Positions 1 to 64,000 of a DNA stretch of 64,000 bases are shown here, piece after piece; the stretch's first letter is position 1, and each line of letters starts with the position of its first letter. The stretch covers positions 75,994-139,993 of the forward strand of contig FN648885.1 in NCBI GenBank assembly GCA_000310025.1, in the 5' to 3' direction. The notes under the pieces were generated by a model that ran no database searches, was not told the origin of the DNA, and saw only the letters and a program-made list of their open reading frames with translations. The translations under genes and the position numbers were made by a program. Origin of the DNA: Ectocarpus siliculosus. Its lineage: Eukaryota > Sar > Phaeophyceae > Ectocarpales > Ectocarpaceae.

Positions 1-612
1 GCGAATGCTGTAAGGGCAGTAGCTAGGTATTGCGCATCTCCGAAGCTGGTACACTGGAATGCAGCGATGGATATTTTAGGCTATGCGAGGAGGACGAGTC
101 ACTTTGGTATTTCGTTTCAGAGGGGTACAGTAGAAGGATTCAGCTTGCAGGGGTACGCTGATGCGGACTTTGCAAGCAAGGCAGCAGACCGTAGGTCGGT
201 ATCAGGGGGAATCGTGACGTGTGGAGGAGGCGCTGTGTCTTGGTTTTCCAGAACGCAAAAGTGCGTCACGCTTTCGACGACAGAAGCAGAGTACGTCGCG
301 CTTGGTGACATAGTGAAGGAGATTTTGTTTTTGACGCAGATTTGGCGTTTCATGTTGCCGCAGGTCGGCATGCCGTGTATCCCCGCCTTCGAGGACAACC
401 AGGGGGCGATTCAACTAGCGCAGAACCCCATCTCAAACTCGAACTCGAAGCACATAGATGTAAGGCACCATTTTCTCAGGGAACTGGTAGAGAGGAAGGA
501 AATTTCGGTGATCCACGTGCCGTCTCCGTACCAGCGTGCAGATTTTCTCACGAAGAGCTTGCCGAAGGACGCTTTCGAGTCTCACCGTGATTTTGCAATG
601 AATTTGGCATGA
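1..612 (+). pseudogene. Ty1/copia polyprotein, C-terminal RNase H fragment
   Basis: The frame is open from base 1 to the stop at 610-612 and is the 3' end of a copia-type pol gene that begins outside the window. It shows the end of the reverse transcriptase (ANAVRAVARYCASP, then the W..A..ILGY block) and the copia RNase H: YADADFA with the first Asp, SGGIVTCGGGAVSWFSR, TTEAEYVAL with the catalytic Glu, EDNQGAIQLAQNP, SKHIDVRHHFLRE, and the closing DFLTKSLP. This order is diagnostic for Ty1/copia. No break is seen in the visible part. A purine tract and an LTR follow downstream. The copy at 13117-13997 is a relative, not identical. Activity cannot be judged because upstream domains are not visible. 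Confidence 0.93.
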
Positions 613-865
613 ACATTTTATTGTTTTTCTGATTGGTTGTGTTTTGGTTTTGTTTTGTTTCTCGTTTTGTTTCCCGTTTTCTTTCATTTCTCGCGCCAAG
701 TATTTGTTACGCGCGATGCAGTATTCATGTTCCTTTGAATTGTTTTTCCCTCTTATGTTATTCTGGTCGAGTATTGATGGCATATATTCTTGGAGAGATG
801 TATTTTGGTTGAGATATCGAGTGTTCGCGAAGTTTTCAGTGAATAACTGTTGCGAGCAGGGGGGA

Positions 866-1120
866 TGTTAGATATACTCGCAGCAGTATCTGGTCGTGAG
901 GATCCCAGGGGGATACGTGTTGGGAATTTCGTGTGTTGCAGGGTACCATCGGTGCGGTCACGGGGACCCTTTTGGCGTGGTTGGTGCGATGAAGCTTGCG
1001 TGCGTGCTGCGCTCACTTCTTCCTCTCTCTCTCCACCACCACCACCGTCTCTCTCCAATCAAGTTTCCTTCTCCCACTCTCTCTCCAACTCTCTCTCAAT
1101 CTCTCTCTCTCGGCCTAACA
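866..1120 (+). repeat. 3' LTR of the Ty1/copia element ending at 612
   Basis: A purine tract (gagcagggggga, about 854-865) directly precedes TGTTAG at 866, and CTAACA ends at 1120, giving perfect 6-bp terminal inverted repeats of the TG...CA type. The 255-bp length and position fit a copia 3' LTR. A CT-rich stretch of TCTCTC repeats fills about 1018-1112. The 5' LTR lies outside the window, so the target-site duplication (expected cggcc after 1120) cannot be confirmed. Confidence 0.7.
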
Positions 1121-1439
1121 CGGCCGACTACCCAGTGCCCCAAGTAACGTCCAGAACGTGCTTGCTGCACCCCGCGTAGTTTACCTTTCAGGGGTCTTGC
1201 CGAATCCCATCGCGAACACATTCCTGCGCTTCAAGTGAGCATGCGCGGAGACGGGAAAAATTGCAAGGCTCCAAAATTGCGGAACCAAAGCGTGCCTCAG
1301 AGTTCCCGCCAACACCCAACGTAGTATTGGGTTGCAAGAACAAGTCTTGCAAATAGGAAAACACCAAACGATATGCATGTCCGCAGATTGGCGGCACGGC
1401 AGGTTACCCGCAAGACAGCGATGTCTTCGGCGTTCTTCA

Positions 1440-1905
1440 ACCATATTATCCTTGATACTCCTTTGTTGCCTCAAGGCATCCTCTCAAAGTGTTGTTGCCA
1501 ACCAAACAACCCACACGTCTCTGCGGAGGCGCGCGTATCCTAAAAAAAATGATGCTACGAAAAGACGAAGTCGTTGACTCAACCATGCCCAACAATAAAA
1601 ATGAAGGCTACGACCCTCGCAGCAAGCAAGCCCTGCAGCAGGGAGAGAAATAAAAAAACGCATCCTCGTGTTCGTTGAATACAGTCACAGCAACTTGCCC
1701 GTGAACCACAACGGTCTCGGCTTTCTTCCACTATATTTATTTTCGTTGATACTCCTTTGTTCCGTAAAGCATCCTCTCAAAGTGTTGTTGCCTACCAATC
1801 CACACGTCTATGCGGAGGCGCACGTATCCTCAATGCTGCGACGAAACGAAGACGTTGACTCAATCATGCCCAACGATAAAAATGAAACTACCCCGCCCCC
1901 CCCCC
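1440..1905. repeat. diverged tandem duplication
   Basis: A segment near 1440-1610 (ttgatactcctttgtt, catcctctcaaagtgttgtt, cacacgtct.tgcggaggcgc, gttgactcaa.catgccc) recurs at about 1737-1905 in direct orientation with several substitutions and small indels. The short open frames across it are not conserved between the copies, so I do not call a gene. The rest of 1121-2340 shows no recognisable gene. Confidence 0.55.
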
Positions 1906-2340
1906 CGTCACGCATGCATAAAATTCGACGATTGCACGGTAACACTTTTCCGGGAGTGCATATGGGTGTTATTCGTCGCAAAACATTTTCCTTCACCGTG
2001 ATCTGGGCAACACCATGCCCAGCAGCTGCACCACTTTCACCTCCACCCTGCAGTCGCAGAGGCACCGTTTTCGTTCTTGATGGCCGGCCTGCCACTGCTA
2101 CGGCGTTGTTGTTCATGGTGTGGGTGTATCACGTCTGTTGTGGGAGTCCTCGGGTCTCTCGCCTGGTCGGGACCGGTGTATGTACGTCGAGCCGTGGCGC
2201 TTTCCGAAATTTTTGAAAAAATACGCGCCTTCGCGCCTTCTGCCGATAAGAACCACTGGAAACCCTAGTTACGGTTCCGTGAAAAAAGTTACTATTCGGT
2301 GAAAAAAGTTACGTATTTTTGCGGCCTGATAAGACACACC

Positions 2341-2644
2341 CTTAGGATAATCCGAACTGGGGGTAGCTTGTCGCAAGACGTGTGTTGAATAGGGTGTCGG
2401 CAACTCGGCGAATTCGCGCCAAGGAGGAAAGACGTGTTGGGTTTGTTGTATAGACTTCTTCTTCACATGAAAACATGGACTCACATGAACACATGAACAC
2501 ATGAACTGCACGCACGCGTGCACGCACCACCATGAGGGGGCGACGCAGTATACAACAAGGGGTATCTTGCACACCCTGGAAATACATTCCACGTACCACG
2601 CAATCCTACATCCACTTGGCATTGCTACAAGTATATATCTATCA
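2341..2644 (-). repeat. degenerate solo LTR of the copia family at 10802-14613
   Basis: On the minus strand this stretch matches the LTRs at 10802-11125 and 14283-14613 almost throughout. It has the TGATAGATATA start (here 2644 downward), the GTGCGTGCACGCG block, the repeated CATGTG units and the GACAAGCTACCCCCAGTTCGG end. The last bases are changed (ctaag instead of ctaaca) and no copia coding sequence lies beside it, so it reads as a solo LTR left by LTR-LTR recombination. Open frames here, including one of about 180 codons, are artefacts of the LTR sequence. Confidence 0.75.
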
Positions 2645-4960
2645 TGCATGTATGTGTGTACCCCTCCAGCACGCGAACAAACTGTGACACACATCGCAGT
2701 CAGTCGTCGACGGAGTCGGTCGTTCCCCGTCAAACGAATCGCCACAGCATGGTCCACAGGGCGCACGCGCTGCAGCTTCTCACGCTCCCACGCCGCTTGA
2801 AGCATCCCTAACTCCATCACCTCCGCTTTGACCTACCGCACTCCTGAGATCTATGGCGCCCGCCTCACCGCCTCAACCTCCTCACGCCGGCTTGATGTGT
2901 CACTTTTATGAGCGTGCATGTAGAACGGCATGCTTCGGTTCACGCATATACACCTAAGATGACGCAAAAGTTGCACCATGTCGGCAGCATGCTGCCATGC
3001 GCACCGGGTCTGCGTTGCAGTGACGTCTGTCTTACTGTCTGTCTGGCGGTACTGCTGTATATAGTTGGTTCGCCATGGTGTAGCCTATGACGGCCGAGTT
3101 GTGTGTGTTATGGCAGCTCCACGGGATCGTGCGGCGTCTATCTGTCGGGAGGACGTCGGGAGTATCTCGGGGTGTGTAGGCCAATGAAAAAATGTTCTTT
3201 CGAAGACAAAACTGAGCAAGACAAAATTGGAGCTTTTTTCTCGGGTCTTCGGGGGCAATTTGCGAAAGCAAAAGACCAGATTCCTAAAGATCCATCGGAC
3301 TTAGGCGCTCGGGGGGATAAAAAAGACCAAGACAAGACCAGAATCAGATGTTCGCAAACAACGTAGTCATCCAAACGAAAGACCAAATCGATACCCTCGA
3401 AGCAACAAATTGTCGACACAAACATACGAAATATCATCGGTCATCAACTAACTCTGTCGCTCGCTGTGTTGCCCTCGCCAACGACTACAAGCAGGCTACG
3501 TTGCATCCATGCTTCTCTCCCCCTTTTGCCAACAAACTACAAAATCTGCAACACCAATTATGTTTAGGGGCAATTCACCCAGGGCGTATTGTACTGTCTG
3601 CGTCTCAACATAGATGCAGTACAATCTCGACAAAAATGTAATATCCGAAACGTTAGAGTCTGCATCAACCCGTTGGTTTCGTCCAGTAAACCAACGCCAA
3701 GCAGAGAAGGGTTATCATGTTATATATACAAGGGCTCCGGACTTCGGGCGCAGAGGCGCCCTCGTCCTCAGTAGTAGGCTTAAAAAGGGAAGGTGTGAAG
3801 GCTGTGCACAGCATACCAAGGGCATGAAGCCGCAGGGTGACCGAATGAACGGTATGAAGATGTTCGCGTTGTATTCGAGAAATGTGCCGTTCCCGGTGTA
3901 ACATGATGAAGTCAAAAGAGTCGCGTGTACGTGATGTTTTGTCTAGCTTCGCCCGGTGCGGACGAAAAGGAGATGCAAGCTACGGTCGCCTCCCTATTCT
4001 TGCGCTGGTAAGAACGTAGTAACACTCAGGCAACGTTCTCTAAGAGGCTTTGCTGTGGCCAGTATCCTCCCCAAAGGGGCCAAAGAAAGAACGAACACTG
4101 CAACTGTTGTCCGGTAGTTGATGTTACTGGTGTAACGCCGCCTAACTCTCATATTCAAACTTCTTCAGTGTCGCGCCTTTCTCTAATAGTCCCCCCTAAT
4201 GTTCTGGAGCTATGATTCTAACTTTTTCGGTGTCGTCCCGCTCGAATGGTCATATTCTAACTTCTCCAGTGTAATGTCGCACCCTTCTCTAGTGTCCCCC
4301 TCTAATGACGCCGATATGCGGTATCCCTCACAATGTGAAAGGAGCCGAACACCTACAACATTCAGACAAAGTAAGAACAAACACCGCACGCAGTGGTTTG
4401 ACGGCGTTGCCGCTAGTTGACGGTGAAAGAGTTGACCCCTCCCGCCTCGGGTCATCGTTGCCCCTGACGGCCTTGGTGGTTATTGCCGATTACCACTGCG
4501 GAAGGTATGGTTTCGTTTGCAGCCTTGTATGCAGGTCTCGAGCTGCTTAATGTTGAAGCGTGACGGTGATGGCCGTGATAATGTCGGTGATGGTGCAGGC
4601 GGTAGGGTGCCTGCGCTGGCGGCAGAATGCAATTATTGGGGAGATGGATGTAAGAGCGTGTACGTGTTATAACCGTATAATGTAAATTTAGAGCAGAAGA
4701 AAGAGGTTGTTGGGGAGGAGGTAAATGTGGAGGCATTCATAAAGTGGATGTTTATCTGGGCATCAAAAGTTCGTTTTGCTGCGATGATTTCTTCGACACG
4801 GAATAGTTCTCATAATGTTGTTGGAGGTCGAATATGCCGTGGTAAGCACGTTCATGCAAGGTGAGCATTGAAGGCGCTGGCGGTTCAGTCCATGTCTTTT
4901 TTTGAACACAGCCTGCGCCTAATGCAGTAAATCCGAAAAGCCCGTTGTATTGTGATATCA
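2645..4960. other. no recognisable gene
   Basis: Both strands carry only short open frames without family motifs. Segments around 4140-4310 repeat a diverged ctaacttcttcagtgtcgc-type unit two or three times. I see no RNA gene and no coding exon I can defend here. Confidence 0.5.
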
Positions 4961-4992
4961 CACCGTTTCATGGGATAATTGGTGGAAGTTAG

Positions 4993-5307
4993 TCAGAAGT
5001 TAATGAATTTAGTAGTTTCAAACAGCGCCATAAGATGGTGGGGGATAGATTGGAGAGGATGGATACACGACTTGCCTTTGTTACAACAATTTAATCCCTT
5101 TTCTTCTTTCCAAAGTATAGCATTGCAGTGAGAACATTTTATTTTTTGTGGATCATCCAAATCTGTGTGTTCTAGCTCAAAAGGTGCCGAGGGGAAGTCG
5201 AATGATTGCGAGTCAATGTCTTGCACTCCAAGGCAGATTTGGTTATTAGCATTACCGCGATGGCTGTCTAGACTGGGTGCCGGTAACCTTGGTGCACGAT
5301 TCCTCAT
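4993..5307 (-). CDS. Cys/His-rich ORF resembling the Helitron pre-Rep zinc motif
   Basis: A 104-residue frame whose second half reads CSHCNAILWKEEKG, then NCCNKGK, then a P...P..L..LF tail. This is the C-x2-C ... C-C-x-x-G-K pattern found just before the Rep domain of Helitron proteins, and it matches residues of the Helitron gene at about 31119-31230 (CRHCGAKLFAKESKG, CCKNGK). It ends in the left inverted repeat of the enclosing element. Either the element captured a Helitron exon or this motif is shared by another transposase type. No Rep or helicase motifs accompany it. Confidence 0.5.
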   Translation of the reverse strand: MRNRAPRLPAPSLDSHRGNANNQICLGVQDIDSQSFDFPSAPFELEHTDLDDPQKIKCSHCNAILWKEEKGLNCCNKGKSCIHPLQSIPHHLMALFETTKFINF

Positions 5308-6575
5308 TTAGCTAAAATGTTGACGTATCATATCGAGTTCAGGGTCTGAGTCGTGTGGTGTGTTATTGTTTGCATTGCGACGTCTACATTCCGCTAAGAT
5401 TTCAGCTTGCGCGTTATCCGGACAGGTTTGTTTGTGGTGTTCGATTTTCAGGCGTCGTTCGGGGTTGCGTGAGCGATCTTCGTTGGGTATTTCGACGAGC
5501 TGAAGGTGTTCGTCGATTTGGAGTTGTTGGTACGTTCCTCGAGGGAGTGTTACTCTCGCTGGGGGTGTGGATTGTCACGTGCAGTATGTGATCGTGTTTG
5601 GCGATTTTGAGATGCGGCTGCTGAACGAGTTACCCAATGAATTGACGTCAGCCGATATCGATGATCGTCAGACATGGGGTGACATCTTTACTCTATTGAT
5701 AGTTGGCGAAAGCCAGTTGCAGGTGGCAACAATCTACCTTGAATTTCTTGAGACGATATGGAAACACGCGTCTTACTTTAGAGGTCGGCGTGGGTAGTCC
5801 CCAGGTCGCGGTGCTCGTCGGTCTTGTTGAGGATCTCGTTGATGGTCTGGTCCCATAGGCGGCGGGCGCACTGGCAGTGCAGCGGCGGGGAGTCTCAATC
5901 CTTGATGATCAGGTCGTCCTCGACGATCTCGCCCGTGCACCCGTCGGCCAGGTCTTCCTCGTTAGTCGCTGCGTCGGGACACCCTTGCAGATATCGGATG
6001 GGTGACAGGGAAAAATATAAGGAGAAAAAATCGCATGGTTTTACATTATAAAAAAATGATATTTTTATTGATGACGTCGACGGTTGAACTCGGTGCACTG
6101 ACAGGGGAAAATATAAGGAATATATGTCACATGGTCTCCCCATACTGAAAAATGTTTTTCTTTTTATGACGTCGACCGGTCAACACGGTGTACTTTTGTG
6201 ACATATGGGTAACTAATTTACGGCAGCAACAGTCGGATGCATCCGCGCACCCATATCTAGGTATCTACGCACACACACGACTGGTCACTACACAATCGCG
6301 TTCCGATATAAACGGGTGTACACATGATTTACCCCGATAAGGCTGGCGGGGGCGACGGTGACGTGCATGAACTTCTTGCCGTCCGAAGACTTGGCACCAG
6401 CGCAAAGACGCCACACCGCGTGGATAATATTCCACTCTGACAAGAACAGCAAGCAAAAAGGGCATTGTTGTGGAGAGATTTAGCGGTTGCGGTTGCGATG
6501 CAGTTTCATGTCAGGCCTTCATGCAGCACCTGAACAACATTCAGGCACACATCAGTCGGAAACTACTTGATACGA

Positions 6576-7034
6576 TCAAAGAGAGAACTTTCTTTTACCT
6601 TTGTAGCCGCGGCTGTTGACCTGGTCGGTTGGGATCCCGAGCGAAGGAGTACCTCCCATCGGGGCGAGGCAGAGCTGGCACGGCTTGTGGTACACTGTCG
6701 ACGGGGTGGGGATGGTGCAGGATACGCTGCAACTGTCCGCGTCGCGGTTGTTGGTACGGTCGCAAGGGGCAAACTTGCCTTTACCGTCGCGCTTGTTTAT
6801 GAGCTTGAGGTGACCGCCGTCGCAGTCGGGCCCGGGGCAAGGCCAGTTGGGGTCGCCCTGTTGTACAGGGCGGCGGTACACTCCACTACGACTCTCTGAC
6901 TGGGTGGACTTACGCTTTGCTGGGGAGCTACGGGAGAGGGCGTTCATGTTGTGTTGCAGCTGAAGGTCGACGCGGGAATGAGAGGAGAGGATGTCGAAAG
7001 TGTGACCGGGATGTATGTGCACTCTTTCATTCAT
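6576..7034 (-). CDS. hypothetical Cys-rich protein
   Basis: A 152-residue frame with an ATG near the right end of the enclosing inverted-repeat element. Residues about 85-140 hold a run of cysteines (CPGPDCDGGH, FAPCDRT, DADSCSVSC, KPCQLC) suggestive of zinc binding. I do not recognise the family. On the same strand the Helitron-like zinc motif lies 1.3 kb downstream, so both could be exons of one decayed gene. No splice model can be defended. Confidence 0.35.
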   Translation of the reverse strand: MNERVHIHPGHTFDILSSHSRVDLQLQHNMNALSRSSPAKRKSTQSESRSGVYRRPVQQGDPNWPCPGPDCDGGHLKLINKRDGKGKFAPCDRTNNRDADSCSVSCTIPTPSTVYHKPCQLCLAPMGGTPSLGIPTDQVNSRGYKGKRKFSL

Positions 7035-7252
7035 TCTGCATTGACTAACTTCTGACTAACTTCCAGCAGATATTCTAACTTCTGGCACACCTCCAGCAGT
7101 TATCCCATGAAATGTGCACTCTTTCATTCACTCTGCATAGTTATCCTGTGACTAAACTTCCACCAATTATTATTATTCTAACTTCCGACTATTGTAACTT
7201 CCTCCAATTATTCCATAAAACGGTGTGATATCACGAAAAGTTGATCTCTGTA

Positions 7253-9060
7253 TCATGTTATATATATACTTACAGGATGGTCGTCGTGACGTGACACATT
7301 TCTTGTTATTAGTATGGAAAAAAAAAAAAAAATGGCTGTGATAATTTTTTTCGTACAGCGGTATGGACCAGACGCCGACTGTACATAGAAGTTGGCGAGT
7401 GTCGACTGAGTTGTGTTGTGACGGCATCTTCCACGCACTTCTGCCAGCGCTGCTTTGTTGTTTGGAGTCTTGTAGGTCGAGATACAGCAGTGGGATTCTC
7501 GGGTTGTGGAGGCAAAAGTGAACCAGAGCAAAAAAATTCATGCATAGCTCGATTACTGCTGCTGTGTTTTTGCTACAGCAGTATGGACTAGACGCCGAAC
7601 GACGTCCGCGTGCTACAAGTACCGCAACGACCTAACGGATGGGATACTTCCTGCCACGGCGAACCATAGTACAATGCGATGCAAACATCCGTTCGTGTGT
7701 CGCGCGGCTGCCACATGTGTCGACGATAGGTACACGTAGAGCTCTCGCCATGTTGTTGTCGTTACCGCGCAGGAGAATCCCTCGGAGATGTTCCACATGG
7801 TGCTACAACGACAGCAGTACAACTGTACATAGATGTCGTAGGAGAGTGGAGTTGTGCTGTCACGGCATTTCCCACGCACTCTCCTACCGGTGCTTGTGTC
7901 GATTGGAGTCTTGTAGGCCGAAATACAAGAGTGGGTTGGACTCCCGGGTTGTGGAAGCAAACCTGCCTGCAACAACAGAGAAGGCGGTGTTCTATTTACA
8001 ATAATAGAGAAATTCCGCTCAACTTTTTTTTTTTTCGCGGCATGTGGTCGCATATTTCTTTGCCACTGCCGAAAAAGACCGCTGGATCTTTACACAGAGT
8101 CCACCTTTTGCATTTATCATTTTGAACTGAACGACGCAGGACGGGTCGACCTTCATCGTTGTTGTTGTTGCTGTTGTCCCCACATTAAAAACCGTTCCGA
8201 CGTCCTCCTCGATACTTGTGGACTACCTGTCTGTTGGAAATTGTGGGAATCCCTTCATTCTTCTAGAGAGAGCCATAGGTCGGCATCCGGCCTTTTTTTT
8301 TTTTCTTAATATGACACAATGAAACCATCTCAATCATAGAAAAGAGTCTGAGACAGATTAGCAATGGATTCATAGCGTCAGAAAGTACCTGTATGTCTAC
8401 GATTTCCCAGACATTCATTGTGGAGTTTTGACGTCGCGCTTGCCATCGTCGCCGCGTAAGTGTTTGTGTCTCTTCAAACCTTCTCAGCCGGCCTTCAAAC
8501 TTCTTGTTGATAAGTCTCCGTATGGTAACTTCTCCGCGCATGAGTCATATGCAGCTATGACCTGCGCTTTGACTCTCACGATGGGTGTTTTACCTCCCCG
8601 TCTTGCGTTGGTGAGTACCTGCGATATACAGAAGGATCGCTCCACGACGCAAACGTCGACGTCTCCGTTTTTTTTTTTGTTCCCTTCGCACTCCATCCTT
8701 GCGGCGGTTTTCACACACCGACTTCGAACGTGGGGTGCAATTTCCTCTCTTCGTACCTTCCTCGTCGGCCTTCTCCGTCGTTGTGTACATAATGTACCTC
8801 GATTTTTCGGCTTTTCGATTCCGATAGACAAGACTACGGACTGACATGTTCCTTTCACCCCCGACGGGACCGCGCGCTCGTCGAGTGCCGAAATTCTTCA
8901 TCACTTCCTTGCCTCTCCCAACACCGTCCCTTCTTCCCGCCCTCACAAATCCTCTCCCCTTCTTCTTCTTCTTTCCTTCCTCCCGGACACTCACCACCAT
9001 CCGTCCTGGATGTTGGCCCACAGCCCCATTGGGGGGCGGGGGGCCAATCCTTAACCCTAT
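7253..9060 (+). mobile_element. non-autonomous Helitron, copy 1
   Basis: The unit begins with TC (7253), preceded by A, and ends with CTAT (9057-9060), followed by T. A GC-rich hairpin (TTGGCCCac paired with GGGGGGCCAA, about 9013-9046) lies about 10 bp before the end. This is the Helitron 3' architecture, with the terminal CTAG of the other copies changed to CTAT. A near-identical 1811-bp copy lies inverted at 54767-56577. Many overlapping open frames in it are shared by both copies but show no Rep or helicase motifs; I regard them as non-coding. Poly-T tracts and a segment shared with 14740-14844 and 63470-63600 lie inside. Confidence 0.75.
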
Positions 9061-9724
9061 TATATATATACATACGATGTAGCGCAGTCTACAGCAGCAC
9101 CTTCAATACAACAACAGCAGTACAACAACAACAACAGCAGTGTTCACAGCAGTATTGATGATGCCGTGAGATTTGCGTGCATGTTCAAGCTCAAAACAGA
9201 ACAAGTTAAGTCTAAAGTTGTGGCATATCACAACAACAACGATCAATCTACATTTATTTGTCAAATCTTCCTTGCTACATACAGCTGCAGAATATTAGCA
9301 ACAATAAAAAACATACATGGAAAGATGCAGAATATGTGCCACTTGGAGGGTGTGTGTGGCATATACGTAGTACGTACGTAACCTCCGTGCGGTGACAATA
9401 CACGATGCACATACATACTCCAGTTCATCGCGTTGTTTCCGCTAGAGAAGAAGGCGACAGGATGCATGCATGCACTACTACTGTACCTACCTACAACGCA
9501 TACCATATAGTACGGACAGTCTGTCGATATCTATCTACAGATGAGACCACGCGGCAAAAAAAAGTCTGTGCTAGGTGATGCTTGTATGCTTGTACTTCAA
9601 GTATGTGTCATGATTTATGAGTTGACGTTCTCCGAAATCTCATCCAATGAGCTGCGTGATTCTTTAGAGATCACAGTCCCTTGATGTCCCTTGCGTGGAC
9701 GCGCCCGGATGCACGATATTTAGC

Positions 9725-10045
9725 CGTACTTTACGGTGCTGTAACTCGGCTCGCCCTTGGAGTCTAGAGCTCGCGACAGGGGCGCTGTGGTCTCGAGAGT
9801 GGCACGCCCACGTCGGCGAAGACGGCCGAAAAAATGGTTTGAACCCCATTTAAAAACAATTAAAACCGATTTACCGCACCGCAACGTCTAGCTCAATGAC
9901 TGAAATAGTGGTTGCGTGCATTCACCGTGCTGTAACTCTATCCGCCTTTGGAGTTTCGAGCTCGCGACAGGGGCGATGCGATCCAGGGACTGGCCCGGTG
10001 CAGCGGGCAACAACCGGCGAAAAAAAAAGCATCAAGTCGACCGCG
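9725..10045. repeat. two diverged direct copies of a roughly 115-bp unit
   Basis: The block ggtgctgtaactc...ttggagt.t.gagctcgcgacaggggcg near 9736-9790 recurs near 9928-9980, followed in each case by a ggc.gaa.aaaa stretch. No gene is seen in 9061-10137 otherwise. Confidence 0.5.
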
Positions 10046-10801
10046 AACTGATGCACCGCAAAAAAAACGTCTTGCTTTTAGAGTGCAACAATGGTTGAAC
10101 TCTTGCGTCTCAGGCCTCCGACATAATTGTAGTTAAGTCTATACTTACAGGATGGTCGTCGTGACGTGACACATTTCTTGTTAATAGTATGGAAAAGAAT
10201 ATATAAAAAAAGGCTGTGACAGTTTTTTTCGTACAGCGGTATGGACCAGACGCCGACTGTACATAGAAGTTGGCGAGTGTCGACTGAGTTGTGTTGTGAC
10301 GGCATCTTCCACGCACTTCTGCCAGCGCTGCTTTGTTGTTTGGAGTCTTGCAGGTCGAGATACAGCAGTGGGATTCTCGAGTTGTGGAGGCAAAAGTATG
10401 CCTGCAGCCACAGCAAAAAATTGCATGCATAGCCAATAAATAGCTCGACTACCGTGCTGCTGTGTTTTTACTACAGACCAACTGGATGGGATACTTCCTG
10501 CCACGGCTAACCATACTACAACGCGATGTAAACGTCCGTTCTTGCGTCGTGCGGCTGCTTCGTGTATCGACGACAGGTACACACGCAGGGCTCTCGCGAC
10601 GTTGTCGTTATTGCGCTGGAGGACCCCCCCGAGATCTTCCACATATATGGTGCTCCGACGACGGCAGTATACTGTGCATAGATGTTGTAGGAGAGTGGAG
10701 TTGTGCTGTCACGGCATCTTTCCCGCACTCTCCTACCGGTGCTTGCGTCATGCAGTCTTCTACGCCGGAAGACGAGAGTGGTTTGGGTTCCCGTGTTGGT
10801 T

Positions 10802-11125
10802 TGATAGATATACTTGTACAAGTGGTTGTAGGATTGTGTGGTACGTGGAATGTATTTCCAGGGTGTGCAAGGTACCCCTGTTGTATACTGCGTCGCCCCC
10901 TCATGGTGGTGCGTGCACGCGTGCGTGCAGTCCATGTCTGTCCATGTGTCCATGTGTCCATGTTCGTTCATGTGTTCATGTGAGTCCATGTTTTTCATGT
11001 GAAGAAGAAGTCTATACAACAAGCCCAGCACATCTTTCCTCCTTGGCGCGAGTTCGCCGAGTTGCCGACACCCTATTCAACACACGTCTTGCGACAAGCT
11101 ACCCCCAGTTCGGATCATCCTAACA
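10802..11125 (+). repeat. 5' LTR of the copia derivative
   Basis: 324 bp, TGATAG...CTAACA. It is identical to the 3' LTR except for one 7-bp indel near position 20 (cttgtacaagtgg here versus cttgtagcaatgccaagtgg). The R/U5 part contains several CATGTGTC-type units. A short leader with the palindrome GTGTGATATCACAC (11133-11146) follows before gag; no canonical initiator-tRNA primer site is recognised. Confidence 0.88.
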
Positions 11126-11198
11126 CGCTAGCGTGTGATATCACACGGGATCCCGAGGTGAGGTTAGCTATAAAAGGGTTCGGCTAGAGAAGTAGATC

Positions 11199-11573
11199 AT
11201 GGAAGCCCTCGACCTCAGCAGCTTAACTGAAGAGGACCGCCAAGCATTATCGGCGCACATCAAAGAGGAAGTGGAGAGAGGAGTACAAGAAAAAATCAAG
11301 TTTACCGAAGAGAAGCGTCCCGCATCAGAGAGCGTGGACAAGCCCCCCGATGGAGGCGATCCCCGGCATGCTCAGCCGGCTGGAACAGCGTTAGACCCGC
11401 AACCTGAAGACCAGCCACGATCGTTGGAGGACCGTCTCGTTGAGTCCTTCGCGCGGGCAATGCGGAGGACCAACACCCCGGGGGAAGAAACCAGGGAAGT
11501 CTTACCCCCTAAGGACACCATCCGTGTCAGTCCTGTATGTAATACATGTAGCCCCATTTACGGGTGTGTTTGA
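11199..11573 (+). CDS. truncated copia gag-like ORF
   Basis: The first ATG after the 5' LTR opens a 124-residue, highly charged frame (MEALDLSSLTEEDRQALSAH, rich in Glu, Arg and Lys), with a Pro-rich middle and a final Cys pair. Position and composition fit the start of a copia Gag. No CCHC knuckle is reached before the stop, so the rest of gag was lost with the internal deletion. Homology to known Gag proteins cannot be claimed from motifs alone. Confidence 0.5.
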   Translation: MEALDLSSLTEEDRQALSAHIKEEVERGVQEKIKFTEEKRPASESVDKPPDGGDPRHAQPAGTALDPQPEDQPRSLEDRLVESFARAMRRTNTPGEETREVLPPKDTIRVSPVCNTCSPIYGCV

Positions 11574-11910
11574 TTCTATTATTGGCGATGTCCAGGTTGG
11601 AGTACAGGTTTTTGAGAGCCAATTTCGAATGTTGTTGTAACACTGGAGATGCCGAGCAGCAACACCATCAGCATGCGCCTACTAAGGTCGTAGATCCGCT
11701 CAGGCACGTGATGATCTGCTCACCGTTTTACGTCTGAAGTGGTTTTGGTATATGCTTGCATGCTTGTCTTCGTCGATTTCGTTTGGGTGTGCTCCGATAA
11801 ACCTACAGCACACCTTGTTGAGTTCTGCATACATACGCGTCATCATCATGCACATGTTTTTCCTGAAAGGTACAGCAGTAGACCCCATCAAAGGGCGTTC
11901 TATTCTTGAT

Positions 11911-12055
11911 AAGGTTGACAGTCACCCACACAAAACTGCGAGGTTAAATGGTTATTGCGTCACGTAAGGTTGCCAGTCACCCACACAAAACTGCGAGGTT
12001 GTATGGCTACTACGCCACGTAAGGTTGCCAGTCACCCACAGAAACTGAAAGATTA
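11911..12055 (+). repeat. three tandem copies of a roughly 55-bp unit
   Basis: aaggttg.cagtcacccaca starts at 11911, 11966 and 12021. The first two units also share aaactgcgaggtt. The array lies inside the copia derivative between the gag-like and pol fragments, in a stretch (11574-13116) with no recognisable domain. Confidence 0.75.
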
Positions 12056-13116
12056 GATGAGATTATCAGCGAATCCTAACCAAGCTGCTGCATATACCTT
12101 CTTGAGTGCTTTGAAGTTGATGGGAATATTTTGTCCCGTATGTGTTAAAATACAGAGATTGATCTCCGACTCATTATTTTTGCGTTCACGTCGATAACGG
12201 GAATGCGAAGACGTCATGAATCTTTGTACCCTCTACCGACAATGAGTTGCGTGTTACGAACAGGAGTCTGTTGCATGTCTAGCGGTAGGAGTTGTAGGGG
12301 GATACACTTGGAAATTTGGTCAGGGGTCTGTGTAACCGACAGGAATACATGGAAATGATCTCCATTTCGTACCAGAACACTGTATGCACGAAAGCAGCGC
12401 AGTGGTTGCACACCAGTAAGAAGAAGATGTGTTGGGTTGTTGATCAGAAACACAGCTGTGTAAGCTCTAACATGGATCCAACATTGTTGTTTGCGTGACC
12501 GAGGAATAATTAACCTTGTCAGACAAATCGCAAGAATCGTTGTGTCACTTTTACGAAAGAGGAGTAATTAACCTCAGTCGTAGATTGGCGTTCGATTTGA
12601 TAGGTAACCATGATGTCGTACAGAATGCGAAAGACAACGATCACTGCTGCGCAGAACAGGGGGCGTATTGCAAGGTATTCTCCCCAGCAGTGCCACGTGC
12701 TAAATTGACGCTTTGGGTGACTGATTTTGCCTGTGCCTTTCCCTTTCGGATGCGCAATCTCCCCTGCACTGCCGAGTCAATCCCCCCGGAGAGACAGCTG
12801 CACCCACCCCACCCAGGCGGATACGTGGCACCTGATGAAGCCTGAGCCGCGGCCATGCCAGCAGAAAAGGGTGGCCGCGGCAGAGGCGAGGGTGGCTACC
12901 GCGGGGAAGAAGCAGTGGCAGGAGGGATGGATGAAAGCGCTGGGGTTGATGGGCCGGCAAAAATACTTCGTGTGACCAATGGTGTGACTTTTCTTATTTG
13001 GTGTTCTCATTGTTTTGGCTTTGGTTTGTGTTGCTTCGGCTTTGTGTTTGGTCTTTTTGAGTACGAGGTCGAGCCTGAACGAGTAGGATTTTATTTTCGA
13101 GGTTTTCACAGGATGT

Positions 13117-13997
13117 TTGGTTGTGAACAGCGATCACAACCTGAGGGAGCAGGTGGTAGAGGAGATTTTATTCTTGGGAAATTGGGATGCAGGGACTTTG
13201 AAGATCTCGCAGCAGACGTACGCTGAAGAGTTGGGGATGGAGTTTGGGGTAGAGTACGGGAAGGAAATTCCTCTTCCTGTAGGGTTGAAGCTTTCAGAGT
13301 TTGACCAAGATGAAGAAGTGGTATCAAGGCCTTTTCGTGAGCTGATAGGATCATTGATGTGGCTGGCAACGCAAACGAGGCCAGATATCGCGAACGCAGT
13401 GAGAGCGGTAGCACGTTACTGTGCTTCTCCCAAAGAGATTCATTGGAGAGCAGGTCTTGGTATTTTGGGGTATGTGGTAAGGACTAGTGACTTGGGTATT
13501 TCATTCAGGAGGGGTAGTGTAGCAGGGTTGAGCATGGAGGTGTTCGCAGACGCAGACTATGCAAGTTAGGCTGCCGATAGGAGGTCTGTGTCAGGAGGGT
13601 TGGTGATGTGTGGGGGGGGATGTATTTCTTGGTTTTCAAGGACGCAGAAGTACGTTACGTTAAGCACGACAAAGGCGGAGTATGTCTCCCTTGCGGATGT
13701 GATGAAGGAAGTGTTGTTTCTGAGGCAAGTATGGCGTTTCATGTTGCCGATATGCCGTGTATTCCGGTGTTCGAGGATAACCACGGGGCTATTCAGTTGG
13801 CGCAGAACCCGATTAGCAACAACAGTAACTCGAAGCACATCGACGTAAGGCACCACTTTATCAGGGATTTGGTATGCAGGAAGGAGATTTCGATTTTTCA
13901 CGTGGAATCGGCGTATCAACATGCTGACTTCCTCACGAAGGCACTTAACGTGGGAAATTTCGAGTTTCATCGTAACTTCGTAATGAGTATGGATTAA
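13117..13997 (+). pseudogene. Ty1/copia reverse transcriptase (end) and RNase H, broken
   Basis: The frame shows the RT tail (PFRELIGSLMWLATQTRPDI, then ANAVRAVARYCASP) and the copia RNase H (FADADYAS, SGGLVMCGGGCISWFSR, TTKAEYVSL, EDNHGAIQLAQNP, SKHIDVRHHF, DFLTKAL). A TAG stop interrupts it at 13567-13569 right after the ADADYAS motif. A frame change follows near 13745-13755 after WRFMLP. The region upstream of 13117 no longer reads as RT. The purine tract agcaggggggc (14272-14282) and the 3' LTR follow. It is a clear relative of the fragment at 1-612. Confidence 0.9.
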
Positions 13998-14282
13998 TAT
14001 TTTGATGTTTGGGTTTATTTTGTGTGTGATCAAACAACATCTAGGGCGGCAACATTTTGCATTTTTGCCTATGGATTTTCTCAATGGATGGTGTTCTAGG
14101 CTGGGGGGCAATTAGTTCACTGAAGTTCGAAGAAGTATATCTGATATGACCGGGGATGGGAATTGATGTCTAGCCAGTGAGGCTATTGTTCTGGAGTTGA
14201 GTTGACTTTCTGAGTTTATTTTCTTGTGTTTTGGAGTTCTTGAGGATCGAAAAAGACATGGCATGGTCACAAGCAGGGGGGC

Positions 14283-14613
14283 TGATAGATATACTTGTAG
14301 CAATGCCAAGTGGTTGTAGGATTGTGTGGTACGTGGAATGTATTTCCAGGGTGTGCAAGGTACCCCTGTTGTATACTGCGTCGCCCCCTCATGGTGGTGC
14401 GTGCACGCGTGCGTGCAGTCCATGTCTGTCCATGTGTCCATGTGTCCATGTTCGTTCATGTGTTCATGTGAGTCCATGTTTTTCATGTGAAGAAGAAGTC
14501 TATACAACAAGCCCAGCACATCTTTCCTCCTTGGCGCGAGTTCGCCGAGTTGCCGACACCCTATTCAACACACGTCTTGCGACAAGCTACCCCCAGTTCG
14601 GATCATCCTAACA
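14283..14613 (+). repeat. 3' LTR of the copia derivative
   Basis: 331 bp, TGATAG...CTAACA, identical to the 5' LTR apart from one 7-bp indel. The target duplication tggtt follows at 14614-14618. Confidence 0.88.
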
Positions 14614-14844
14614 TGGTTGTGCAGCAAACGTGCCTGCAACAACAGAGGATACGGTGTTCTATTTATTATTATCCCGCTCACCTTTTTTTTTTTTTTTTGC
14701 GACATGATGCAATTTTTTTTTTTTGTCTGAATATGACACAACGAATCCATCTCTGTCATAGGTAAGAGTCAGAGTCAGATTAGCAATGAATTCATAGCGT
14801 CAGAAAAAGCTACCTGTATGTCTACGATTTCCCAGACAGCATAT

Positions 14845-15128
14845 TATAAAGGAGGTCCAGCTGTAGGGAGCAGCTGGGTCCTTGGGTAAAGAAAGAGGTA
14901 CGGTCGCTTGATGTCTTGTCTCCACGATTGTGTAGAAATGAGATGTTGCTTGAATTGAGAGCGAGGAAGGTCTGATTGAGGAGGGGATCCTCCTAGCAAC
15001 CAGGGGGCACGCAGATAGCTGAGTCCTGATGTGGTATGGTCCCTGAGAGGTATACCTCACGGACATCCCACATCCTATACTAGACTAAGATGTACCCTAT
15101 CTAGGCCCTACAGCAACACTCCTTAACA
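14845..15128 (-). repeat. 3' LTR of the gypsy element
   Basis: 284 bp. On the minus strand it starts TGTTAAGGAGTGTTGC and ends CCTCCTTTATA. The polypurine-like tract cagggtgggctag precedes it (15129-15141, minus strand). Compared with the 5' LTR it lacks 13 bp and differs at two positions. Confidence 0.9.
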
Positions 15129-16084
15129 CTAGCCCACCCTGAAGATCATCTATGCAGATTCTATACTCAAATCCAATAAGCTCGATCCAGAAGAGCTGAT
15201 GATTAATACTCCTGAATCGAAAGATATGACTCTTCACAATATCATCCAAAGGGAAGAGGAGCTGTAGAAATATCCCGAATCTACCCCCCACACCACCATT
15301 GAGACAAAGCTTGCATAACCAAATTGACAACACAAGTGCGGCTCAATGAAAAATGCTATTACCCATAAAAGGGGATATGGCTAGGTAAGAAAATGCTGCA
15401 AAGCACATTAACATAGATGACAATACAAAATCAATATCAAAACGCCACACACCACTCTTTTACGCGCACGGGCGCGTATCTCAACTGGAGGAATGAGAGT
15501 GACTACCCGAAAGAGTCCAGAAGACGCCAACAACAACAAAATATTAACTTGAAAACCCAATCAAAAGGAGCAATGGGAAGCCACGATAGGTGCACCACTT
15601 CAGGGTGACAAAGTTGATTTCGCTGGTAAGGAAGGCATGACTACATAGAGAGATAGAGTGAACGATTAACAGGGTCGACCACGGCCAGGCCTGCGACAAA
15701 ACCTTTCAACCAACTTAGCCCAAATAAGCGATATGATTGCTCCAGGACATAAAAAAAAACAAGGGCGGAACAAAGGAAAGCGACGAATCGCCCTGTATCC
15801 GCGCACAATGGCGATATTGAACACATACACACACACAACATAAAACGCATAAACCATTTAACACACACAACACTGAAACTCAGAATCTCGACGGTGATGA
15901 AAGTTTCGCCTGAAGGTGACGATGACGGAGAAGAGTTTAATGAAACGGGTGATGACGAGCGTCGACGAAGGCCACAGGAGAAGGCGACGCCACGGTATGG
16001 AGTCTCAAAGCATGAAGCGCAGTCGACATGCCTCCGTCAAAGAAGAAGCTAACAGGAGCAGACATGAGTTAGTTGCGAAATGGA

Positions 16085-16335
16085 CGACGAAACTCGGGGA
16101 ACTCGTTTTCCAAGTATTCAAAGGCCAAAAGGCACCGACGAAACTTGGGGAACTCTTTTTCCAAGTGTCTAAGGTAAATAACACCGACAAAACTTGGGGA
16201 ACTCTTTTTCCAAGTGTTCAGAGGCTAAAAGACACCGACGAAACTTGGGGAACTCTTTTTCCAAGTGTTCAGAGGCAAATAACACCGACGAAACTTGGGG
16301 AACTCTTTTGCCAAGTGTTCAGAGGCAAGCAACCC
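16085..16335. repeat. minisatellite, five units of about 50 bp
   Basis: The unit cgacgaaacttggggaactc followed by tttttccaagtgttcagaggc repeats five times (starts about 16085, 16136, 16185, 16236 and 16287) with few changes. It lies in the transcribed 3' tail of the gypsy element. Confidence 0.9.
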
Positions 16336-16831
16336 CGAAACCATTCTAGGTAAAACGGGACGAACCCTTATGCTTCGACTACACGCTCTGAGCGATGACA
16401 AAATATAGTGAAAAACGGTCAAAGCTTGTTAGGCGTCCAAGGAGTAACCAAAAGGGACGCAAAACATAGAAGCACGACTTATCCAAGGCGCGGCAATCCA
16501 CTGGTGACTGCAGGCAGCCAGGGAGAAAATTCGAAGGAAAAAAAAAAATACAAAATACAAGAGAAGAAACACAGGTCGCGGCAATCCAATTCGGAAGGCG
16601 GGCAACAAGGGAGAAACGCAAAAGCAAGTGAACACACATCCAGGTCGCCGCGGTCCAATAAGGAATGCAGGCAACAAGGAAAGACATAAAGCACGGTCGA
16701 TCCAGGAAGATAACCTTCCGTCAAAACCTATTCAGAGGGAGAGACATTTGTCTATTCCATTCAGCAACAACTAACGACGAAGAAACGACAAAGTTGGACA
16801 CTGGACACTTGTTTGCTTGTCTTGGCTTCTA

Positions 16832-16914
16832 TTCTTTTCTTTTCTTTTCTTTTCTTTTCTTTTCTTTTCTTTTCTTTTCTTTTCTTTTTTCTTTTTCTTT
16901 TCTTTTCTTTTCTC
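16832..16914. repeat. (TTTTC)n microsatellite
   Basis: About 80 bp of nearly pure TTTTC repeats on the plus strand, slightly interrupted near 16886-16896. Confidence 0.95.
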
Positions 16915-17056
16915 TGTGTCCCAATGTCCAGATACAAAACAAACAAAACAGAAAAACACACGTACAAAACACAATCTGGAAATGGCGAAGGCACAAAGAC
17001 TTAAAGTTGTAAAACCAGAAACCCAAACAGGCAGGCACGCTCACCAAGGAACAACG

Positions 17057-17401
17057 CTAAGAAGAGGTCCTGGGAACAGCTGACGGTATGGAGTCAGCCC
17101 GAGGTGGGATCCTGAGATTGGTGTCGCCCAAGGGGCGCGAACGATGTTTCTCCAAACACCATGATCCACACGTTGCGTCCAAAGCGGTAGAGTAAAATAC
17201 CGCGGGCAGGGGAAGAATCCGGGGACCTGGGTCATCGAAAAGCCGAACCACATACGATCCGTCCTGATGGGTCCCAATTTGACCATTCCACCACAGACCA
17301 TCGCGTGCCTTGTACCACAGTCTTGCGCCTACCGGCAGAAGAGAGGCACTAAAGCGACGAAGCCAAGTCTCGTGAGACACAAGACTAAATCCTGGAGGCA
17401 T
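17057..17401 (-). pseudogene. Tudor/Agenet-like module at the end of gypsy Pol
   Basis: The frame reads GARLWYKARDGLWWNGQIG, then SYVVRLFDDPGP and a closing LP...Y block. The alternation of aromatic residues with a G-x-I-G and VVR-DDPGP core is typical of Tudor/Agenet-type folds that bind modified histone tails. It lies downstream of the integrase and chromodomain-like part but in another frame; the change is near 17335-17370. If translated with Pol it would be a second chromatin-reading tail. The assignment is by motif only. Confidence 0.5.
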
Positions 17402-19047
17402 GTACCGTTCTCCTCGAGACCTTGCGAGCTCGCGGTGTGCTGCGCGAGTCGAGTCAGGCGATAATTGCGATTACCCTGCTTGCTTTGGCAAATCTCGTTA
17501 GACCAATACAAAAGAATGTGCCTACGAAACGTATCCAAGTCGGATTCCCGTTCCCAGGATGGAGTGGCGAGACCAATCCAGTGAGTCTGGTACAATACCG
17601 CGACAATGCCGTTACGATGTCGAACCAATTGATGTCCCGAAATGTAGTCCACTTCCAGACAACCAACCGGCGGAGACACATCATCCACGGTGACATGGAA
17701 CGGCGGGCATTTGGCTCCAAAGGAATGCAAAACATATCGCGAAAGATCAGCAGGCAGAGACTGCGGCAAATTGTTGACGTCATACGGATTGCGGCAGAGT
17801 TTGCATCGTAAGACCGACACACGGGCGCGAGCGTCCGGACCAGAAAGATCCGAAGGGAGATCCAGATACAGTAGTTTGCTTCCCAAAGGCCGACCATCTG
17901 GAGTATCATCAGCAGAGGCGGGACCCACAGCAAGAACTTTGTAGGGCCCTGTCCAAGGAAGCGAAAACTTAACCTTGAGCACCTGTTGATCCGTGTCCTT
18001 CTTGGCCCCTCGCCGAATGGTGGCAGCCGTGTTGTACACCCAAACCCAGCCTCCAGCGATAGACGTAGGGAGCTTATTGATGGCATCAAGAAGAGAGGAG
18101 TTGCGGCGCTCGACACGCGAAACTTTCAGCGCGTTGTACTCACGAACGAGATCGTACGCCCGACGTTGGCGGTCCACAGCCAAATTGCAGTACTCCAATT
18201 GGTCACGATCCAAACTCTGATGACCACCAACCGTAGGGTGATCAAACACCGAAAGCGGTAAGCGTGGAATTCGTCCCATCTGTATCTCGTTCGGCGCTAA
18301 CCCGGTGGCTTGATTGACGGAGTTGTTGTAGGCGAACTCGACGTGTGGCAAATGCTCATCCCAATCCGTTTGGCTCTCGTTGACAACCACAGCAAGCATC
18401 TGAGCCATGGTGTGATTAACACGTTCTGTACCTCCATTTGTTTGCGGGTGGTAGGCGCTCGTGGTGACTTTCTTGATCTTCATCGCGTCGTAGATAGCTA
18501 TGGAGAGTTTCGAGCAAAACTGCATTCCATTGTCCGACAACAAAGTGGTAGGACATCCCCACTTTGTCATGTACTGGTTCACAAACACGTTAGCAGTCCC
18601 TTTGGCCGTGAATCCGGCCGCAGTGACCGCGAACATATCCGCGCGGCGGCTGAAGCGATCCGTGAACAGTAAAATGTAGGAGTTGGCCTTAGCAGTCACC
18701 GGCAAAGGTCCGAAAAAATCGACTCCTACCAAAACTCCGGGGACCGTGCGGCAAAGGCATGGCAATTTCGGGCCATCGAGTGGTCTGACGTGAAATCTTG
18801 CGAGCCTGGCACACCAAACACGACCGAAGCCACCAGCGAACAGAGCGATCCATGCCGGACCACCAATAAAAACGCTCCAGCAGCCGTAAAGTGCGGTGTA
18901 CTCCCAAATGAAACGAAGCAGTCGTGTGACAAGCACGGAGAACCCATGGACGCACCAACATCGGCACGTAGATGCGGGGTACCCCAGTATCCGGCAATCG
19001 AGTTGTCCTACCTCCAGCACGCCCAACCGGCCGAGGCGCCGATTCAT
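17329..19047 (-). pseudogene. gypsy integrase core and chromodomain-like tail
   Basis: Homology starts near 18741 (GVLVGVDFFGPLPVTA). The catalytic triad is D110 (VDFFG), D172 (LLSDNGMQF) and E208 (HPQTNGGTERVNHTM), numbered from the frame start, so D-x61-D-x35-E is intact. After the core come a GPYKVLAV-type C-terminal domain and, at about 17500-17658, a chromodomain-like segment (YISGHQ, THWIGLATPSWERESDL, with conserved aromatics and W-E). The first 100 residues of the frame are out-of-frame sequence. The true upstream part is in the frame ending at 18689, so a frame change sits near 18740. Chromodomains direct such elements to heterochromatin in known chromoviruses. Confidence 0.88.
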
Positions 19048-20455
19048 GAACTAGAAGCGTGATGTTGGCGTCGGTTGTATGCAATCGTGTTTTTGAAGCC
19101 AATGCCAACACATCCGTTAGTTTAGGGGAGCGAAGGGGGGCAGGTACCTTCAACAAATCTGATGGAGGTGGAGAGGGAGAACCTCGGGAGAGAAAACGCA
19201 TGGCTACAACGCACTCACTCTCTCGCTGTTGTTCCCTAGCCCAATCCACTGTGTTGAAACTCTGGACACAATCCTGTAAATAGGAAGAATCATCGGCGGT
19301 TGGATCAAAAGAATCTCCTGACGAACCAGCCGAAGAAGATGCAGAAAAATCTGCGGTCCCAGGTGACGACCTAAAAGAAGACGAAACCGGGGAAGATGGG
19401 GTCGCAGACGACGGCGAAATCACCGGCGGTACCGAAACAGTCGACGAAGGCGCCGATGTAGGCGTCGCGGGAATCCGAGGCAAGCGGGGACCAATCCCAG
19501 CTGTCTTGGCCGTCTGGCGAGACCTGCTAGGGCGACGAGCAGGCGACGAAGCACGAGGGACTACAGTAGCCCTTGGCTGTCGTCTAAAATATGTGGGGCC
19601 AGCGACAGGAGAACCTGACGCCGCTGAAGTCTTGGCCCTAGTCCTTGAAGAAACAAGGGGTCTTTGTTCCGGCAACGAAGACAAAACATGCACATGCCGG
19701 TGTGCACAATGCGACTTGATAGGCACGGAAGGAGACGGAGAAACAGCCCCAGTATCTCCAGAGGCGGGCGAAACCGCGAAAACTCCCGAAGAACTCCTGC
19801 AACCTTTTCCAGCAGGAGGCGAAGATGCAAGCTCATCCATGCGTGGTCCATGTCGGCGAAAATCTCCATAGTCCGAATCTTCCAAGACAGAAGGTGGAAA
19901 AACACCATCGGAACAAGGAGGGCGGAGCCCACCCAAACCGACCTCCGGTGTAGAAGACGAATGATAGGTGAACCCACAAGCCCGGATGAGAAAAACGCCC
20001 GCCTGGTCAATACCGTCGATGCTGTCAGGCCCGGTCTTGTCCTCCTCTCTCGCTGGCAACGGCAGTCTCGAAAGAAAATCCGCGTTGCCATTCGCCGAAC
20101 CTTTCCTGTACTCCAAAGTGTACGTGAAGTTGGACAAATACTCCAACCAACGTTGCACACGAGCATTGTGTTCGCCGACCTTGCCAATGCTCTCCAAAGC
20201 CTTGTGATCAGAATAAATGACAAACTTTGTCGACCAAAGGTATCCGCGAAGCCGCTTAATGGCCCAGACAATGCTACCAGCCTCCAAATCCAAAACGGTC
20301 CAATTGCGTTCGGCAGGAAGAGTAGCGCGGCTAATGTACACAATAGACCGCACAGTGCCATCCAACTGTTCTTGCTCTAGAGAAGCGCCAAACCCGTCTA
20401 TACAGCGTCTGAGCACAAACGGAGAGGGCGACTGTTGTCTTCTACTGCATCCCAA
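18689..20455 (-). pseudogene. gypsy RNase H, Ser-rich linker and integrase zinc-binding domain
   Basis: The frame enters RNase H at IDGFGASLEQEQLDG (the preceding CSDA with the catalytic Asp lies in the neighbouring frame ending at 20398). It continues with YISRATLPAERNW, DLEAGSIVWAI, YLWSTKFVIYSDHKAL and DFLSRLP. A Ser/Pro/Arg-rich linker of about 250 residues follows. Near the end is the HHCC zinc module of integrase (ACHTTASFHLGVHRT, then CLVCQARK). It breaks near 18740, where the integrase core continues in another frame. The unusually long linker between RNase H and integrase may be family-specific. Confidence 0.85.
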
Positions 20456-20958
20456 TCAGGAAAAAACAAAATCGGGGGGCGGGAGAGGTCGTGAAGCAGC
20501 GATTTGACCATCGCGACCATGTTCGGGGTGTACTTAAACTGAACGCCTTGTTTGAGAAGGGCGTTGAGCGGTCTTACCTTGGAGGCAAGGTTCTTCAGAA
20601 ATTTCCTGTAGTAGCTCAAACCGCCTAGGAGACTCCGAAGTTGCTTGACATTCGCCGGCGGTGGCATCTTCGTGAGCGCTCGAACCTTGTCGCCATCCGG
20701 ACTAACGCCGGCTGGGGAGATGGTGTGGCCCAGAAAATTAGCGTGAGTAGCTCCGACTCGGGCCTTCCCTGGAGACAGCTTGAGGTTGTACTGTCGTAAG
20801 CGTTTGAAGAATTCAATCATGTTACGCACATGCTCCAAAGGTTCCTCGCCAAAGCAAATGACATCGTCCAAATACGCCAAAACGCGGTCCAAGCCTTGCA
20901 CCACACGGTTGATGACCTTCACGAACCACGAAGGGCTCGCGTTAGCTCCTTGCGGCAT
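20398..20958 (-). pseudogene. gypsy reverse transcriptase, palm and thumb part
   Basis: It starts in the conserved MPQGANASPSWF block, has the catalytic AYLDDVICF (YxDD), the HLxxV..F..L thumb, NFLGHTISPAGVSPDGDK and LRSLLGGLSYYRKFLKN, all typical of Ty3/gypsy. The upstream fingers and first Asp are in the frame ending at 20969, and the RNase H continues in the frame starting at 20455. Single-base frame changes therefore lie near 20970-20985 and near 20400-20415. Confidence 0.9.
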
Positions 20959-20968
20959 TCGCAGCCAC

Positions 20969-23900
20969 TCAAAGAGCTGTGTCGGCGTACAAGACTGTTA
21001 GAGGCACGGTCTCCTGGTCGCACACAATCTGGTGAAAAGCAGAGTTGAGATCAAAGATGGAAAATACCTTCCCTGTGTACAAAGAGTCCAAAATGCCGTC
21101 CACGCGCGGAAGAGGTTGTCCATCTAAATCCACAAGTGCATTAAGGCGCTTGTAGTTGACGGTGATCCGAACCGAGCCGTCCTTCTTGGGGATGACCACT
21201 AAAGGAGAGGCCCACGGAGAGGTGGAATGCTGAATAAGCTCAGCCGCCAAATATTGATCCAACACTGCGTCCACTTTCTTCTGCATTAATGGGTTAATGC
21301 GGTAGGGACGTGAAGCGACAGGCTTCGTCCCAGGAGGAACAGAAAGGCTGAAGGGCAAAACATCACAAGCACCAAAATCCGTCTTCGAAGTTGAAAAGAC
21401 ATCAGAATAATCGCACAATGCATCTGCCAATCGGTCAATGGCCTCTGGCGACCAATTAGGGTCATGAAGATCAAAGGCGATGGCATGCATGTTCGACGGC
21501 AATCTATCCCACAAACGCGAGAAGCTGGAGCGTTGCGCCTCTGACAGACGATCCATCAGTTCCTGTGGGGGCGGCTTCGGCGGAGGGGGGGCTGGCGCGG
21601 GGTTCGAAGGTGGTCGTGCCTCTGGATTGGGATCAACGGTGTTGACCCGAGAGGCTGTCGTCGATGGCGACGGAGCCGACGAGTTCGAAGACGGCGAAGT
21701 CGACGAAGGCGACGAAGTTGAGGATGTGAAAGACTTGGTCAAAGTTTCCACAGGCATACGCAACAAAGGCGCCGCGGCAACTCCAAGAATGGCGCCTGGC
21801 TCCAATTCCGCACAACCTGCGAGGGGGATGCGCTGAAGTCCATTGGACACAAACGCATCCGGAGACGAAAGAGCACCAACTTCAGGTGGAAAGGACACCA
21901 AATACTCACCTATCAAAGCAGGCAAACCTGAAGAACGGACAAGGTTGACCTCGATGAGTGTAGGCTCCGGCCCCAAAGAAATGCCCGAACTGCCGGCATA
22001 CTTGAGGTGAAACGAAGACTCTGGCGCCTCGTCATGTGTAGCGTAAACACAAGCTCCAGCCGAAAAACGCGTAGAAAGCGTGAGCTCACCCATTACACGA
22101 CCGTCCGGCCCAGGGCGAGGGAGAGTTGAAAATGTCCTAGAATTGAAACGCATCCAACTGTCACGTCCCAAAAGCACAGCATGTCCCATGGCCTTGTCTG
22201 GAACGATGCAAGCCCAAACCGCCAAAGAAGCTGTAGCACGATCTCCATTCAGGAAGTTGACGGTGAGGCGAACAGATTTGGTGGTCTCGAGAGCAGGCCC
22301 ATCGCCAAACCCACCCCAACGGCGAGAAGGCGACACGCGAATACTCCCAGGTGTCAAAGCACCAGCAGCGATCATAGCAGTAACCACAGAGTGGGTCACG
22401 AAGGACGCAGGAGAGCCAGAATCCAATAAAGCCACCCGCGGAAGTTGCAAAGTAGCAGTTGGCCCACCATGTAACCAAACTCGGGTGGTGTAAGAATCGG
22501 AATCTATTAAAAGAGTTCCACCTACCAGATCAGGCCCATGCTCCAGAAGAGGAGGTCTATCATCGCAAACAAAGGTGGGTGCAACAAGATGCACTCCAGG
22601 AGCATGATCTCCAGGGGCGTCTAAACGCACGCCAGCCGAACCAGTATCTTGGTCCTCGTGGGCCGGCGGCCTGCCCGCTGAAGTCACTTCGTGAATACGA
22701 CGTTTTGACGTTGAAGGGGGCTGAGAAGAAGGGGGCTCAGGAAAAGCAGAATCAAAAGCAGAATCGGCAGAAGCATCGCCCGCGAGCGGGCGATCTCGCA
22801 GTAAAAGCCGAACTCTCATCAATGCTAATCCAAGCAAGTTTTTGCCAGACGTCGACCATTTGGACGGGTCTGAAGCATGTGGATGGTGTGCAGGCAAGCC
22901 AATACCCCAAAGAGTATCGAAGGGGCTAGCTTCTGCAAGTAAACGGTTGCCTGTAGCTAACAAATGTTGCTTCATAGCAGCGTTCTGAGCAAATTTGGCA
23001 TACGAACCCGTGAGCACAATCTCTTCACGACGACGCTCCCATTCAGCATAATCGAACGGACGTACTTGACGACCGTTGCGCCGGATCAGAAGTGGCCATA
23101 ATTTTGTCGTACGTGACTGTATCTCCAAACAGCTTAGCCTTTTCCGACATCATAAATTGCTCACCACATGAGTAACGCACCCCCAGGACGTCAAAAATCG
23201 AAGGAGTCCACTGCGAGAAGATCGAAGGAGGTTTCCAGAAAAGGAAAACATTGTCCGAAAAATATTCACGCGTGTCGTCAAACGACTGTGCTTGTGCGGG
23301 GCTAATCGGCAACGAAAGAGCACCAGGCACAGCGGGGTTCGAATGACCAAGCGGACGGGTCCCCATTTGCGAAGATGGAGAACCTGAAAGCGAGGTAGAA
23401 GCGGGCGAGAGCGCAGCGCTTCTGGTTCCAGAGGGCGGCCTACGGGCGGCAACTCCGGCTGGGTCAATGTTAGCAAGGCGGCTATTAGAGACCTGTTCGT
23501 TAGGAGTAGTCACTCCTGCATCATGCTGGCTTCGGCGAGTTGGTGCAGGGTGCTCTTGAGTACTCCCCCTTGACAAAGGAGCCGAACCTTCCACAATTTG
23601 GTGGGCACCACCATCCGATCTCGATGGCGGCGGTGCAGTCAACACTTGGTGGGCAGCAGAGGAAAAGTTATTTGTATCAGGTGCTACCACACGGGGGCAA
23701 CGGACGGTCTGAGACAACGAAAGTCGCGAAGAATTGGTAGAAGGAGCATCGGCGGTAGAATTCCGGACGACTGTGGAAGAAGGCTCGCGAACTACTCTAG
23801 AAGATCCCTGGTTGACAACACCTGGGGAATCTTTACTTATAGCAGAGGGCAAGTTTCTTATTCCTTCTAAAACCCGAGACGACGAGGTGAGCTGGGGTGA

Positions 23901-24101
23901 ACCGCTCGCCATCTTACCTCCCTTTCGCCCACACCACAAAGTTGTTGCCGGAGTGGATTTGTCACGTCCAGAACCAGCAGACGATGAGGTGGGCGGCGAA
24001 GAGGCGGGCCGAGAAACTTGGGGGGATTGAAATACAGAAGTGGGCGTACCTAAAGAAGTAGGTTGGACACGAACATCTTGAGATACGCCATAAGGGCGCA
24101 C
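20969..24101 (-). pseudogene. gypsy Pol N-terminal part: Ser-rich linker, NADAR domain, protease, RT fingers
   Basis: Two overlapping frames (24101-23043 and 23128-20969) form one region. A Ser/Pro-rich linker leads into a NADAR domain (own entry). Then comes a retropepsin-like segment with VALLDSGSPASFVT (catalytic Asp near 22423), a low-complexity Ser/Thr/Pro stretch with a Pro-rich PPPPKPPPQE, and the RT start (PYRINPLMQKK, SPWASPLVVIPKKDG, VFSIFDLNSAFHQI with the first catalytic Asp). The two frames cross inside the NADAR domain, near 23060-23090. The second ends at 20969, where the RT continues in a third frame. Placing protease directly after NADAR suggests that NADAR is part of the polyprotein and not a separate gene. 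Confidence 0.88.
22792..23252 (-). other. NADAR (YbiA/DUF1768-type) domain inside gypsy Pol
   Basis: About 150 residues match the family pattern across its length: NVFLFWKPPSIFSQW, VRYSCGEQFMMSEKAKLFGD (the conserved G-E-Q and K-A-x-L-F-G-D), KIMATSDP, GRQVRPFDYAEW, AKFAQN, LLATGNRLLAEASPFD, WGIGL and GKNLLGLALMRVR. NADAR enzymes cleave N-glycosidic bonds: YbiA-type members act on riboflavin-pathway intermediates, and some remove ADP-ribose from guanine in DNA. The active-site Glu and the EASP.D..WGIGL block are kept. The two halves are in different frames, joined near the DP...GRQV segment, where family members usually have a few more residues. A small deletion is therefore likely in this copy. 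Confidence 0.88.
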
Positions 24102-24276
24102 GGTGGATGCTGTTGGCGGCAGTACCGGCTGAACTCCGCCATCGACATGTCAGTTTTTACCCTTACCACCTCTCTTGTTCGCAGTCGAAGACTCCGAAGA
24201 AATGGAAGAAGACTCTGTGTTGGACGCCGATTTCTTGTCCGAAACATTACGGCGCGGACGTGCTGAAGATGAATTG

Positions 24277-26988
24277 TTACGGGGGAACATATCGTCCCGC
24301 GCGCCTGTGCGAAGTCATGCGCTTTTGCCACCTACTCCAAAGATCAGGGTCTGTCTCCATGTGAATCTTGATGTCAGGGTTAAGCAAACCAGTGGCGTTC
24401 ACAAAACCGCGCGTGCATAGCTTGAAAGAATGGTCTTCTCCCAAACAGTTGAGGCATTTTCCTTTGAATAGCCTGAGAGCATCTCGCCGAGCTTCGCTAG
24501 TGACCAACGGAGTAAACAAAGGCGGATCCTGTTTGGTCTTGGCGTACTCGAGGGCGACATTGTATACCGCTTGGTAGTGGCCTTGCAGAGGCCAATCACT
24601 GTAATGGAGCATGAAAGGGTCCCGGTCATCAATTGGTTGCGGATCTACACTCATCACAGCCGACGAAGGGCCCTTGCTCCAAGATGCAGGCGAAGACGAG
24701 CGCAACGTCGAAGAAGCCACCGCACGCGAAACAGCAGAAGAACTCCTAAGGTTTGTCGAAGACACAGCAAAAAATTCTTGTCCGTTCACTGCAGGTGTGT
24801 GGGCTATCGTACGCTTGTCCAAAGCCTCCCACATGTCCTCCAGACAAGTGTCATGTCGCCCAAAAGGGGCCTCCATGGTCAATTGCGCGTCCTTGTACAA
24901 TTGTCCAGACAAAACCGGAAACTGCTTGAGCATGGAGTCCCGAACAGCAATCTGAACCTGAGCAGCGGAAGGCTTGAATGCAGTATGCGACACCATGACC
25001 GTCATTGTCAGAGCCTTAAATTGCCTTATGTACTCTCCAAACTTCTCATCGTTGGGCACTCCGAAGCTACGAAGACGGTCAATGCCCGAAGTCTTGTCCT
25101 CGGTATCCCACGCAGCAGCCAGCTTCTGGATAAAGAAGGTGTACGTCGAGGGTCCTGAAGGGTCTTTGCGCAAGTGAGCTTCTACCTGCAAAAAGGTGGC
25201 ATCGAGAAATTCCAAAGTAGCACGATTCGCGGTTTGCGCGTCGGCAACTGCAGCACGGACCCGTTTACGCAGTAGAGGGAGCCATCCACTGGCCCACGTC
25301 GAAGAGTTAAAACTCTGTTTACGCTTAACATCACTTTTCCGAAGAATTTCAGCGACAACTCCTTGGCAGCTGGAAGCAAAACGGGAAAATTCATCAGGAT
25401 CCGAACCAAGCGGCAAACGATTAACACTGTCCAAATGCTCCGGCTTCATGTTGTCCATCTTATTCTGTATGCGAATGAGATCGGCCTCTGCTGCCTCTAC
25501 TGCAGCGGCGTCAAGAGCCTCCTGACGCTTCCTCGCTCCTGTGGACGATAAAGGCAAAGCAGCGTCATCCTGCAGCGGCGGCACTCTCTGTGAAACATCT
25601 TGCAGGGACTGCGCGTCGGAGTCCCCAGCCACAGAACTTGCACCTGTCCCCAGAGACACTCGCTGTGGCACAAAAGCCTGCTGCGCTGGAGGTTTCGACA
25701 AAGAGGGTCGTCCAGAAAATTCCTGCCGCAAAGGGCTCGTCCGCAAGATTCCAGCTGGCAGCGATGACTGCAAACGTTCTCCAGAAAGTTCCTGCCTCAA
25801 AGGGCTCGTGGCTGGTGCAATCGAGGGCACCGGCGAAGGCGCACGCGAAGGTGCATGCAAAACTGGTCCTCTAGGCGAAACGGCAAATCTGGAAGCACTA
25901 AAATCCGGATTTTGTGACAGTTGAGGATGATGCGGTGGCTCGTACATGGCCTCTTGTTCAGGAGCAGTAGCAGCGACTGGGTGGTGCACGAGAGGAACTG
26001 ACTGCTGTACGGTCGGCTGTTGAAATCTCAAACGGGCATCATTATCCTCGACACGGCTCATCGACTGCGAACGTCGATCTTCAGCTGTACGTGTGTCAGA
26101 GCGGTGGACAGATTCACGCGAGACAGCTACCACGTCCACTCCACCACGGTGTGATGTCGGTGACGGTCGAATATGAGTGAGAAGCTCTTCTAACAACTTT
26201 TCGGTGCGTGACACGGGAGTGGAAGCTGCCGGTTGTGACAAAGGGCGACGTGTCTCCATAGGCAAAAATGTGGCCGAGGGCCTGCCATTTTCCACATCCG
26301 GAATTGCAGATTCTCGCACAGCCTTAGAGTGTTCCCTCAACTGCATATCCGCCAAACGGTACGCCAAGGAATTCACCGTCGGAGGCACTGCAGGAATAGA
26401 CGAGCGTGACGGCCCAGGACGAGCCATACCAAGTCCAACTCCAGACTCGACTTTTTCTTCCTCAGAGGGCACACTACTATCATCAGACTCATTCCTGTCA
26501 TAACACACTTGCCTGCTGCGACGGTTGCCGTCTCGGTCGTCATGGTCGCTGTGGTCGTGGTCACGGTAACGGTTGCTGTCGTCCCGGTGGCGGCGGCTTC
26601 CAGAACGCTTGGATTTCTTCCTCTTCTCGTGCCTGGCCTGGTCCTCAACACGCGCGTCTTCGTTGTTGAAGTCCCGAGCCCTGTGACGATCACGCCCTTC
26701 TTCGGCATATGCGCGATATTCCGTGGCTTGGTGCTGCGGATAGCCGCCCTGCCCCCGCGGTGATCCAGCGTACGAGCCGTTACCCGCAGATTGAGCGAAC
26801 TGCGTAGCTTCGTCTTGCTGCGGCCAGTGGGCATGGCGAAGGCTGAACAGGAGCTGGCGCACGTTGAGACGCTCAAACGGCGTCAGAGAATTAAGAAAGT
26901 GGGGGTTGAGCGCATGTCTCCAAATTGAACATGTTGTACATGCCTGTCCCGGAAAAACAATTCTGCAAACCTGCGGCACGAATGCCAC
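24277..26988 (-). CDS. gypsy Gag with CCHC zinc knuckle
   Basis: A 903-codon open frame. The listed 5' end is a GTG codon and the real start is not visible, because similarity-like text continues upstream in other frames. The N-terminal third is Arg/Asp/Ser-rich (RSGSRRHRDDSNRYRDHDHS) and the middle is Pro/Ser-rich. Residues about 520-780 form a helical capsid-like region. Near the C-terminus lies CLNCLGEDHSFKLC, an exact CX2CX4HX4C nucleocapsid knuckle. It should bind element RNA and build particles. Pol begins downstream in a different frame, separated by stops near 24280 and 24150. Confidence 0.85.
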   Translation of the reverse strand: MAFVPQVCRIVFPGQACTTCSIWRHALNPHFLNSLTPFERLNVRQLLFSLRHAHWPQQDEATQFAQSAGNGSYAGSPRGQGGYPQHQATEYRAYAEEGRDRHRARDFNNEDARVEDQARHEKRKKSKRSGSRRHRDDSNRYRDHDHSDHDDRDGNRRSRQVCYDRNESDDSSVPSEEEKVESGVGLGMARPGPSRSSIPAVPPTVNSLAYRLADMQLREHSKAVRESAIPDVENGRPSATFLPMETRRPLSQPAASTPVSRTEKLLEELLTHIRPSPTSHRGGVDVVAVSRESVHRSDTRTAEDRRSQSMSRVEDNDARLRFQQPTVQQSVPLVHHPVAATAPEQEAMYEPPHHPQLSQNPDFSASRFAVSPRGPVLHAPSRAPSPVPSIAPATSPLRQELSGERLQSSLPAGILRTSPLRQEFSGRPSLSKPPAQQAFVPQRVSLGTGASSVAGDSDAQSLQDVSQRVPPLQDDAALPLSSTGARKRQEALDAAAVEAAEADLIRIQNKMDNMKPEHLDSVNRLPLGSDPDEFSRFASSCQGVVAEILRKSDVKRKQSFNSSTWASGWLPLLRKRVRAAVADAQTANRATLEFLDATFLQVEAHLRKDPSGPSTYTFFIQKLAAAWDTEDKTSGIDRLRSFGVPNDEKFGEYIRQFKALTMTVMVSHTAFKPSAAQVQIAVRDSMLKQFPVLSGQLYKDAQLTMEAPFGRHDTCLEDMWEALDKRTIAHTPAVNGQEFFAVSSTNLRSSSAVSRAVASSTLRSSSPASWSKGPSSAVMSVDPQPIDDRDPFMLHYSDWPLQGHYQAVYNVALEYAKTKQDPPLFTPLVTSEARRDALRLFKGKCLNCLGEDHSFKLCTRGFVNATGLLNPDIKIHMETDPDLWSRWQKRMTSHRRAGRYVPP

Positions 26989-28964
26989 GCTGCCACAGCA
27001 TCAACCCGATGGGCGTGGTCAAACGGTATTTGGGTGGCACGCGTGTCAAAAGTACGCGAGAGAAAGACATGATCGCCATCTTGTTCCACACAATCCGGCA
27101 CAGCGATGGAGGTTCCCTCCCCAGCAGCGGTCCGCGAAGCTCCCGCCAGCGTCACGGAAAAAATGGGCGATGGCGAACCTCCTGCACGCACTGAGTCCGT
27201 AGGCGCACGACGAGAAGCGGACGGTGTTGGCCCCGGGAACTCACCTTTCAGAAGCCTAGAGTGGCGGGCCAACAACTCCTGGGAACGACGCTTCCTTTCC
27301 GCCCGAGCCGCAGCTTCGGCCTACTCTTCCTCTCGTCTACGCTGTAGATCCTTCTCCAGCTTGGTGTTGTGGGAGACTATACGCTGTTCCCACAACGTGT
27401 ACTCTGCACTACTCATGTTGTCGGTGTCCACATCCAGGAGATCGTCCGTCATCGAGGGGTCATAACCAGTAGCAGCAGCAGGAACAGCAGACTCCGGGTA
27501 CGCCGGAAAACGGTGAGCGCCTTCGACTCCAACGGAAACTCCAGCGGAGACTCCAGCGGAAACTCCAGGAAAATGGTCTCCCCGAGGCGGCAAAGCACCT
27601 ACACCATCAGCTCTATATCCAGCGCCAACCGCTCCAGCAGACTTCAAATGCACTAACCTTCCAGCAGATCCAGCAGTCTCCGAAGGCAACAAAGGCCTAT
27701 CAGCTCCCACAGCTCCAGCGAAAACTTCAGCAGCATCATCAACTCCACATCCCGAAGCAGCAACTCCAACAGAAACACCTGCAGGCGCCGAGGTACTCCG
27801 GGCCCCGGCCGTCACTTTACCTGAATCTGTAGACTGCTCAAAGCATTATCCGGCACATTCTCCGACATCAACAGGTCTCCTCCGACACTCACGTCAGCTG
27901 CAGCAGATTCCGCGGGCAACAAAGTGCCTGTATCCTCAGGAACATGCAAAGCGGCATCGAAATGCAACAAATCGTCGGCAGCAGCATTAGTACGCCGATG
28001 CTGAGCGAAAAGGGCCGACTGCCGTGCACGTTCAGCCTGTTCTGCTTCTGCTTGTGCCACCTGATCTGCCCAAAATAAACGAGTGTCCTCGTCGGAGAGG
28101 GATTCTTCCTGATCTTCAGCTTGCATCTGATTCTCACACTCCATACCAGCAGGGTCACTAGGAGAGCTATCATAGTCGGCGGTAGAAACAGCAGAAGTAC
28201 CCCCCATCGCAGGAGAGGGCAGCGGCGCAAAAGCAACACGCAGATACCCACATGACAGCATGCGGCCAGTGATGAAAGCTTGATGAGCTGGCAATTTGAG
28301 CGAAGGCATTCAAAATGTCCTTATTCCACAACCACACGGACGTAGACGCCAGCACAAAAGAACCCGTATCGGCCGGAGACACTAACGTATTCGACCAAAA
28401 AGTGCGCAAAGCAGCCAACCGCTTAGGCACGAGGCGAGAAGGTGTACGTGTATTCACGCCCATCGGTTTGAGGGGGAGGTGTTTCTCCAGCTCAGCGGCT
28501 TTCAAAGAAAAAAATGTCCCAAAAATTACAGTCACGTTTTCACGAAATACAGACGGGAAGCGAAAGGCGTGGCGCACACCCAAATGATGTACAGCAAGAG
28601 CTCGCCAACTTGCGGTGCGCGGAGTCAAATCCGACAGCACCACCGGATAATCAGCAGATGCCGGGCGATATGCGGGCACAAAAGCAGTCTCGACAGTGGA
28701 CGAGGGAAGCATGCTGTCATCTCGCGCACGACCGCACAAAGCAAGTAGCCGTGGCTGCCGTGAACAAGTTTGGTCTGCTACTGAAATGACCTCGTGCAAC
28801 GAAGTCACAGAGAGAAGAGCGCGAGGAGGTTGACGAACATACGAGAAGTCTCCCGCGACCCCTGAAACATCTCCAATGCGAGAATCCGTCGCTAGATCCC
28901 ATTCACGTGCGCTCGCGGCAAACGCATCGTAGGCGGGCATCCGATCCCTGAGTGCCCGGGGCAC
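26883..28964 (-). pseudogene. N-terminal ORF region of the gypsy element, broken
   Basis: Successive frames 28964-28170, 28309-27812 and 27815-27321, plus the continuation to 26883, read as one decayed coding stretch between the 5' LTR leader and Gag. Protein-like passages cross between frames near 28290 (WNKDILNAFAQ then LPAHQAFITGRMLSCGYLRV). A TAG stop sits at 27321-27323 inside an EEE/AEAAARAERKRR coiled-coil-like segment. A short GVSAGVSAGVSVGV repeat is visible. A third frame at 27091-26891 carries PIGLMLWQRGIRAAGLQNCF. I recognise no family; by position it is an N-terminal Gag extension or an extra ORF. Confidence 0.5.
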
Positions 28965-29104
28965 TCAAAACAAGCTCTCGTAGTTGGTGAGACCTAAAAT
29001 TGCAAGCAACAAGCAATCAGAAAAAAGAGGAAACACCAAGCAACAACGGGAGCAGCGCTGCGTCCAACGCTAGCTTACCCGTAGACTTGCCAGACGACGC
29101 CAAA

Positions 29105-29401
29105 TATAAAGGAGGTCCAGCTGCAGGGAGCAGCTGGGTCCTTGGGTAAAGAAAGAGGTACGGTCGCTTGATGTCTTGTCTCCACGATTGTGTAGAAATG
29201 AGATGTTGCTTGAATTGAGAGCGAGGAAGGTCTGATTGAGGAGGGGATCCTCCTACAAGCAGCTCCTAGCAACCAGGGGGCACGCAGATAGCTGAGTCCT
29301 GATGTGGTATGGTCCCTGAGAGGTATACCTCACGGACATCCCACATCCCATACTAGACTAAGATGTACCCTATCTAGGCCCTACAGCAACACTCCTTAAC
29401 A
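29105..29401 (-). repeat. 5' LTR of the gypsy element
   Basis: 297 bp, minus strand TGTTAAGG...CCTTTATA. Directly after it (29104 downward) the minus strand reads TTTGGCGTCGTCTGGCAAG, a plausible tRNA primer site. The duplication atat follows the outer end at 29402-29405. Confidence 0.9.
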
Positions 29402-29405
29402 ATAT

Positions 29406-30714
29406 AGGGACATGTATGTCCCCTGCGGCATTTTTCCATTGTCCTTTGGCACTGCCAAGAAGACCGCCGTATCTTTACGCAGTCCAACTTTTGCTTTTAT
29501 AATTTTACATCGAACGACGGGGGACGGGTCGCGACCTTCATCATGCCCACCTGCGACTATCGTATCGACGAGACGCCGACTGATCATGGTCGTAAGATTG
29601 TGGAGTTAGCTGTGTTGTGACGGTATTTTCTACGCCCTACCCCGTCCGATACATACAGCGGCGACTTTTTGCAAGCAAGTGTCCGTGCACCAACGACAAA
29701 AAAAAAACGCGTCCATGCATGTGTAGATAAGTCGATACGTATATATCTCGTTTTTGCTTCACAGCAGGACAACTTCAGGTTGACATTGTTGTTTGACACC
29801 ACCGGAGGCCGGTGGATCTTTACGAAGTCCATGTTCCGTTTCATTTTTTTTAACGATTTTACCCCGGAGACGCAAGAAAGGATAAAATGAATGGCAACAT
29901 TTTCCACTTCGTGACGTCACATAGATAGGATGACAAAAGAAAAGTTGGAAAAGAAGAATACGGTAACCTGTAGTCTATTTCACATTAAATTTGTTAGTAC
30001 ACGCCGGACTTCTTCCACACATCTGGGTTCGAATCCAAACACCAAACTGAAATACCCTAATATTATCGATCGCCCTCGACAATTTGGGACGTTTGCCACC
30101 AGTTCGTCGTGCTCCGGCGTCCGACCCATTGAATATACCTCCTGGAGTGAGTACGCGAACAATTAATCACAACACTACAACGTAGTTCTCCACCAGAAGA
30201 CCCAAAAACGTGTCGCAGGCGCTGCCAATTGAAATGGCTTTCTTCTTTGATGTACCCGCGAAGATTTGCATCTTTTGGGGACGGCTGCAGTGGTTATTCA
30301 ATCTACCGCCATCACACTAGACACCCCGTGAGGATGATGCGAACTGCGGAATTACAGGAAAGACCGAGTACGTGTTGGAGTCCATGCCAACTGCAAAGGG
30401 CAAAAAAACCATGATCGTGCGCCTGAGTGTCCCAAACATGTAATACCATCAGGTTGAAACAGCCGGACGCCAAGTGTGGAAAAAGGCTCGTATTACCCGA
30501 CTTTCGGTGCACATCAGCATCAACTGATGAAGTAAGCAGTATGACACCGACACAGCAATCGGGAAAAATTGAATATTTTTATTGGGACTTCCTAAAGATT
30601 CCGAAAGACGACACACACGTCGTTCACACGTCCAGCCCCACCAATAGGTTTCTAGCGCTCAACCCTACCACACAGCAACCCAGTGCTTTACCACGCACTG
30701 TACACCCCAACTCA
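29406..30714 (+). other. Helitron copy 2, region upstream of the Rep gene
   Basis: The first 200 bp continue the Helitron family sequence after the gypsy insertion (ctgccaagaagaccgc..gtatctttac aligns with 8068-8095 of copy 1). The remaining 1.1 kb has no open frame with recognisable motifs. Promoter elements for Rep would be expected here but none can be identified with confidence. Confidence 0.5.
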
Positions 30715-33700
30715 TGACCGATCCAAGAGATCGCGGCGACAACCGCCGTCGAGACGACACAAGCACAAGGAACCGCCGGTACCGAGTTGTCAACGCCACC
30801 GACATAAACACGCGTCGAGGGGCTTAGCGTGCTGCCTCCGCCGATGCCCTCAACGCCCATCGTAGAGCACAATATTCCGCGTCGGCAGAGGCCATCAACA
30901 GCCGTCGTAGAACTCGCCATGCCGACAGAGCACAACAGCTCAACGCCGCACGTCGACGGCGTAGAGCGACCGTCATCAACAAGAAAAGGGGGTTGCCCTT
31001 CAACGACATCTTTCACGCCGAGGACGACTCCACCTCACTACGAGCCATTGTTGGAGACCGTCAGCGAGCCTTGGAGGAGGCGCGACGAGACCAGGGCATC
31101 ACAGCGCACACCGGAGATCCTTGCCGGCATTGTGGCGCCAAACTGTTCGCTAAAGAGTCCAAGGGCATTTGTTGCAAGAATGGGAAGTACATCCTCCCGC
31201 GACTGCCGCCACTACCCCCTTCATTGAAAGAATTGTACGATTCTCCGGAGCCATCAGCGCAGAGGTTCAGGAAGGAATCGAGGATGTATAACTGCCGATG
31301 CAACTTCGCCTCGCTCAACGTGGAGGATGGTGAACTCAAAAAATGTTCGGTGACCATCTCTTGTCCGTCCAAGGGAGGTGAGATCGATTCACATGTGCAA
31401 CGATATATGCTACAATTGTATAATGAGGTATAGATTCATTCGTGTGGTCTTTCATTTCTATTTTCCTTCGTAGTTTAAAACACGTTTGATTCGTTCGATA
31501 GCATATAATTGAGTGTAGATTAGTTCGTGTGATATTTCGTATATATCTTTATTCGTGTTACAAAATACAATACATCCATATAAAAGCGCATTTTCGTCTT
31601 TTCTTCTGTACGATGCAATACCCGTACACCTTCCGATACAAAAAACAATGTCACTAACATCAACAATAGTTTCCCTCCTCCGTTCATATTCCATTCACAC
31701 ACAGCATCACAAGTTCGTACATCCTGCGCTCTCCCCCATGTACACCGTTCCTGCCCATCTCTTTGGCCAGAACTTACCATTCTGTTCGAGACGGCGGCCA
31801 TTCCAACGTTCAATGGCTCCTACATGACCCCAACTTCGTCTCTAGCCACCTCGACAAAGGGACCATGACGACGATACTGCGCGAGTTGCGATCCACATCA
31901 CCCTATGTCGGACGCCTCAAAGCCGCCATGAGCACTCGGTGGGTGCCTACCGTCACGACCTATACTTAAAGTTAGACTACAGCAAAATATTCGAGTCATT
32001 TTTGGCTCTGTTAAACATGTCAAACGTGCTTCCTGCTGCCAACATCCCCACATACCACTTCGTATCCATATCGTGCATATGTTTCTATGATATGTTGGGG
32101 AGGTGCAGAACGGGAGTTTTGTTTGATCCATCCGTTCCACATCTCATGTATCTGGTGCGAATCATTCTACATTATTTCCACTTCCACCGTTCCTTTTCCA
32201 GGACTGAATCGGCTGCTATTTCGAGCACCTTGGCATTCTCCGCGCCTGGTGCACCGTCGTCAGAAATGATAGCTGTGGACACCCGCAGCAGGGGGGTCAT
32301 GCCTACAGACAAGACCACCATGACGAGGACGCTCACAGGGGAAATAAACACCATCAGTTACCTCAATCGTAACTATTTCCCTTTGACATACGTCCTGCTG
32401 TTTCCGCACGGTGGGGAATCCGGATGGCACCCCGACCTGAAGAGCACGACCGGTCGCAAAATCACGTTAGCACAATGGGTAACCCAGTTGTTGTTCAGGG
32501 AACCACGATTCGAGAAACTGGGGCCATTGGTCAACGAATTTCTCATCGACGTTTTCAGTTGCATCGAAGATCATCGACTCTCGTTCCACGCACATAACCA
32601 AGACAAGTACCGGACGTCGATGCACCACGCGTATGCAGTTGCGCGACGTTACCGGCAACCGCAGCCCCACCACGATCCCGTCGATGCCATCATCGTCCCA
32701 TCGAGTTTTGGCGGGATTCGCCGACCAAGCGAAGAAGCTGACGGAGTCCATGGCGATTCTACGCCACTTCGGGCGGCCATCATACTTCCTCACCGTCACG
32801 TGCAACACAGTGAGTCCTTACGGTACGAACACGTGTACGACACAAGTATACCGACAGACAAAACCTTCCTTTTTGTATTCACTAAACATCCACATATCTA
32901 TCTCATCCTTCGCACTCCGCAGGAATGGCCGGAGATACGAGAACGATTACATCCGGGATAGACGGCTTTCGATCGCGCCCAACTTTGCGCCAGAGTGTTC
33001 AAACAGAAACTCGATGCCTTGCTCAAGGTGATTACATGGTTTCTTTGCGTTCTGCCCCATCGATTATTCGTGTCACGACTCATACGACGTCCATAGACAC
33101 TCCGCCTATCGCTTCCACATCGTGTACATGTCGCATATCTCCTGGCGGAAACATTTTCACTCACAGATCATTCCTACCCCCCCGGACTTCGACCCTACAG
33201 ATTTTACCTCAAGTCTTCGGCAGAATCATCTTCAGGATCGCGGTCACTGAATTTCAGGTGAATTCCTCTGCTACCAACGTCTGTCTACGTCATTTGGGTA
33301 CGTCATTTTGGGAGCGTACCGTTCCGTCCACGATCTATATCCCACCACCTCTTCCTAACTCCTCGGCCGACCCTCATCGCGAGTCCCGCCCCCATCGCGC
33401 GCCGCAACGTGTACAACCGCAAATCCCTTGTGTCCGACAGAAACGAGGACTGCCCCACTCCCACATCGTTTTCAAAGGTGAGCGCAACCCCTTTCCTACA
33501 TCAACGAAATGACATATCTCATGGAACATTCTGATTACTTCGTGTTGGCATCGACCCAACACCTACACACTGTTTTTGTTTCGCCCGGCGACCGTCTCTG
33601 CTATGCGTGTACTTTGCTTCATGGTCCGCCCAGCTCTATGTTCATCTCGTCTAATGGTGTTCCTTTTCCCGCGATGAGGTGTCATCCATAATATCATGCG

Positions 33701-34088
33701 ATGTCTACTCCTTGCGGCCATTTCTATGTGCAGTGTGTGATGAAGAGGCACCCGACAACTCCGACAACGTCGATCGCCACATAAGGGCAACATGGCCGGA
33801 CGAACAGTCGGAGCCGGAGCTATTCGCGATTGTCGACAAGTTCATGACTCACACTGGCTGCAAGAGCAAACGACGCTTGTGTTACAGGGAATGTCACGCA
33901 CAATGCAAGAAGCGCTTCCCCAAGCCCGCCCAGCAAGCTACGACATTCGACGCCAGGGGATATCCTCTCTACCGGCGTTCTGAAAACGACGGTGATGTCG
34001 TGCGCTATAACAGCACCTTCCTCTTAATGTTCAACGCCCACAACGTTGAAGTCAGCGCCTCCGTCAACATCGTCTCCTACATGTTCGC
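30715..34088 (+). pseudogene. Helitron Rep protein, intron-containing, truncated before the helicase
   Basis: Exons 30715-31427, 31771-31938, 32202-32809, 32923-33027, 33201-33257, 33441-33477 and 33734-34088 join in phase with GT-AG introns. The N-terminus has repeated N-x-RRR-x-R units and the zinc motif CRHCGAKLFAKESKG...CCKNGK. Then come LTYVLLFPHGGESGWH, FLIDVFSCIEDHRLSF, ILRHFGRPSYFLTVTCNT/EWPEI across an intron, ARVFKQKLDALLK, VFGRIIFRIAVTEFQ/KRGLPHSHIVFK and KRFPKPAQQATTFDARGYPLYRR. All are Helitron Rep-region blocks. Defects: TAG near 30823, a frame change near 32710, and a TAG after LHPG near 32959. The catalytic Tyr pair and the Pif1 helicase would lie downstream and are missing. 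Confidence 0.85.
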
Positions 34089-34659
34089 GTTAAGTACACT
34101 TATCGATTTTGGTTTACGGTCTGCTATCTTCGTGCTTCGTTTTCTTCTGCTGCCGTCGTATCCATTTTGGACGTATCTATCAACACTGAGTGATGCCCCC
34201 CTTCTCTAAGGTATTTCCTGCGATAATTGCTGTTTTTTTTGTTTGAGTCACCAACTACACCCTACAATTCATTGTTGCGTCATGGATTCTCGCGGATTTC
34301 TCGACTTTGACACTGTTAAAGTCTGCTCACTCGCATCCTCCACTGCCTAATTCAATGTTTCAATGTTGCCACCATTGCAATCTCCATCATAACGTGCATA
34401 ATGTGTACTTCGGTTTTTCGGCTTTACAATTTCCGATAGACCAGACTATGGACTCACACGTCCCTTCCCCCTCCGCAGGACCGCGCGCTCGTCGAGTGCC
34501 GAAAATTCTTCACACGTTCCTTACCTCTCCACTTCTTCCCCCTACAAATCCTCTACCCTTCTTCTTCTTCTTTGCTTCCCCACGGACACTCACTACCGTC
34601 GGGCCGGGATGTTGGCCCCCAGGCCCATTGGGGGGCGGGGGGCCAATCCTTAACCCTAG
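34089..34659 (+). other. Helitron copy 2, 3' terminal region with hairpin
   Basis: From about 34400 the sequence follows the 3' 270 bp of the non-autonomous copies (gaccgcgcgctcgtcgagtgccg). It ends with a stem (TTGGCCCCC 34612-34620 with GGGGGGCCAA 34637-34646), 9 bp, CTAG at 34656-34659, and a T in the flank. The hairpin is the expected 3' termination signal of rolling-circle transposition. Confidence 0.75.
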
Positions 34660-34727
34660 TATCCCATTCACACAACAACATGCCCTGACCGCAGCGATTG
34701 GGCATAAAATAGGTGATCGAGCCTAGA

Positions 34728-37147
34728 CTACTGATGACGGCCCTTTGACATCATGCCCTCCATGACGGCATCGAAGGTGGTCCGCGCGTCGGGTTCCCCT
34801 TCCCAGCAAGCCTTCGCGATTTCCACCATGTCGGTGGGGGCAATGTCATTGAACGAAGGCCGCACTCCCATCAACACCGCGGACAGTATTTCCCGAGGGC
34901 GGCTCTTGTTTGCCCAAGGAAGTTCGCCTGACACCACTTCCCACACAACGATGCCGAAGCTGTAGACATCGCTGGCGCGGGTGCTACCGCCAGATTCGAG
35001 CACCTGAAGTATCGAGTAGAGACAAAAGCAGCAACAGTAAAGGTATTTAGTTGTACTGCCTCGTGAGATAGACAGACAAGCGGTGTGTGAAAGTGGAGGC
35101 CGGGCGGCAGATGAGCACCTTCTTCGCGCTTAGGAGCCCAACTCGACTGGCGATCTCGTTGTAAAATGCTAAGCCTGGGACGCGCGAAACTCTCGATATG
35201 CATGTAGGAACACTGCGACCAAGAACACACTATTCCGGACAACGCGCAGGCCCAATCAAATTTCAAGGGGCGCAAAATTCATTCACTGCCGTCAAACTTC
35301 AGGAATTTTCGTGTCAGAATCCCGAAAGACAGGTGCCGCATTACGGTCAAAGAGTACCGACCATTCCTACCGGTCGCCCCGGTGGTCTAGCGGTCTCCTC
35401 GTAAAACCTACTACTGCCCAGGTCACGGGTTCCAATCCCGGCGTGTGCGAGCTTTCTCTCACAAAAAAATAGTTGTTTCTCTCGAACGCGTTCCTGGTCG
35501 GGAAAAGCGTTTGACGTGTGTACGCAAAGGGAAGAGAGTGCTGCACTCTTCTCGTGTTTTAACATCTCAGGCAAAGCACGGCAGGAGCGGGAATGGGGGG
35601 TTTCAGGGAGAGGGACCTTCTGTGCGACCACGGTTCAAATGTGCTGGCAAGATGCGCCGGGTGGCAAGGCGCTCTTCGAACTCTGGAAATAGGTGTGAAG
35701 AAAAAAAAAAAATCTCCGAAACTTAGTGATGGAAAGAGTAGTGCCTGTTACACCCGGAATAGACAAAGGGAGAACGTATACACTTTACTGTACCTCCGGG
35801 GCGCTCCAGGCGAGGCTCATCTGGGTGCCCGGACTGGATCTGGTGGTATAGGTAGCCAGGCCGGTTGAGTTTGTGTGCTGCGACCATCTGGAGGTACCAA
35901 AATCTCCAATCTGAACAACACCGCGAAATGACGATATCGGGATGGGCGGGTCAAGATGTACTTCACGAACAAATTGCCAGTCGGATAGGAAAGGGCACTG
36001 CACGTTAACACGAACCTACGGTAATTGCTTCACACGGCACTCCGTCAATACGAGCAGACTCCTTGAAAACCAGTTGCTGTACATGTTTATATCCGCAGCT
36101 CATCATCATCCTTACCTTCGCCCGTCCAGACCCATCGAGGAGTACGTTGGCCGACTTGAGATCGCCGTGAACTGTGTCCTTGCTGTGAAGGAAGGCCATT
36201 CCCGCGCAGATGTCCCCGATGATGCGCCTGGATTGCTCCTCGGGAAGGGGCTGCTGATAATTCCTCAATAGCGTTCGGAGGTCACCGCCCGAGAGCAGTT
36301 CCATCACGAGAACCATGCGGTCCGGCAGAGACGTGACCGCTCCGTAGACGTTGACCGTGTGAGGGCTCCTCAGACGAATCATGGCATCGAGCTCGCGCAG
36401 GAAGGCCCTCCGTTGACTGTCTTCTCGCTTTGTGGTGTTCGACCGGCCTGCCAGTGGGGACTCAAGGGCATCGTTTTCACTTAACGTCCCTAGGTCGCGG
36501 GCGATAAGCAGCACCTGTGTCGTAGCACGTTTGGCAGCATATACAAGCGACAGTATCGCGTGTTGTTGAGAAACAATGAGAATAAACGCCAAAACAGTTG
36601 AAATCATAGTCCATGTTTTAGTTTGTCGCACCTCCAAGGTCACCTCGTCAATTGACACTGGTGCATCTACCCACCCGGAGATATTGTAAATGCCCGGGCA
36701 CATCGCACCACGCATGTACGAGAGGTGATACGTAACCCCTAAATGAGATAGTGTCATCGGGTACGCTATGTACGTTCCGCAATGTATGAATGCTACCGCA
36801 CCTACATAGAACTCCCACGGAAACGGAGAAAAACCACGTTCTCGGCAAAACCATCGGAACTGTTGCGGTCTGCCTTCTTATCTTGCTGGACAATATCATC
36901 GGTTGTTTGATATGGTATGGTGGTACCGACGTATCACTACAGTTCAACGACAAACTCTCAGCACCTTAGCGGCGGCGTTACGACCGTTGTAGTCGGCGAG
37001 GTACACCTCGCCAAAGCCACCCCTCCCAAGTACTTCGTTTGTGATGGTCACATGTTCCTCGGGGATTTCGACTTGGTCCAGCTTGCGCCGACGCCGTGTG
37101 CTACGAGCGTCCGCCAGAGACTCTGACTGAACCTCTGCAATGGAACC
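34728..37147 (-). CDS. kinase domain exons of the receptor-like gene
   Basis: Exon 36965-37147: Gly loop GRGGFGEVY and the ATP-binding Lys in AAAK. Exon 36117-36515: ELDAMIRLRSPHTV (helix C region), VLVMELLSGGDLRTLL (hinge) and the catalytic loop VHGDLKSANVLL, where the usual Arg of HRD is Gly, as in many tyrosine-kinase-like kinases; the catalytic Asp is kept. Exon 35794-35910: IGDFGTSRW and WSAPE. Exon 34728-35003: SDVYSFGIVVWEV, RPSF and CWEGEPDARTTF, with the stop 17 codons after that block. All catalytic residues are present, so activity is expected. Intron 35004-35793 holds a tRNA-like sequence. Confidence 0.88.
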
Positions 37148-40100
37148 CTGCAAGAGACATCGACAGCATGAAACACGAATAGTTAGCGAGGGCAACGCGA
37201 AGATTCGCAACCATGTCTGAACAACCTGGATTATAGTTCAACGCAATCGAAGCGTTTCGGTCCCCCTCTAGAGATCAGATTGTTTGTAGAACCACAGGAT
37301 AAACACACTGTGGCTTAGGAGTAGCGTGCGCTACGTCTCACCTTGTAGAGGTCCATTCCCGCCTTGACATCCTGTCCGACTTGAACCTGGAGACCCAACT
37401 GGACGGGCGTAACACAAACAGTATCACGATCAGCTAAAACACGCAAGCTCGCGAAAAGGGGGGCGTCGAGGAACGTATCCCTGCGCCTGAGACAAACACC
37501 ATGACCACAAATTCTAACCATCTTGCTTCACGAGCTTGCGAATCAATCCCCGACTCTCTCAAAAAGTCGAGCGAACTGCCAACTCTTCCTCACTGAAACA
37601 ACCATTAAAGTCACCACTCACTTGCAGTCGCACGATGGCCCTGTCAACGACCGCATCAAGCTCGTCCTGGCGCCGCTTGAAGAGGGTCGACATTAGCACT
37701 TTCGAAAGCTTGTTCTTGCTTTGGTACGTTTTGATGAGCTCCACGAGGTCGAAGATTGCCTCGTGCACGTCGTCGATTAACGTACGGGCCACCTTCCCGG
37801 TCGTATTTTCGCCCTGAAATTCATGCGTGACGAAAAGCAAGAGAAAAATACACCATTGCATGCATTGCCAGAAGTCAACGCAATGTGATCCTATTTTGCG
37901 GCAACCGCAGCCTTTTCCCGAGAGTAATGAATCAAAGACATTGGACCAATGGTGCAATCACAGCAAGGCCCACCACTCACGTTGCCAGCGACCTTGTCGG
38001 CCCGGTTCAGCACCATGACAATCGAGCGGCACTGTCTGAGTCTCGAGTCACCCCCGCTGCTGTCGTCGCGGCTATCCTTCACGAGGTTAACCAGAATGGA
38101 AACCAGTGTTACTGCCTCGCTGACGCCAGGAACTTGACACCTGTGAGCCAGCTCTTGAGCTGCTACCATCACAGCTTGGCCAACGCCGACATCACCGAAC
38201 GATCCTCGGCGGCCAGCCGTGGAAGAGGCCTCTCGCTCGCCCGAGGCTGGCATAGGTTCGTCGGCAAAACGTCCTGTGTTTTCAGTGCTGATGCCGGCTA
38301 GTTCAGCCCGCTCAGACGTTGAGACAACAGCTGTGGAACCGGCAGTAGTCAAGGACTGCTGTGCTAAAACGTCTTTCGTACCCACGCCTGGAAACCTAAC
38401 ACCTGGCCCTTCCGGCATTCGTGTGGACTGTTCGGTGCTGGACGATACAGACCCCGAGGGTGCTTTGCCGGCCGTCACAACCTCTACCGGCTTGTGTGGG
38501 TGCGGAGGCTGGTTGTTGTCTGAATAAACAACGGCCGATGCAGCCGGCTCAACGCCTTGCTGGCGATTGTATTCACGACCATGTTCGAGGCCATCATCGT
38601 CGCCGGGAGGTGGGACCAACCGGCCACTCCCCATGTTTTTCGCTGCTTGCCGCCTCTTGTACCAAACACCAAGCGTAATGAGAGCAGCAGCGGCAATCGC
38701 GGAAACCACCCCAGCTACGACTGGCGCAGTGCCCGATGCTGATTCACCTCCCGGGGAAGTGCCTAAAGGGTCAACTGTCGAGGAATTCCCAGATGACGGT
38801 GCGAGTGTCGAGGAACTGCCGGCTGACGGTGCCACCATGGAGGAACTGCCGGCTGATGGCGCCGCTGTGGAGGAACTACCCGGTGATGGTGCCGATGTAG
38901 GGATAGGTAGTGTGGTAGGCGTAGTAGAAGGTAGGATAACCTGTAAAGCTGGCGCGGGACTCCGTGCGACAGTTGGTGACACCGTTGGGGTTGTCGAGGT
39001 GGTGAGGCTGGTGGTGTTGAACATGACAAGCAAGAAATCTTCGCTGCCAAGATTGGGATCGCCTATCCACGATCCATTGGTGTTCCCGACCATTAGCATC
39101 CTCCCGTTTGAGCCTGCCGCCATCCCCCGGACTTGGAAGACGTCTGGAGAGCTGGCCTGCGGGTTACACAACCAACACACACATGACGGGACGTGCTGAG
39201 CATACCACGTTTGTTGCGTCTATGGTGTTTAGTCGGTCGAAGTGATTCTCTTCATGGTAGTGCGGAAGAACTACACTACGGTTAAAAAAAAGACATCAAT
39301 GGTCATAATACAAGTGCATTTGGTTTGGAAAACGCATGTGTGCCCGCTACTCGCTTGCCTTAAGCTTTGAAAAACAAAAACACTTCCAATAAAGGCGTTC
39401 GTCGGTCGCAGTCACCTGCTTCCAGCGCCAGACCTCTTCTCCGTCAACCCCTAGCATCACCGCTGCAATTTCGGAAGCCCCGACGCCACTAACCGCGACA
39501 GCGTTGTAATCTCCACTACGCCCGGTGAGGAGAACAGTCCCATCTTCTTGCACGGCCACCGCATGCATTCCGTTGTACTGGACCGCGTAACCGCCCTGTC
39601 CAATCAACACCACGTGAAAGGAAATGGCGAGCGAGCTTGACGGCACTTTGAGTTCTACGTAACGCAAAGGGCAGCAAGTGGAGAGGTGTTGCGATACACA
39701 ACAGGGTGGCACGATTGAAAAATGATTGTACGCCAACAAGAGACAGTCGTGCCTCTTGATCTGGCCAACCTGCCCTCAAACAACGCCTGTAAAATTCCGC
39801 ATCTAACATTCTGAAGTAGAACACATGGAAGCAGCCTTAGTCGCACTGCCGCCACCGTCCATCTCTTTACCCGCTGGAACAGATACTGAATAGATGTCTC
39901 CGACAGGTTCTTAGTACCAAAACATGCAATAACGCAAGCAACATCACCTGCCACCTCCAAACTTCCGTTCCGTTGGCATCGATCTTCACCGCGGCGAAGT
40001 CACAAGTATCGCCCGCCAACTCCCCACTCCACTCCCCACAAGTATATCCAGCCAGCACGATAGACCCGTCCCCTGTCGCCGCAGCAGCTTCCACGAAGTC

Positions 40101-43100
40101 CCCCCCACTAGTACCATCCTATGTATGTAGTAGCCAATACGAAACAAAAATGTCGACGAAAAGGAAGTGGGCAACGATTCGAGCACGAAACCATGCTCTT
40201 GACCCAGCTAACCGTGATCGGGAATAGCACATGAAGGTTGCACCCCCACATAAGCCGGAAAAGCCCCGTAGCGTATCCTGGATGTGATGGTGCATCCTTG
40301 AGACAACATCCCTCTCATGATCTCAGAGCTTTCTTGTTGTGCTCCCACGTCCTTAATTTGACAAAGAAACGCTGAAATCTCCGAACATTTTCCAACGCTT
40401 CCCACCTTTCGTTATTTTTTTATGCCAACCTCCGAACACTTTCCAACGCTTCCCACCATTCGTTATTTTTTTATGCCTATCTCTGTTTAGTTGTATGCTC
40501 GGTAATTCGGGAGCTTATGGCTGGGTGCTCGTGATCACCAGCACACAGTTTGCCGTGTGCAGATGTTGGATAGCAGCATAGTCGACCAGGTTTGGGTCTT
40601 ACCAAGGATTTGATTTTCAGTGAAGGTTATGAGAGTGAAGTTCTGTGACATATACACGTAATTTAACCTCAGTTCCGTCTTCTGTTTTCTCTCTCAGCAT
40701 TTTGTGGATCGAGAGATGTCACCCCCTGCCATTCTGTACAAGTAGCGCCAGGTAGTAAGGTCGCGTTGTGGCTTGCGACAGCCCTCCTACAAGCAGAGTT
40801 GTGCAAGAAGCAGTACGGGTGTTCAACATCCTTCCATAGTCACATATGACTCACCAACAACACCATAGAAACCCCTTCAGTTTGCCTACGAAATGTGCAT
40901 CACTCGGCCAACCTGCCATGTCCACAGCTCATTTCCTTCTGCGTCGAGCTTGATGGCGATGAAGTCGTTGCTTCCGACGGAGATCCCTGAGAAATCCCCG
41001 CTTGTTTGTCCTGCCATGACAACTGACCCGTCCCCATCCACCGAGACCACCGCATGCAGGGTATCATAGCCTGCTGTCCCGTCCTGCAGGTACAAACGTA
41101 GTACAAACCAAGAATCCGATGTGAATCATCGCCGGAGAGTTTGCAGTGCCCTAGCCGTCCCCTTGCTTTTGATTCGCGGAAATATCGGCTAGTGACCGTC
41201 AAACGCTACGGAGCTATCCTAGTGTGCAATGTGGTCCGTTCACCAACATTCGAAGGAAACTCTGTAACCATTCCGTTTGGAACCGGAATCAAGTCGAGCT
41301 CTGCATGATGCACCTGGACCCACGCCGACAACCGGCACGAACGGACGCCGCATGTGTTATACAGTAAATTGCCGTGGTGCCCACGGCTGCTTCCCCAATT
41401 GAACTGAATGTTTTATTTTGTTTTCGTTTTATTTCTTTGTATCTCGGTACGATGGCGTCACGAACGGGGAATGAAGGTGCTGTATTTTGCTGTACGACTC
41501 ATCTTTCAATACTCACTCTTTCCAGGTGCACCACATCACGACGAACATAGGTAGAGAGAGGCGGTTGAATTGCTTAGTTTCCGTTTTCTCTATTTGTGTC
41601 TCGGGTACGATGATGATGTAGCGTCACGAACGGAATAGAAGAATGAAGGCACTACTGTGTAGCCCAATCCTCACTATTACCAGGTGCACCAGACGAACAA
41701 TTAGAGAGGCTGTGCTGCCTGTACCGTATGTGGCACAAGAGACCACACCGCTTGGACCGATTATCATAGCTCGATTACTCCACTGGGAATGCTTGAATGA
41801 AACGATAAGTGTTCGGAAAGCTCTCGACAAGACGGCTTCAACGCCGCCTTTTTCGGCGCTGCCACTCTTTCTGCTGTGGACAACTCGAGCTTCGAAAATC
41901 GGTCCATGGGACGTGATATGTTATGTCATGTCACGTACGGTAGCCCCGTTGCACTGAAGCTGCCGCCATTCCGTCAACTCGACGAGGCGATCGGAAAGAT
42001 TCGTACCTTGCGCTCATTTTGGTCACACGAGGTCACCGCCAAAAGGAAACGGCCTGGGATTTCGTGAGCGTAGAGAAAATCGGTCTCAAGTTCTGCCGCA
42101 AAATCACTTGGTTTATGTATAGCGTTGCACTCAAGCTACCGCCATTCCGTCAACTCGACGAGGCGAGCGGTAAGGCTTGTGCTATACATTCAGTTTGGTC
42201 ACGCGAGGTCACCCCCAAAAGGAAACGGCCTGGGATTTCGTGAGCGTGCAGAAAATCAGTCTCAGTTGCTGTCACAAGATTTCTGTCACAAAAAGTTATA
42301 GTGCTTTTTTTGTTTGTAGCGGCTGAAACCCAATTTGCCAATTTGCAATTGGGGAACCAATGAAATAGATACGTGCGTGGTTGTCCTTTCACCCGCACAA
42401 TTGCGCGCAGCTACATGTGAATACCGTAAGAGTCGGAGAGATGGCACCCCCGAGTTCGCTTTTTATTATAGCGTATTTCTCCGCAACTAGGAGGGTGGGT
42501 GCGAACACCAACTGATGCCTCTCCCAAAAGCCCTTGACCAGATGTTTCCAAAACCGCCCTTTTCGGCAGGAATATCCCCCTGGTTGTGGAGAAATACGCT
42601 ATCGAAAAACGCTAACTCGGGGGTGCCCTCTCTCCCACTCTTGCGGTACGACAACTATGCGTCAGGGAACATTAAGCACAAAGACGTCACTTCACTTAAC
42701 AATTCAAATCGCCCAAAGCTGCCACACGTGGATACGGATCGCCACACAACACAGGTGCAAAATGCAACTACGTATTCTATGATGACACGACAGTCGCAGA
42801 CACCCAATCAACACGGCCAACAATCAGCCCACACCAACTCGAACTCCCGAACGTCGGCCATGTCGCAACATGGGTCCGTTCACCACAACAACAACCGTAT
42901 ACCGTGAACCGCACAGAGCTTATGCGGCTTGCAATGCCGCCCAGATCGCCGGATACCCCACCACCGTGGAGGCATATGGCCATGAACCCAGAGTTCCTCT
43001 GCGCTTGTGTACGGAGTACCACTCTATCTCCAGAAACGATAATGCATCCCAACGTATTCGAAGTGTTCGCAAAAAAAGTTAAGACATCACGTAGAGCAAC

Positions 43101-46100
43101 ATGCAAGTGCTTATCGGCATCAAACGCGGATACCGGCTGACCAACCGAACGAGTTAGCCTCGAAGGGACGTAAAACGACTCTGGCAATGGGGCGCTTGTG
43201 CGCGTTAGCCGATGCCATCATTTGCCAGTCAGTCCGGTGTTTGAACTTGTCCGTGCCTCAGTGCCCTCCACGTAAAAGCTGATGGCGACAAACTTAAGAG
43301 ACGGTGCTTGGCTTGGAGTCAGTACACTGAGTCGGGGTCGGGCTTTGATATGGTTTTGAAAGCGTGCATATTAAAGAAGGCTGATTTGCTTCCCATCTCC
43401 GGAGCGATATATCTCTTGCTTGGTCGAACTCGCTTGAGAAGAACTCCGGACCAGCGCTGGATTAAGTAGGGTGTGCGGTTGAACGACAATAGACTGCCTG
43501 GCGCGACCCCCACGCGAAATTCTTGCTCACATTGCCCAAAGAAATTGAGGCCAGCTCGACGACGGAGTGAGTGTGGAATTTGAACCCGAGGTAACCCAGA
43601 AGAACCAAGACAGGCCACAGCCGTTGGTCAGTTGTACACTTTCTGCTTTCCACGCAAGCAAACTTTCACCTTGGCGTTCATCAGTAATCTCGGATTTGAG
43701 ACGCATCTAGATTTCGGAACGAAATCGGGAAGAGTCAGATATTCCAGAAAGGATGTTGGAAAATGACCCCACCTAGTTCAGTCCCCCTGCGCACCTGCCG
43801 TAACACCGACGGCCTCTTCTCCTGGCCTCATTTTCATCACGCGCTGTTTCAAGCCGCTAACCATGCAGCCACGGAAGGGCTCCTCGTCGACCAACGCATC
43901 CTCGAGAAGACCATGTGGAGGGGGATATGTATTGCCCGGCGGTTCGGAGGCATTGTCGCGTTAGCGATATTCACGGATAAGCTCCCCAACTCGCGTGGGG
44001 TGTCGAAGTCCACGCTAGACGACGACCAGAAGACCTCTCGCACAATCCAGAAGGCCTTGGGTCTCTCTGGGGGTCCTCAGCTGAAGCCCGCCGCGGCGGC
44101 CGGCGGCGGTTCCTCTCTCCAGGTCGGTGGGGGGTTTTCTTCCCCTCCCAGCCTTGGAGCCGCTGCGGGCCTCGCGCCGCAGGGTTTTTCCAGCGGCGTA
44201 GCACAGAGTGTTGCCGCTCTGCAGTACCCATCTGTTACCCTTCCGCTTGGCGGCGGCGTCGCCAGGAAGTCCAAGGCCAAGGCAGTGGGATCACGGGGGG
44301 GCGGGGGCGCACGCGCATCGCTTCCGAGTAACCGTGGTCTGTCCAAGATCGACGTGTTTAACGGCGCTCTCCAGGACGCCCAGCAGCATCTCCATCCCGT
44401 GGCGGGCGGCCCCACTTGCGACAAATGCAAGGCCGCGGGCAGGAACGCCAACCACAATCACAAGACTTGTGCGTTCTCCATATGCTCCAAATGTCGGCGT
44501 GCCGGACACCGGTCCAACGGTTGCCCTTATTAGTTGCGTAGGCTCTGCATTCCGTCTTCCCGCCCCGAGTAGGTGTGTGCAGTGAGGGGGGCCGGGCGCC
44601 TTTTGTTAGCTCGTTGCTGGGTTCCCTCAGGCTTTGCGGATCTTTCCTTTGTCGACACGAATTATTCTGAGGTTGTCGTTCGTTTTAGCGTTGCACTTAT
44701 CGCCGGCAGCCGCGTGGGAGGTATCCCTCCCACCTAGGGAATGTCTTGATTCATGTAGCTTGTGCTTCATACATATGCTACTATTGGCCGTTCGGCCGCA
44801 CCCTTTTCGTTTTGGGGTTGCGTGGCCAATATATACATACCGTTTCCTCGGTGCCTTTTCCCTTGGGGGTTGCGTGTCCAACGCGCACACCACACACCCA
44901 CCTAATAATAAGTAGTGATCGTTCGGGTTGTTTACGATCACACCACACGGTCACATGCCGTCTTAGTTCATGTGCCTCTCGCGTACTGACGTACCTCGTG
45001 GTGCACGCCCAACTAACACCAACATATATGCACACCAATATCGCCGTAGCTAGCAATCCCGTCTGTGAGAAGGTAGACTTACACTTGGATAAGCCCGGCG
45101 AGACGTTGTGTTAGTTGGTCTGTGCGCTGTCATGTTTTCTCGACGGTACGCCTGGATACACAGCATCGAATCGACGTTCGCTTTGTAACGTAATTTCACA
45201 CGCGGCCATACAAATTGGGCCCCGAAAAGAAATATATATATATACCATGCTGTGCGCCTTTTATATGTTGATGGGAACCCGTGCGGTCACTTCTCCGCGC
45301 CCAGGTTTCCTTTTCACAAAAAAAAAAAAAAAGAGCAGGGGAGGGGTGGGGGGGGGGGGATCTTGATCTCTGTATTCCCGACGCCCCTCCACCGCCCCTT
45401 TGTCTTGTCGCATGCCCAATGCTCTCATAGACACTTCCTGGTTTGGTTCGAAATTCGAAATCGTTGTCTGTGTCGCCCCACTCCGAACTGTTCTTTACGC
45501 TTGACTCACGGGTAGGTTGCAGCAGAAAACTGGCTGCGGACGCTTGACCTCCGCCACAAAAGTGTGGAGTGGATCATGCCCCCGGCCCCCCTGTTGCCGC
45601 CAGATGAGTCCGAGTGGGCGCAAGTGGGCGCCTTTCCCACGGCCTCTCGCGGGTTTCCCTCTTTGGACGAGGTCACCCGGGACCCGATGGAAGGCGAATT
45701 ACGTCGCTTGCCATGGCAGGCTCCCGTGTGGGATGCCAAGGGTTTCGTCCCAGGATTCGTGCGAGCCTGTGCTGGGTTCTGGGAGGACTGCATTCTCCGT
45801 GATCATCCCTTACGAGATACGTTGACTTCGTACATCCGGGATGGCGTTGACCTTTATGACCTTCTGCTTCCCAAATTCCGAGGCGAGTCGCCGTCTCTCC
45901 CCTACAATGTTGATCATTTCCCGCAGCGCATTTTCTCCAACCACCGTTGGCCGCTGGAATTTGACAACTTCGTCGACGCGGAAATGCAATCCTTGCTCGA
46001 CCGAGGTTGCATTTCCCGGTGGGCTGACGTCAAGAGCTCCACCGGTCCGGTGCGTCCTCGCATGATCATGGCTTTGTCGGTGGAGACGTCCAAACCGCGT

Positions 46101-49100
46101 CTTATTCATGACGCTCGACCGCTTAACAGCTGCACACGGAAAATACCTTTCGCCATGGACACGGTAGCGCGCGTGGCTAGCATTGCGTCGTCGGGATGCT
46201 ACATGACGTCACTCGACGACTCCTCAGCGTTTCATCATGTTCTTCTGCGGCCATCATCATGGCCTCTCTTCGGCTTATCCTACAAGGGCGTCGACTACTG
46301 CTGGTGCGTCCTCCCGTTCGGATTTAGCCTCAGCCCGTACGTCTACCATACTCTCAGCGAAGCGAAGGCGGCCTTTCAGCGTTCCAAAGGCGCCCCTTCT
46401 CTCGCATACCTCGATGATTCTTGGCGGAGCAACTTTCTGGCCATATATGGTCGGCCGGCGCGGGATCAGTGGTTGGCAGCCGGGGAAGCGACTCACGTCG
46501 CCATGCTGACTTCGCTCTTCTGCGGACAGTTCCTGTCACTCAAGAAGTGCGAGCTTCGACCCGTCAAAGCTCTACAATACCTCGGCATCATCTGCGATTC
46601 GGAGACAATGACCTTCCGGACCCCGCAAGAGAAGCTGGACAAGCTGCATGGCTTACTGCGGACAGCTCTGACCGATGGGGGCGTGTCCTACCGAACGCTG
46701 CAGCGCGTTGCGGGTAAGTGTATGAGCATGACGGTGGCGATTCGGCCGGCGTCGCTATGGACGCATGCCATGTTTGCCGTCCTTTCCGCGATGGACAAAA
46801 CCAACCAGCGTCAGATCGATCTGACACGTGATGCTTACGCGGATCTACGGCAAGAATTCCAGAAGTGGCTGTCGCTGACGGCTTCTTCACACGAAGGGCC
46901 GTGGCAGCGAGCGAGCCACCTCATCGTCAAAATCGACGGATCATCAGACGCGTCTTCCCTTGGCTGGGGTGGTGCTATTAACATTAAGGGAGCTCAATAC
47001 CGCGCAGGTGGCGTGTTCCCCGACGATTGGCTACACAAACATATTAACAAGAAAGAGATGTTTGCGTTGTACCACTTGTTGCGCCTATTCTGTGCGCGCT
47101 TTCCGGCTTCCTTGCAGCGGGCGCACGTGCTCATCGACGTCGACAACACCGCGGTGTGTGGATCTTTCAACAGGGGGCGGGCGCGCGACCCAGAAACGCA
47201 CGCACTTCTTGTTCGTTTGTTCGAGCTACAAGTCGAGTATGAGTTTATGCTGTCCCTCAAATGGGTCCCGTCGGCTGCCAATGTCGTCGCTGATGATATC
47301 TCTCGCCCTTCGCGTGAGGGCAGCATCAGGCTCAACCCAGCGGCCTTTCAGGCTCTCTGGGCAGACATGTGGCCGTTTACTATCGACCTCATGGCCTCCG
47401 ACGCTTCGGCTCAACGTATCCCGGAGTCGGACGTTGTTCTGCCGTTTTTCTCGCGTTATGATTGCGAGGGTTCATCGGGTGTAGATGTTTTCGCCCAAGA
47501 GGTGTCGTTGCGCCCAGGTTCTCTGGATCGGGCATTCGGTTATTGTTTCCCGCCGCCGGTGATGGCGGGCCACGTAGTGCAACACCTTGCGGAGTGCCAC
47601 GCGCATGCGGTTATTGTTGTACCGGGTTCTAGGTCTTACTGGTTCCCTCGAGTGCAGCAGGCGGCAGTACGGTCTTTGCTGATTTCCCCGCCTAATGCGG
47701 GGGGATATTTCCAGTGGCCCTGCCCAGATGGGTCCCTGAGAGAGTGGAAGTACCCGAGGTGGTCTATGGTAGCTTACGAGGTTGATTTTGGTTCTTGTTC
47801 TTAGGTGGCCGCCGCTCTTCAAAAAAAAAAAAAAAAAAAAACAATCTGTTTGATTGACACCGGTACCTTGTAATGCAGCATGCGACTCTCGTCCATCTTG
47901 CCCAGTTCCCTCCCTTTGGCTTGTGGATGGCTTGTGCTTCGTCTCACAGGTCCCCACCCTGCCTCCCGGCGGCTGTGTCCAGTTTGTCGCGTGTTCGTCG
48001 TGCCAGACGGAAAACGTGGGACATTACAACTATTGTTGGTCCTGCGGTGTTTAGACTGCCCGCGGGCGTCCGGTACCGCGTGACCCCCAAGCGGCTCGGG
48101 TGTTGATCGATTTCGACGCGCTGCGCGCTCGGGGTGATCAGGTCCTCTCGGCCGCGTCTAACCGTCGTGCTCAACAGCGTAAGTGCGCCGTAGCGGACGG
48201 GTTCGACGCTTTCATACTTTCGGCGACTCAACAACGTCGGGGTTGGAAGCAGGCGTCGGACCGAGACGTGTTTGACTATCTCTGCTTCTTGGACACACAA
48301 GGTAGTGGTACCAAGTGGGTGCACGACAGGGCATGCCCTGGTGTCGGTACGAATCACGGCCGCGATTGCCTTCCAAACTCGCCATGTGCTAAGCGGTATG
48401 CCGCCGCGTCCATGCAGAAAGGGATCGTGTCCAAGCTGAAGATGGCGATGCAAGAACAGTTGGGAAAAGACAGCAGCTGGGACCCTGCCACGCGCTCGGG
48501 CAACCCCTGTTGTAGTCCTCTCGTCGACTCCTACCTCGTCTTCACGGGGGAGGAACAAAAACGTGTGGGTGTCGCTGTCAACCAGGCAGAGGCTATGTTA
48601 CCGCACGTCCTCATCGATCTGTTGAGGGACATGCGCTCTCGCGCGCAGACTGCGTCCTCTTTGGCGGAACGTATTGAGCTCACCAGGGACGTCGCTTTGT
48701 TTTCGCTGGCGTTCGCCTCCATGCGGCGAGGCCATGATCTCTCCTTCACTATGGGATCGCAAGTTCTGCGGTTGCCCGCGGGGCAGGGTCTGATTTTCAA
48801 CTTCCAGTTCGGCAAGACCCTCCGCGACTCTGTTGATGCCGTGGTCGTGCGTCCGGACGTCGCGTGCCCGTCTATTTGTGCTGTAAGCAATGTTACGGCC
48901 TACATCAGTGCGGCGGAGGGTATTGGCTGGGATTTGTCCCAAGGACATCTGTTTCCTATCGTTCTGCTGGATGGAACTCGGGGCTGTGCTCCGCTTACGG
49001 CGGTTCAGATGACGGCTGCCCTACAAGGGCATCTGCGAGCGGCGGGACTGCCGCACCGCTACACTACGCACTCGTTCCGCGTTGGAGGTTCGGTAGCGCA

Positions 49101-51565
49101 GTCGCTTGACGGAACGGCGATGGACGCTATCATGAAAATTGCCGGGTGGCGTACGGAGAGTGTAGCGAAGCGATATGTTGGCGCCACTACTAGTGTGGGG
49201 GCAACGGGTTCCAAGAGGATCCGTAGCGAGCTGTACGCAGACTCAAACGCGTTGCCGTTGTCGGCTGACTTCACATGCGATTTCTCTGCGTGTGCTCGCC
49301 GCGAAAAATAAAGAAAGTTTGGGTGGGCGAGACCTAGCTTAGAGGCGTGAGTGGTCAATAAATAAGATGTGACAGATCGGATAATTAACAAGAAAGTAAT
49401 GGGCGGGACCACAGACCGGCGCAGGAGGCCTCACCCAACCAAATCCAATACTTACATTGAATGATCTGGGTAAGGGATAAGAATACAACAGTAATCTCGG
49501 ATTTGAGACGCATCTAGATTTCGGAACGAAATCGGGAAGAGTCAGATATTCCAGAAAGGATGTTGGAAAATGACCCCACCTAGTTCAGTCCCCCTTTTCT
49601 CTCCCGAAATACGCCGGAGCAGAGAAGAAGGGGTTTATTTGAGACCATCCCACCCGCCCTACACAATGCTTACTATATTCATGAACTTGCTGATCATTCA
49701 AACACTTTGGGCCTGGGTACACCCAGCCCAAAGGGATACTTGTGGCGAGGCCCTCCTGCAGGCGCAGGAGGCCTCGCCCAACCAAATCCAATACTTACAT
49801 TGAATGATCTGGGTAAGGGATAAGAATACAACAGTAATTCCATGCCGGTCATGGCGCGAGGTAACACATGACGAGTGATGCTGCGGTAGAGGGGGGTGAC
49901 CTCACCTTACACTTTCAGGTAGGAAGACACATTCCACATAAACCTGTTGGTTGCACCGTACCGCCGTACGACCACCGCTTCAGGACTATCGTATAGTTCT
50001 ACACGTTTTCTCCCAGAAGTGTTTTTAAGATTTCACCCCAAACGTGCACCCCCCTACAATACCGTAGCATCACTCATACGTTACCTGCCATTTCCAGAGC
50101 AGAGTGCCATCTTTGGCCAATTTGTACGCGATGAAATCAGTTTCCCCCAAACTTGGTGTGGCCCAGTCGCCGCTCCAGATATACCCAGCGCCGACCACAG
50201 AGCCGTCGTCTGACACCGTCACGCCGTACGTTCTGCAAGTACCGCCACCAGGGCTGTCCTGTTCGCCACCGAATAAAGGAGACTTGGATTGGGCCGTAAC
50301 ATCAGTGTTGACGGAGAGGTCGCACACAGTGTCCTTCGGAAACCCGACGATGCGCAATGCAGTACTGGGTTCCACTCTGGTGATGGATGAGCGCGATAGC
50401 AATGGTGGGGGTGATTCGACTCAAGCAATCGACTAACCTCCCATCTCCACAGTTCCACTCCTTCAGAATCGAGCTCGAGCGCCGCGAAGCCGTCTTCGCC
50501 GTCAATCTCGGTGGACCCGGCAAGAACGACGGATTCATCCAGGCCCATGACTGCTGCATCAGCCCAATCCAGTGAGGTTCCGTTCTGTGGAAGACGAAGA
50601 TTCCCGGCACAACATTGGTAAGTTAGTTCCACCGGCCGCTTCGAAGTGTGCCCGCATCGAAATGTGCAGCACAACGGGATAGAACCCGCAGCGATGAAAC
50701 CGAAAGACAGCGGTGAGTCTCGCGTACTGATGGTGCCGCCACAACGTTAATATTGCTTATTATGTTGCCTTAATGCGTAATCTTCTCATGTTTCCATTCT
50801 ACACACACGTCCGACGGGTGGGCGGCTGAGTCTACACATCATTGGTCTCTAGTCTCTCAAAAAGATGGGAAGGGGAGACAGGTTGTGCTCGCTTTGAGTT
50901 TCCTGAAGTGTCGAAGAGAGAGACAGTAGGCCTCGATGGCACCATGGGGATCCTTTCCTTTGCGATTGACAACGACGGCAGGAAGCAAGACGAAGTCGAA
51001 CGCATTTTTGAGGGAATTCGACAAGATAATCCGCGGAGTACAATTACAAGCTATCGCCCACCAAGTCTGGGGTCCCCGTTATATCTCTCGACAACCCAAG
51101 AAATCGCATGAGACATACGAGGTATAATCAACCACCCCACGCATACTGGGACAGGACCAGTCAAACATACGAATGCCGGCGGCAGCCGGAGGTGCTGATT
51201 TTTCCATGCTCGCGCTGCGAGATATGGCCGATTCACCTGCCACTCCCATACCACGGTCCCTTCTGCATCCAGTTTCTGTGCGACCCACGCAGGATTGTCG
51301 GTGTTTGTTGCTATCCAGTCTCCATGGGTATATCCTGCATTGACGGTCGCCAGATTTAGTCGGAGAAACAATGGAGGGTGCCGTGTAGCGACTATTTCGT
51401 GTTCTTTGGTATCGTTCGGGGTTGCCTTGCAAACCGACGGGAGGCACGACGCAATGTATCCCAAGAGACGGAAGACACAGGAGCCCCATCCTTACCGGTT
51501 GCGATAGAGGACCCATCCGAGCCCATCACTGCCGCAGTGAATGAGTCGTGTTCGGGAGTTCCACC
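34728..51565 (-). CDS. receptor-like TKL protein kinase with beta-propeller-type extracellular repeats
   Basis: My exon model (minus strand, 5' to 3'): 51496-51565, 51237-51334, 50438-50584, 50085-50258, 40913-41083, 39948-40118, 39416-39595, 37981-39156, 37622-37813, 37342-37521, 36965-37147, 36117-36515, 35794-35910, 34728-35003. All junctions are GT-AG and keep phase, giving 1177 codons. The true 5' end is not found and must lie upstream of 51565. Outside the cell it would present six or more WRWQ-ending repeats, then a Thr/Ser/Pro stalk, one transmembrane helix, a cytoplasmic linker and a serine/threonine kinase. The ligand is unknown. The splice site at 36965 (donor gtgctg) is the least certain. 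The gene appears intact in the visible exons. Confidence 0.8.
35374..35450 (+). other. tRNA-like sequence, possible SINE head or tRNA pseudogene
   Basis: Box A-like tggtctagcgg (35382-35392) and box B-like gggttccaatccc (35427-35439) are spaced as in a pol III tRNA promoter. The outer ends (tcgcccc and tgtgcga) pair with two mismatches, and no clean 5-bp anticodon stem with 7-nt loop forms. It lies inside an intron of the kinase gene, antisense to it. I read it as a tRNA-derived SINE head or relic, not a working tRNA. Confidence 0.35.
37342..37813 (-). CDS. juxtamembrane exons of the receptor-like kinase
   Basis: Exons 37622-37813 (GENTTGKVARTLIDDVHEAI...KRRQDELDAVVDRAIVRLQ) and 37342-37521 (MVRICGHGVCLRRRDTFLDA...GQDVKAGMDLYK) code a helical, charged linker between the membrane helix and the kinase. 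The N-terminal half, together with the end of the preceding exon (LVNLVKDSRDDS), resembles the four-helix type region found in front of some TKL kinases. No enzymatic motif is present. Confidence 0.7.
37981..39156 (-). CDS. stalk, transmembrane and cytoplasmic exon of the receptor-like kinase
   Basis: A single 392-codon exon. It starts with the end of a repeat (GMAAGSNGRMLMVGNTNGSW...DFLLVMF). A Thr/Ser/Pro stalk with repeated SAGSSST/APS units follows, likely O-glycosylated. Then comes the hydrophobic segment VVAGVVSAIAAAALITLGVW followed by KRRQ (about 38650-38720), the only membrane helix. The rest is a low-complexity cytoplasmic tail with a more ordered end (VGQAVMVAAQELAHRCQVPG). The positive charges after the helix fit a type I topology. 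Confidence 0.78.
39416..41083 (-). CDS. three extracellular repeat exons of the receptor-like kinase
   Basis: Exons 40913-41083, 39948-40118 and 39416-39595 are 171, 171 and 180 bp, all phase 0. Each encodes one repeat: a start such as DGT.G, then GDGSVVMAGQTSG or GDGSIVLAGYTCG, DF.A.KLDA, and an end in LWTWQ or VWRWQ. This is the form of SBBP-type beta-propeller repeats: a DGS-V-LAG strand pair, a W-bearing turn and a closing W-x-W-Q strand. One exon equals one repeat, so repeats can be gained by exon duplication. Confidence 0.78.
40379..40490. repeat. two tandem copies of a roughly 54-bp unit
   Basis: tccgaaca.tttccaacgcttcccacc.ttcgttatttttttatgcc occurs twice in a row, inside a kinase-gene intron. 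Confidence 0.85.
41430..41705. repeat. diverged direct duplication
   Basis: The string gt.tctcgg.tacgatg..gcgtcacgaacgg and the later ccaggtgcacca.acgaac occur at about 41436-41560 and again at 41585-41705. It lies in the 9-kb intron of the kinase gene. Confidence 0.6.
41938..42262. repeat. two direct copies of a roughly 145-bp unit
   Basis: gttgcactgaagctgccgcc...tcaactcgacgaggcga.cgg ... cgccaaaaggaaacggcctgggatttcgtgagcgt is present at about 41948-42082 and 42123-42262 with about 90 percent identity. It lies in the 9-kb kinase-gene intron. Confidence 0.8.
42436..42634. mobile_element. MITE-like inverted repeat, about 200 bp
   Basis: gagagatggcacccccgagtt...tatagcgtatttctcc at 42436-42482 is mirrored by ggagaaatacgctat...aactcgggggtgccctctctc at about 42586-42634. 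The arms are about 45 bp with a few mismatches and a loop of about 100 bp. No clear target duplication is visible. It lies in the 9-kb kinase-gene intron. Confidence 0.6.
42640..43681. other. intron sequence without recognisable features
   Basis: Part of the intron 41084-50084. Minus-strand frames of about 100 and 136 codons exist here but do not contain the WRWQ repeat or any known motif, so I leave them out. Confidence 0.5.
43682..43788 (+). repeat. A1 terminal repeat of the Ngaro-type element
   Basis: 107 bp starting cagtaatctcgg and ending cagtccccct, identical to 49489-49595. It contains the Gag start codon, so the same short coding start is also present in A2. Confidence 0.9.
43763..44533 (+). 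CDS. Gag-like protein of the Ngaro-type element
   Basis: 256 codons with an ATG inside repeat A1. The N-terminal 90 residues have a helical look (HFHHALFQAANHAATEGLLV), the middle is Gly/Ala/Ser-rich, and the C-terminus has paired zinc motifs: CDKCKAAGRNANHNHKTC, then CSKCRRAGHRSNGC (CX2CX4HX4C). It should package element RNA. It is intact. The next ORF begins about 1 kb downstream; 44534-45575 is non-coding and holds a poly-A/poly-G tract near 45319-45360. Confidence 0.8.
   Translation: MTPPSSVPLRTCRNTDGLFSWPHFHHALFQAANHAATEGLLVDQRILEKTMWRGICIARRFGGIVALAIFTDKLPNSRGVSKSTLDDDQKTSRTIQKALGLSGGPQLKPAAAAGGGSSLQVGGGFSSPPSLGAAAGLAPQGFSSGVAQSVAALQYPSVTLPLGGGVARKSKAKAVGSRGGGGARASLPSNRGLSKIDVFNGALQDAQQHLHPVAGGPTCDKCKAAGRNANHNHKTCAFSICSKCRRAGHRSNGCPY
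45576..47804 (+). CDS. reverse transcriptase / RNase H of the Ngaro-type element
   Basis: 742 codons from the first ATG (45576), uninterrupted. RT blocks: RPRMIMALS, KPRLIHDARPLN, MTSLDDSSAFHHVLL (first catalytic Asp), VLPFGFSLSPYV and SLAYLDDSW (YLDD, about residue 280). RNase H follows: VKIDGSSDASSLGWGG with the first Asp, KKEMFAL with the Glu, VLIDVDNTAV, and a closing WVPSAANVVADDISR. The C-terminal 180 residues (PFTIDLMASDASAQRIPESD, then YCFPPPVMAGHVVQHLAECH) are conserved in DIRS-type elements. This copy appears able to encode an active enzyme. Confidence 0.93.
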   Translation: MPPAPLLPPDESEWAQVGAFPTASRGFPSLDEVTRDPMEGELRRLPWQAPVWDAKGFVPGFVRACAGFWEDCILRDHPLRDTLTSYIRDGVDLYDLLLPKFRGESPSLPYNVDHFPQRIFSNHRWPLEFDNFVDAEMQSLLDRGCISRWADVKSSTGPVRPRMIMALSVETSKPRLIHDARPLNSCTRKIPFAMDTVARVASIASSGCYMTSLDDSSAFHHVLLRPSSWPLFGLSYKGVDYCWCVLPFGFSLSPYVYHTLSEAKAAFQRSKGAPSLAYLDDSWRSNFLAIYGRPARDQWLAAGEATHVAMLTSLFCGQFLSLKKCELRPVKALQYLGIICDSETMTFRTPQEKLDKLHGLLRTALTDGGVSYRTLQRVAGKCMSMTVAIRPASLWTHAMFAVLSAMDKTNQRQIDLTRDAYADLRQEFQKWLSLTASSHEGPWQRASHLIVKIDGSSDASSLGWGGAINIKGAQYRAGGVFPDDWLHKHINKKEMFALYHLLRLFCARFPASLQRAHVLIDVDNTAVCGSFNRGRARDPETHALLVRLFELQVEYEFMLSLKWVPSAANVVADDISRPSREGSIRLNPAAFQALWADMWPFTIDLMASDASAQRIPESDVVLPFFSRYDCEGSSGVDVFAQEVSLRPGSLDRAFGYCFPPPVMAGHVVQHLAECHAHAVIVVPGSRSYWFPRVQQAAVRSLLISPPNAGGYFQWPCPDGSLREWKYPRWSMVAYEVDFGSCS
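47854..48054 (+). CDS. zinc-ribbon-like segment upstream of the recombinase, same frame
   Basis: The frame ends CVQFVACSSCQTENVGHYNY then CWSCGV and a TAG at 48052-48054. The spacing C-x2-C-x11-C-x2-C fits a small zinc ribbon. After the TAG the same frame stays open and runs into the tyrosine recombinase, so the ribbon is probably its N-terminal part. A 21-nt poly-A run (47821-47841) precedes it. No good ATG lies in this frame (47854 is TTG). Confidence 0.5.
   Translation: MTPVPCNAACDSRPSCPVPSLWLVDGLCFVSQVPTLPPGGCVQFVACSSCQTENVGHYNYCWSCGV
48055..49311 (+). CDS. tyrosine recombinase of the Ngaro-type element
   Basis: The frame runs from the TAG at 48052-48054 to the stop at 49311. The catalytic set is present: Arg in LAFASMRRGHDL, Lys in FNFQFGKTL, H-x-x-R in YTTHSFRVGG, Trp in IAGWRTE and the Tyr nucleophile in AKRYVG. 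It would join the circular cDNA into the genome at the cagtaat core. There is no obvious ATG near the start. Translation may need readthrough of the TAG, splicing, or an internal start. Confidence 0.9.
   Translation, partial: TARGRPVPRDPQAARVLIDFDALRARGDQVLSAASNRRAQQRKCAVADGFDAFILSATQQRRGWKQASDRDVFDYLCFLDTQGSGTKWVHDRACPGVGTNHGRDCLPNSPCAKRYAAASMQKGIVSKLKMAMQEQLGKDSSWDPATRSGNPCCSPLVDSYLVFTGEEQKRVGVAVNQAEAMLPHVLIDLLRDMRSRAQTASSLAERIELTRDVALFSLAFASMRRGHDLSFTMGSQVLRLPAGQGLIFNFQFGKTLRDSVDAVVVRPDVACPSICAVSNVTAYISAAEGIGWDLSQGHLFPIVLLDGTRGCAPLTAVQMTAALQGHLRAAGLPHRYTTHSFRVGGSVAQSLDGTAMDAIMKIAGWRTESVAKRYVGATTSVGATGSKRIRSELYADSNALPLSADFTCDFSACARREK
49418..49838 (+). repeat. B1-A2-B2 terminal repeats of the Ngaro-type element
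   Basis: B1 49418-49495 and B2 49761-49838 (ggcgcaggaggcctc.cccaaccaaatcc...gaatacaacagtaat) flank A2 (49489-49595) and a 165-bp unique stretch. B1 and A2 overlap at the 7-bp core cagtaat. The arrangement lets a circular intermediate be copied from a linear transcript. Confidence 0.92.
50085..51565 (-). CDS. upstream extracellular repeat exons of the receptor-like kinase
   Basis: Exons 51496-51565 and 51237-51334 share one repeat, split by a phase-1 intron: GGTPEHDSFTAAVMGSDGSS, then GYTHGDW...QKLDAEGTVVWEWQ. Exons 50438-50584 (147 bp, ends VELWRWE) and 50085-50258 (174 bp, ends LLWKWQ) each hold a full repeat and are phase 0. They continue into the repeats at 39416-41083 across the 9-kb intron with the Ngaro-type element. 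No earlier exon or signal peptide could be identified up to 52118; it may lie farther right or have been lost. Confidence 0.72.
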
Positions 51566-52118
51566 CTGCTTAGCCCATGACCACCCGTCGCAAGGACCAG
51601 AGAGAGCAAGTGTGAGCAGGCAGGTGGGGAAAAAGGCCGGACGTGAGTTTTCCGGGGAGCGATAGACAGATAAAACGCCATCTACTTCAACTTAGCAACT
51701 TATCTTCGTTGACAGGAGCTCCACTGCGACTGCAGCTGGCCTGTACCGAAACGCGCCACAGACTCTCAGACAAGGGAAAACATGTTGACTCCGATCCCGA
51801 TTGATTCAATTCTGGAACGGGAATGGGCAGAATGACAACGGAAAACAATATCGGTCGACTTCAGAAACATAAATCGTCCACGGATTTCAATCGTACAGAG
51901 CGGACAACGTGTCTATTGAGGAGGGCGTTACGATGCAAGGTACGGCAGTTTGGGGAGGCGGGCGGGGGTCCCAACCGGAAGAGGGATGCATCGGGTATAC
52001 ACAAGCTGTAGCAAGCACATCTATAAAACTCTTCATTCTTCGCCGAGTGAAAGCCAGAATCCCCACCTATCAGATGTAAATGGGGTTGTGTGAAGACCAT
52101 CAGCTAGGGTTTTAGCAT

Positions 52119-54766
52119 TCTTACTGTTGTATTCTTGTCCCTTACCTAGATCATTCAATGTAAGTATTGGATGGGGTTGGGTGAGGACTCCTGCACCGAC
52201 AGGAGGGCCTCGCCGTGAAGTAACTCTTCGGGCTGGGCATACAGATCGCAATATGCCCAGACCCGAAGCGTTTGAATGATCAGCAAGTTCATGAATAGAA
52301 ACAGTATTCGTAGGGCGGGTGGGATGGTCTCAAATATTTCTTCTTTCTCCTCTGCCCCGGCGTATTTCGGGAGAGAGAAAGGGGACTGAACAAGGTAGGG
52401 TCATTTTCCAACATGCTTCATGGGATATCTGACTCTTCCCGATTTCGTTCCGAAATCCGGATTCGTCTCAAATCCGAGATTACTGTTGTATTCTTGTCCC
52501 TTTCCTAGATCATTCAATGTAAGTATTGGATTGGGTTGGGTGAGGCCTCCTGCACCGGCCTGTGGTCCCGCCCATTACTTTCCTGTTGATTGTCTGATCT
52601 GCCATATATTGCTTTGACCACACAAGCCTCTAAGGTAGGTCTCTCCCCACCCAAACTTTTTTATTTCCGCGGCACGCACACGTAGAAAATCGAATGTATG
52701 CGTGGCCGGCCGACAATCGGCAACGTGTTTTAGTCAGGGTAGTACTCGCTACGCCTCGTCTTGGAACCCGCCGTTCCTACACTAGTAGGCGCCAAGTGCG
52801 ACGCTATCGGTACGCCGCCCGGCAATTTTTCATGACAACAGCGATTGTAGGTCCATCCAGCAACTGTGCCACACATCCTCCGTCCTAAAACATGACGTAG
52901 GGTTCTACGAGAGGACTACGACACGGGTCGCCCGACCGCGTAACAGGGCCCCAGCTGCCGTCTTGCCCCAACTGCTTTTGGATCGCCATCTTCAACTTGG
53001 ACACGATCCCTTTCTGCATCGACGTGTACTGTTAGCGCATTGCGAAACTAGAAGGCATGCGCGAAATTGTATCATACCTAGTCTATACGCCAAAGCATGG
53101 CTCTGTCGTGCACCCACTTGGTGCCTCTACGCTATGTGCCCAAGAATCAGAGGCATTCGAACGCGTCTTGGTCCGAGCCCTGCGTTCAGCAACAACGTTG
53201 TTCGGTCGCCGAAGTCAGGAACAAGGGCGACCAGCCGCACATTCTCCCAGAGAGCACGGAAAACCCTCGGGGTTTAGACGAACGATGCTTTCGCGCCAGG
53301 GCAGAGAGATACCATCAGCGACGACATTAGCAGCCACTGGGTACTCGATCTGTAGCTCCAACAAACGCGACGTCGATGAACCCTTGAGCCCGCTGCAAGT
53401 CAGTCGGAAAGCGCACACGGAAAGAGTCGCGACAACTGGTACAACGCAAACATCTCCTTGTTGATGTGCTTGTGCAGCCAATCAGTTGGGATCACACCAC
53501 CAGCGCGGTACTGGGCTCCCCCGATGTTGACAAAACGCCACCCCAGCCTAGGGAAGACGCGTCCGATGATGCGTCAAGTTTGACGATGAGGGTGGCTTGC
53601 TCGCTGTCAGGGCCTTTCGTGCGAGGAAACCGTCAGAGAAAGACGCTTTTTGGAACTCTTCCCGCAGATGCGTTAGCGTTACATGCCAGATCGACCCGAG
53701 TTTGGATGGTTTTGACCATCTGGGAAGGACGGCAACGTCGCATGCGTCCAACGTAACGCCGGTCGGATCACCACAGTCATGATCGTTCACTTGCCCCCAA
53801 CGCGTTGCGGGGTTCGACAAGCATCCATCGGCGAGAGCTGTTCGTAGTATGGCACGTGGCTTGTCCAGCTTTTTCTAGAGAATCCGGAACGTCATCGTGT
53901 CCGAATCGCAGATGATATCGAAGCATTGAAAGGCCGTGACTGGCCCAAAACTCGCACTTCTTGAATGACAGGAACTGTCGAGATCCCCCCCCCCCCTCCC
54001 CCCTCCCTTTTTTTTTTTTTTGAAGAGGAAACTTGGGCGCTGAGAACTGACGGCACGGGTTCCCGTCAACATAGAAAGGCACACAGCATTCTCTATATAT
54101 TTCCTTTTCGGGGCCCAATTTGTATGGCCGCGTGTGAAATTACGTTACGAAGCAAACGTCGATTCGATGCTGTGTATCCAGGCGTACTGTCGAGAAAACA
54201 TGACAGCGCACGGACCAACGAACACAACGTCTCGCCGGGCTTATCCAAGTGTAAGTCTACCTACTCACAGACGGGATTGTTAGCTACGGCGGAGTTGGTG
54301 TGCATATGGGTTGGTGTTAGTTGGGCGTGCACCACGAGGTACGTCAGTACAAGAGAGGCACGGGAACTAATTCAGCATGTGACCGTGTGGTGTTTACATA
54401 AAACAACCCGGAAGATCACTACTTACTATTATGTGGTTGTGTGGTGTGCGCGTTGGACGCGCAACCCCAAGGGAAAAAGGCACCACCGAACGGCATGTAT
54501 TTGTGTGGTGTGCACGTTAGACACGCAATGACAAAGGAAAAAGGCACCCCCGGACGGCCATATGTGGCCTATGTGTGAGGCACAAGCTACATGAGATACA
54601 AGACAGCACGTGACGGGCGCCCCGATATTCCCTAGTTGGGAGGAATACCTCCAACGCGGTCGCATGCGATGCGGGTGAGGTGAGGTGATATGTATATTAT
54701 CCGCCATTACGGCAAAGGGATGACGTAATTGTAATGGCGTAGTGGTAGAACGGCGTGTACAGCCAA
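52119..54766 (-). mobile_element. second Ngaro-type element, inverted and decayed
   Basis: On the minus strand it has B2 (about 52119-52210), A2 (about 52380-52490) and B1 (about 52484-52562) as in the complete copy. Next come recombinase remnants (around 53090-53130, matching TKWVHDRA), RT/RNase H remnants (around 53215-53480, with ANVVADGIS; around 53550-53900), and the region upstream of RT (54000-54700). Large deletions and many stops are present. The Gag end is missing because the element stops at the Helitron terminus at 54767. Confidence 0.75.
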
Positions 54767-56577
54767 CTAGGGTTAAGGATTGGCCCCCCGCCCCCCAATG
54801 GGGCTGTGGGCCAACATCCAGGACGGATGGTGGTGAGTGTCCGGGAGGAAGGAAAGAAGAAGAAGAAGGGGAGAGGATTTGTAAGGGCGGGAAGAAGGGA
54901 CGGTGTTGGGAGAGGCAAGGAAGTGATGAAGAATTTCGGCACTCGACGAGCGCGCGGTCCCGTCGGGGGTGAAAGGAACATGTCAGTCCGTAGTCTTGTC
55001 TATCGGAATCGAAAAGCCGAAAAATCGAGGTACATTATGTACACAACGACGGAGAAGGCCGACGAGGAAGGTACGAAGAGAGGAAATTGCACCCCACGTT
55101 CGAAGTCGGTGTGTGAAAACCGCCGCAAGGATGGAGTGCGAAGGGAACAAAAAAAAAAACGGAGACGTCGACGTTTGCGTCGTGGAGCGATCCTTCTGTA
55201 TATCGCAGGTACTCACCAACGCAAGACGGGGAGGTAAAACACCCATCGTGAGAGTCAAAGCGCAGGTCATAGCTGCATATGACTCATGGGCGGAGAAGTT
55301 ACCATACGGAGACTTATCAACAAGAAGTTTGAAGGCCGGCTGAGAAGGTTCGAATAGACACAAACACTTACGCGGCGACGACGGCAAGCGCGACGTCAAA
55401 TCTCCACAATGAATGTCTGGGAAATCGTAGACATACAGGTACTTTCTGACGCTATGAATCCATTGCTAATCTGTCTCAGACTCTTTTCTATGATTGAGAT
55501 GGTTTCATTGTGTCATATTAAGAAAAAAAAAAAAAGGCCGGATGCCGACCTATGGCTCTCTCTAGAAGAATGAAGGGATTCCCACAATTTCCAACAGACA
55601 GGTAGTCCACAAGTATCGAGGAGGACGTCGGAACGGTTTTTAATGTGGGGACAACAGCAACAACAACAACGATGAAGGTCGACCCGTCCTGCGTCGTTCA
55701 GTGTAAAATGATAAATGCAAAAGGTGGACTCTGCGTAAAGATCCAGCGGTCTTTTTCGGCAGTGGCAAAGAAATATGCGACCACATGCCGCGAAAAAAAA
55801 AAAAGTTGAGCGGAATTACTCTATTATAGTAAATAGAACACCGCCTTCTCTGTTGTTGCAGGCAGGTTTGCTTCCACAACCCGGGAGTCCAACCCACTCT
55901 TGTATTTCGGCCTACAAGACTCCAATCGACACAAGCACCGGTAGGAGAGTGCGTGGGAAATGCCGTGACAGCACAACTCCACTCTCCTACGACATCTATG
56001 TACAGTTGTACTGCTGTCGTTGTAGCACCATGTGGAACATCTCCGAGGGATTCTCCTGCGCGGAAACGACAACAACATGGCGAGAGCTCTACGTGTACCT
56101 ATCGTCGACACATGTGGCAGCCGCGCGACACACGAACGGATGTTTGCATCGCATTGTACTATGGTTCGCCGTGGCAGGAAGTATCCCATCCGTTAGGTCG
56201 TTGCGGTACTTGTAGCACGCGGACGTCGTTCGGCGTCTAGTCCATACTGCTGTAGCAAAAACACAGCAGCAGTAATCGAGCTATGCATGAATTTTTTTGC
56301 TCTGGTTCACTTTTGCCTCCACAACCCGAGAATCCCACTGCTGTATCTCGACCTACAAGACTCCAAACAACAAAGCAGCGCTGGCAGAAGTGCGTGGAAG
56401 ATGCCGTCACAACACAACTCAGTCGACACTCGCCAACTTCTATGTACAGTCGGCGTCTGGTCCATACCGCTGTACGAAAAAAATTATCACAGCCATTTTT
56501 TATTTTTTTTTTCCATACTAATAACAAGAAATGTGTCACGTCACGACGACCATCCTGTAAGTATATATATAACATGA
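54767..56577 (-). mobile_element. non-autonomous Helitron, copy 3
   Basis: Minus-strand TC start at 56577 (flanking A), 3' hairpin and CTAG at 54770-54767 (flanking T). It is nearly identical along its 1811 bp to copy 1 (7253-9060), differing mainly in homopolymer lengths and scattered bases. It has no Rep or helicase. It truncates the Ngaro-type remnant, so it either inserted there or marks a later rearrangement. Confidence 0.82.
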
Positions 56578-56860
56578 TGAGACGTAGCGGCAGGACACCG
56601 TCAGCGGCGCGCCGCGACGACACCAATTCATCACAGCGACAACAGCTGTGAGACGATGAATAACCACATCAGCGCGGGGGAATGCAGCAGTAACCTCGTG
56701 AGTACAACTGTATGTGCAATAGATGCATAAGCGTGTGTAACAGTCACCAAGGGGGGGACTGTAACCAACCAAGGAAACCACGCCAGCGTGTGGTTCTACA
56801 CCATTGTCCGACATGAACGATCGAACGGCGTGTACCAGCCAACACAACGCAAACATTCTG
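56578..56860. other. no recognisable gene
   Basis: Short sequence between Helitron copy 3 and the tandem array, without open frames of interest. Confidence 0.5.
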
Positions 56861-57650
56861 CGAGGAAATATGAGCGTGTCTTGTGTGCAAGGATTTCGTC
56901 ATGAGGCCAACTGCTTTCGCCATAATAGCTGGACAAAGGTGTAGCAGTCAACCAATGTAGCGGTGAGGCAGCTGACAATCACATCGGCAGTGTACAGCAG
57001 TGACAAACACCAAACAAATCTACCGACGGTCGCAAGCATAGCGGCGTATGCTGTAGGCATAGTCTGCTGCGGGCAAAACATCAGCGTGTCTTGCAGGGAT
57101 TTCGCCATGAGGCAACTGCTTGTGCAATGATGGCTATACAACGGCGTGTAACAGCCAACAACTGTAACAAACAAATCTACCGACGGTCGCAAGCATAGCG
57201 GCGTATGCTATAGGCAGGGTTTGCTGCGGGGCAAAACATCAGCGTGTCTTGCAGGGATTTCGTCATGAGGCAACTGCTTGTGCAATGATGGCTATACAAC
57301 GGCGTGTAACAGCCAACAACTGTAACAAACAAATCTACCGACGGTCGCAAGCATAGCGGCGTATGCTATAGGCAGGGTTTGCTGCGGGGCAAAACATCAG
57401 CGTGTCTTGCAGGGATTTCGTCATGAGGCAACTGCTTGTGCAATGATGGCTATACAACAGCGTGTAACAGCCAACAATTGTAACAAACCAATTTTACCGA
57501 CGGTCGCAAGCATAGCGGCGTATGCTATAGGCAGAGTCTGCTGCGGGGCAAAACATCAGCGTGTCTTGCAGGGATTTCGTCATGAGGCAACGGCTTGTGC
57601 AGTGATAGCTATACAACGGCGTGTAACAGCCAACAATTGCAACGGTGAGG
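56860..57650. repeat. tandem array of a roughly 158-bp unit, about 4-5 copies
   Basis: taccgacggtcgcaagcata recurs at 57021, 57178, 57336 and 57495 (spacing 157-159), each followed by gcggcgtatgct.taggc, aaaacatcagcgtgtcttgc, gggatttcgtcatgagg and acagccaacaa. A more diverged unit precedes at about 56860-57010. Related text is dispersed at 58690-58920. The array is non-coding. Confidence 0.92.
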
Positions 57651-57699
57651 CAACTGAGAATCACATCGGCATGTGTACCGCAGAGTATTACTAAACGCC

Positions 57700-58050
57700 G
57701 TACTCAGAGTATTTTGAGTAAGTATACTCAAACGCGGTTGGCGAGTACACATTGCGCTGGAGTACGGATGGATGAGTTATTTTCGAAAAACTTACTCACA
57801 GGCTTTAGTCTAGTAAAAGTTGAGTATTTGTGAAACACTTACTCAAGGATTTTCTCAAGGTTGAGTAATAATACTCGAGTAGCTGAGTACGCATGAGTAG
57901 ATTTTGAAGTACTAACTCAATCTCCTGAATATCGATGAGCATTTTGAAATACTTACTCAAAGGCTTGAGTGTTTTGTTGAGTATTTTGGAAATACACACT
58001 CAAGGAAATACTCAACGGATCAAGTTGAACGGATGAGTAAAATACTTTAC
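57700..58050. repeat. degenerate TTGAGTA / TACTCAA repeats
   Basis: About 350 bp are dominated by TTGAGTA, its complement TACTCAA and near variants in both orientations, AT-rich compared with its surroundings. It looks like a decayed simple repeat capable of many short hairpins. Confidence 0.75.
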
Positions 58051-58329
58051 CAAACACACCCTTGCAGAGAATCCACACACCAATAATCAGAGCACCCCTT
58101 CAAATACAATATCTAGAGGGATGCGATAAGACCCAAGGAACTGTCTGTGCGATAATAATAGCGGCACCCGGCATACATATATAGCAACCAACAGACAAAC
58201 TCATCATGTGTATGTGAGCGTGCAGCGGGCGTCATGTGAAATAACCGCACTGCCGTAACAGCCAGAAAGGCGCAACGGTAGTCACGGACAACAACAAACG
58301 GTGCGTGTGTTCCGAAGCTACCACCGTAG

Positions 58330-59164
58330 AGGGCGGAATTATGGACGGGCAACGTACATTAAATATGTATCCGGTAGCCAACTATTCATGATGTTTCGAG
58401 TAGTCCACACCGCGTGTGCCACAGCGGCGCAAGCTTGTGTGCAGAAGCGTGCAATTGGAACCAAAAAATGTGTGTGTTTATGCAGTAGCGTGCAAGTGCA
58501 ACCAGGCGGTCGCACGGATTTGAATTTGACTACAAATAAATAAGGTATGGCATACATGTACTTCCATGATGTGAGGGCCGGCAACAGCTGCAGGCCTTCA
58601 TCAATAGTGTGGCAGCTAGATACGTGAAACACCAAATAGCCAGGTTGGTTGTTGTTGTTGTGGACACACCCGTGTAACAGCCAACAAGACGAAACCTGCG
58701 GCGGACAAAACATCAGCGTGCCTGTGTGCAGTGTGCAGCAGGGGTTTCGTCGTGAAGAAAATACGTGGACAACAACAGTTGGGCAATGGCGTGTAGCAGC
58801 TAACAACCACAATCAATGTCGATAGCTGGACAAACGTAAAAGCACAGCAACACGTAAACCTGCTGTGGACAAACATCAGCGTGTCTGTTGTCCGGGATTT
58901 TCGTCATGAAGAAACTGCGTGCGCAATGATAGGGGGGGGGGGGGCAACGGGGTGAAACAACTAACCATTGCAACGGTGGTGAGTCGACTAACAATCAATG
59001 CCATCGATCGGCGCATGAATGCAGCAGTAACAAACACCAAAAGCGTACACGTGCAACCAGGTGGTCGCACGAATTTGACTTTGACTAAATACGTACCTGG
59101 TATGACATCCATGATGTGAGGACCGGGCAACAGCGGCAGGCCTTTATCAATAGAGTGTCAACTA
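58330..59164. repeat. dispersed repeat block, two diverged copies
   Basis: gtgcaaccagg.ggtcgcac..atttga and gatgtgag..ccgg.caacagc.gcaggcctt.atcaatag occur at 58494-58615 and 59057-59157. Between them lie stretches related to the 158-bp array. The second copy is interrupted by the pogo element at 59165 and resumes at 63386. The first copy shows the uninterrupted site. Confidence 0.75.
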
Positions 59165-62100
59165 CAGATGGCGCCCGCACTTCAGAACATAGCAGTTAAG
59201 AACATGAGGCTCAAAAAATCTTGGCCATAAGAACAGGTGCTCAGTTCTGACGTGACATAAGAACAAGAACCCGTATTGAGGTGTCAAACTCGAGGTCAAG
59301 ATAACAACGGGGTCCATTACATACCTTAGCTGGAAGATAAGAACTTCGGCGGGTAGCCAACCGCCCCCCCTCCCAGTACATATTTTTTTACAGAACAGGG
59401 GGGTGGGTGGCGAAAACAAGCGGACCGGAGGGGTGGGGGTAGTATTGCACCGCTGTACCCCCTTGCTATCTGCGCAAATCTGCGCGTGTCTGCGGCCTCG
59501 GGTGCGTGCCACGCAACAAGCCCTTGGCGATCATGTCGCTGCCCTTGGCGACGTTGAGGGAGCTCCAGAAGCTCTCAGCACTCAAAGCTAAGGGCATGAT
59601 CCTTGAGCGACAGTACGAGGTGATCAAGAAACACGTGAGGGAGGGCAACTCTCTCACAAGCGAACACTGGGAGGCCTTCGACGTAGCGTGGGACCTGAGA
59701 AGCAGCGGCGTGTTCTCGGAAGAAGATTGGACCACGCAGGTTGATGGAGACATCTCGGGCATCAACAGCGCTCGCCCTACTTTGTCTTCAGAGCACGCTG
59801 TCGCGTCGTCTGCATCCGGAAAGCGGTCAAGCGCAGCAGCAGCAGCAGCAGCTCCGGCGGCGCGCGGGGCCCCGAATCGAGGAAAGAGACAACGAGAAGA
59901 CGCCGCCAAAGGCTCTCTGAACATCTACAACTCGTTCGCTATTGGCAGCGGGCAACCGGTGAGCCCCTGCAGACTCTGCACAAACAATTATATTTTCAAA
60001 TACTGTGCTGCATGTACTTGTAGTCTATGTGGCAGTGGGTTTTTCTGAGTACATTCCAGCAGGTACACAGCAGTTTTTTTTTCGCGTTTGTTTTTGCCGT
60101 CTCTTTTTGGCGCGTGTCTACATTTTGAAGTGTCACGAGTGTACACATCATGTGGTAAGCCATCAAACCGTGTTCGACCGCCCGCCCCGCAAAGTTGAAG
60201 CAGACAAATTTTTGCCACATACATGCGTGTTCTACTACCACTGCACCTAGATGCAAAACATACAGCAACAAAGTACATATATCCGAGACACCAATGTATG
60301 TACATACATAGTACATTGTACACTGTAGGATTTTTTCAACCTTGCTGATTGTGTACCTACGTATTGCATGCGCATCTTTTCCCATTGGTCGGCAGGTTTT
60401 GAGGACTCGCGCTGGCGTGCAGGAGTATGTGTCCAGCGTCAGTTTTGCATCGCCGGCCCCGGCCCCCCGTGTGCAATGCCCCCACTGTCCGACGACCTTT
60501 GTGAACGCACAAGGCCTGGGGCTCCACATGAAAACCAACCACAGCACGGCGAACGTTTTCCAAGGCCAGCGACTGCAGCGTATGCTGGGAGACGATGCGA
60601 AAGGGGATGTTCTACCGTGGGAACGCGCCGGACCTGGGCGCTGTTACCACGTGAAGATCGATGGCATCACGGGGGCAGCTTCGTTCGTCCTCCAGCCGAA
60701 GCGTGTCCCCAACATCGACCTGGAATCTGACGGCTTCACGCCTGCTGAACCCAGGTCGGCTCGGCGTGGCGCTGCCAAGCGCAATCGCTACGACTTTAGA
60801 TTCAAAGCCCACGTGATCCAGCAGCTGCGCATCCTCGAGGAGGACCGCCAAGCTCTCTGGCAGGCCGAGCACCTCAGCCCTATGCAGTACCTCGAAACCC
60901 ACATGAAGGTACCTCGCACCAACATCAGCAAGTGGGTCAAGGACGAGGACGAGATCGTGGCGTTCGCCGCAGACGAAGTGAAGCAGACGCTACTCGCGAA
61001 ACAGCAGCCAAAACGGTGGTTTCCTGCCGCAGAGAGGGAGCTCTTCAATCGTTTCTTGGCTCGCCGCAAGAAGAAGCTGAAGGTGTCGACCCTTTGGCTC
61101 ACCGTCACGTTCCGGAAGCTGCTGGAGGAGCACCACCCTACCGACAGCCGGGCGGCAGTGTTTCGACCGTCCTTCCGGTGGATGCAAAAATGGGCCAAGA
61201 GACACAAAGTGGTACCAAGGCGCCGTTCCAACTTGAAGGCCAAGTCTATCGAGGAACGCCTGCCGCGAATCCAGCGGTTCCACCGGAGGTTTCGGCAGCT
61301 GATCGAAGAGCCGGTGCAGCGCAGGAAGGTAGTCTTCCCTGAGGGTGCATCGCTGTCTTCGGGTGGGACGGAGGAGCCCAGGCTTGAAAAATACGGGCAG
61401 TTCCAGCTGTCGGAGAGCGTTTCGACGTGGATCAGGTGCCTTTGCCGTTCGTGAACGGGCTGGGAATCACGTGGGCACAGCAAGGCGTGAAGCTAGTAGC
61501 CGTCAGCCAGCCCTTTGCCGGACTGGAGAAAAGGCAGTGCACCATGCAAGTCATCTTTGGTCCCGGTAAGAGGGTTATGCGGATTGCCCTCATTTTCGGA
61601 GGCACGGGAAAGCGGATCTCGAAGGCGTGGAGAAGGCCGCGTACCACAAGAATGTAGATGTCTTTTTCCAGAAAAACGCATGGGCCGACCAGGACTTCTG
61701 CATGGAGTGGGCCAAGAAGTCATTTCGCCCGAGCTTGATGCGCGGGAGGAGCCAGCTCCCCATGGAGAGGACCCTCCTTCTCATGGACAACTTGCACGCG
61801 CAGACGACGGACAAGTTCAAGGACTATCTGTCCAAGCAATGCAACACCCTTGCCTGGTTTTTTCCGACCGAAACCACGGACGAGCTGCAGCCCGTCGACG
61901 CGGGAGCCGGACGCTTTCTGAAGGTGGAGGTTGGGAAGCGAATGGATATGTGGCTGGAGCAGGCGGACAACATCGAAAGGTGGGAAAGCAACTCGTTGAC
62001 GGCGTCTGACCGGCGTGTGCTGATCACGCAGTGGGTTGGGGCAGCCATGGAAGAGCTCGACAGCCGCGAGGAATACCGGTTCCGCCTTTTCGAAAAGTGT

Positions 62101-63383
62101 GGCATGGCGATGACTGTCGACGGTTCAGGCGATGACCGAATCACCTTGGAGGGTCTGGACAAGCCGTACACCTTCGCGGGCGATGGGGACTCCAGCGACG
62201 ACGAGGGATCTTCGGAGACTGGCAACGATGGGTGCGGGGGTGGGGATGACCAGACGGTTGAGGGCGAGGGGGACCACAGCGGCGAGGGAGTGGAGGACGG
62301 CGATTCCAGCGACGAAGACACTCGTGGTAAGTTGGATGCCTACCAGGGTTTTTCACTCCACTGCTTGGTTGTTGTTGCGGTTGCTGTTGCTTTTGCTCTT
62401 GCCGTTGCCGTTAAATCCACTGACATATGTATGCGTAGATGACAAATCAGCTTCTGCGACGTTGTGGCTTGTGCTCGTCGTTGCAGAGACGGCCAGGGAT
62501 CAGATGGACGAGCTGAGTCTTGTGGACGACGACGACAGCATGGAATCGGACGACGAAACCCACGGCATGGAGATTCCGGACGGGTTTCACATTCAAGCAT
62601 CTACACCGGCAGCTCTTGACAGTTCGTTACTGCAGCGTGGAGTACTCGTTGGGCTGGGCATGGGGTGGTTTGGGGGGTTGATCACTCGACAGTCTCGGAG
62701 CGTACTCGCCACATTTTCGACTACCGTGTGCAGCTAGACCTAGACCAAAGTACGCGCAGCATGAAGCTTCCGTTGGAAATGTACAGTGGAGATCTGGATG
62801 CGGTGTTGGGCTCGTGGGTCTTGCTTGAGAGGAGCACGGTCGAGCAGGTGGATGGAGGCGGAGCTGCAGCCACGTTGGGCATTAGTAGAGCGGGAAGGGA
62901 ACTCAGGCCCAATGTGACCCTTATCGACCAAGAAGGTTGAAGCCTTCGGAGCTTGCTTCCGTATTTGTACTCAACCGCGAGCATAGCTGCTGCGGTGCGT
63001 GATCCAGTCGAAGTCTGCTGTACAAGCAATTGGCAAGTCAACGGCCAGTAGTCTTGGTGCCTGATAAATGGATAGTATGGGCATGGTACGGCGAAGTATG
63101 GACTTGCTGTATGGGGATGATGCAACTAAGTGTTCCGCATTAAATTACACGCCAATTTTTCACGTCCTATCTATCTATGTACATAGCTGCGAGTCACCAA
63201 AGGGCGTCGTGGTGCGCCTCTGGAGAACTCGACGTTGAAATAAGAACAAGAACCCCGTTTTCAGGGACCAAATGTCTGGTCGGAATAAGAACATGGCCAC
63301 AAGAACATGTGCTCGGGTTGAGGCAGCCAATAAGCGTCGAGCCTCACGCCAAATAAGACGTTCTTAAGTGCGGGCGCCATCTG
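59165..63383 (+). mobile_element. pogo-type DNA transposon
   Basis: Terminal repeats CAGATGGCGCCCGCACTT.AGAAC (left end 59165, inverted right end 63383) are flanked by TA (59163-59164 and 63384-63385). Inner ends carry further taagaaca-type repeats on both sides. The inserted gene encodes a DDE transposase of the Tc1-mariner/pogo group. Joining the flanks gives sequence matching 58600-58650, which supports a clean TA insertion. The transposase has three frame changes, so the copy is not autonomous as read. Confidence 0.9.
59533..62940 (+). pseudogene. pogo-type transposase, spliced, with frameshifts
   Basis: Exon 1 59533-59958 (ATG at 59533; leader ATLRELQKLSALKAKGMILE, Ala-rich tail), intron 59959-60395, exon 2 60396-62326, intron 62327-62486, exon 3 62487-62940; all GT-AG, phase kept. 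Domains: C2H2 finger VQCPHCPTTF...LGLHMKTNH, a CENP-B-like helix-turn-helix (RTNISKWVKDEDEI), DDE core with DQVPLPFVNGLG (first Asp), LLMDNLHAQTTDKF (second) and DELQPVDAG (third). An acidic Ser/Asp-rich stretch follows, then a C-terminal domain (STRSMKLPLEMYSGDLDAVL, GSWVLLE). Frame changes lie near 61410-61425, 61620-61635 and 62680-62695. Confidence 0.87.
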
Positions 63384-63469
63384 TAGACACTAGGTGCTGA
63401 AACACCCAATAGCCATGTTTGGTTGTGGAAACGCCGACAAGAACCGTCTGTTGTTGGTTATTTATTTAT

Positions 63470-63610
63470 TTGCATGATATGACACAACGAATCCATCTCT
63501 ATCATAGAAAAGAGTCTGAGACAGATTAGCAATGAATTCATAGCGAGCGTCAGAAAGTACCTGTATGTCTACGGTTTCCCAGACAGCATATAGGGACATC
63601 TTCCCTGTGG
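63470..63610 (+). repeat. Helitron-family fragment containing an empty gypsy target site
   Basis: tatgacacaacgaatccatctc...gtacctgtatgtctac..tttcccagacagcatatagggacat matches the Helitron interior at 8312-8415 and 14735-14844. Here cagcatat runs straight into agggacat, the sequence found on the two outer sides of the gypsy element. Confidence 0.75.
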
Positions 63611-63739
63611 GTAACAGGCTCAACAAGACAGTTTGGTAGCTGTCTTGTGTGTCTCATATATATGTTATGTTGGGACGGTGCAGAGGAAATTAAATGTGTT
63701 GTAGGTGTTAGGTACTGGTCGGGCGTTTTGTGTGTGGCA

Positions 63740-63910
63740 CCTTTTTTTTTTTTTTTGCCAAGAAGCAACCAGTCACCTGTGCCACAGAAACCATGAGACC
63801 GTACATATATATGTATGCAAACCGTCTGTTGGTTATTTTTGTTCTGCCATGAAGCAATCAGTCACCTGCTGTGCCACAAAAAAACATAAGACCGTACATA
63901 TATATGCATA
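63740..63910. repeat. two direct copies of a roughly 80-bp unit
   Basis: aagcaa.cagtcacctg.tgccaca.aaa.catgagaccgtacatatatatg and its near copy lie in tandem (about 63765-63815 and 63850-63908). No gene is seen in 63611-64000. Confidence 0.65.
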
Positions 63911-64000
63911 GTCTAAGTGTCCGCAGAATACATGTAGCAGATGTTTCCGTGCCAAAGAGGCCTGCGGAACATCTTCCGACATCCATACAGTACAAATGTA

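Follow-up and report, generated by a model that had tools for sequence, protein, structure and literature searches.

A NADAR domain at the start of Pol bears the signature of purifying selection in a brown-algal Ty3/Gypsy lineage

Introduction

NADAR-bearing Gypsy retrotransposons have already been described in Ectocarpus. Gypsy-12_Ec32 and its relatives from Ectocarpus sp. 7, reported in 2025 and known here by description only, combine NADAR with a putative C-terminal chromodomain (PMC12477816). The original prediction for the locus studied here had left in doubt whether such fusions were catalogued; they are, and the discovery of the fusion is not new because it has been published. What we add is evidence from the active site, selection, trees, fold and the Gag-Pol junction, together with a host NADAR gene of a different clade.

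Related captures are described in other machineries. Other replication proteins, viral or mobile, have likewise taken up NADAR: RNA viruses of animals have it in their polyproteins (PMC9503650), and Tx1 LINEs of oyster in their ORF1 (PMC12477816), both likened here by description. Gypsy elements and retroviruses with a dUTPase likewise captured a nucleic-acid house-cleaning enzyme in Pol (PMC2864245, PMC5408684), and PosPlaTy3-3 carries it at the amino terminus of Pol (PMC2864245); the enzyme and its reaction are different, and the likeness is drawn from published descriptions. An orchid Gypsy lineage has likewise acquired an enzyme that removes a nucleic-acid modification, the m6A demethylase AlkB, whose activity was demonstrated in vitro, but this is encoded in an additional ORF and not as an N-terminal domain of Pol (PMC9289625). 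Compared with the NADAR of Phytophthora nicotianae (PDB 8bau) and the NADAR antitoxins of DarT1 systems, the element NADAR has no toxin partner; DarT1-linked NADARs have an aspartate where the element domain has the YbiA-type glutamate (PMC11543638).

Results

A decayed Ty3/Gypsy element in the window

The window, a stretch of 64,000 nucleotides from Ectocarpus siliculosus, contains a Gypsy element of about 14.6 kb on the minus strand, bounded by LTR-like repeats (Table 1). The two repeats are identical at 282 of 297 aligned positions and differ by two substitutions and one 13-nt gap, and the 5' LTR runs TG...TA on the minus strand. The ATAT on both flanks is a possible 4-bp target-site duplication, four A/T bases being weak evidence alone. 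The window lineage has the hallmarks of Ty3/Gypsy: LTRs, Gag with a zinc knuckle, a protease (by motif only), and then reverse transcriptase (RT), RNase H and integrase in this order. The Gag-like frame matched no Pfam family at E 0.1, and the Pfam scan gave no protease match in the window. The frame changes between the Gag knuckle and the TGA-C junction, and Pol shifts frame at several sites besides NADAR. The window copy belongs to a brown-algal Ty3/Gypsy lineage and is in a decayed state.

Table 1. Coordinates of the element's features in the window
Feature	Position	Strand	Basis or remark
5' LTR	29105..29401	-	direct repeat with 14845-15128; flank ATAT at 29402-29405
Putative primer-binding site TGGCGTCGTCTGGCAAG	29086..29102	-	2 nt downstream of 5' LTR; complement ends CCA
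Gag-like frame, 907 codons	24277..27000	-	with CCHC zinc knuckle
Gag knuckle CX2CX4HX4C	24415..24456	-	motif
TGA then C, the lineage's Gag stop/Pol junction	24150..24152	-	comparison with junctions of related copies
NADAR domain	22796..23246	-	profile and comparison with L063; frame broken, N piece 23076-23246, C piece from 23077 down
Aspartic protease active-site motif LLDSGS	22412..22429	-	motif only
Reverse transcriptase (RVT_1)	20719..21193	-	Pfam; split across two frames
YLDD of reverse transcriptase	20863..20874	-	motif
RNase H (RT_RNaseH)	20126..20398	-	Pfam, E 2.7e-24
Integrase zinc-binding domain (H2C2)	18794..18964	-	Pfam, E 2.1e-16
Integrase core (rve)	18445..18741	-	Pfam, E 1.4e-7, 32.1 bits vs cut-off 32.6
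3' LTR	14845..15128	-	repeat of 5' LTR; flank ATAT at 14841-14844

Tandem repeats of about 50 nt occur within the element at 16085-16318, between the end of Pol similarity (about 17060) and the 3' LTR; a similar repeat follows the Pol stop of the related locus L016, as judged by eye in translation. Beyond the element, a 371-codon open frame at 31846-32961 on the plus strand has a weak Helitron_like_N match (E 0.0075, below cut-off) and is perhaps part of a Helitron adjoining the Gypsy element.

Identity and fold of the NADAR domain

The original prediction placed a NADAR domain between the Gag knuckle and the aspartic protease, embedded in Pol, and the order of the three features along the element agrees with it. 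PF08719 matched in two pieces. The N-terminal part (profile positions 2-71, E 2.9e-8, 34.6 bits, slightly below the cut-off of 35.1) lies in the minus-strand ORF 23043-24149, and the C-terminal part (positions 67-163, E 4e-28, 99.1 bits) in ORF 20969-23149. The domain and its place thus stood, but the window copy is not a single frame: it has 95.9% DNA identity to an unbroken relative, L063, with 11 gap positions (451 vs 462 nt), and this 11-nt deletion splits NADAR between two frames. Intact copies fill the whole profile, as in L016 (154.6 bits, 2-163 of 163). In the fold comparison, which had been proposed as a check, the element domain showed the NADAR/YbiA fold, and no family other than NADAR was prominent.

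NADAR in Pol is a feature of the lineage

The NADAR profile gave 230 candidates in the genome searched (189.5 Mb, 492 contigs), and all 150 that were scored lay above the curated cut-off. Stop-free frames of 2000-2580 aa contained 22 of these 150, including L026, which is frame-shifted within NADAR. We took 88 loci (L001-L088) and obtained a single-frame domain from 86 of them, leaving out the frame-shifted L026 and L027 and also the window copy. Three of the 86 (L001, L076 and L084) have one stop each; they were counted in residue tallies with X at the stop and excluded from variant counts. Short N runs are present in two loci. Sixty short loci were mostly picked from stop-free rows, so the 86 copies are biased toward unbroken ones. 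At 85% identity they fell into seven families of 21, 19, 17, 17, 5, 4 and 3 copies, the smallest being the window's own kind.

We then ran Pfam scans on unbroken Pol proteins, one each from four families. All four had NADAR, RT, RNase H and integrase in this order, with NADAR at residues 301-452 in L016 and within 384-594 in the other three, matching the expectation that other gypsy copies would carry an in-frame NADAR at the same site. Protein P0001 of Ectocarpus sp. CCAP 1310/34 also combines NADAR with RT and is 92% identical in the NADAR region; four further NADAR and RT proteins are 54-68% identical, and relatives occur in metagenomes. These results indicate that NADAR in Pol is a lineage feature, not a peculiarity of the window copy. 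Neither of the outcomes set beforehand against the prediction, absence of a profile match or lack of the domain in all relatives, was seen.

Several other observations were made on these proteins. Residues 2150-2376 of L016 Pol, after the integrase, are 53-77% identical between families; the Chromo match there was weak (E 0.078, 13.3 bits vs cut-off 25.1), and the region is perhaps a divergent chromatin-reader domain. A 10887-aa open frame at L028 (G000:C3:3913787) comes at least partly from an assembly N run (4845 N in the 10-kb locus), and another very long open frame, of 6365 aa, lies on contig C489. P0154 and P0155 belong to a sister Gypsy lineage (RT 43% identical) in which the polyproteins combine a chromodomain with a C-5 cytosine DNA methyltransferase (PF00145). 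P0006, P0007 and P0008 (2758-2912 aa) carry NADAR together with PF02481 or PF00498, which we take to be DprA/SLOG-type and FHA domains, respectively, and have no listed reverse transcriptase.

Selection on the domain

To gauge selection, we fitted codon models to 14 representatives. Omega was 0.083 in the GY model, with a log-likelihood of -3141.4 for free omega vs -3378.3 for omega 1 (kappa fixed at 2), and 0.118 in an MG-type model. Both values indicate purifying selection on NADAR, for which the original prediction had proposed a test. Mean pairwise ratios within families ranged from 0.14 to 0.57. For variants common to at least two copies, taken separately because these should be older, the four largest families gave ratios of 0.11, 0.31, 0.16 and 0.09. 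In family F2 the ratio was 0.73 once single-copy variants were included, i.e., weak purifying selection, and in three F2 loci taken by themselves it exceeded 1, on a very small number of changes.

As a control for the bias toward unbroken copies, NADAR was compared with linkers in the same elements. In nine copies of family F1 the ratio was 0.15 for NADAR, 0.24 for the protease region, 0.34 for RT-RNase H and 0.13 for integrase, and 0.64 and 0.71 for the two linkers; the difference between NADAR and the N-terminal linker gave a Fisher p of 0.045, on copies that are not independent. Similarly, identity between families was 57-65% for NADAR, 57-67% for RT, 66-76% for integrase and 47-51% for the protease region, and 20-33% for the N-terminal and RT-IN linkers. 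The closer pair F3-F5 was kept out of these ranges (NADAR 80%, RT 91%, linkers 42-45%). Judged from these substitution patterns, NADAR is under purifying selection at a level similar to that of the element's core enzymes.

Active site and search for partners

The catalytic glutamate of the last strand (E125 of the P. nicotianae NADAR) is Glu in 85 of 86 copies and Lys in one. Nine mapped active-site residues all fall among columns invariant between families, and 77 of the 86 copies retain them. Inside families, the frequency of change in the active-site columns (15/774 cells) is close to that in other invariant columns (63/4813), so that young copies show no special protection of the active site. 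Overall, residue conservation favours an active enzyme domain rather than a purely structural one.

Identity with a DarT1-linked antitoxin was rejected: none of the 86 copies has Asp at the catalytic position, and a profile search for the DarT family, with a positive control in one named genome, gave no match in the genome. The genome yielded only four exon-sized PARP matches, two of them with an internal stop, and a single exon-sized Macro match. ART (PF01129) and Tox-ART-HYD1 (PF15633) gave no matches, a result that is uninformative, since the controls were also silent.

The Gag-Pol junction

In 13 of 20 ten-kb loci, a Gag-side frame of at least 200 codons runs straight into a stop and is followed by another frame of at least 200 codons in the same frame. 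The stop is TGA followed by C at 17 of the 18 junctions inspected (L021 and L027 not given); at the eighteenth, in L014, the same letters are displaced by an upstream length change. All four families represented by Pol loci have this junction. Read-through is favoured when C comes directly after a stop codon. Pol may thus be produced by read-through of the TGA-C stop, and a minority of Gag-Pol molecules with NADAR in the particle is predicted.

Origin of the domain and a host NADAR gene

In the RT tree, all 17 NADAR-bearing rows fell within one 26-row clade (100/98), of which the other nine rows are truncated or odd gene models; P0138 (truncated) and P0147 lie outside. Among 24 relatives at RT identity of at least 53%, 11 have no NADAR match, and eight of these begin no more than 459 residues before the RT segment. 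In L016, NADAR ends 509 residues before RT. If this spacing holds, those eight proteins are too short to reach NADAR; the NADAR gene models P0001 and P0136 have shorter spacings. P0131 retains the first 30 or so NADAR residues, and its gene model skips the remainder. P0149 has a Helitron-type domain and looks like a fused gene model. P0147 extends about 190 residues upstream of the expected NADAR end without NADAR; together with one other row it sits basal to the 26-row clade, where it is flagged as a long branch, and this single protein fits a gain of NADAR after that split.

An 86-row NADAR tree placed 20 element rows in one clade (98/95; 100% of 200 bootstrap trees), whereas a 122-row tree placed 16 in one clade (95/93) and five apart, the bootstraps of both trees being unsettled. 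A single element clade was not rejected in the 122-row tree (p 0.293). Four of the five stray rows fall inside the element clade of the 86-row tree; the fifth, P0142, was omitted from it and has a domain identical to that of P0139. The simplest reading of these trees is one capture, followed by descent with Pol.

A stand-alone NADAR protein also occurs in brown algae (P0012, P0013 and P0017, from named Ectocarpus and Scytosiphon). In the genome, C24:2125206-2127066 on the minus strand gave a collinear two-piece match to it (residues 1-103 at 81%, 178-241 at 92%), and is probably an intron-containing stand-alone NADAR gene whose middle part was not seen. This gene is rich in cysteine at its N-terminal end, and its close relatives are found in Ectocarpus and Scytosiphon. 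The host-type N-terminal part had one strong genome match and one weak one (40%, contig C4) among 150 scored rows. The weak one falls at C4:2729718-2730230 on the plus strand, where NADAR is also matched weakly, at 39% to residues 20-191 of P0012 and with an internal stop; this may be another host-type gene of greater age, or its remnant.

The 86-row tree groups P0012, P0013, P0014 and P0017, all of the host type, in a clade separate from the element domains. A tree uniting host-type proteins with the 16 element rows lay 2.5 log units above the free tree (p 0.535), which leaves kinship between the element NADAR and the brown-algal host gene possible. The best-scoring named bacterial NADAR among 80 of 591 matches, from Nannocystis, is 53% identical to P0010, and host-type P0012, at 55%, is about as close. 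On these identities, a bacterial source would be as plausible as a host source, and the domain may also have come from a virus. Hits outside Ectocarpus are described as almost only bacterial in PMC12477816; given the separate host-type clade, that remark needs a footnote, namely that a host gene exists.

Discussion

Our best explanation is that the lineage captured one YbiA-type NADAR at the start of Pol and kept it while diversifying into many families. The few Gag-Pol molecules would take NADAR into the particle, next to element RNA and cDNA, where the protease may free it. As an N-glycosidase, it would clear guanine in the element's nucleic acid of ADP-ribose, or of an adduct like it, before integration. 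It would thus serve for repair from a position comparable to that of the dUTPase at the Pol start of some Gypsy elements. This role is proposed because characterised NADARs, simple YbiA proteins included, take ADP-ribose off guanosine (PMC11125620, PMC11543638) and because Gypsy elements have acquired other enzymes of nucleic-acid maintenance. Counting against it are the missing DarT match, the few exon-sized PARP and Macro matches, the ordinary rate of change of active-site columns in young copies and the weak selection in F2. We infer both activity and substrate, and tentatively give clearance of an ADP-ribose-type adduct by a particle-borne NADAR a probability of roughly 0.4.

NADAR substrates can also be riboflavin intermediates, as for E. 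coli YbiA (PMC11543638), and perhaps soluble ADP-ribose derivatives. An enzyme that acts on small molecules of the host cell, ridding it of toxic metabolites or of signals derived from ADP-ribose or NAD, would fit the conserved active site equally well, and such a role has been put forward for phage NADARs (PMC9503650). We consider it rather unlikely in this lineage, since a read-through Gag-Pol fusion of low output would be an odd route to a soluble pool.

Unlikely, too, is a role in processing the RNA intermediate of the element, for example modified or capped RNA ends. RNA processing, without mention of the ends, was suggested by the authors of the Ectocarpus transposon paper (PMC12477816), and the orchid Gypsy lineage offers a parallel in its RNA demethylase, active in vitro (PMC9289625); against this, the available parts of PMC11125620 and PMC11543638 give no RNA substrate of a YbiA-type NADAR.

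The location between Gag and protease would also suit a structural or nucleic-acid-binding spacer of Gag-Pol in which catalysis is dispensable, a reading made improbable by the invariance of the nine mapped residues between families and their persistence in most copies. The broken frame of the window copy and the separate host-type gene might suggest that a host gene was captured just once, or that the fusion is a chance insertion or an artefact of assembly. This has a negligible chance and is rejected in view of the at least 150 genome places, the relatives in CCAP 1310/34 and metagenomes, purifying selection and the different clade of the host-type proteins.

Returning to adduct clearance by a particle-borne NADAR, a bolder extension is that brown algae mark retroelement guanine by ADP-ribosylation as a defence, and that these Gypsy elements owe their success to carrying the eraser in the particle. 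We regard this as a long shot. If true, it would be a eukaryotic retroelement counterpart of the bacterial DarT/NADAR conflict.

The significance of the present analysis lies in a captured enzyme with an intact active site on which, on the evidence of substitution patterns, selection has acted lastingly, comparably to the core enzymes of the element. It raises a testable question, namely which adduct on retroelement nucleic acid, or which signal, makes it worthwhile for a brown-algal element to carry NADAR. Should the answer be ADP-ribosylated nucleic acid, the finding would hint at a hitherto unknown defence in a complex multicellular lineage.
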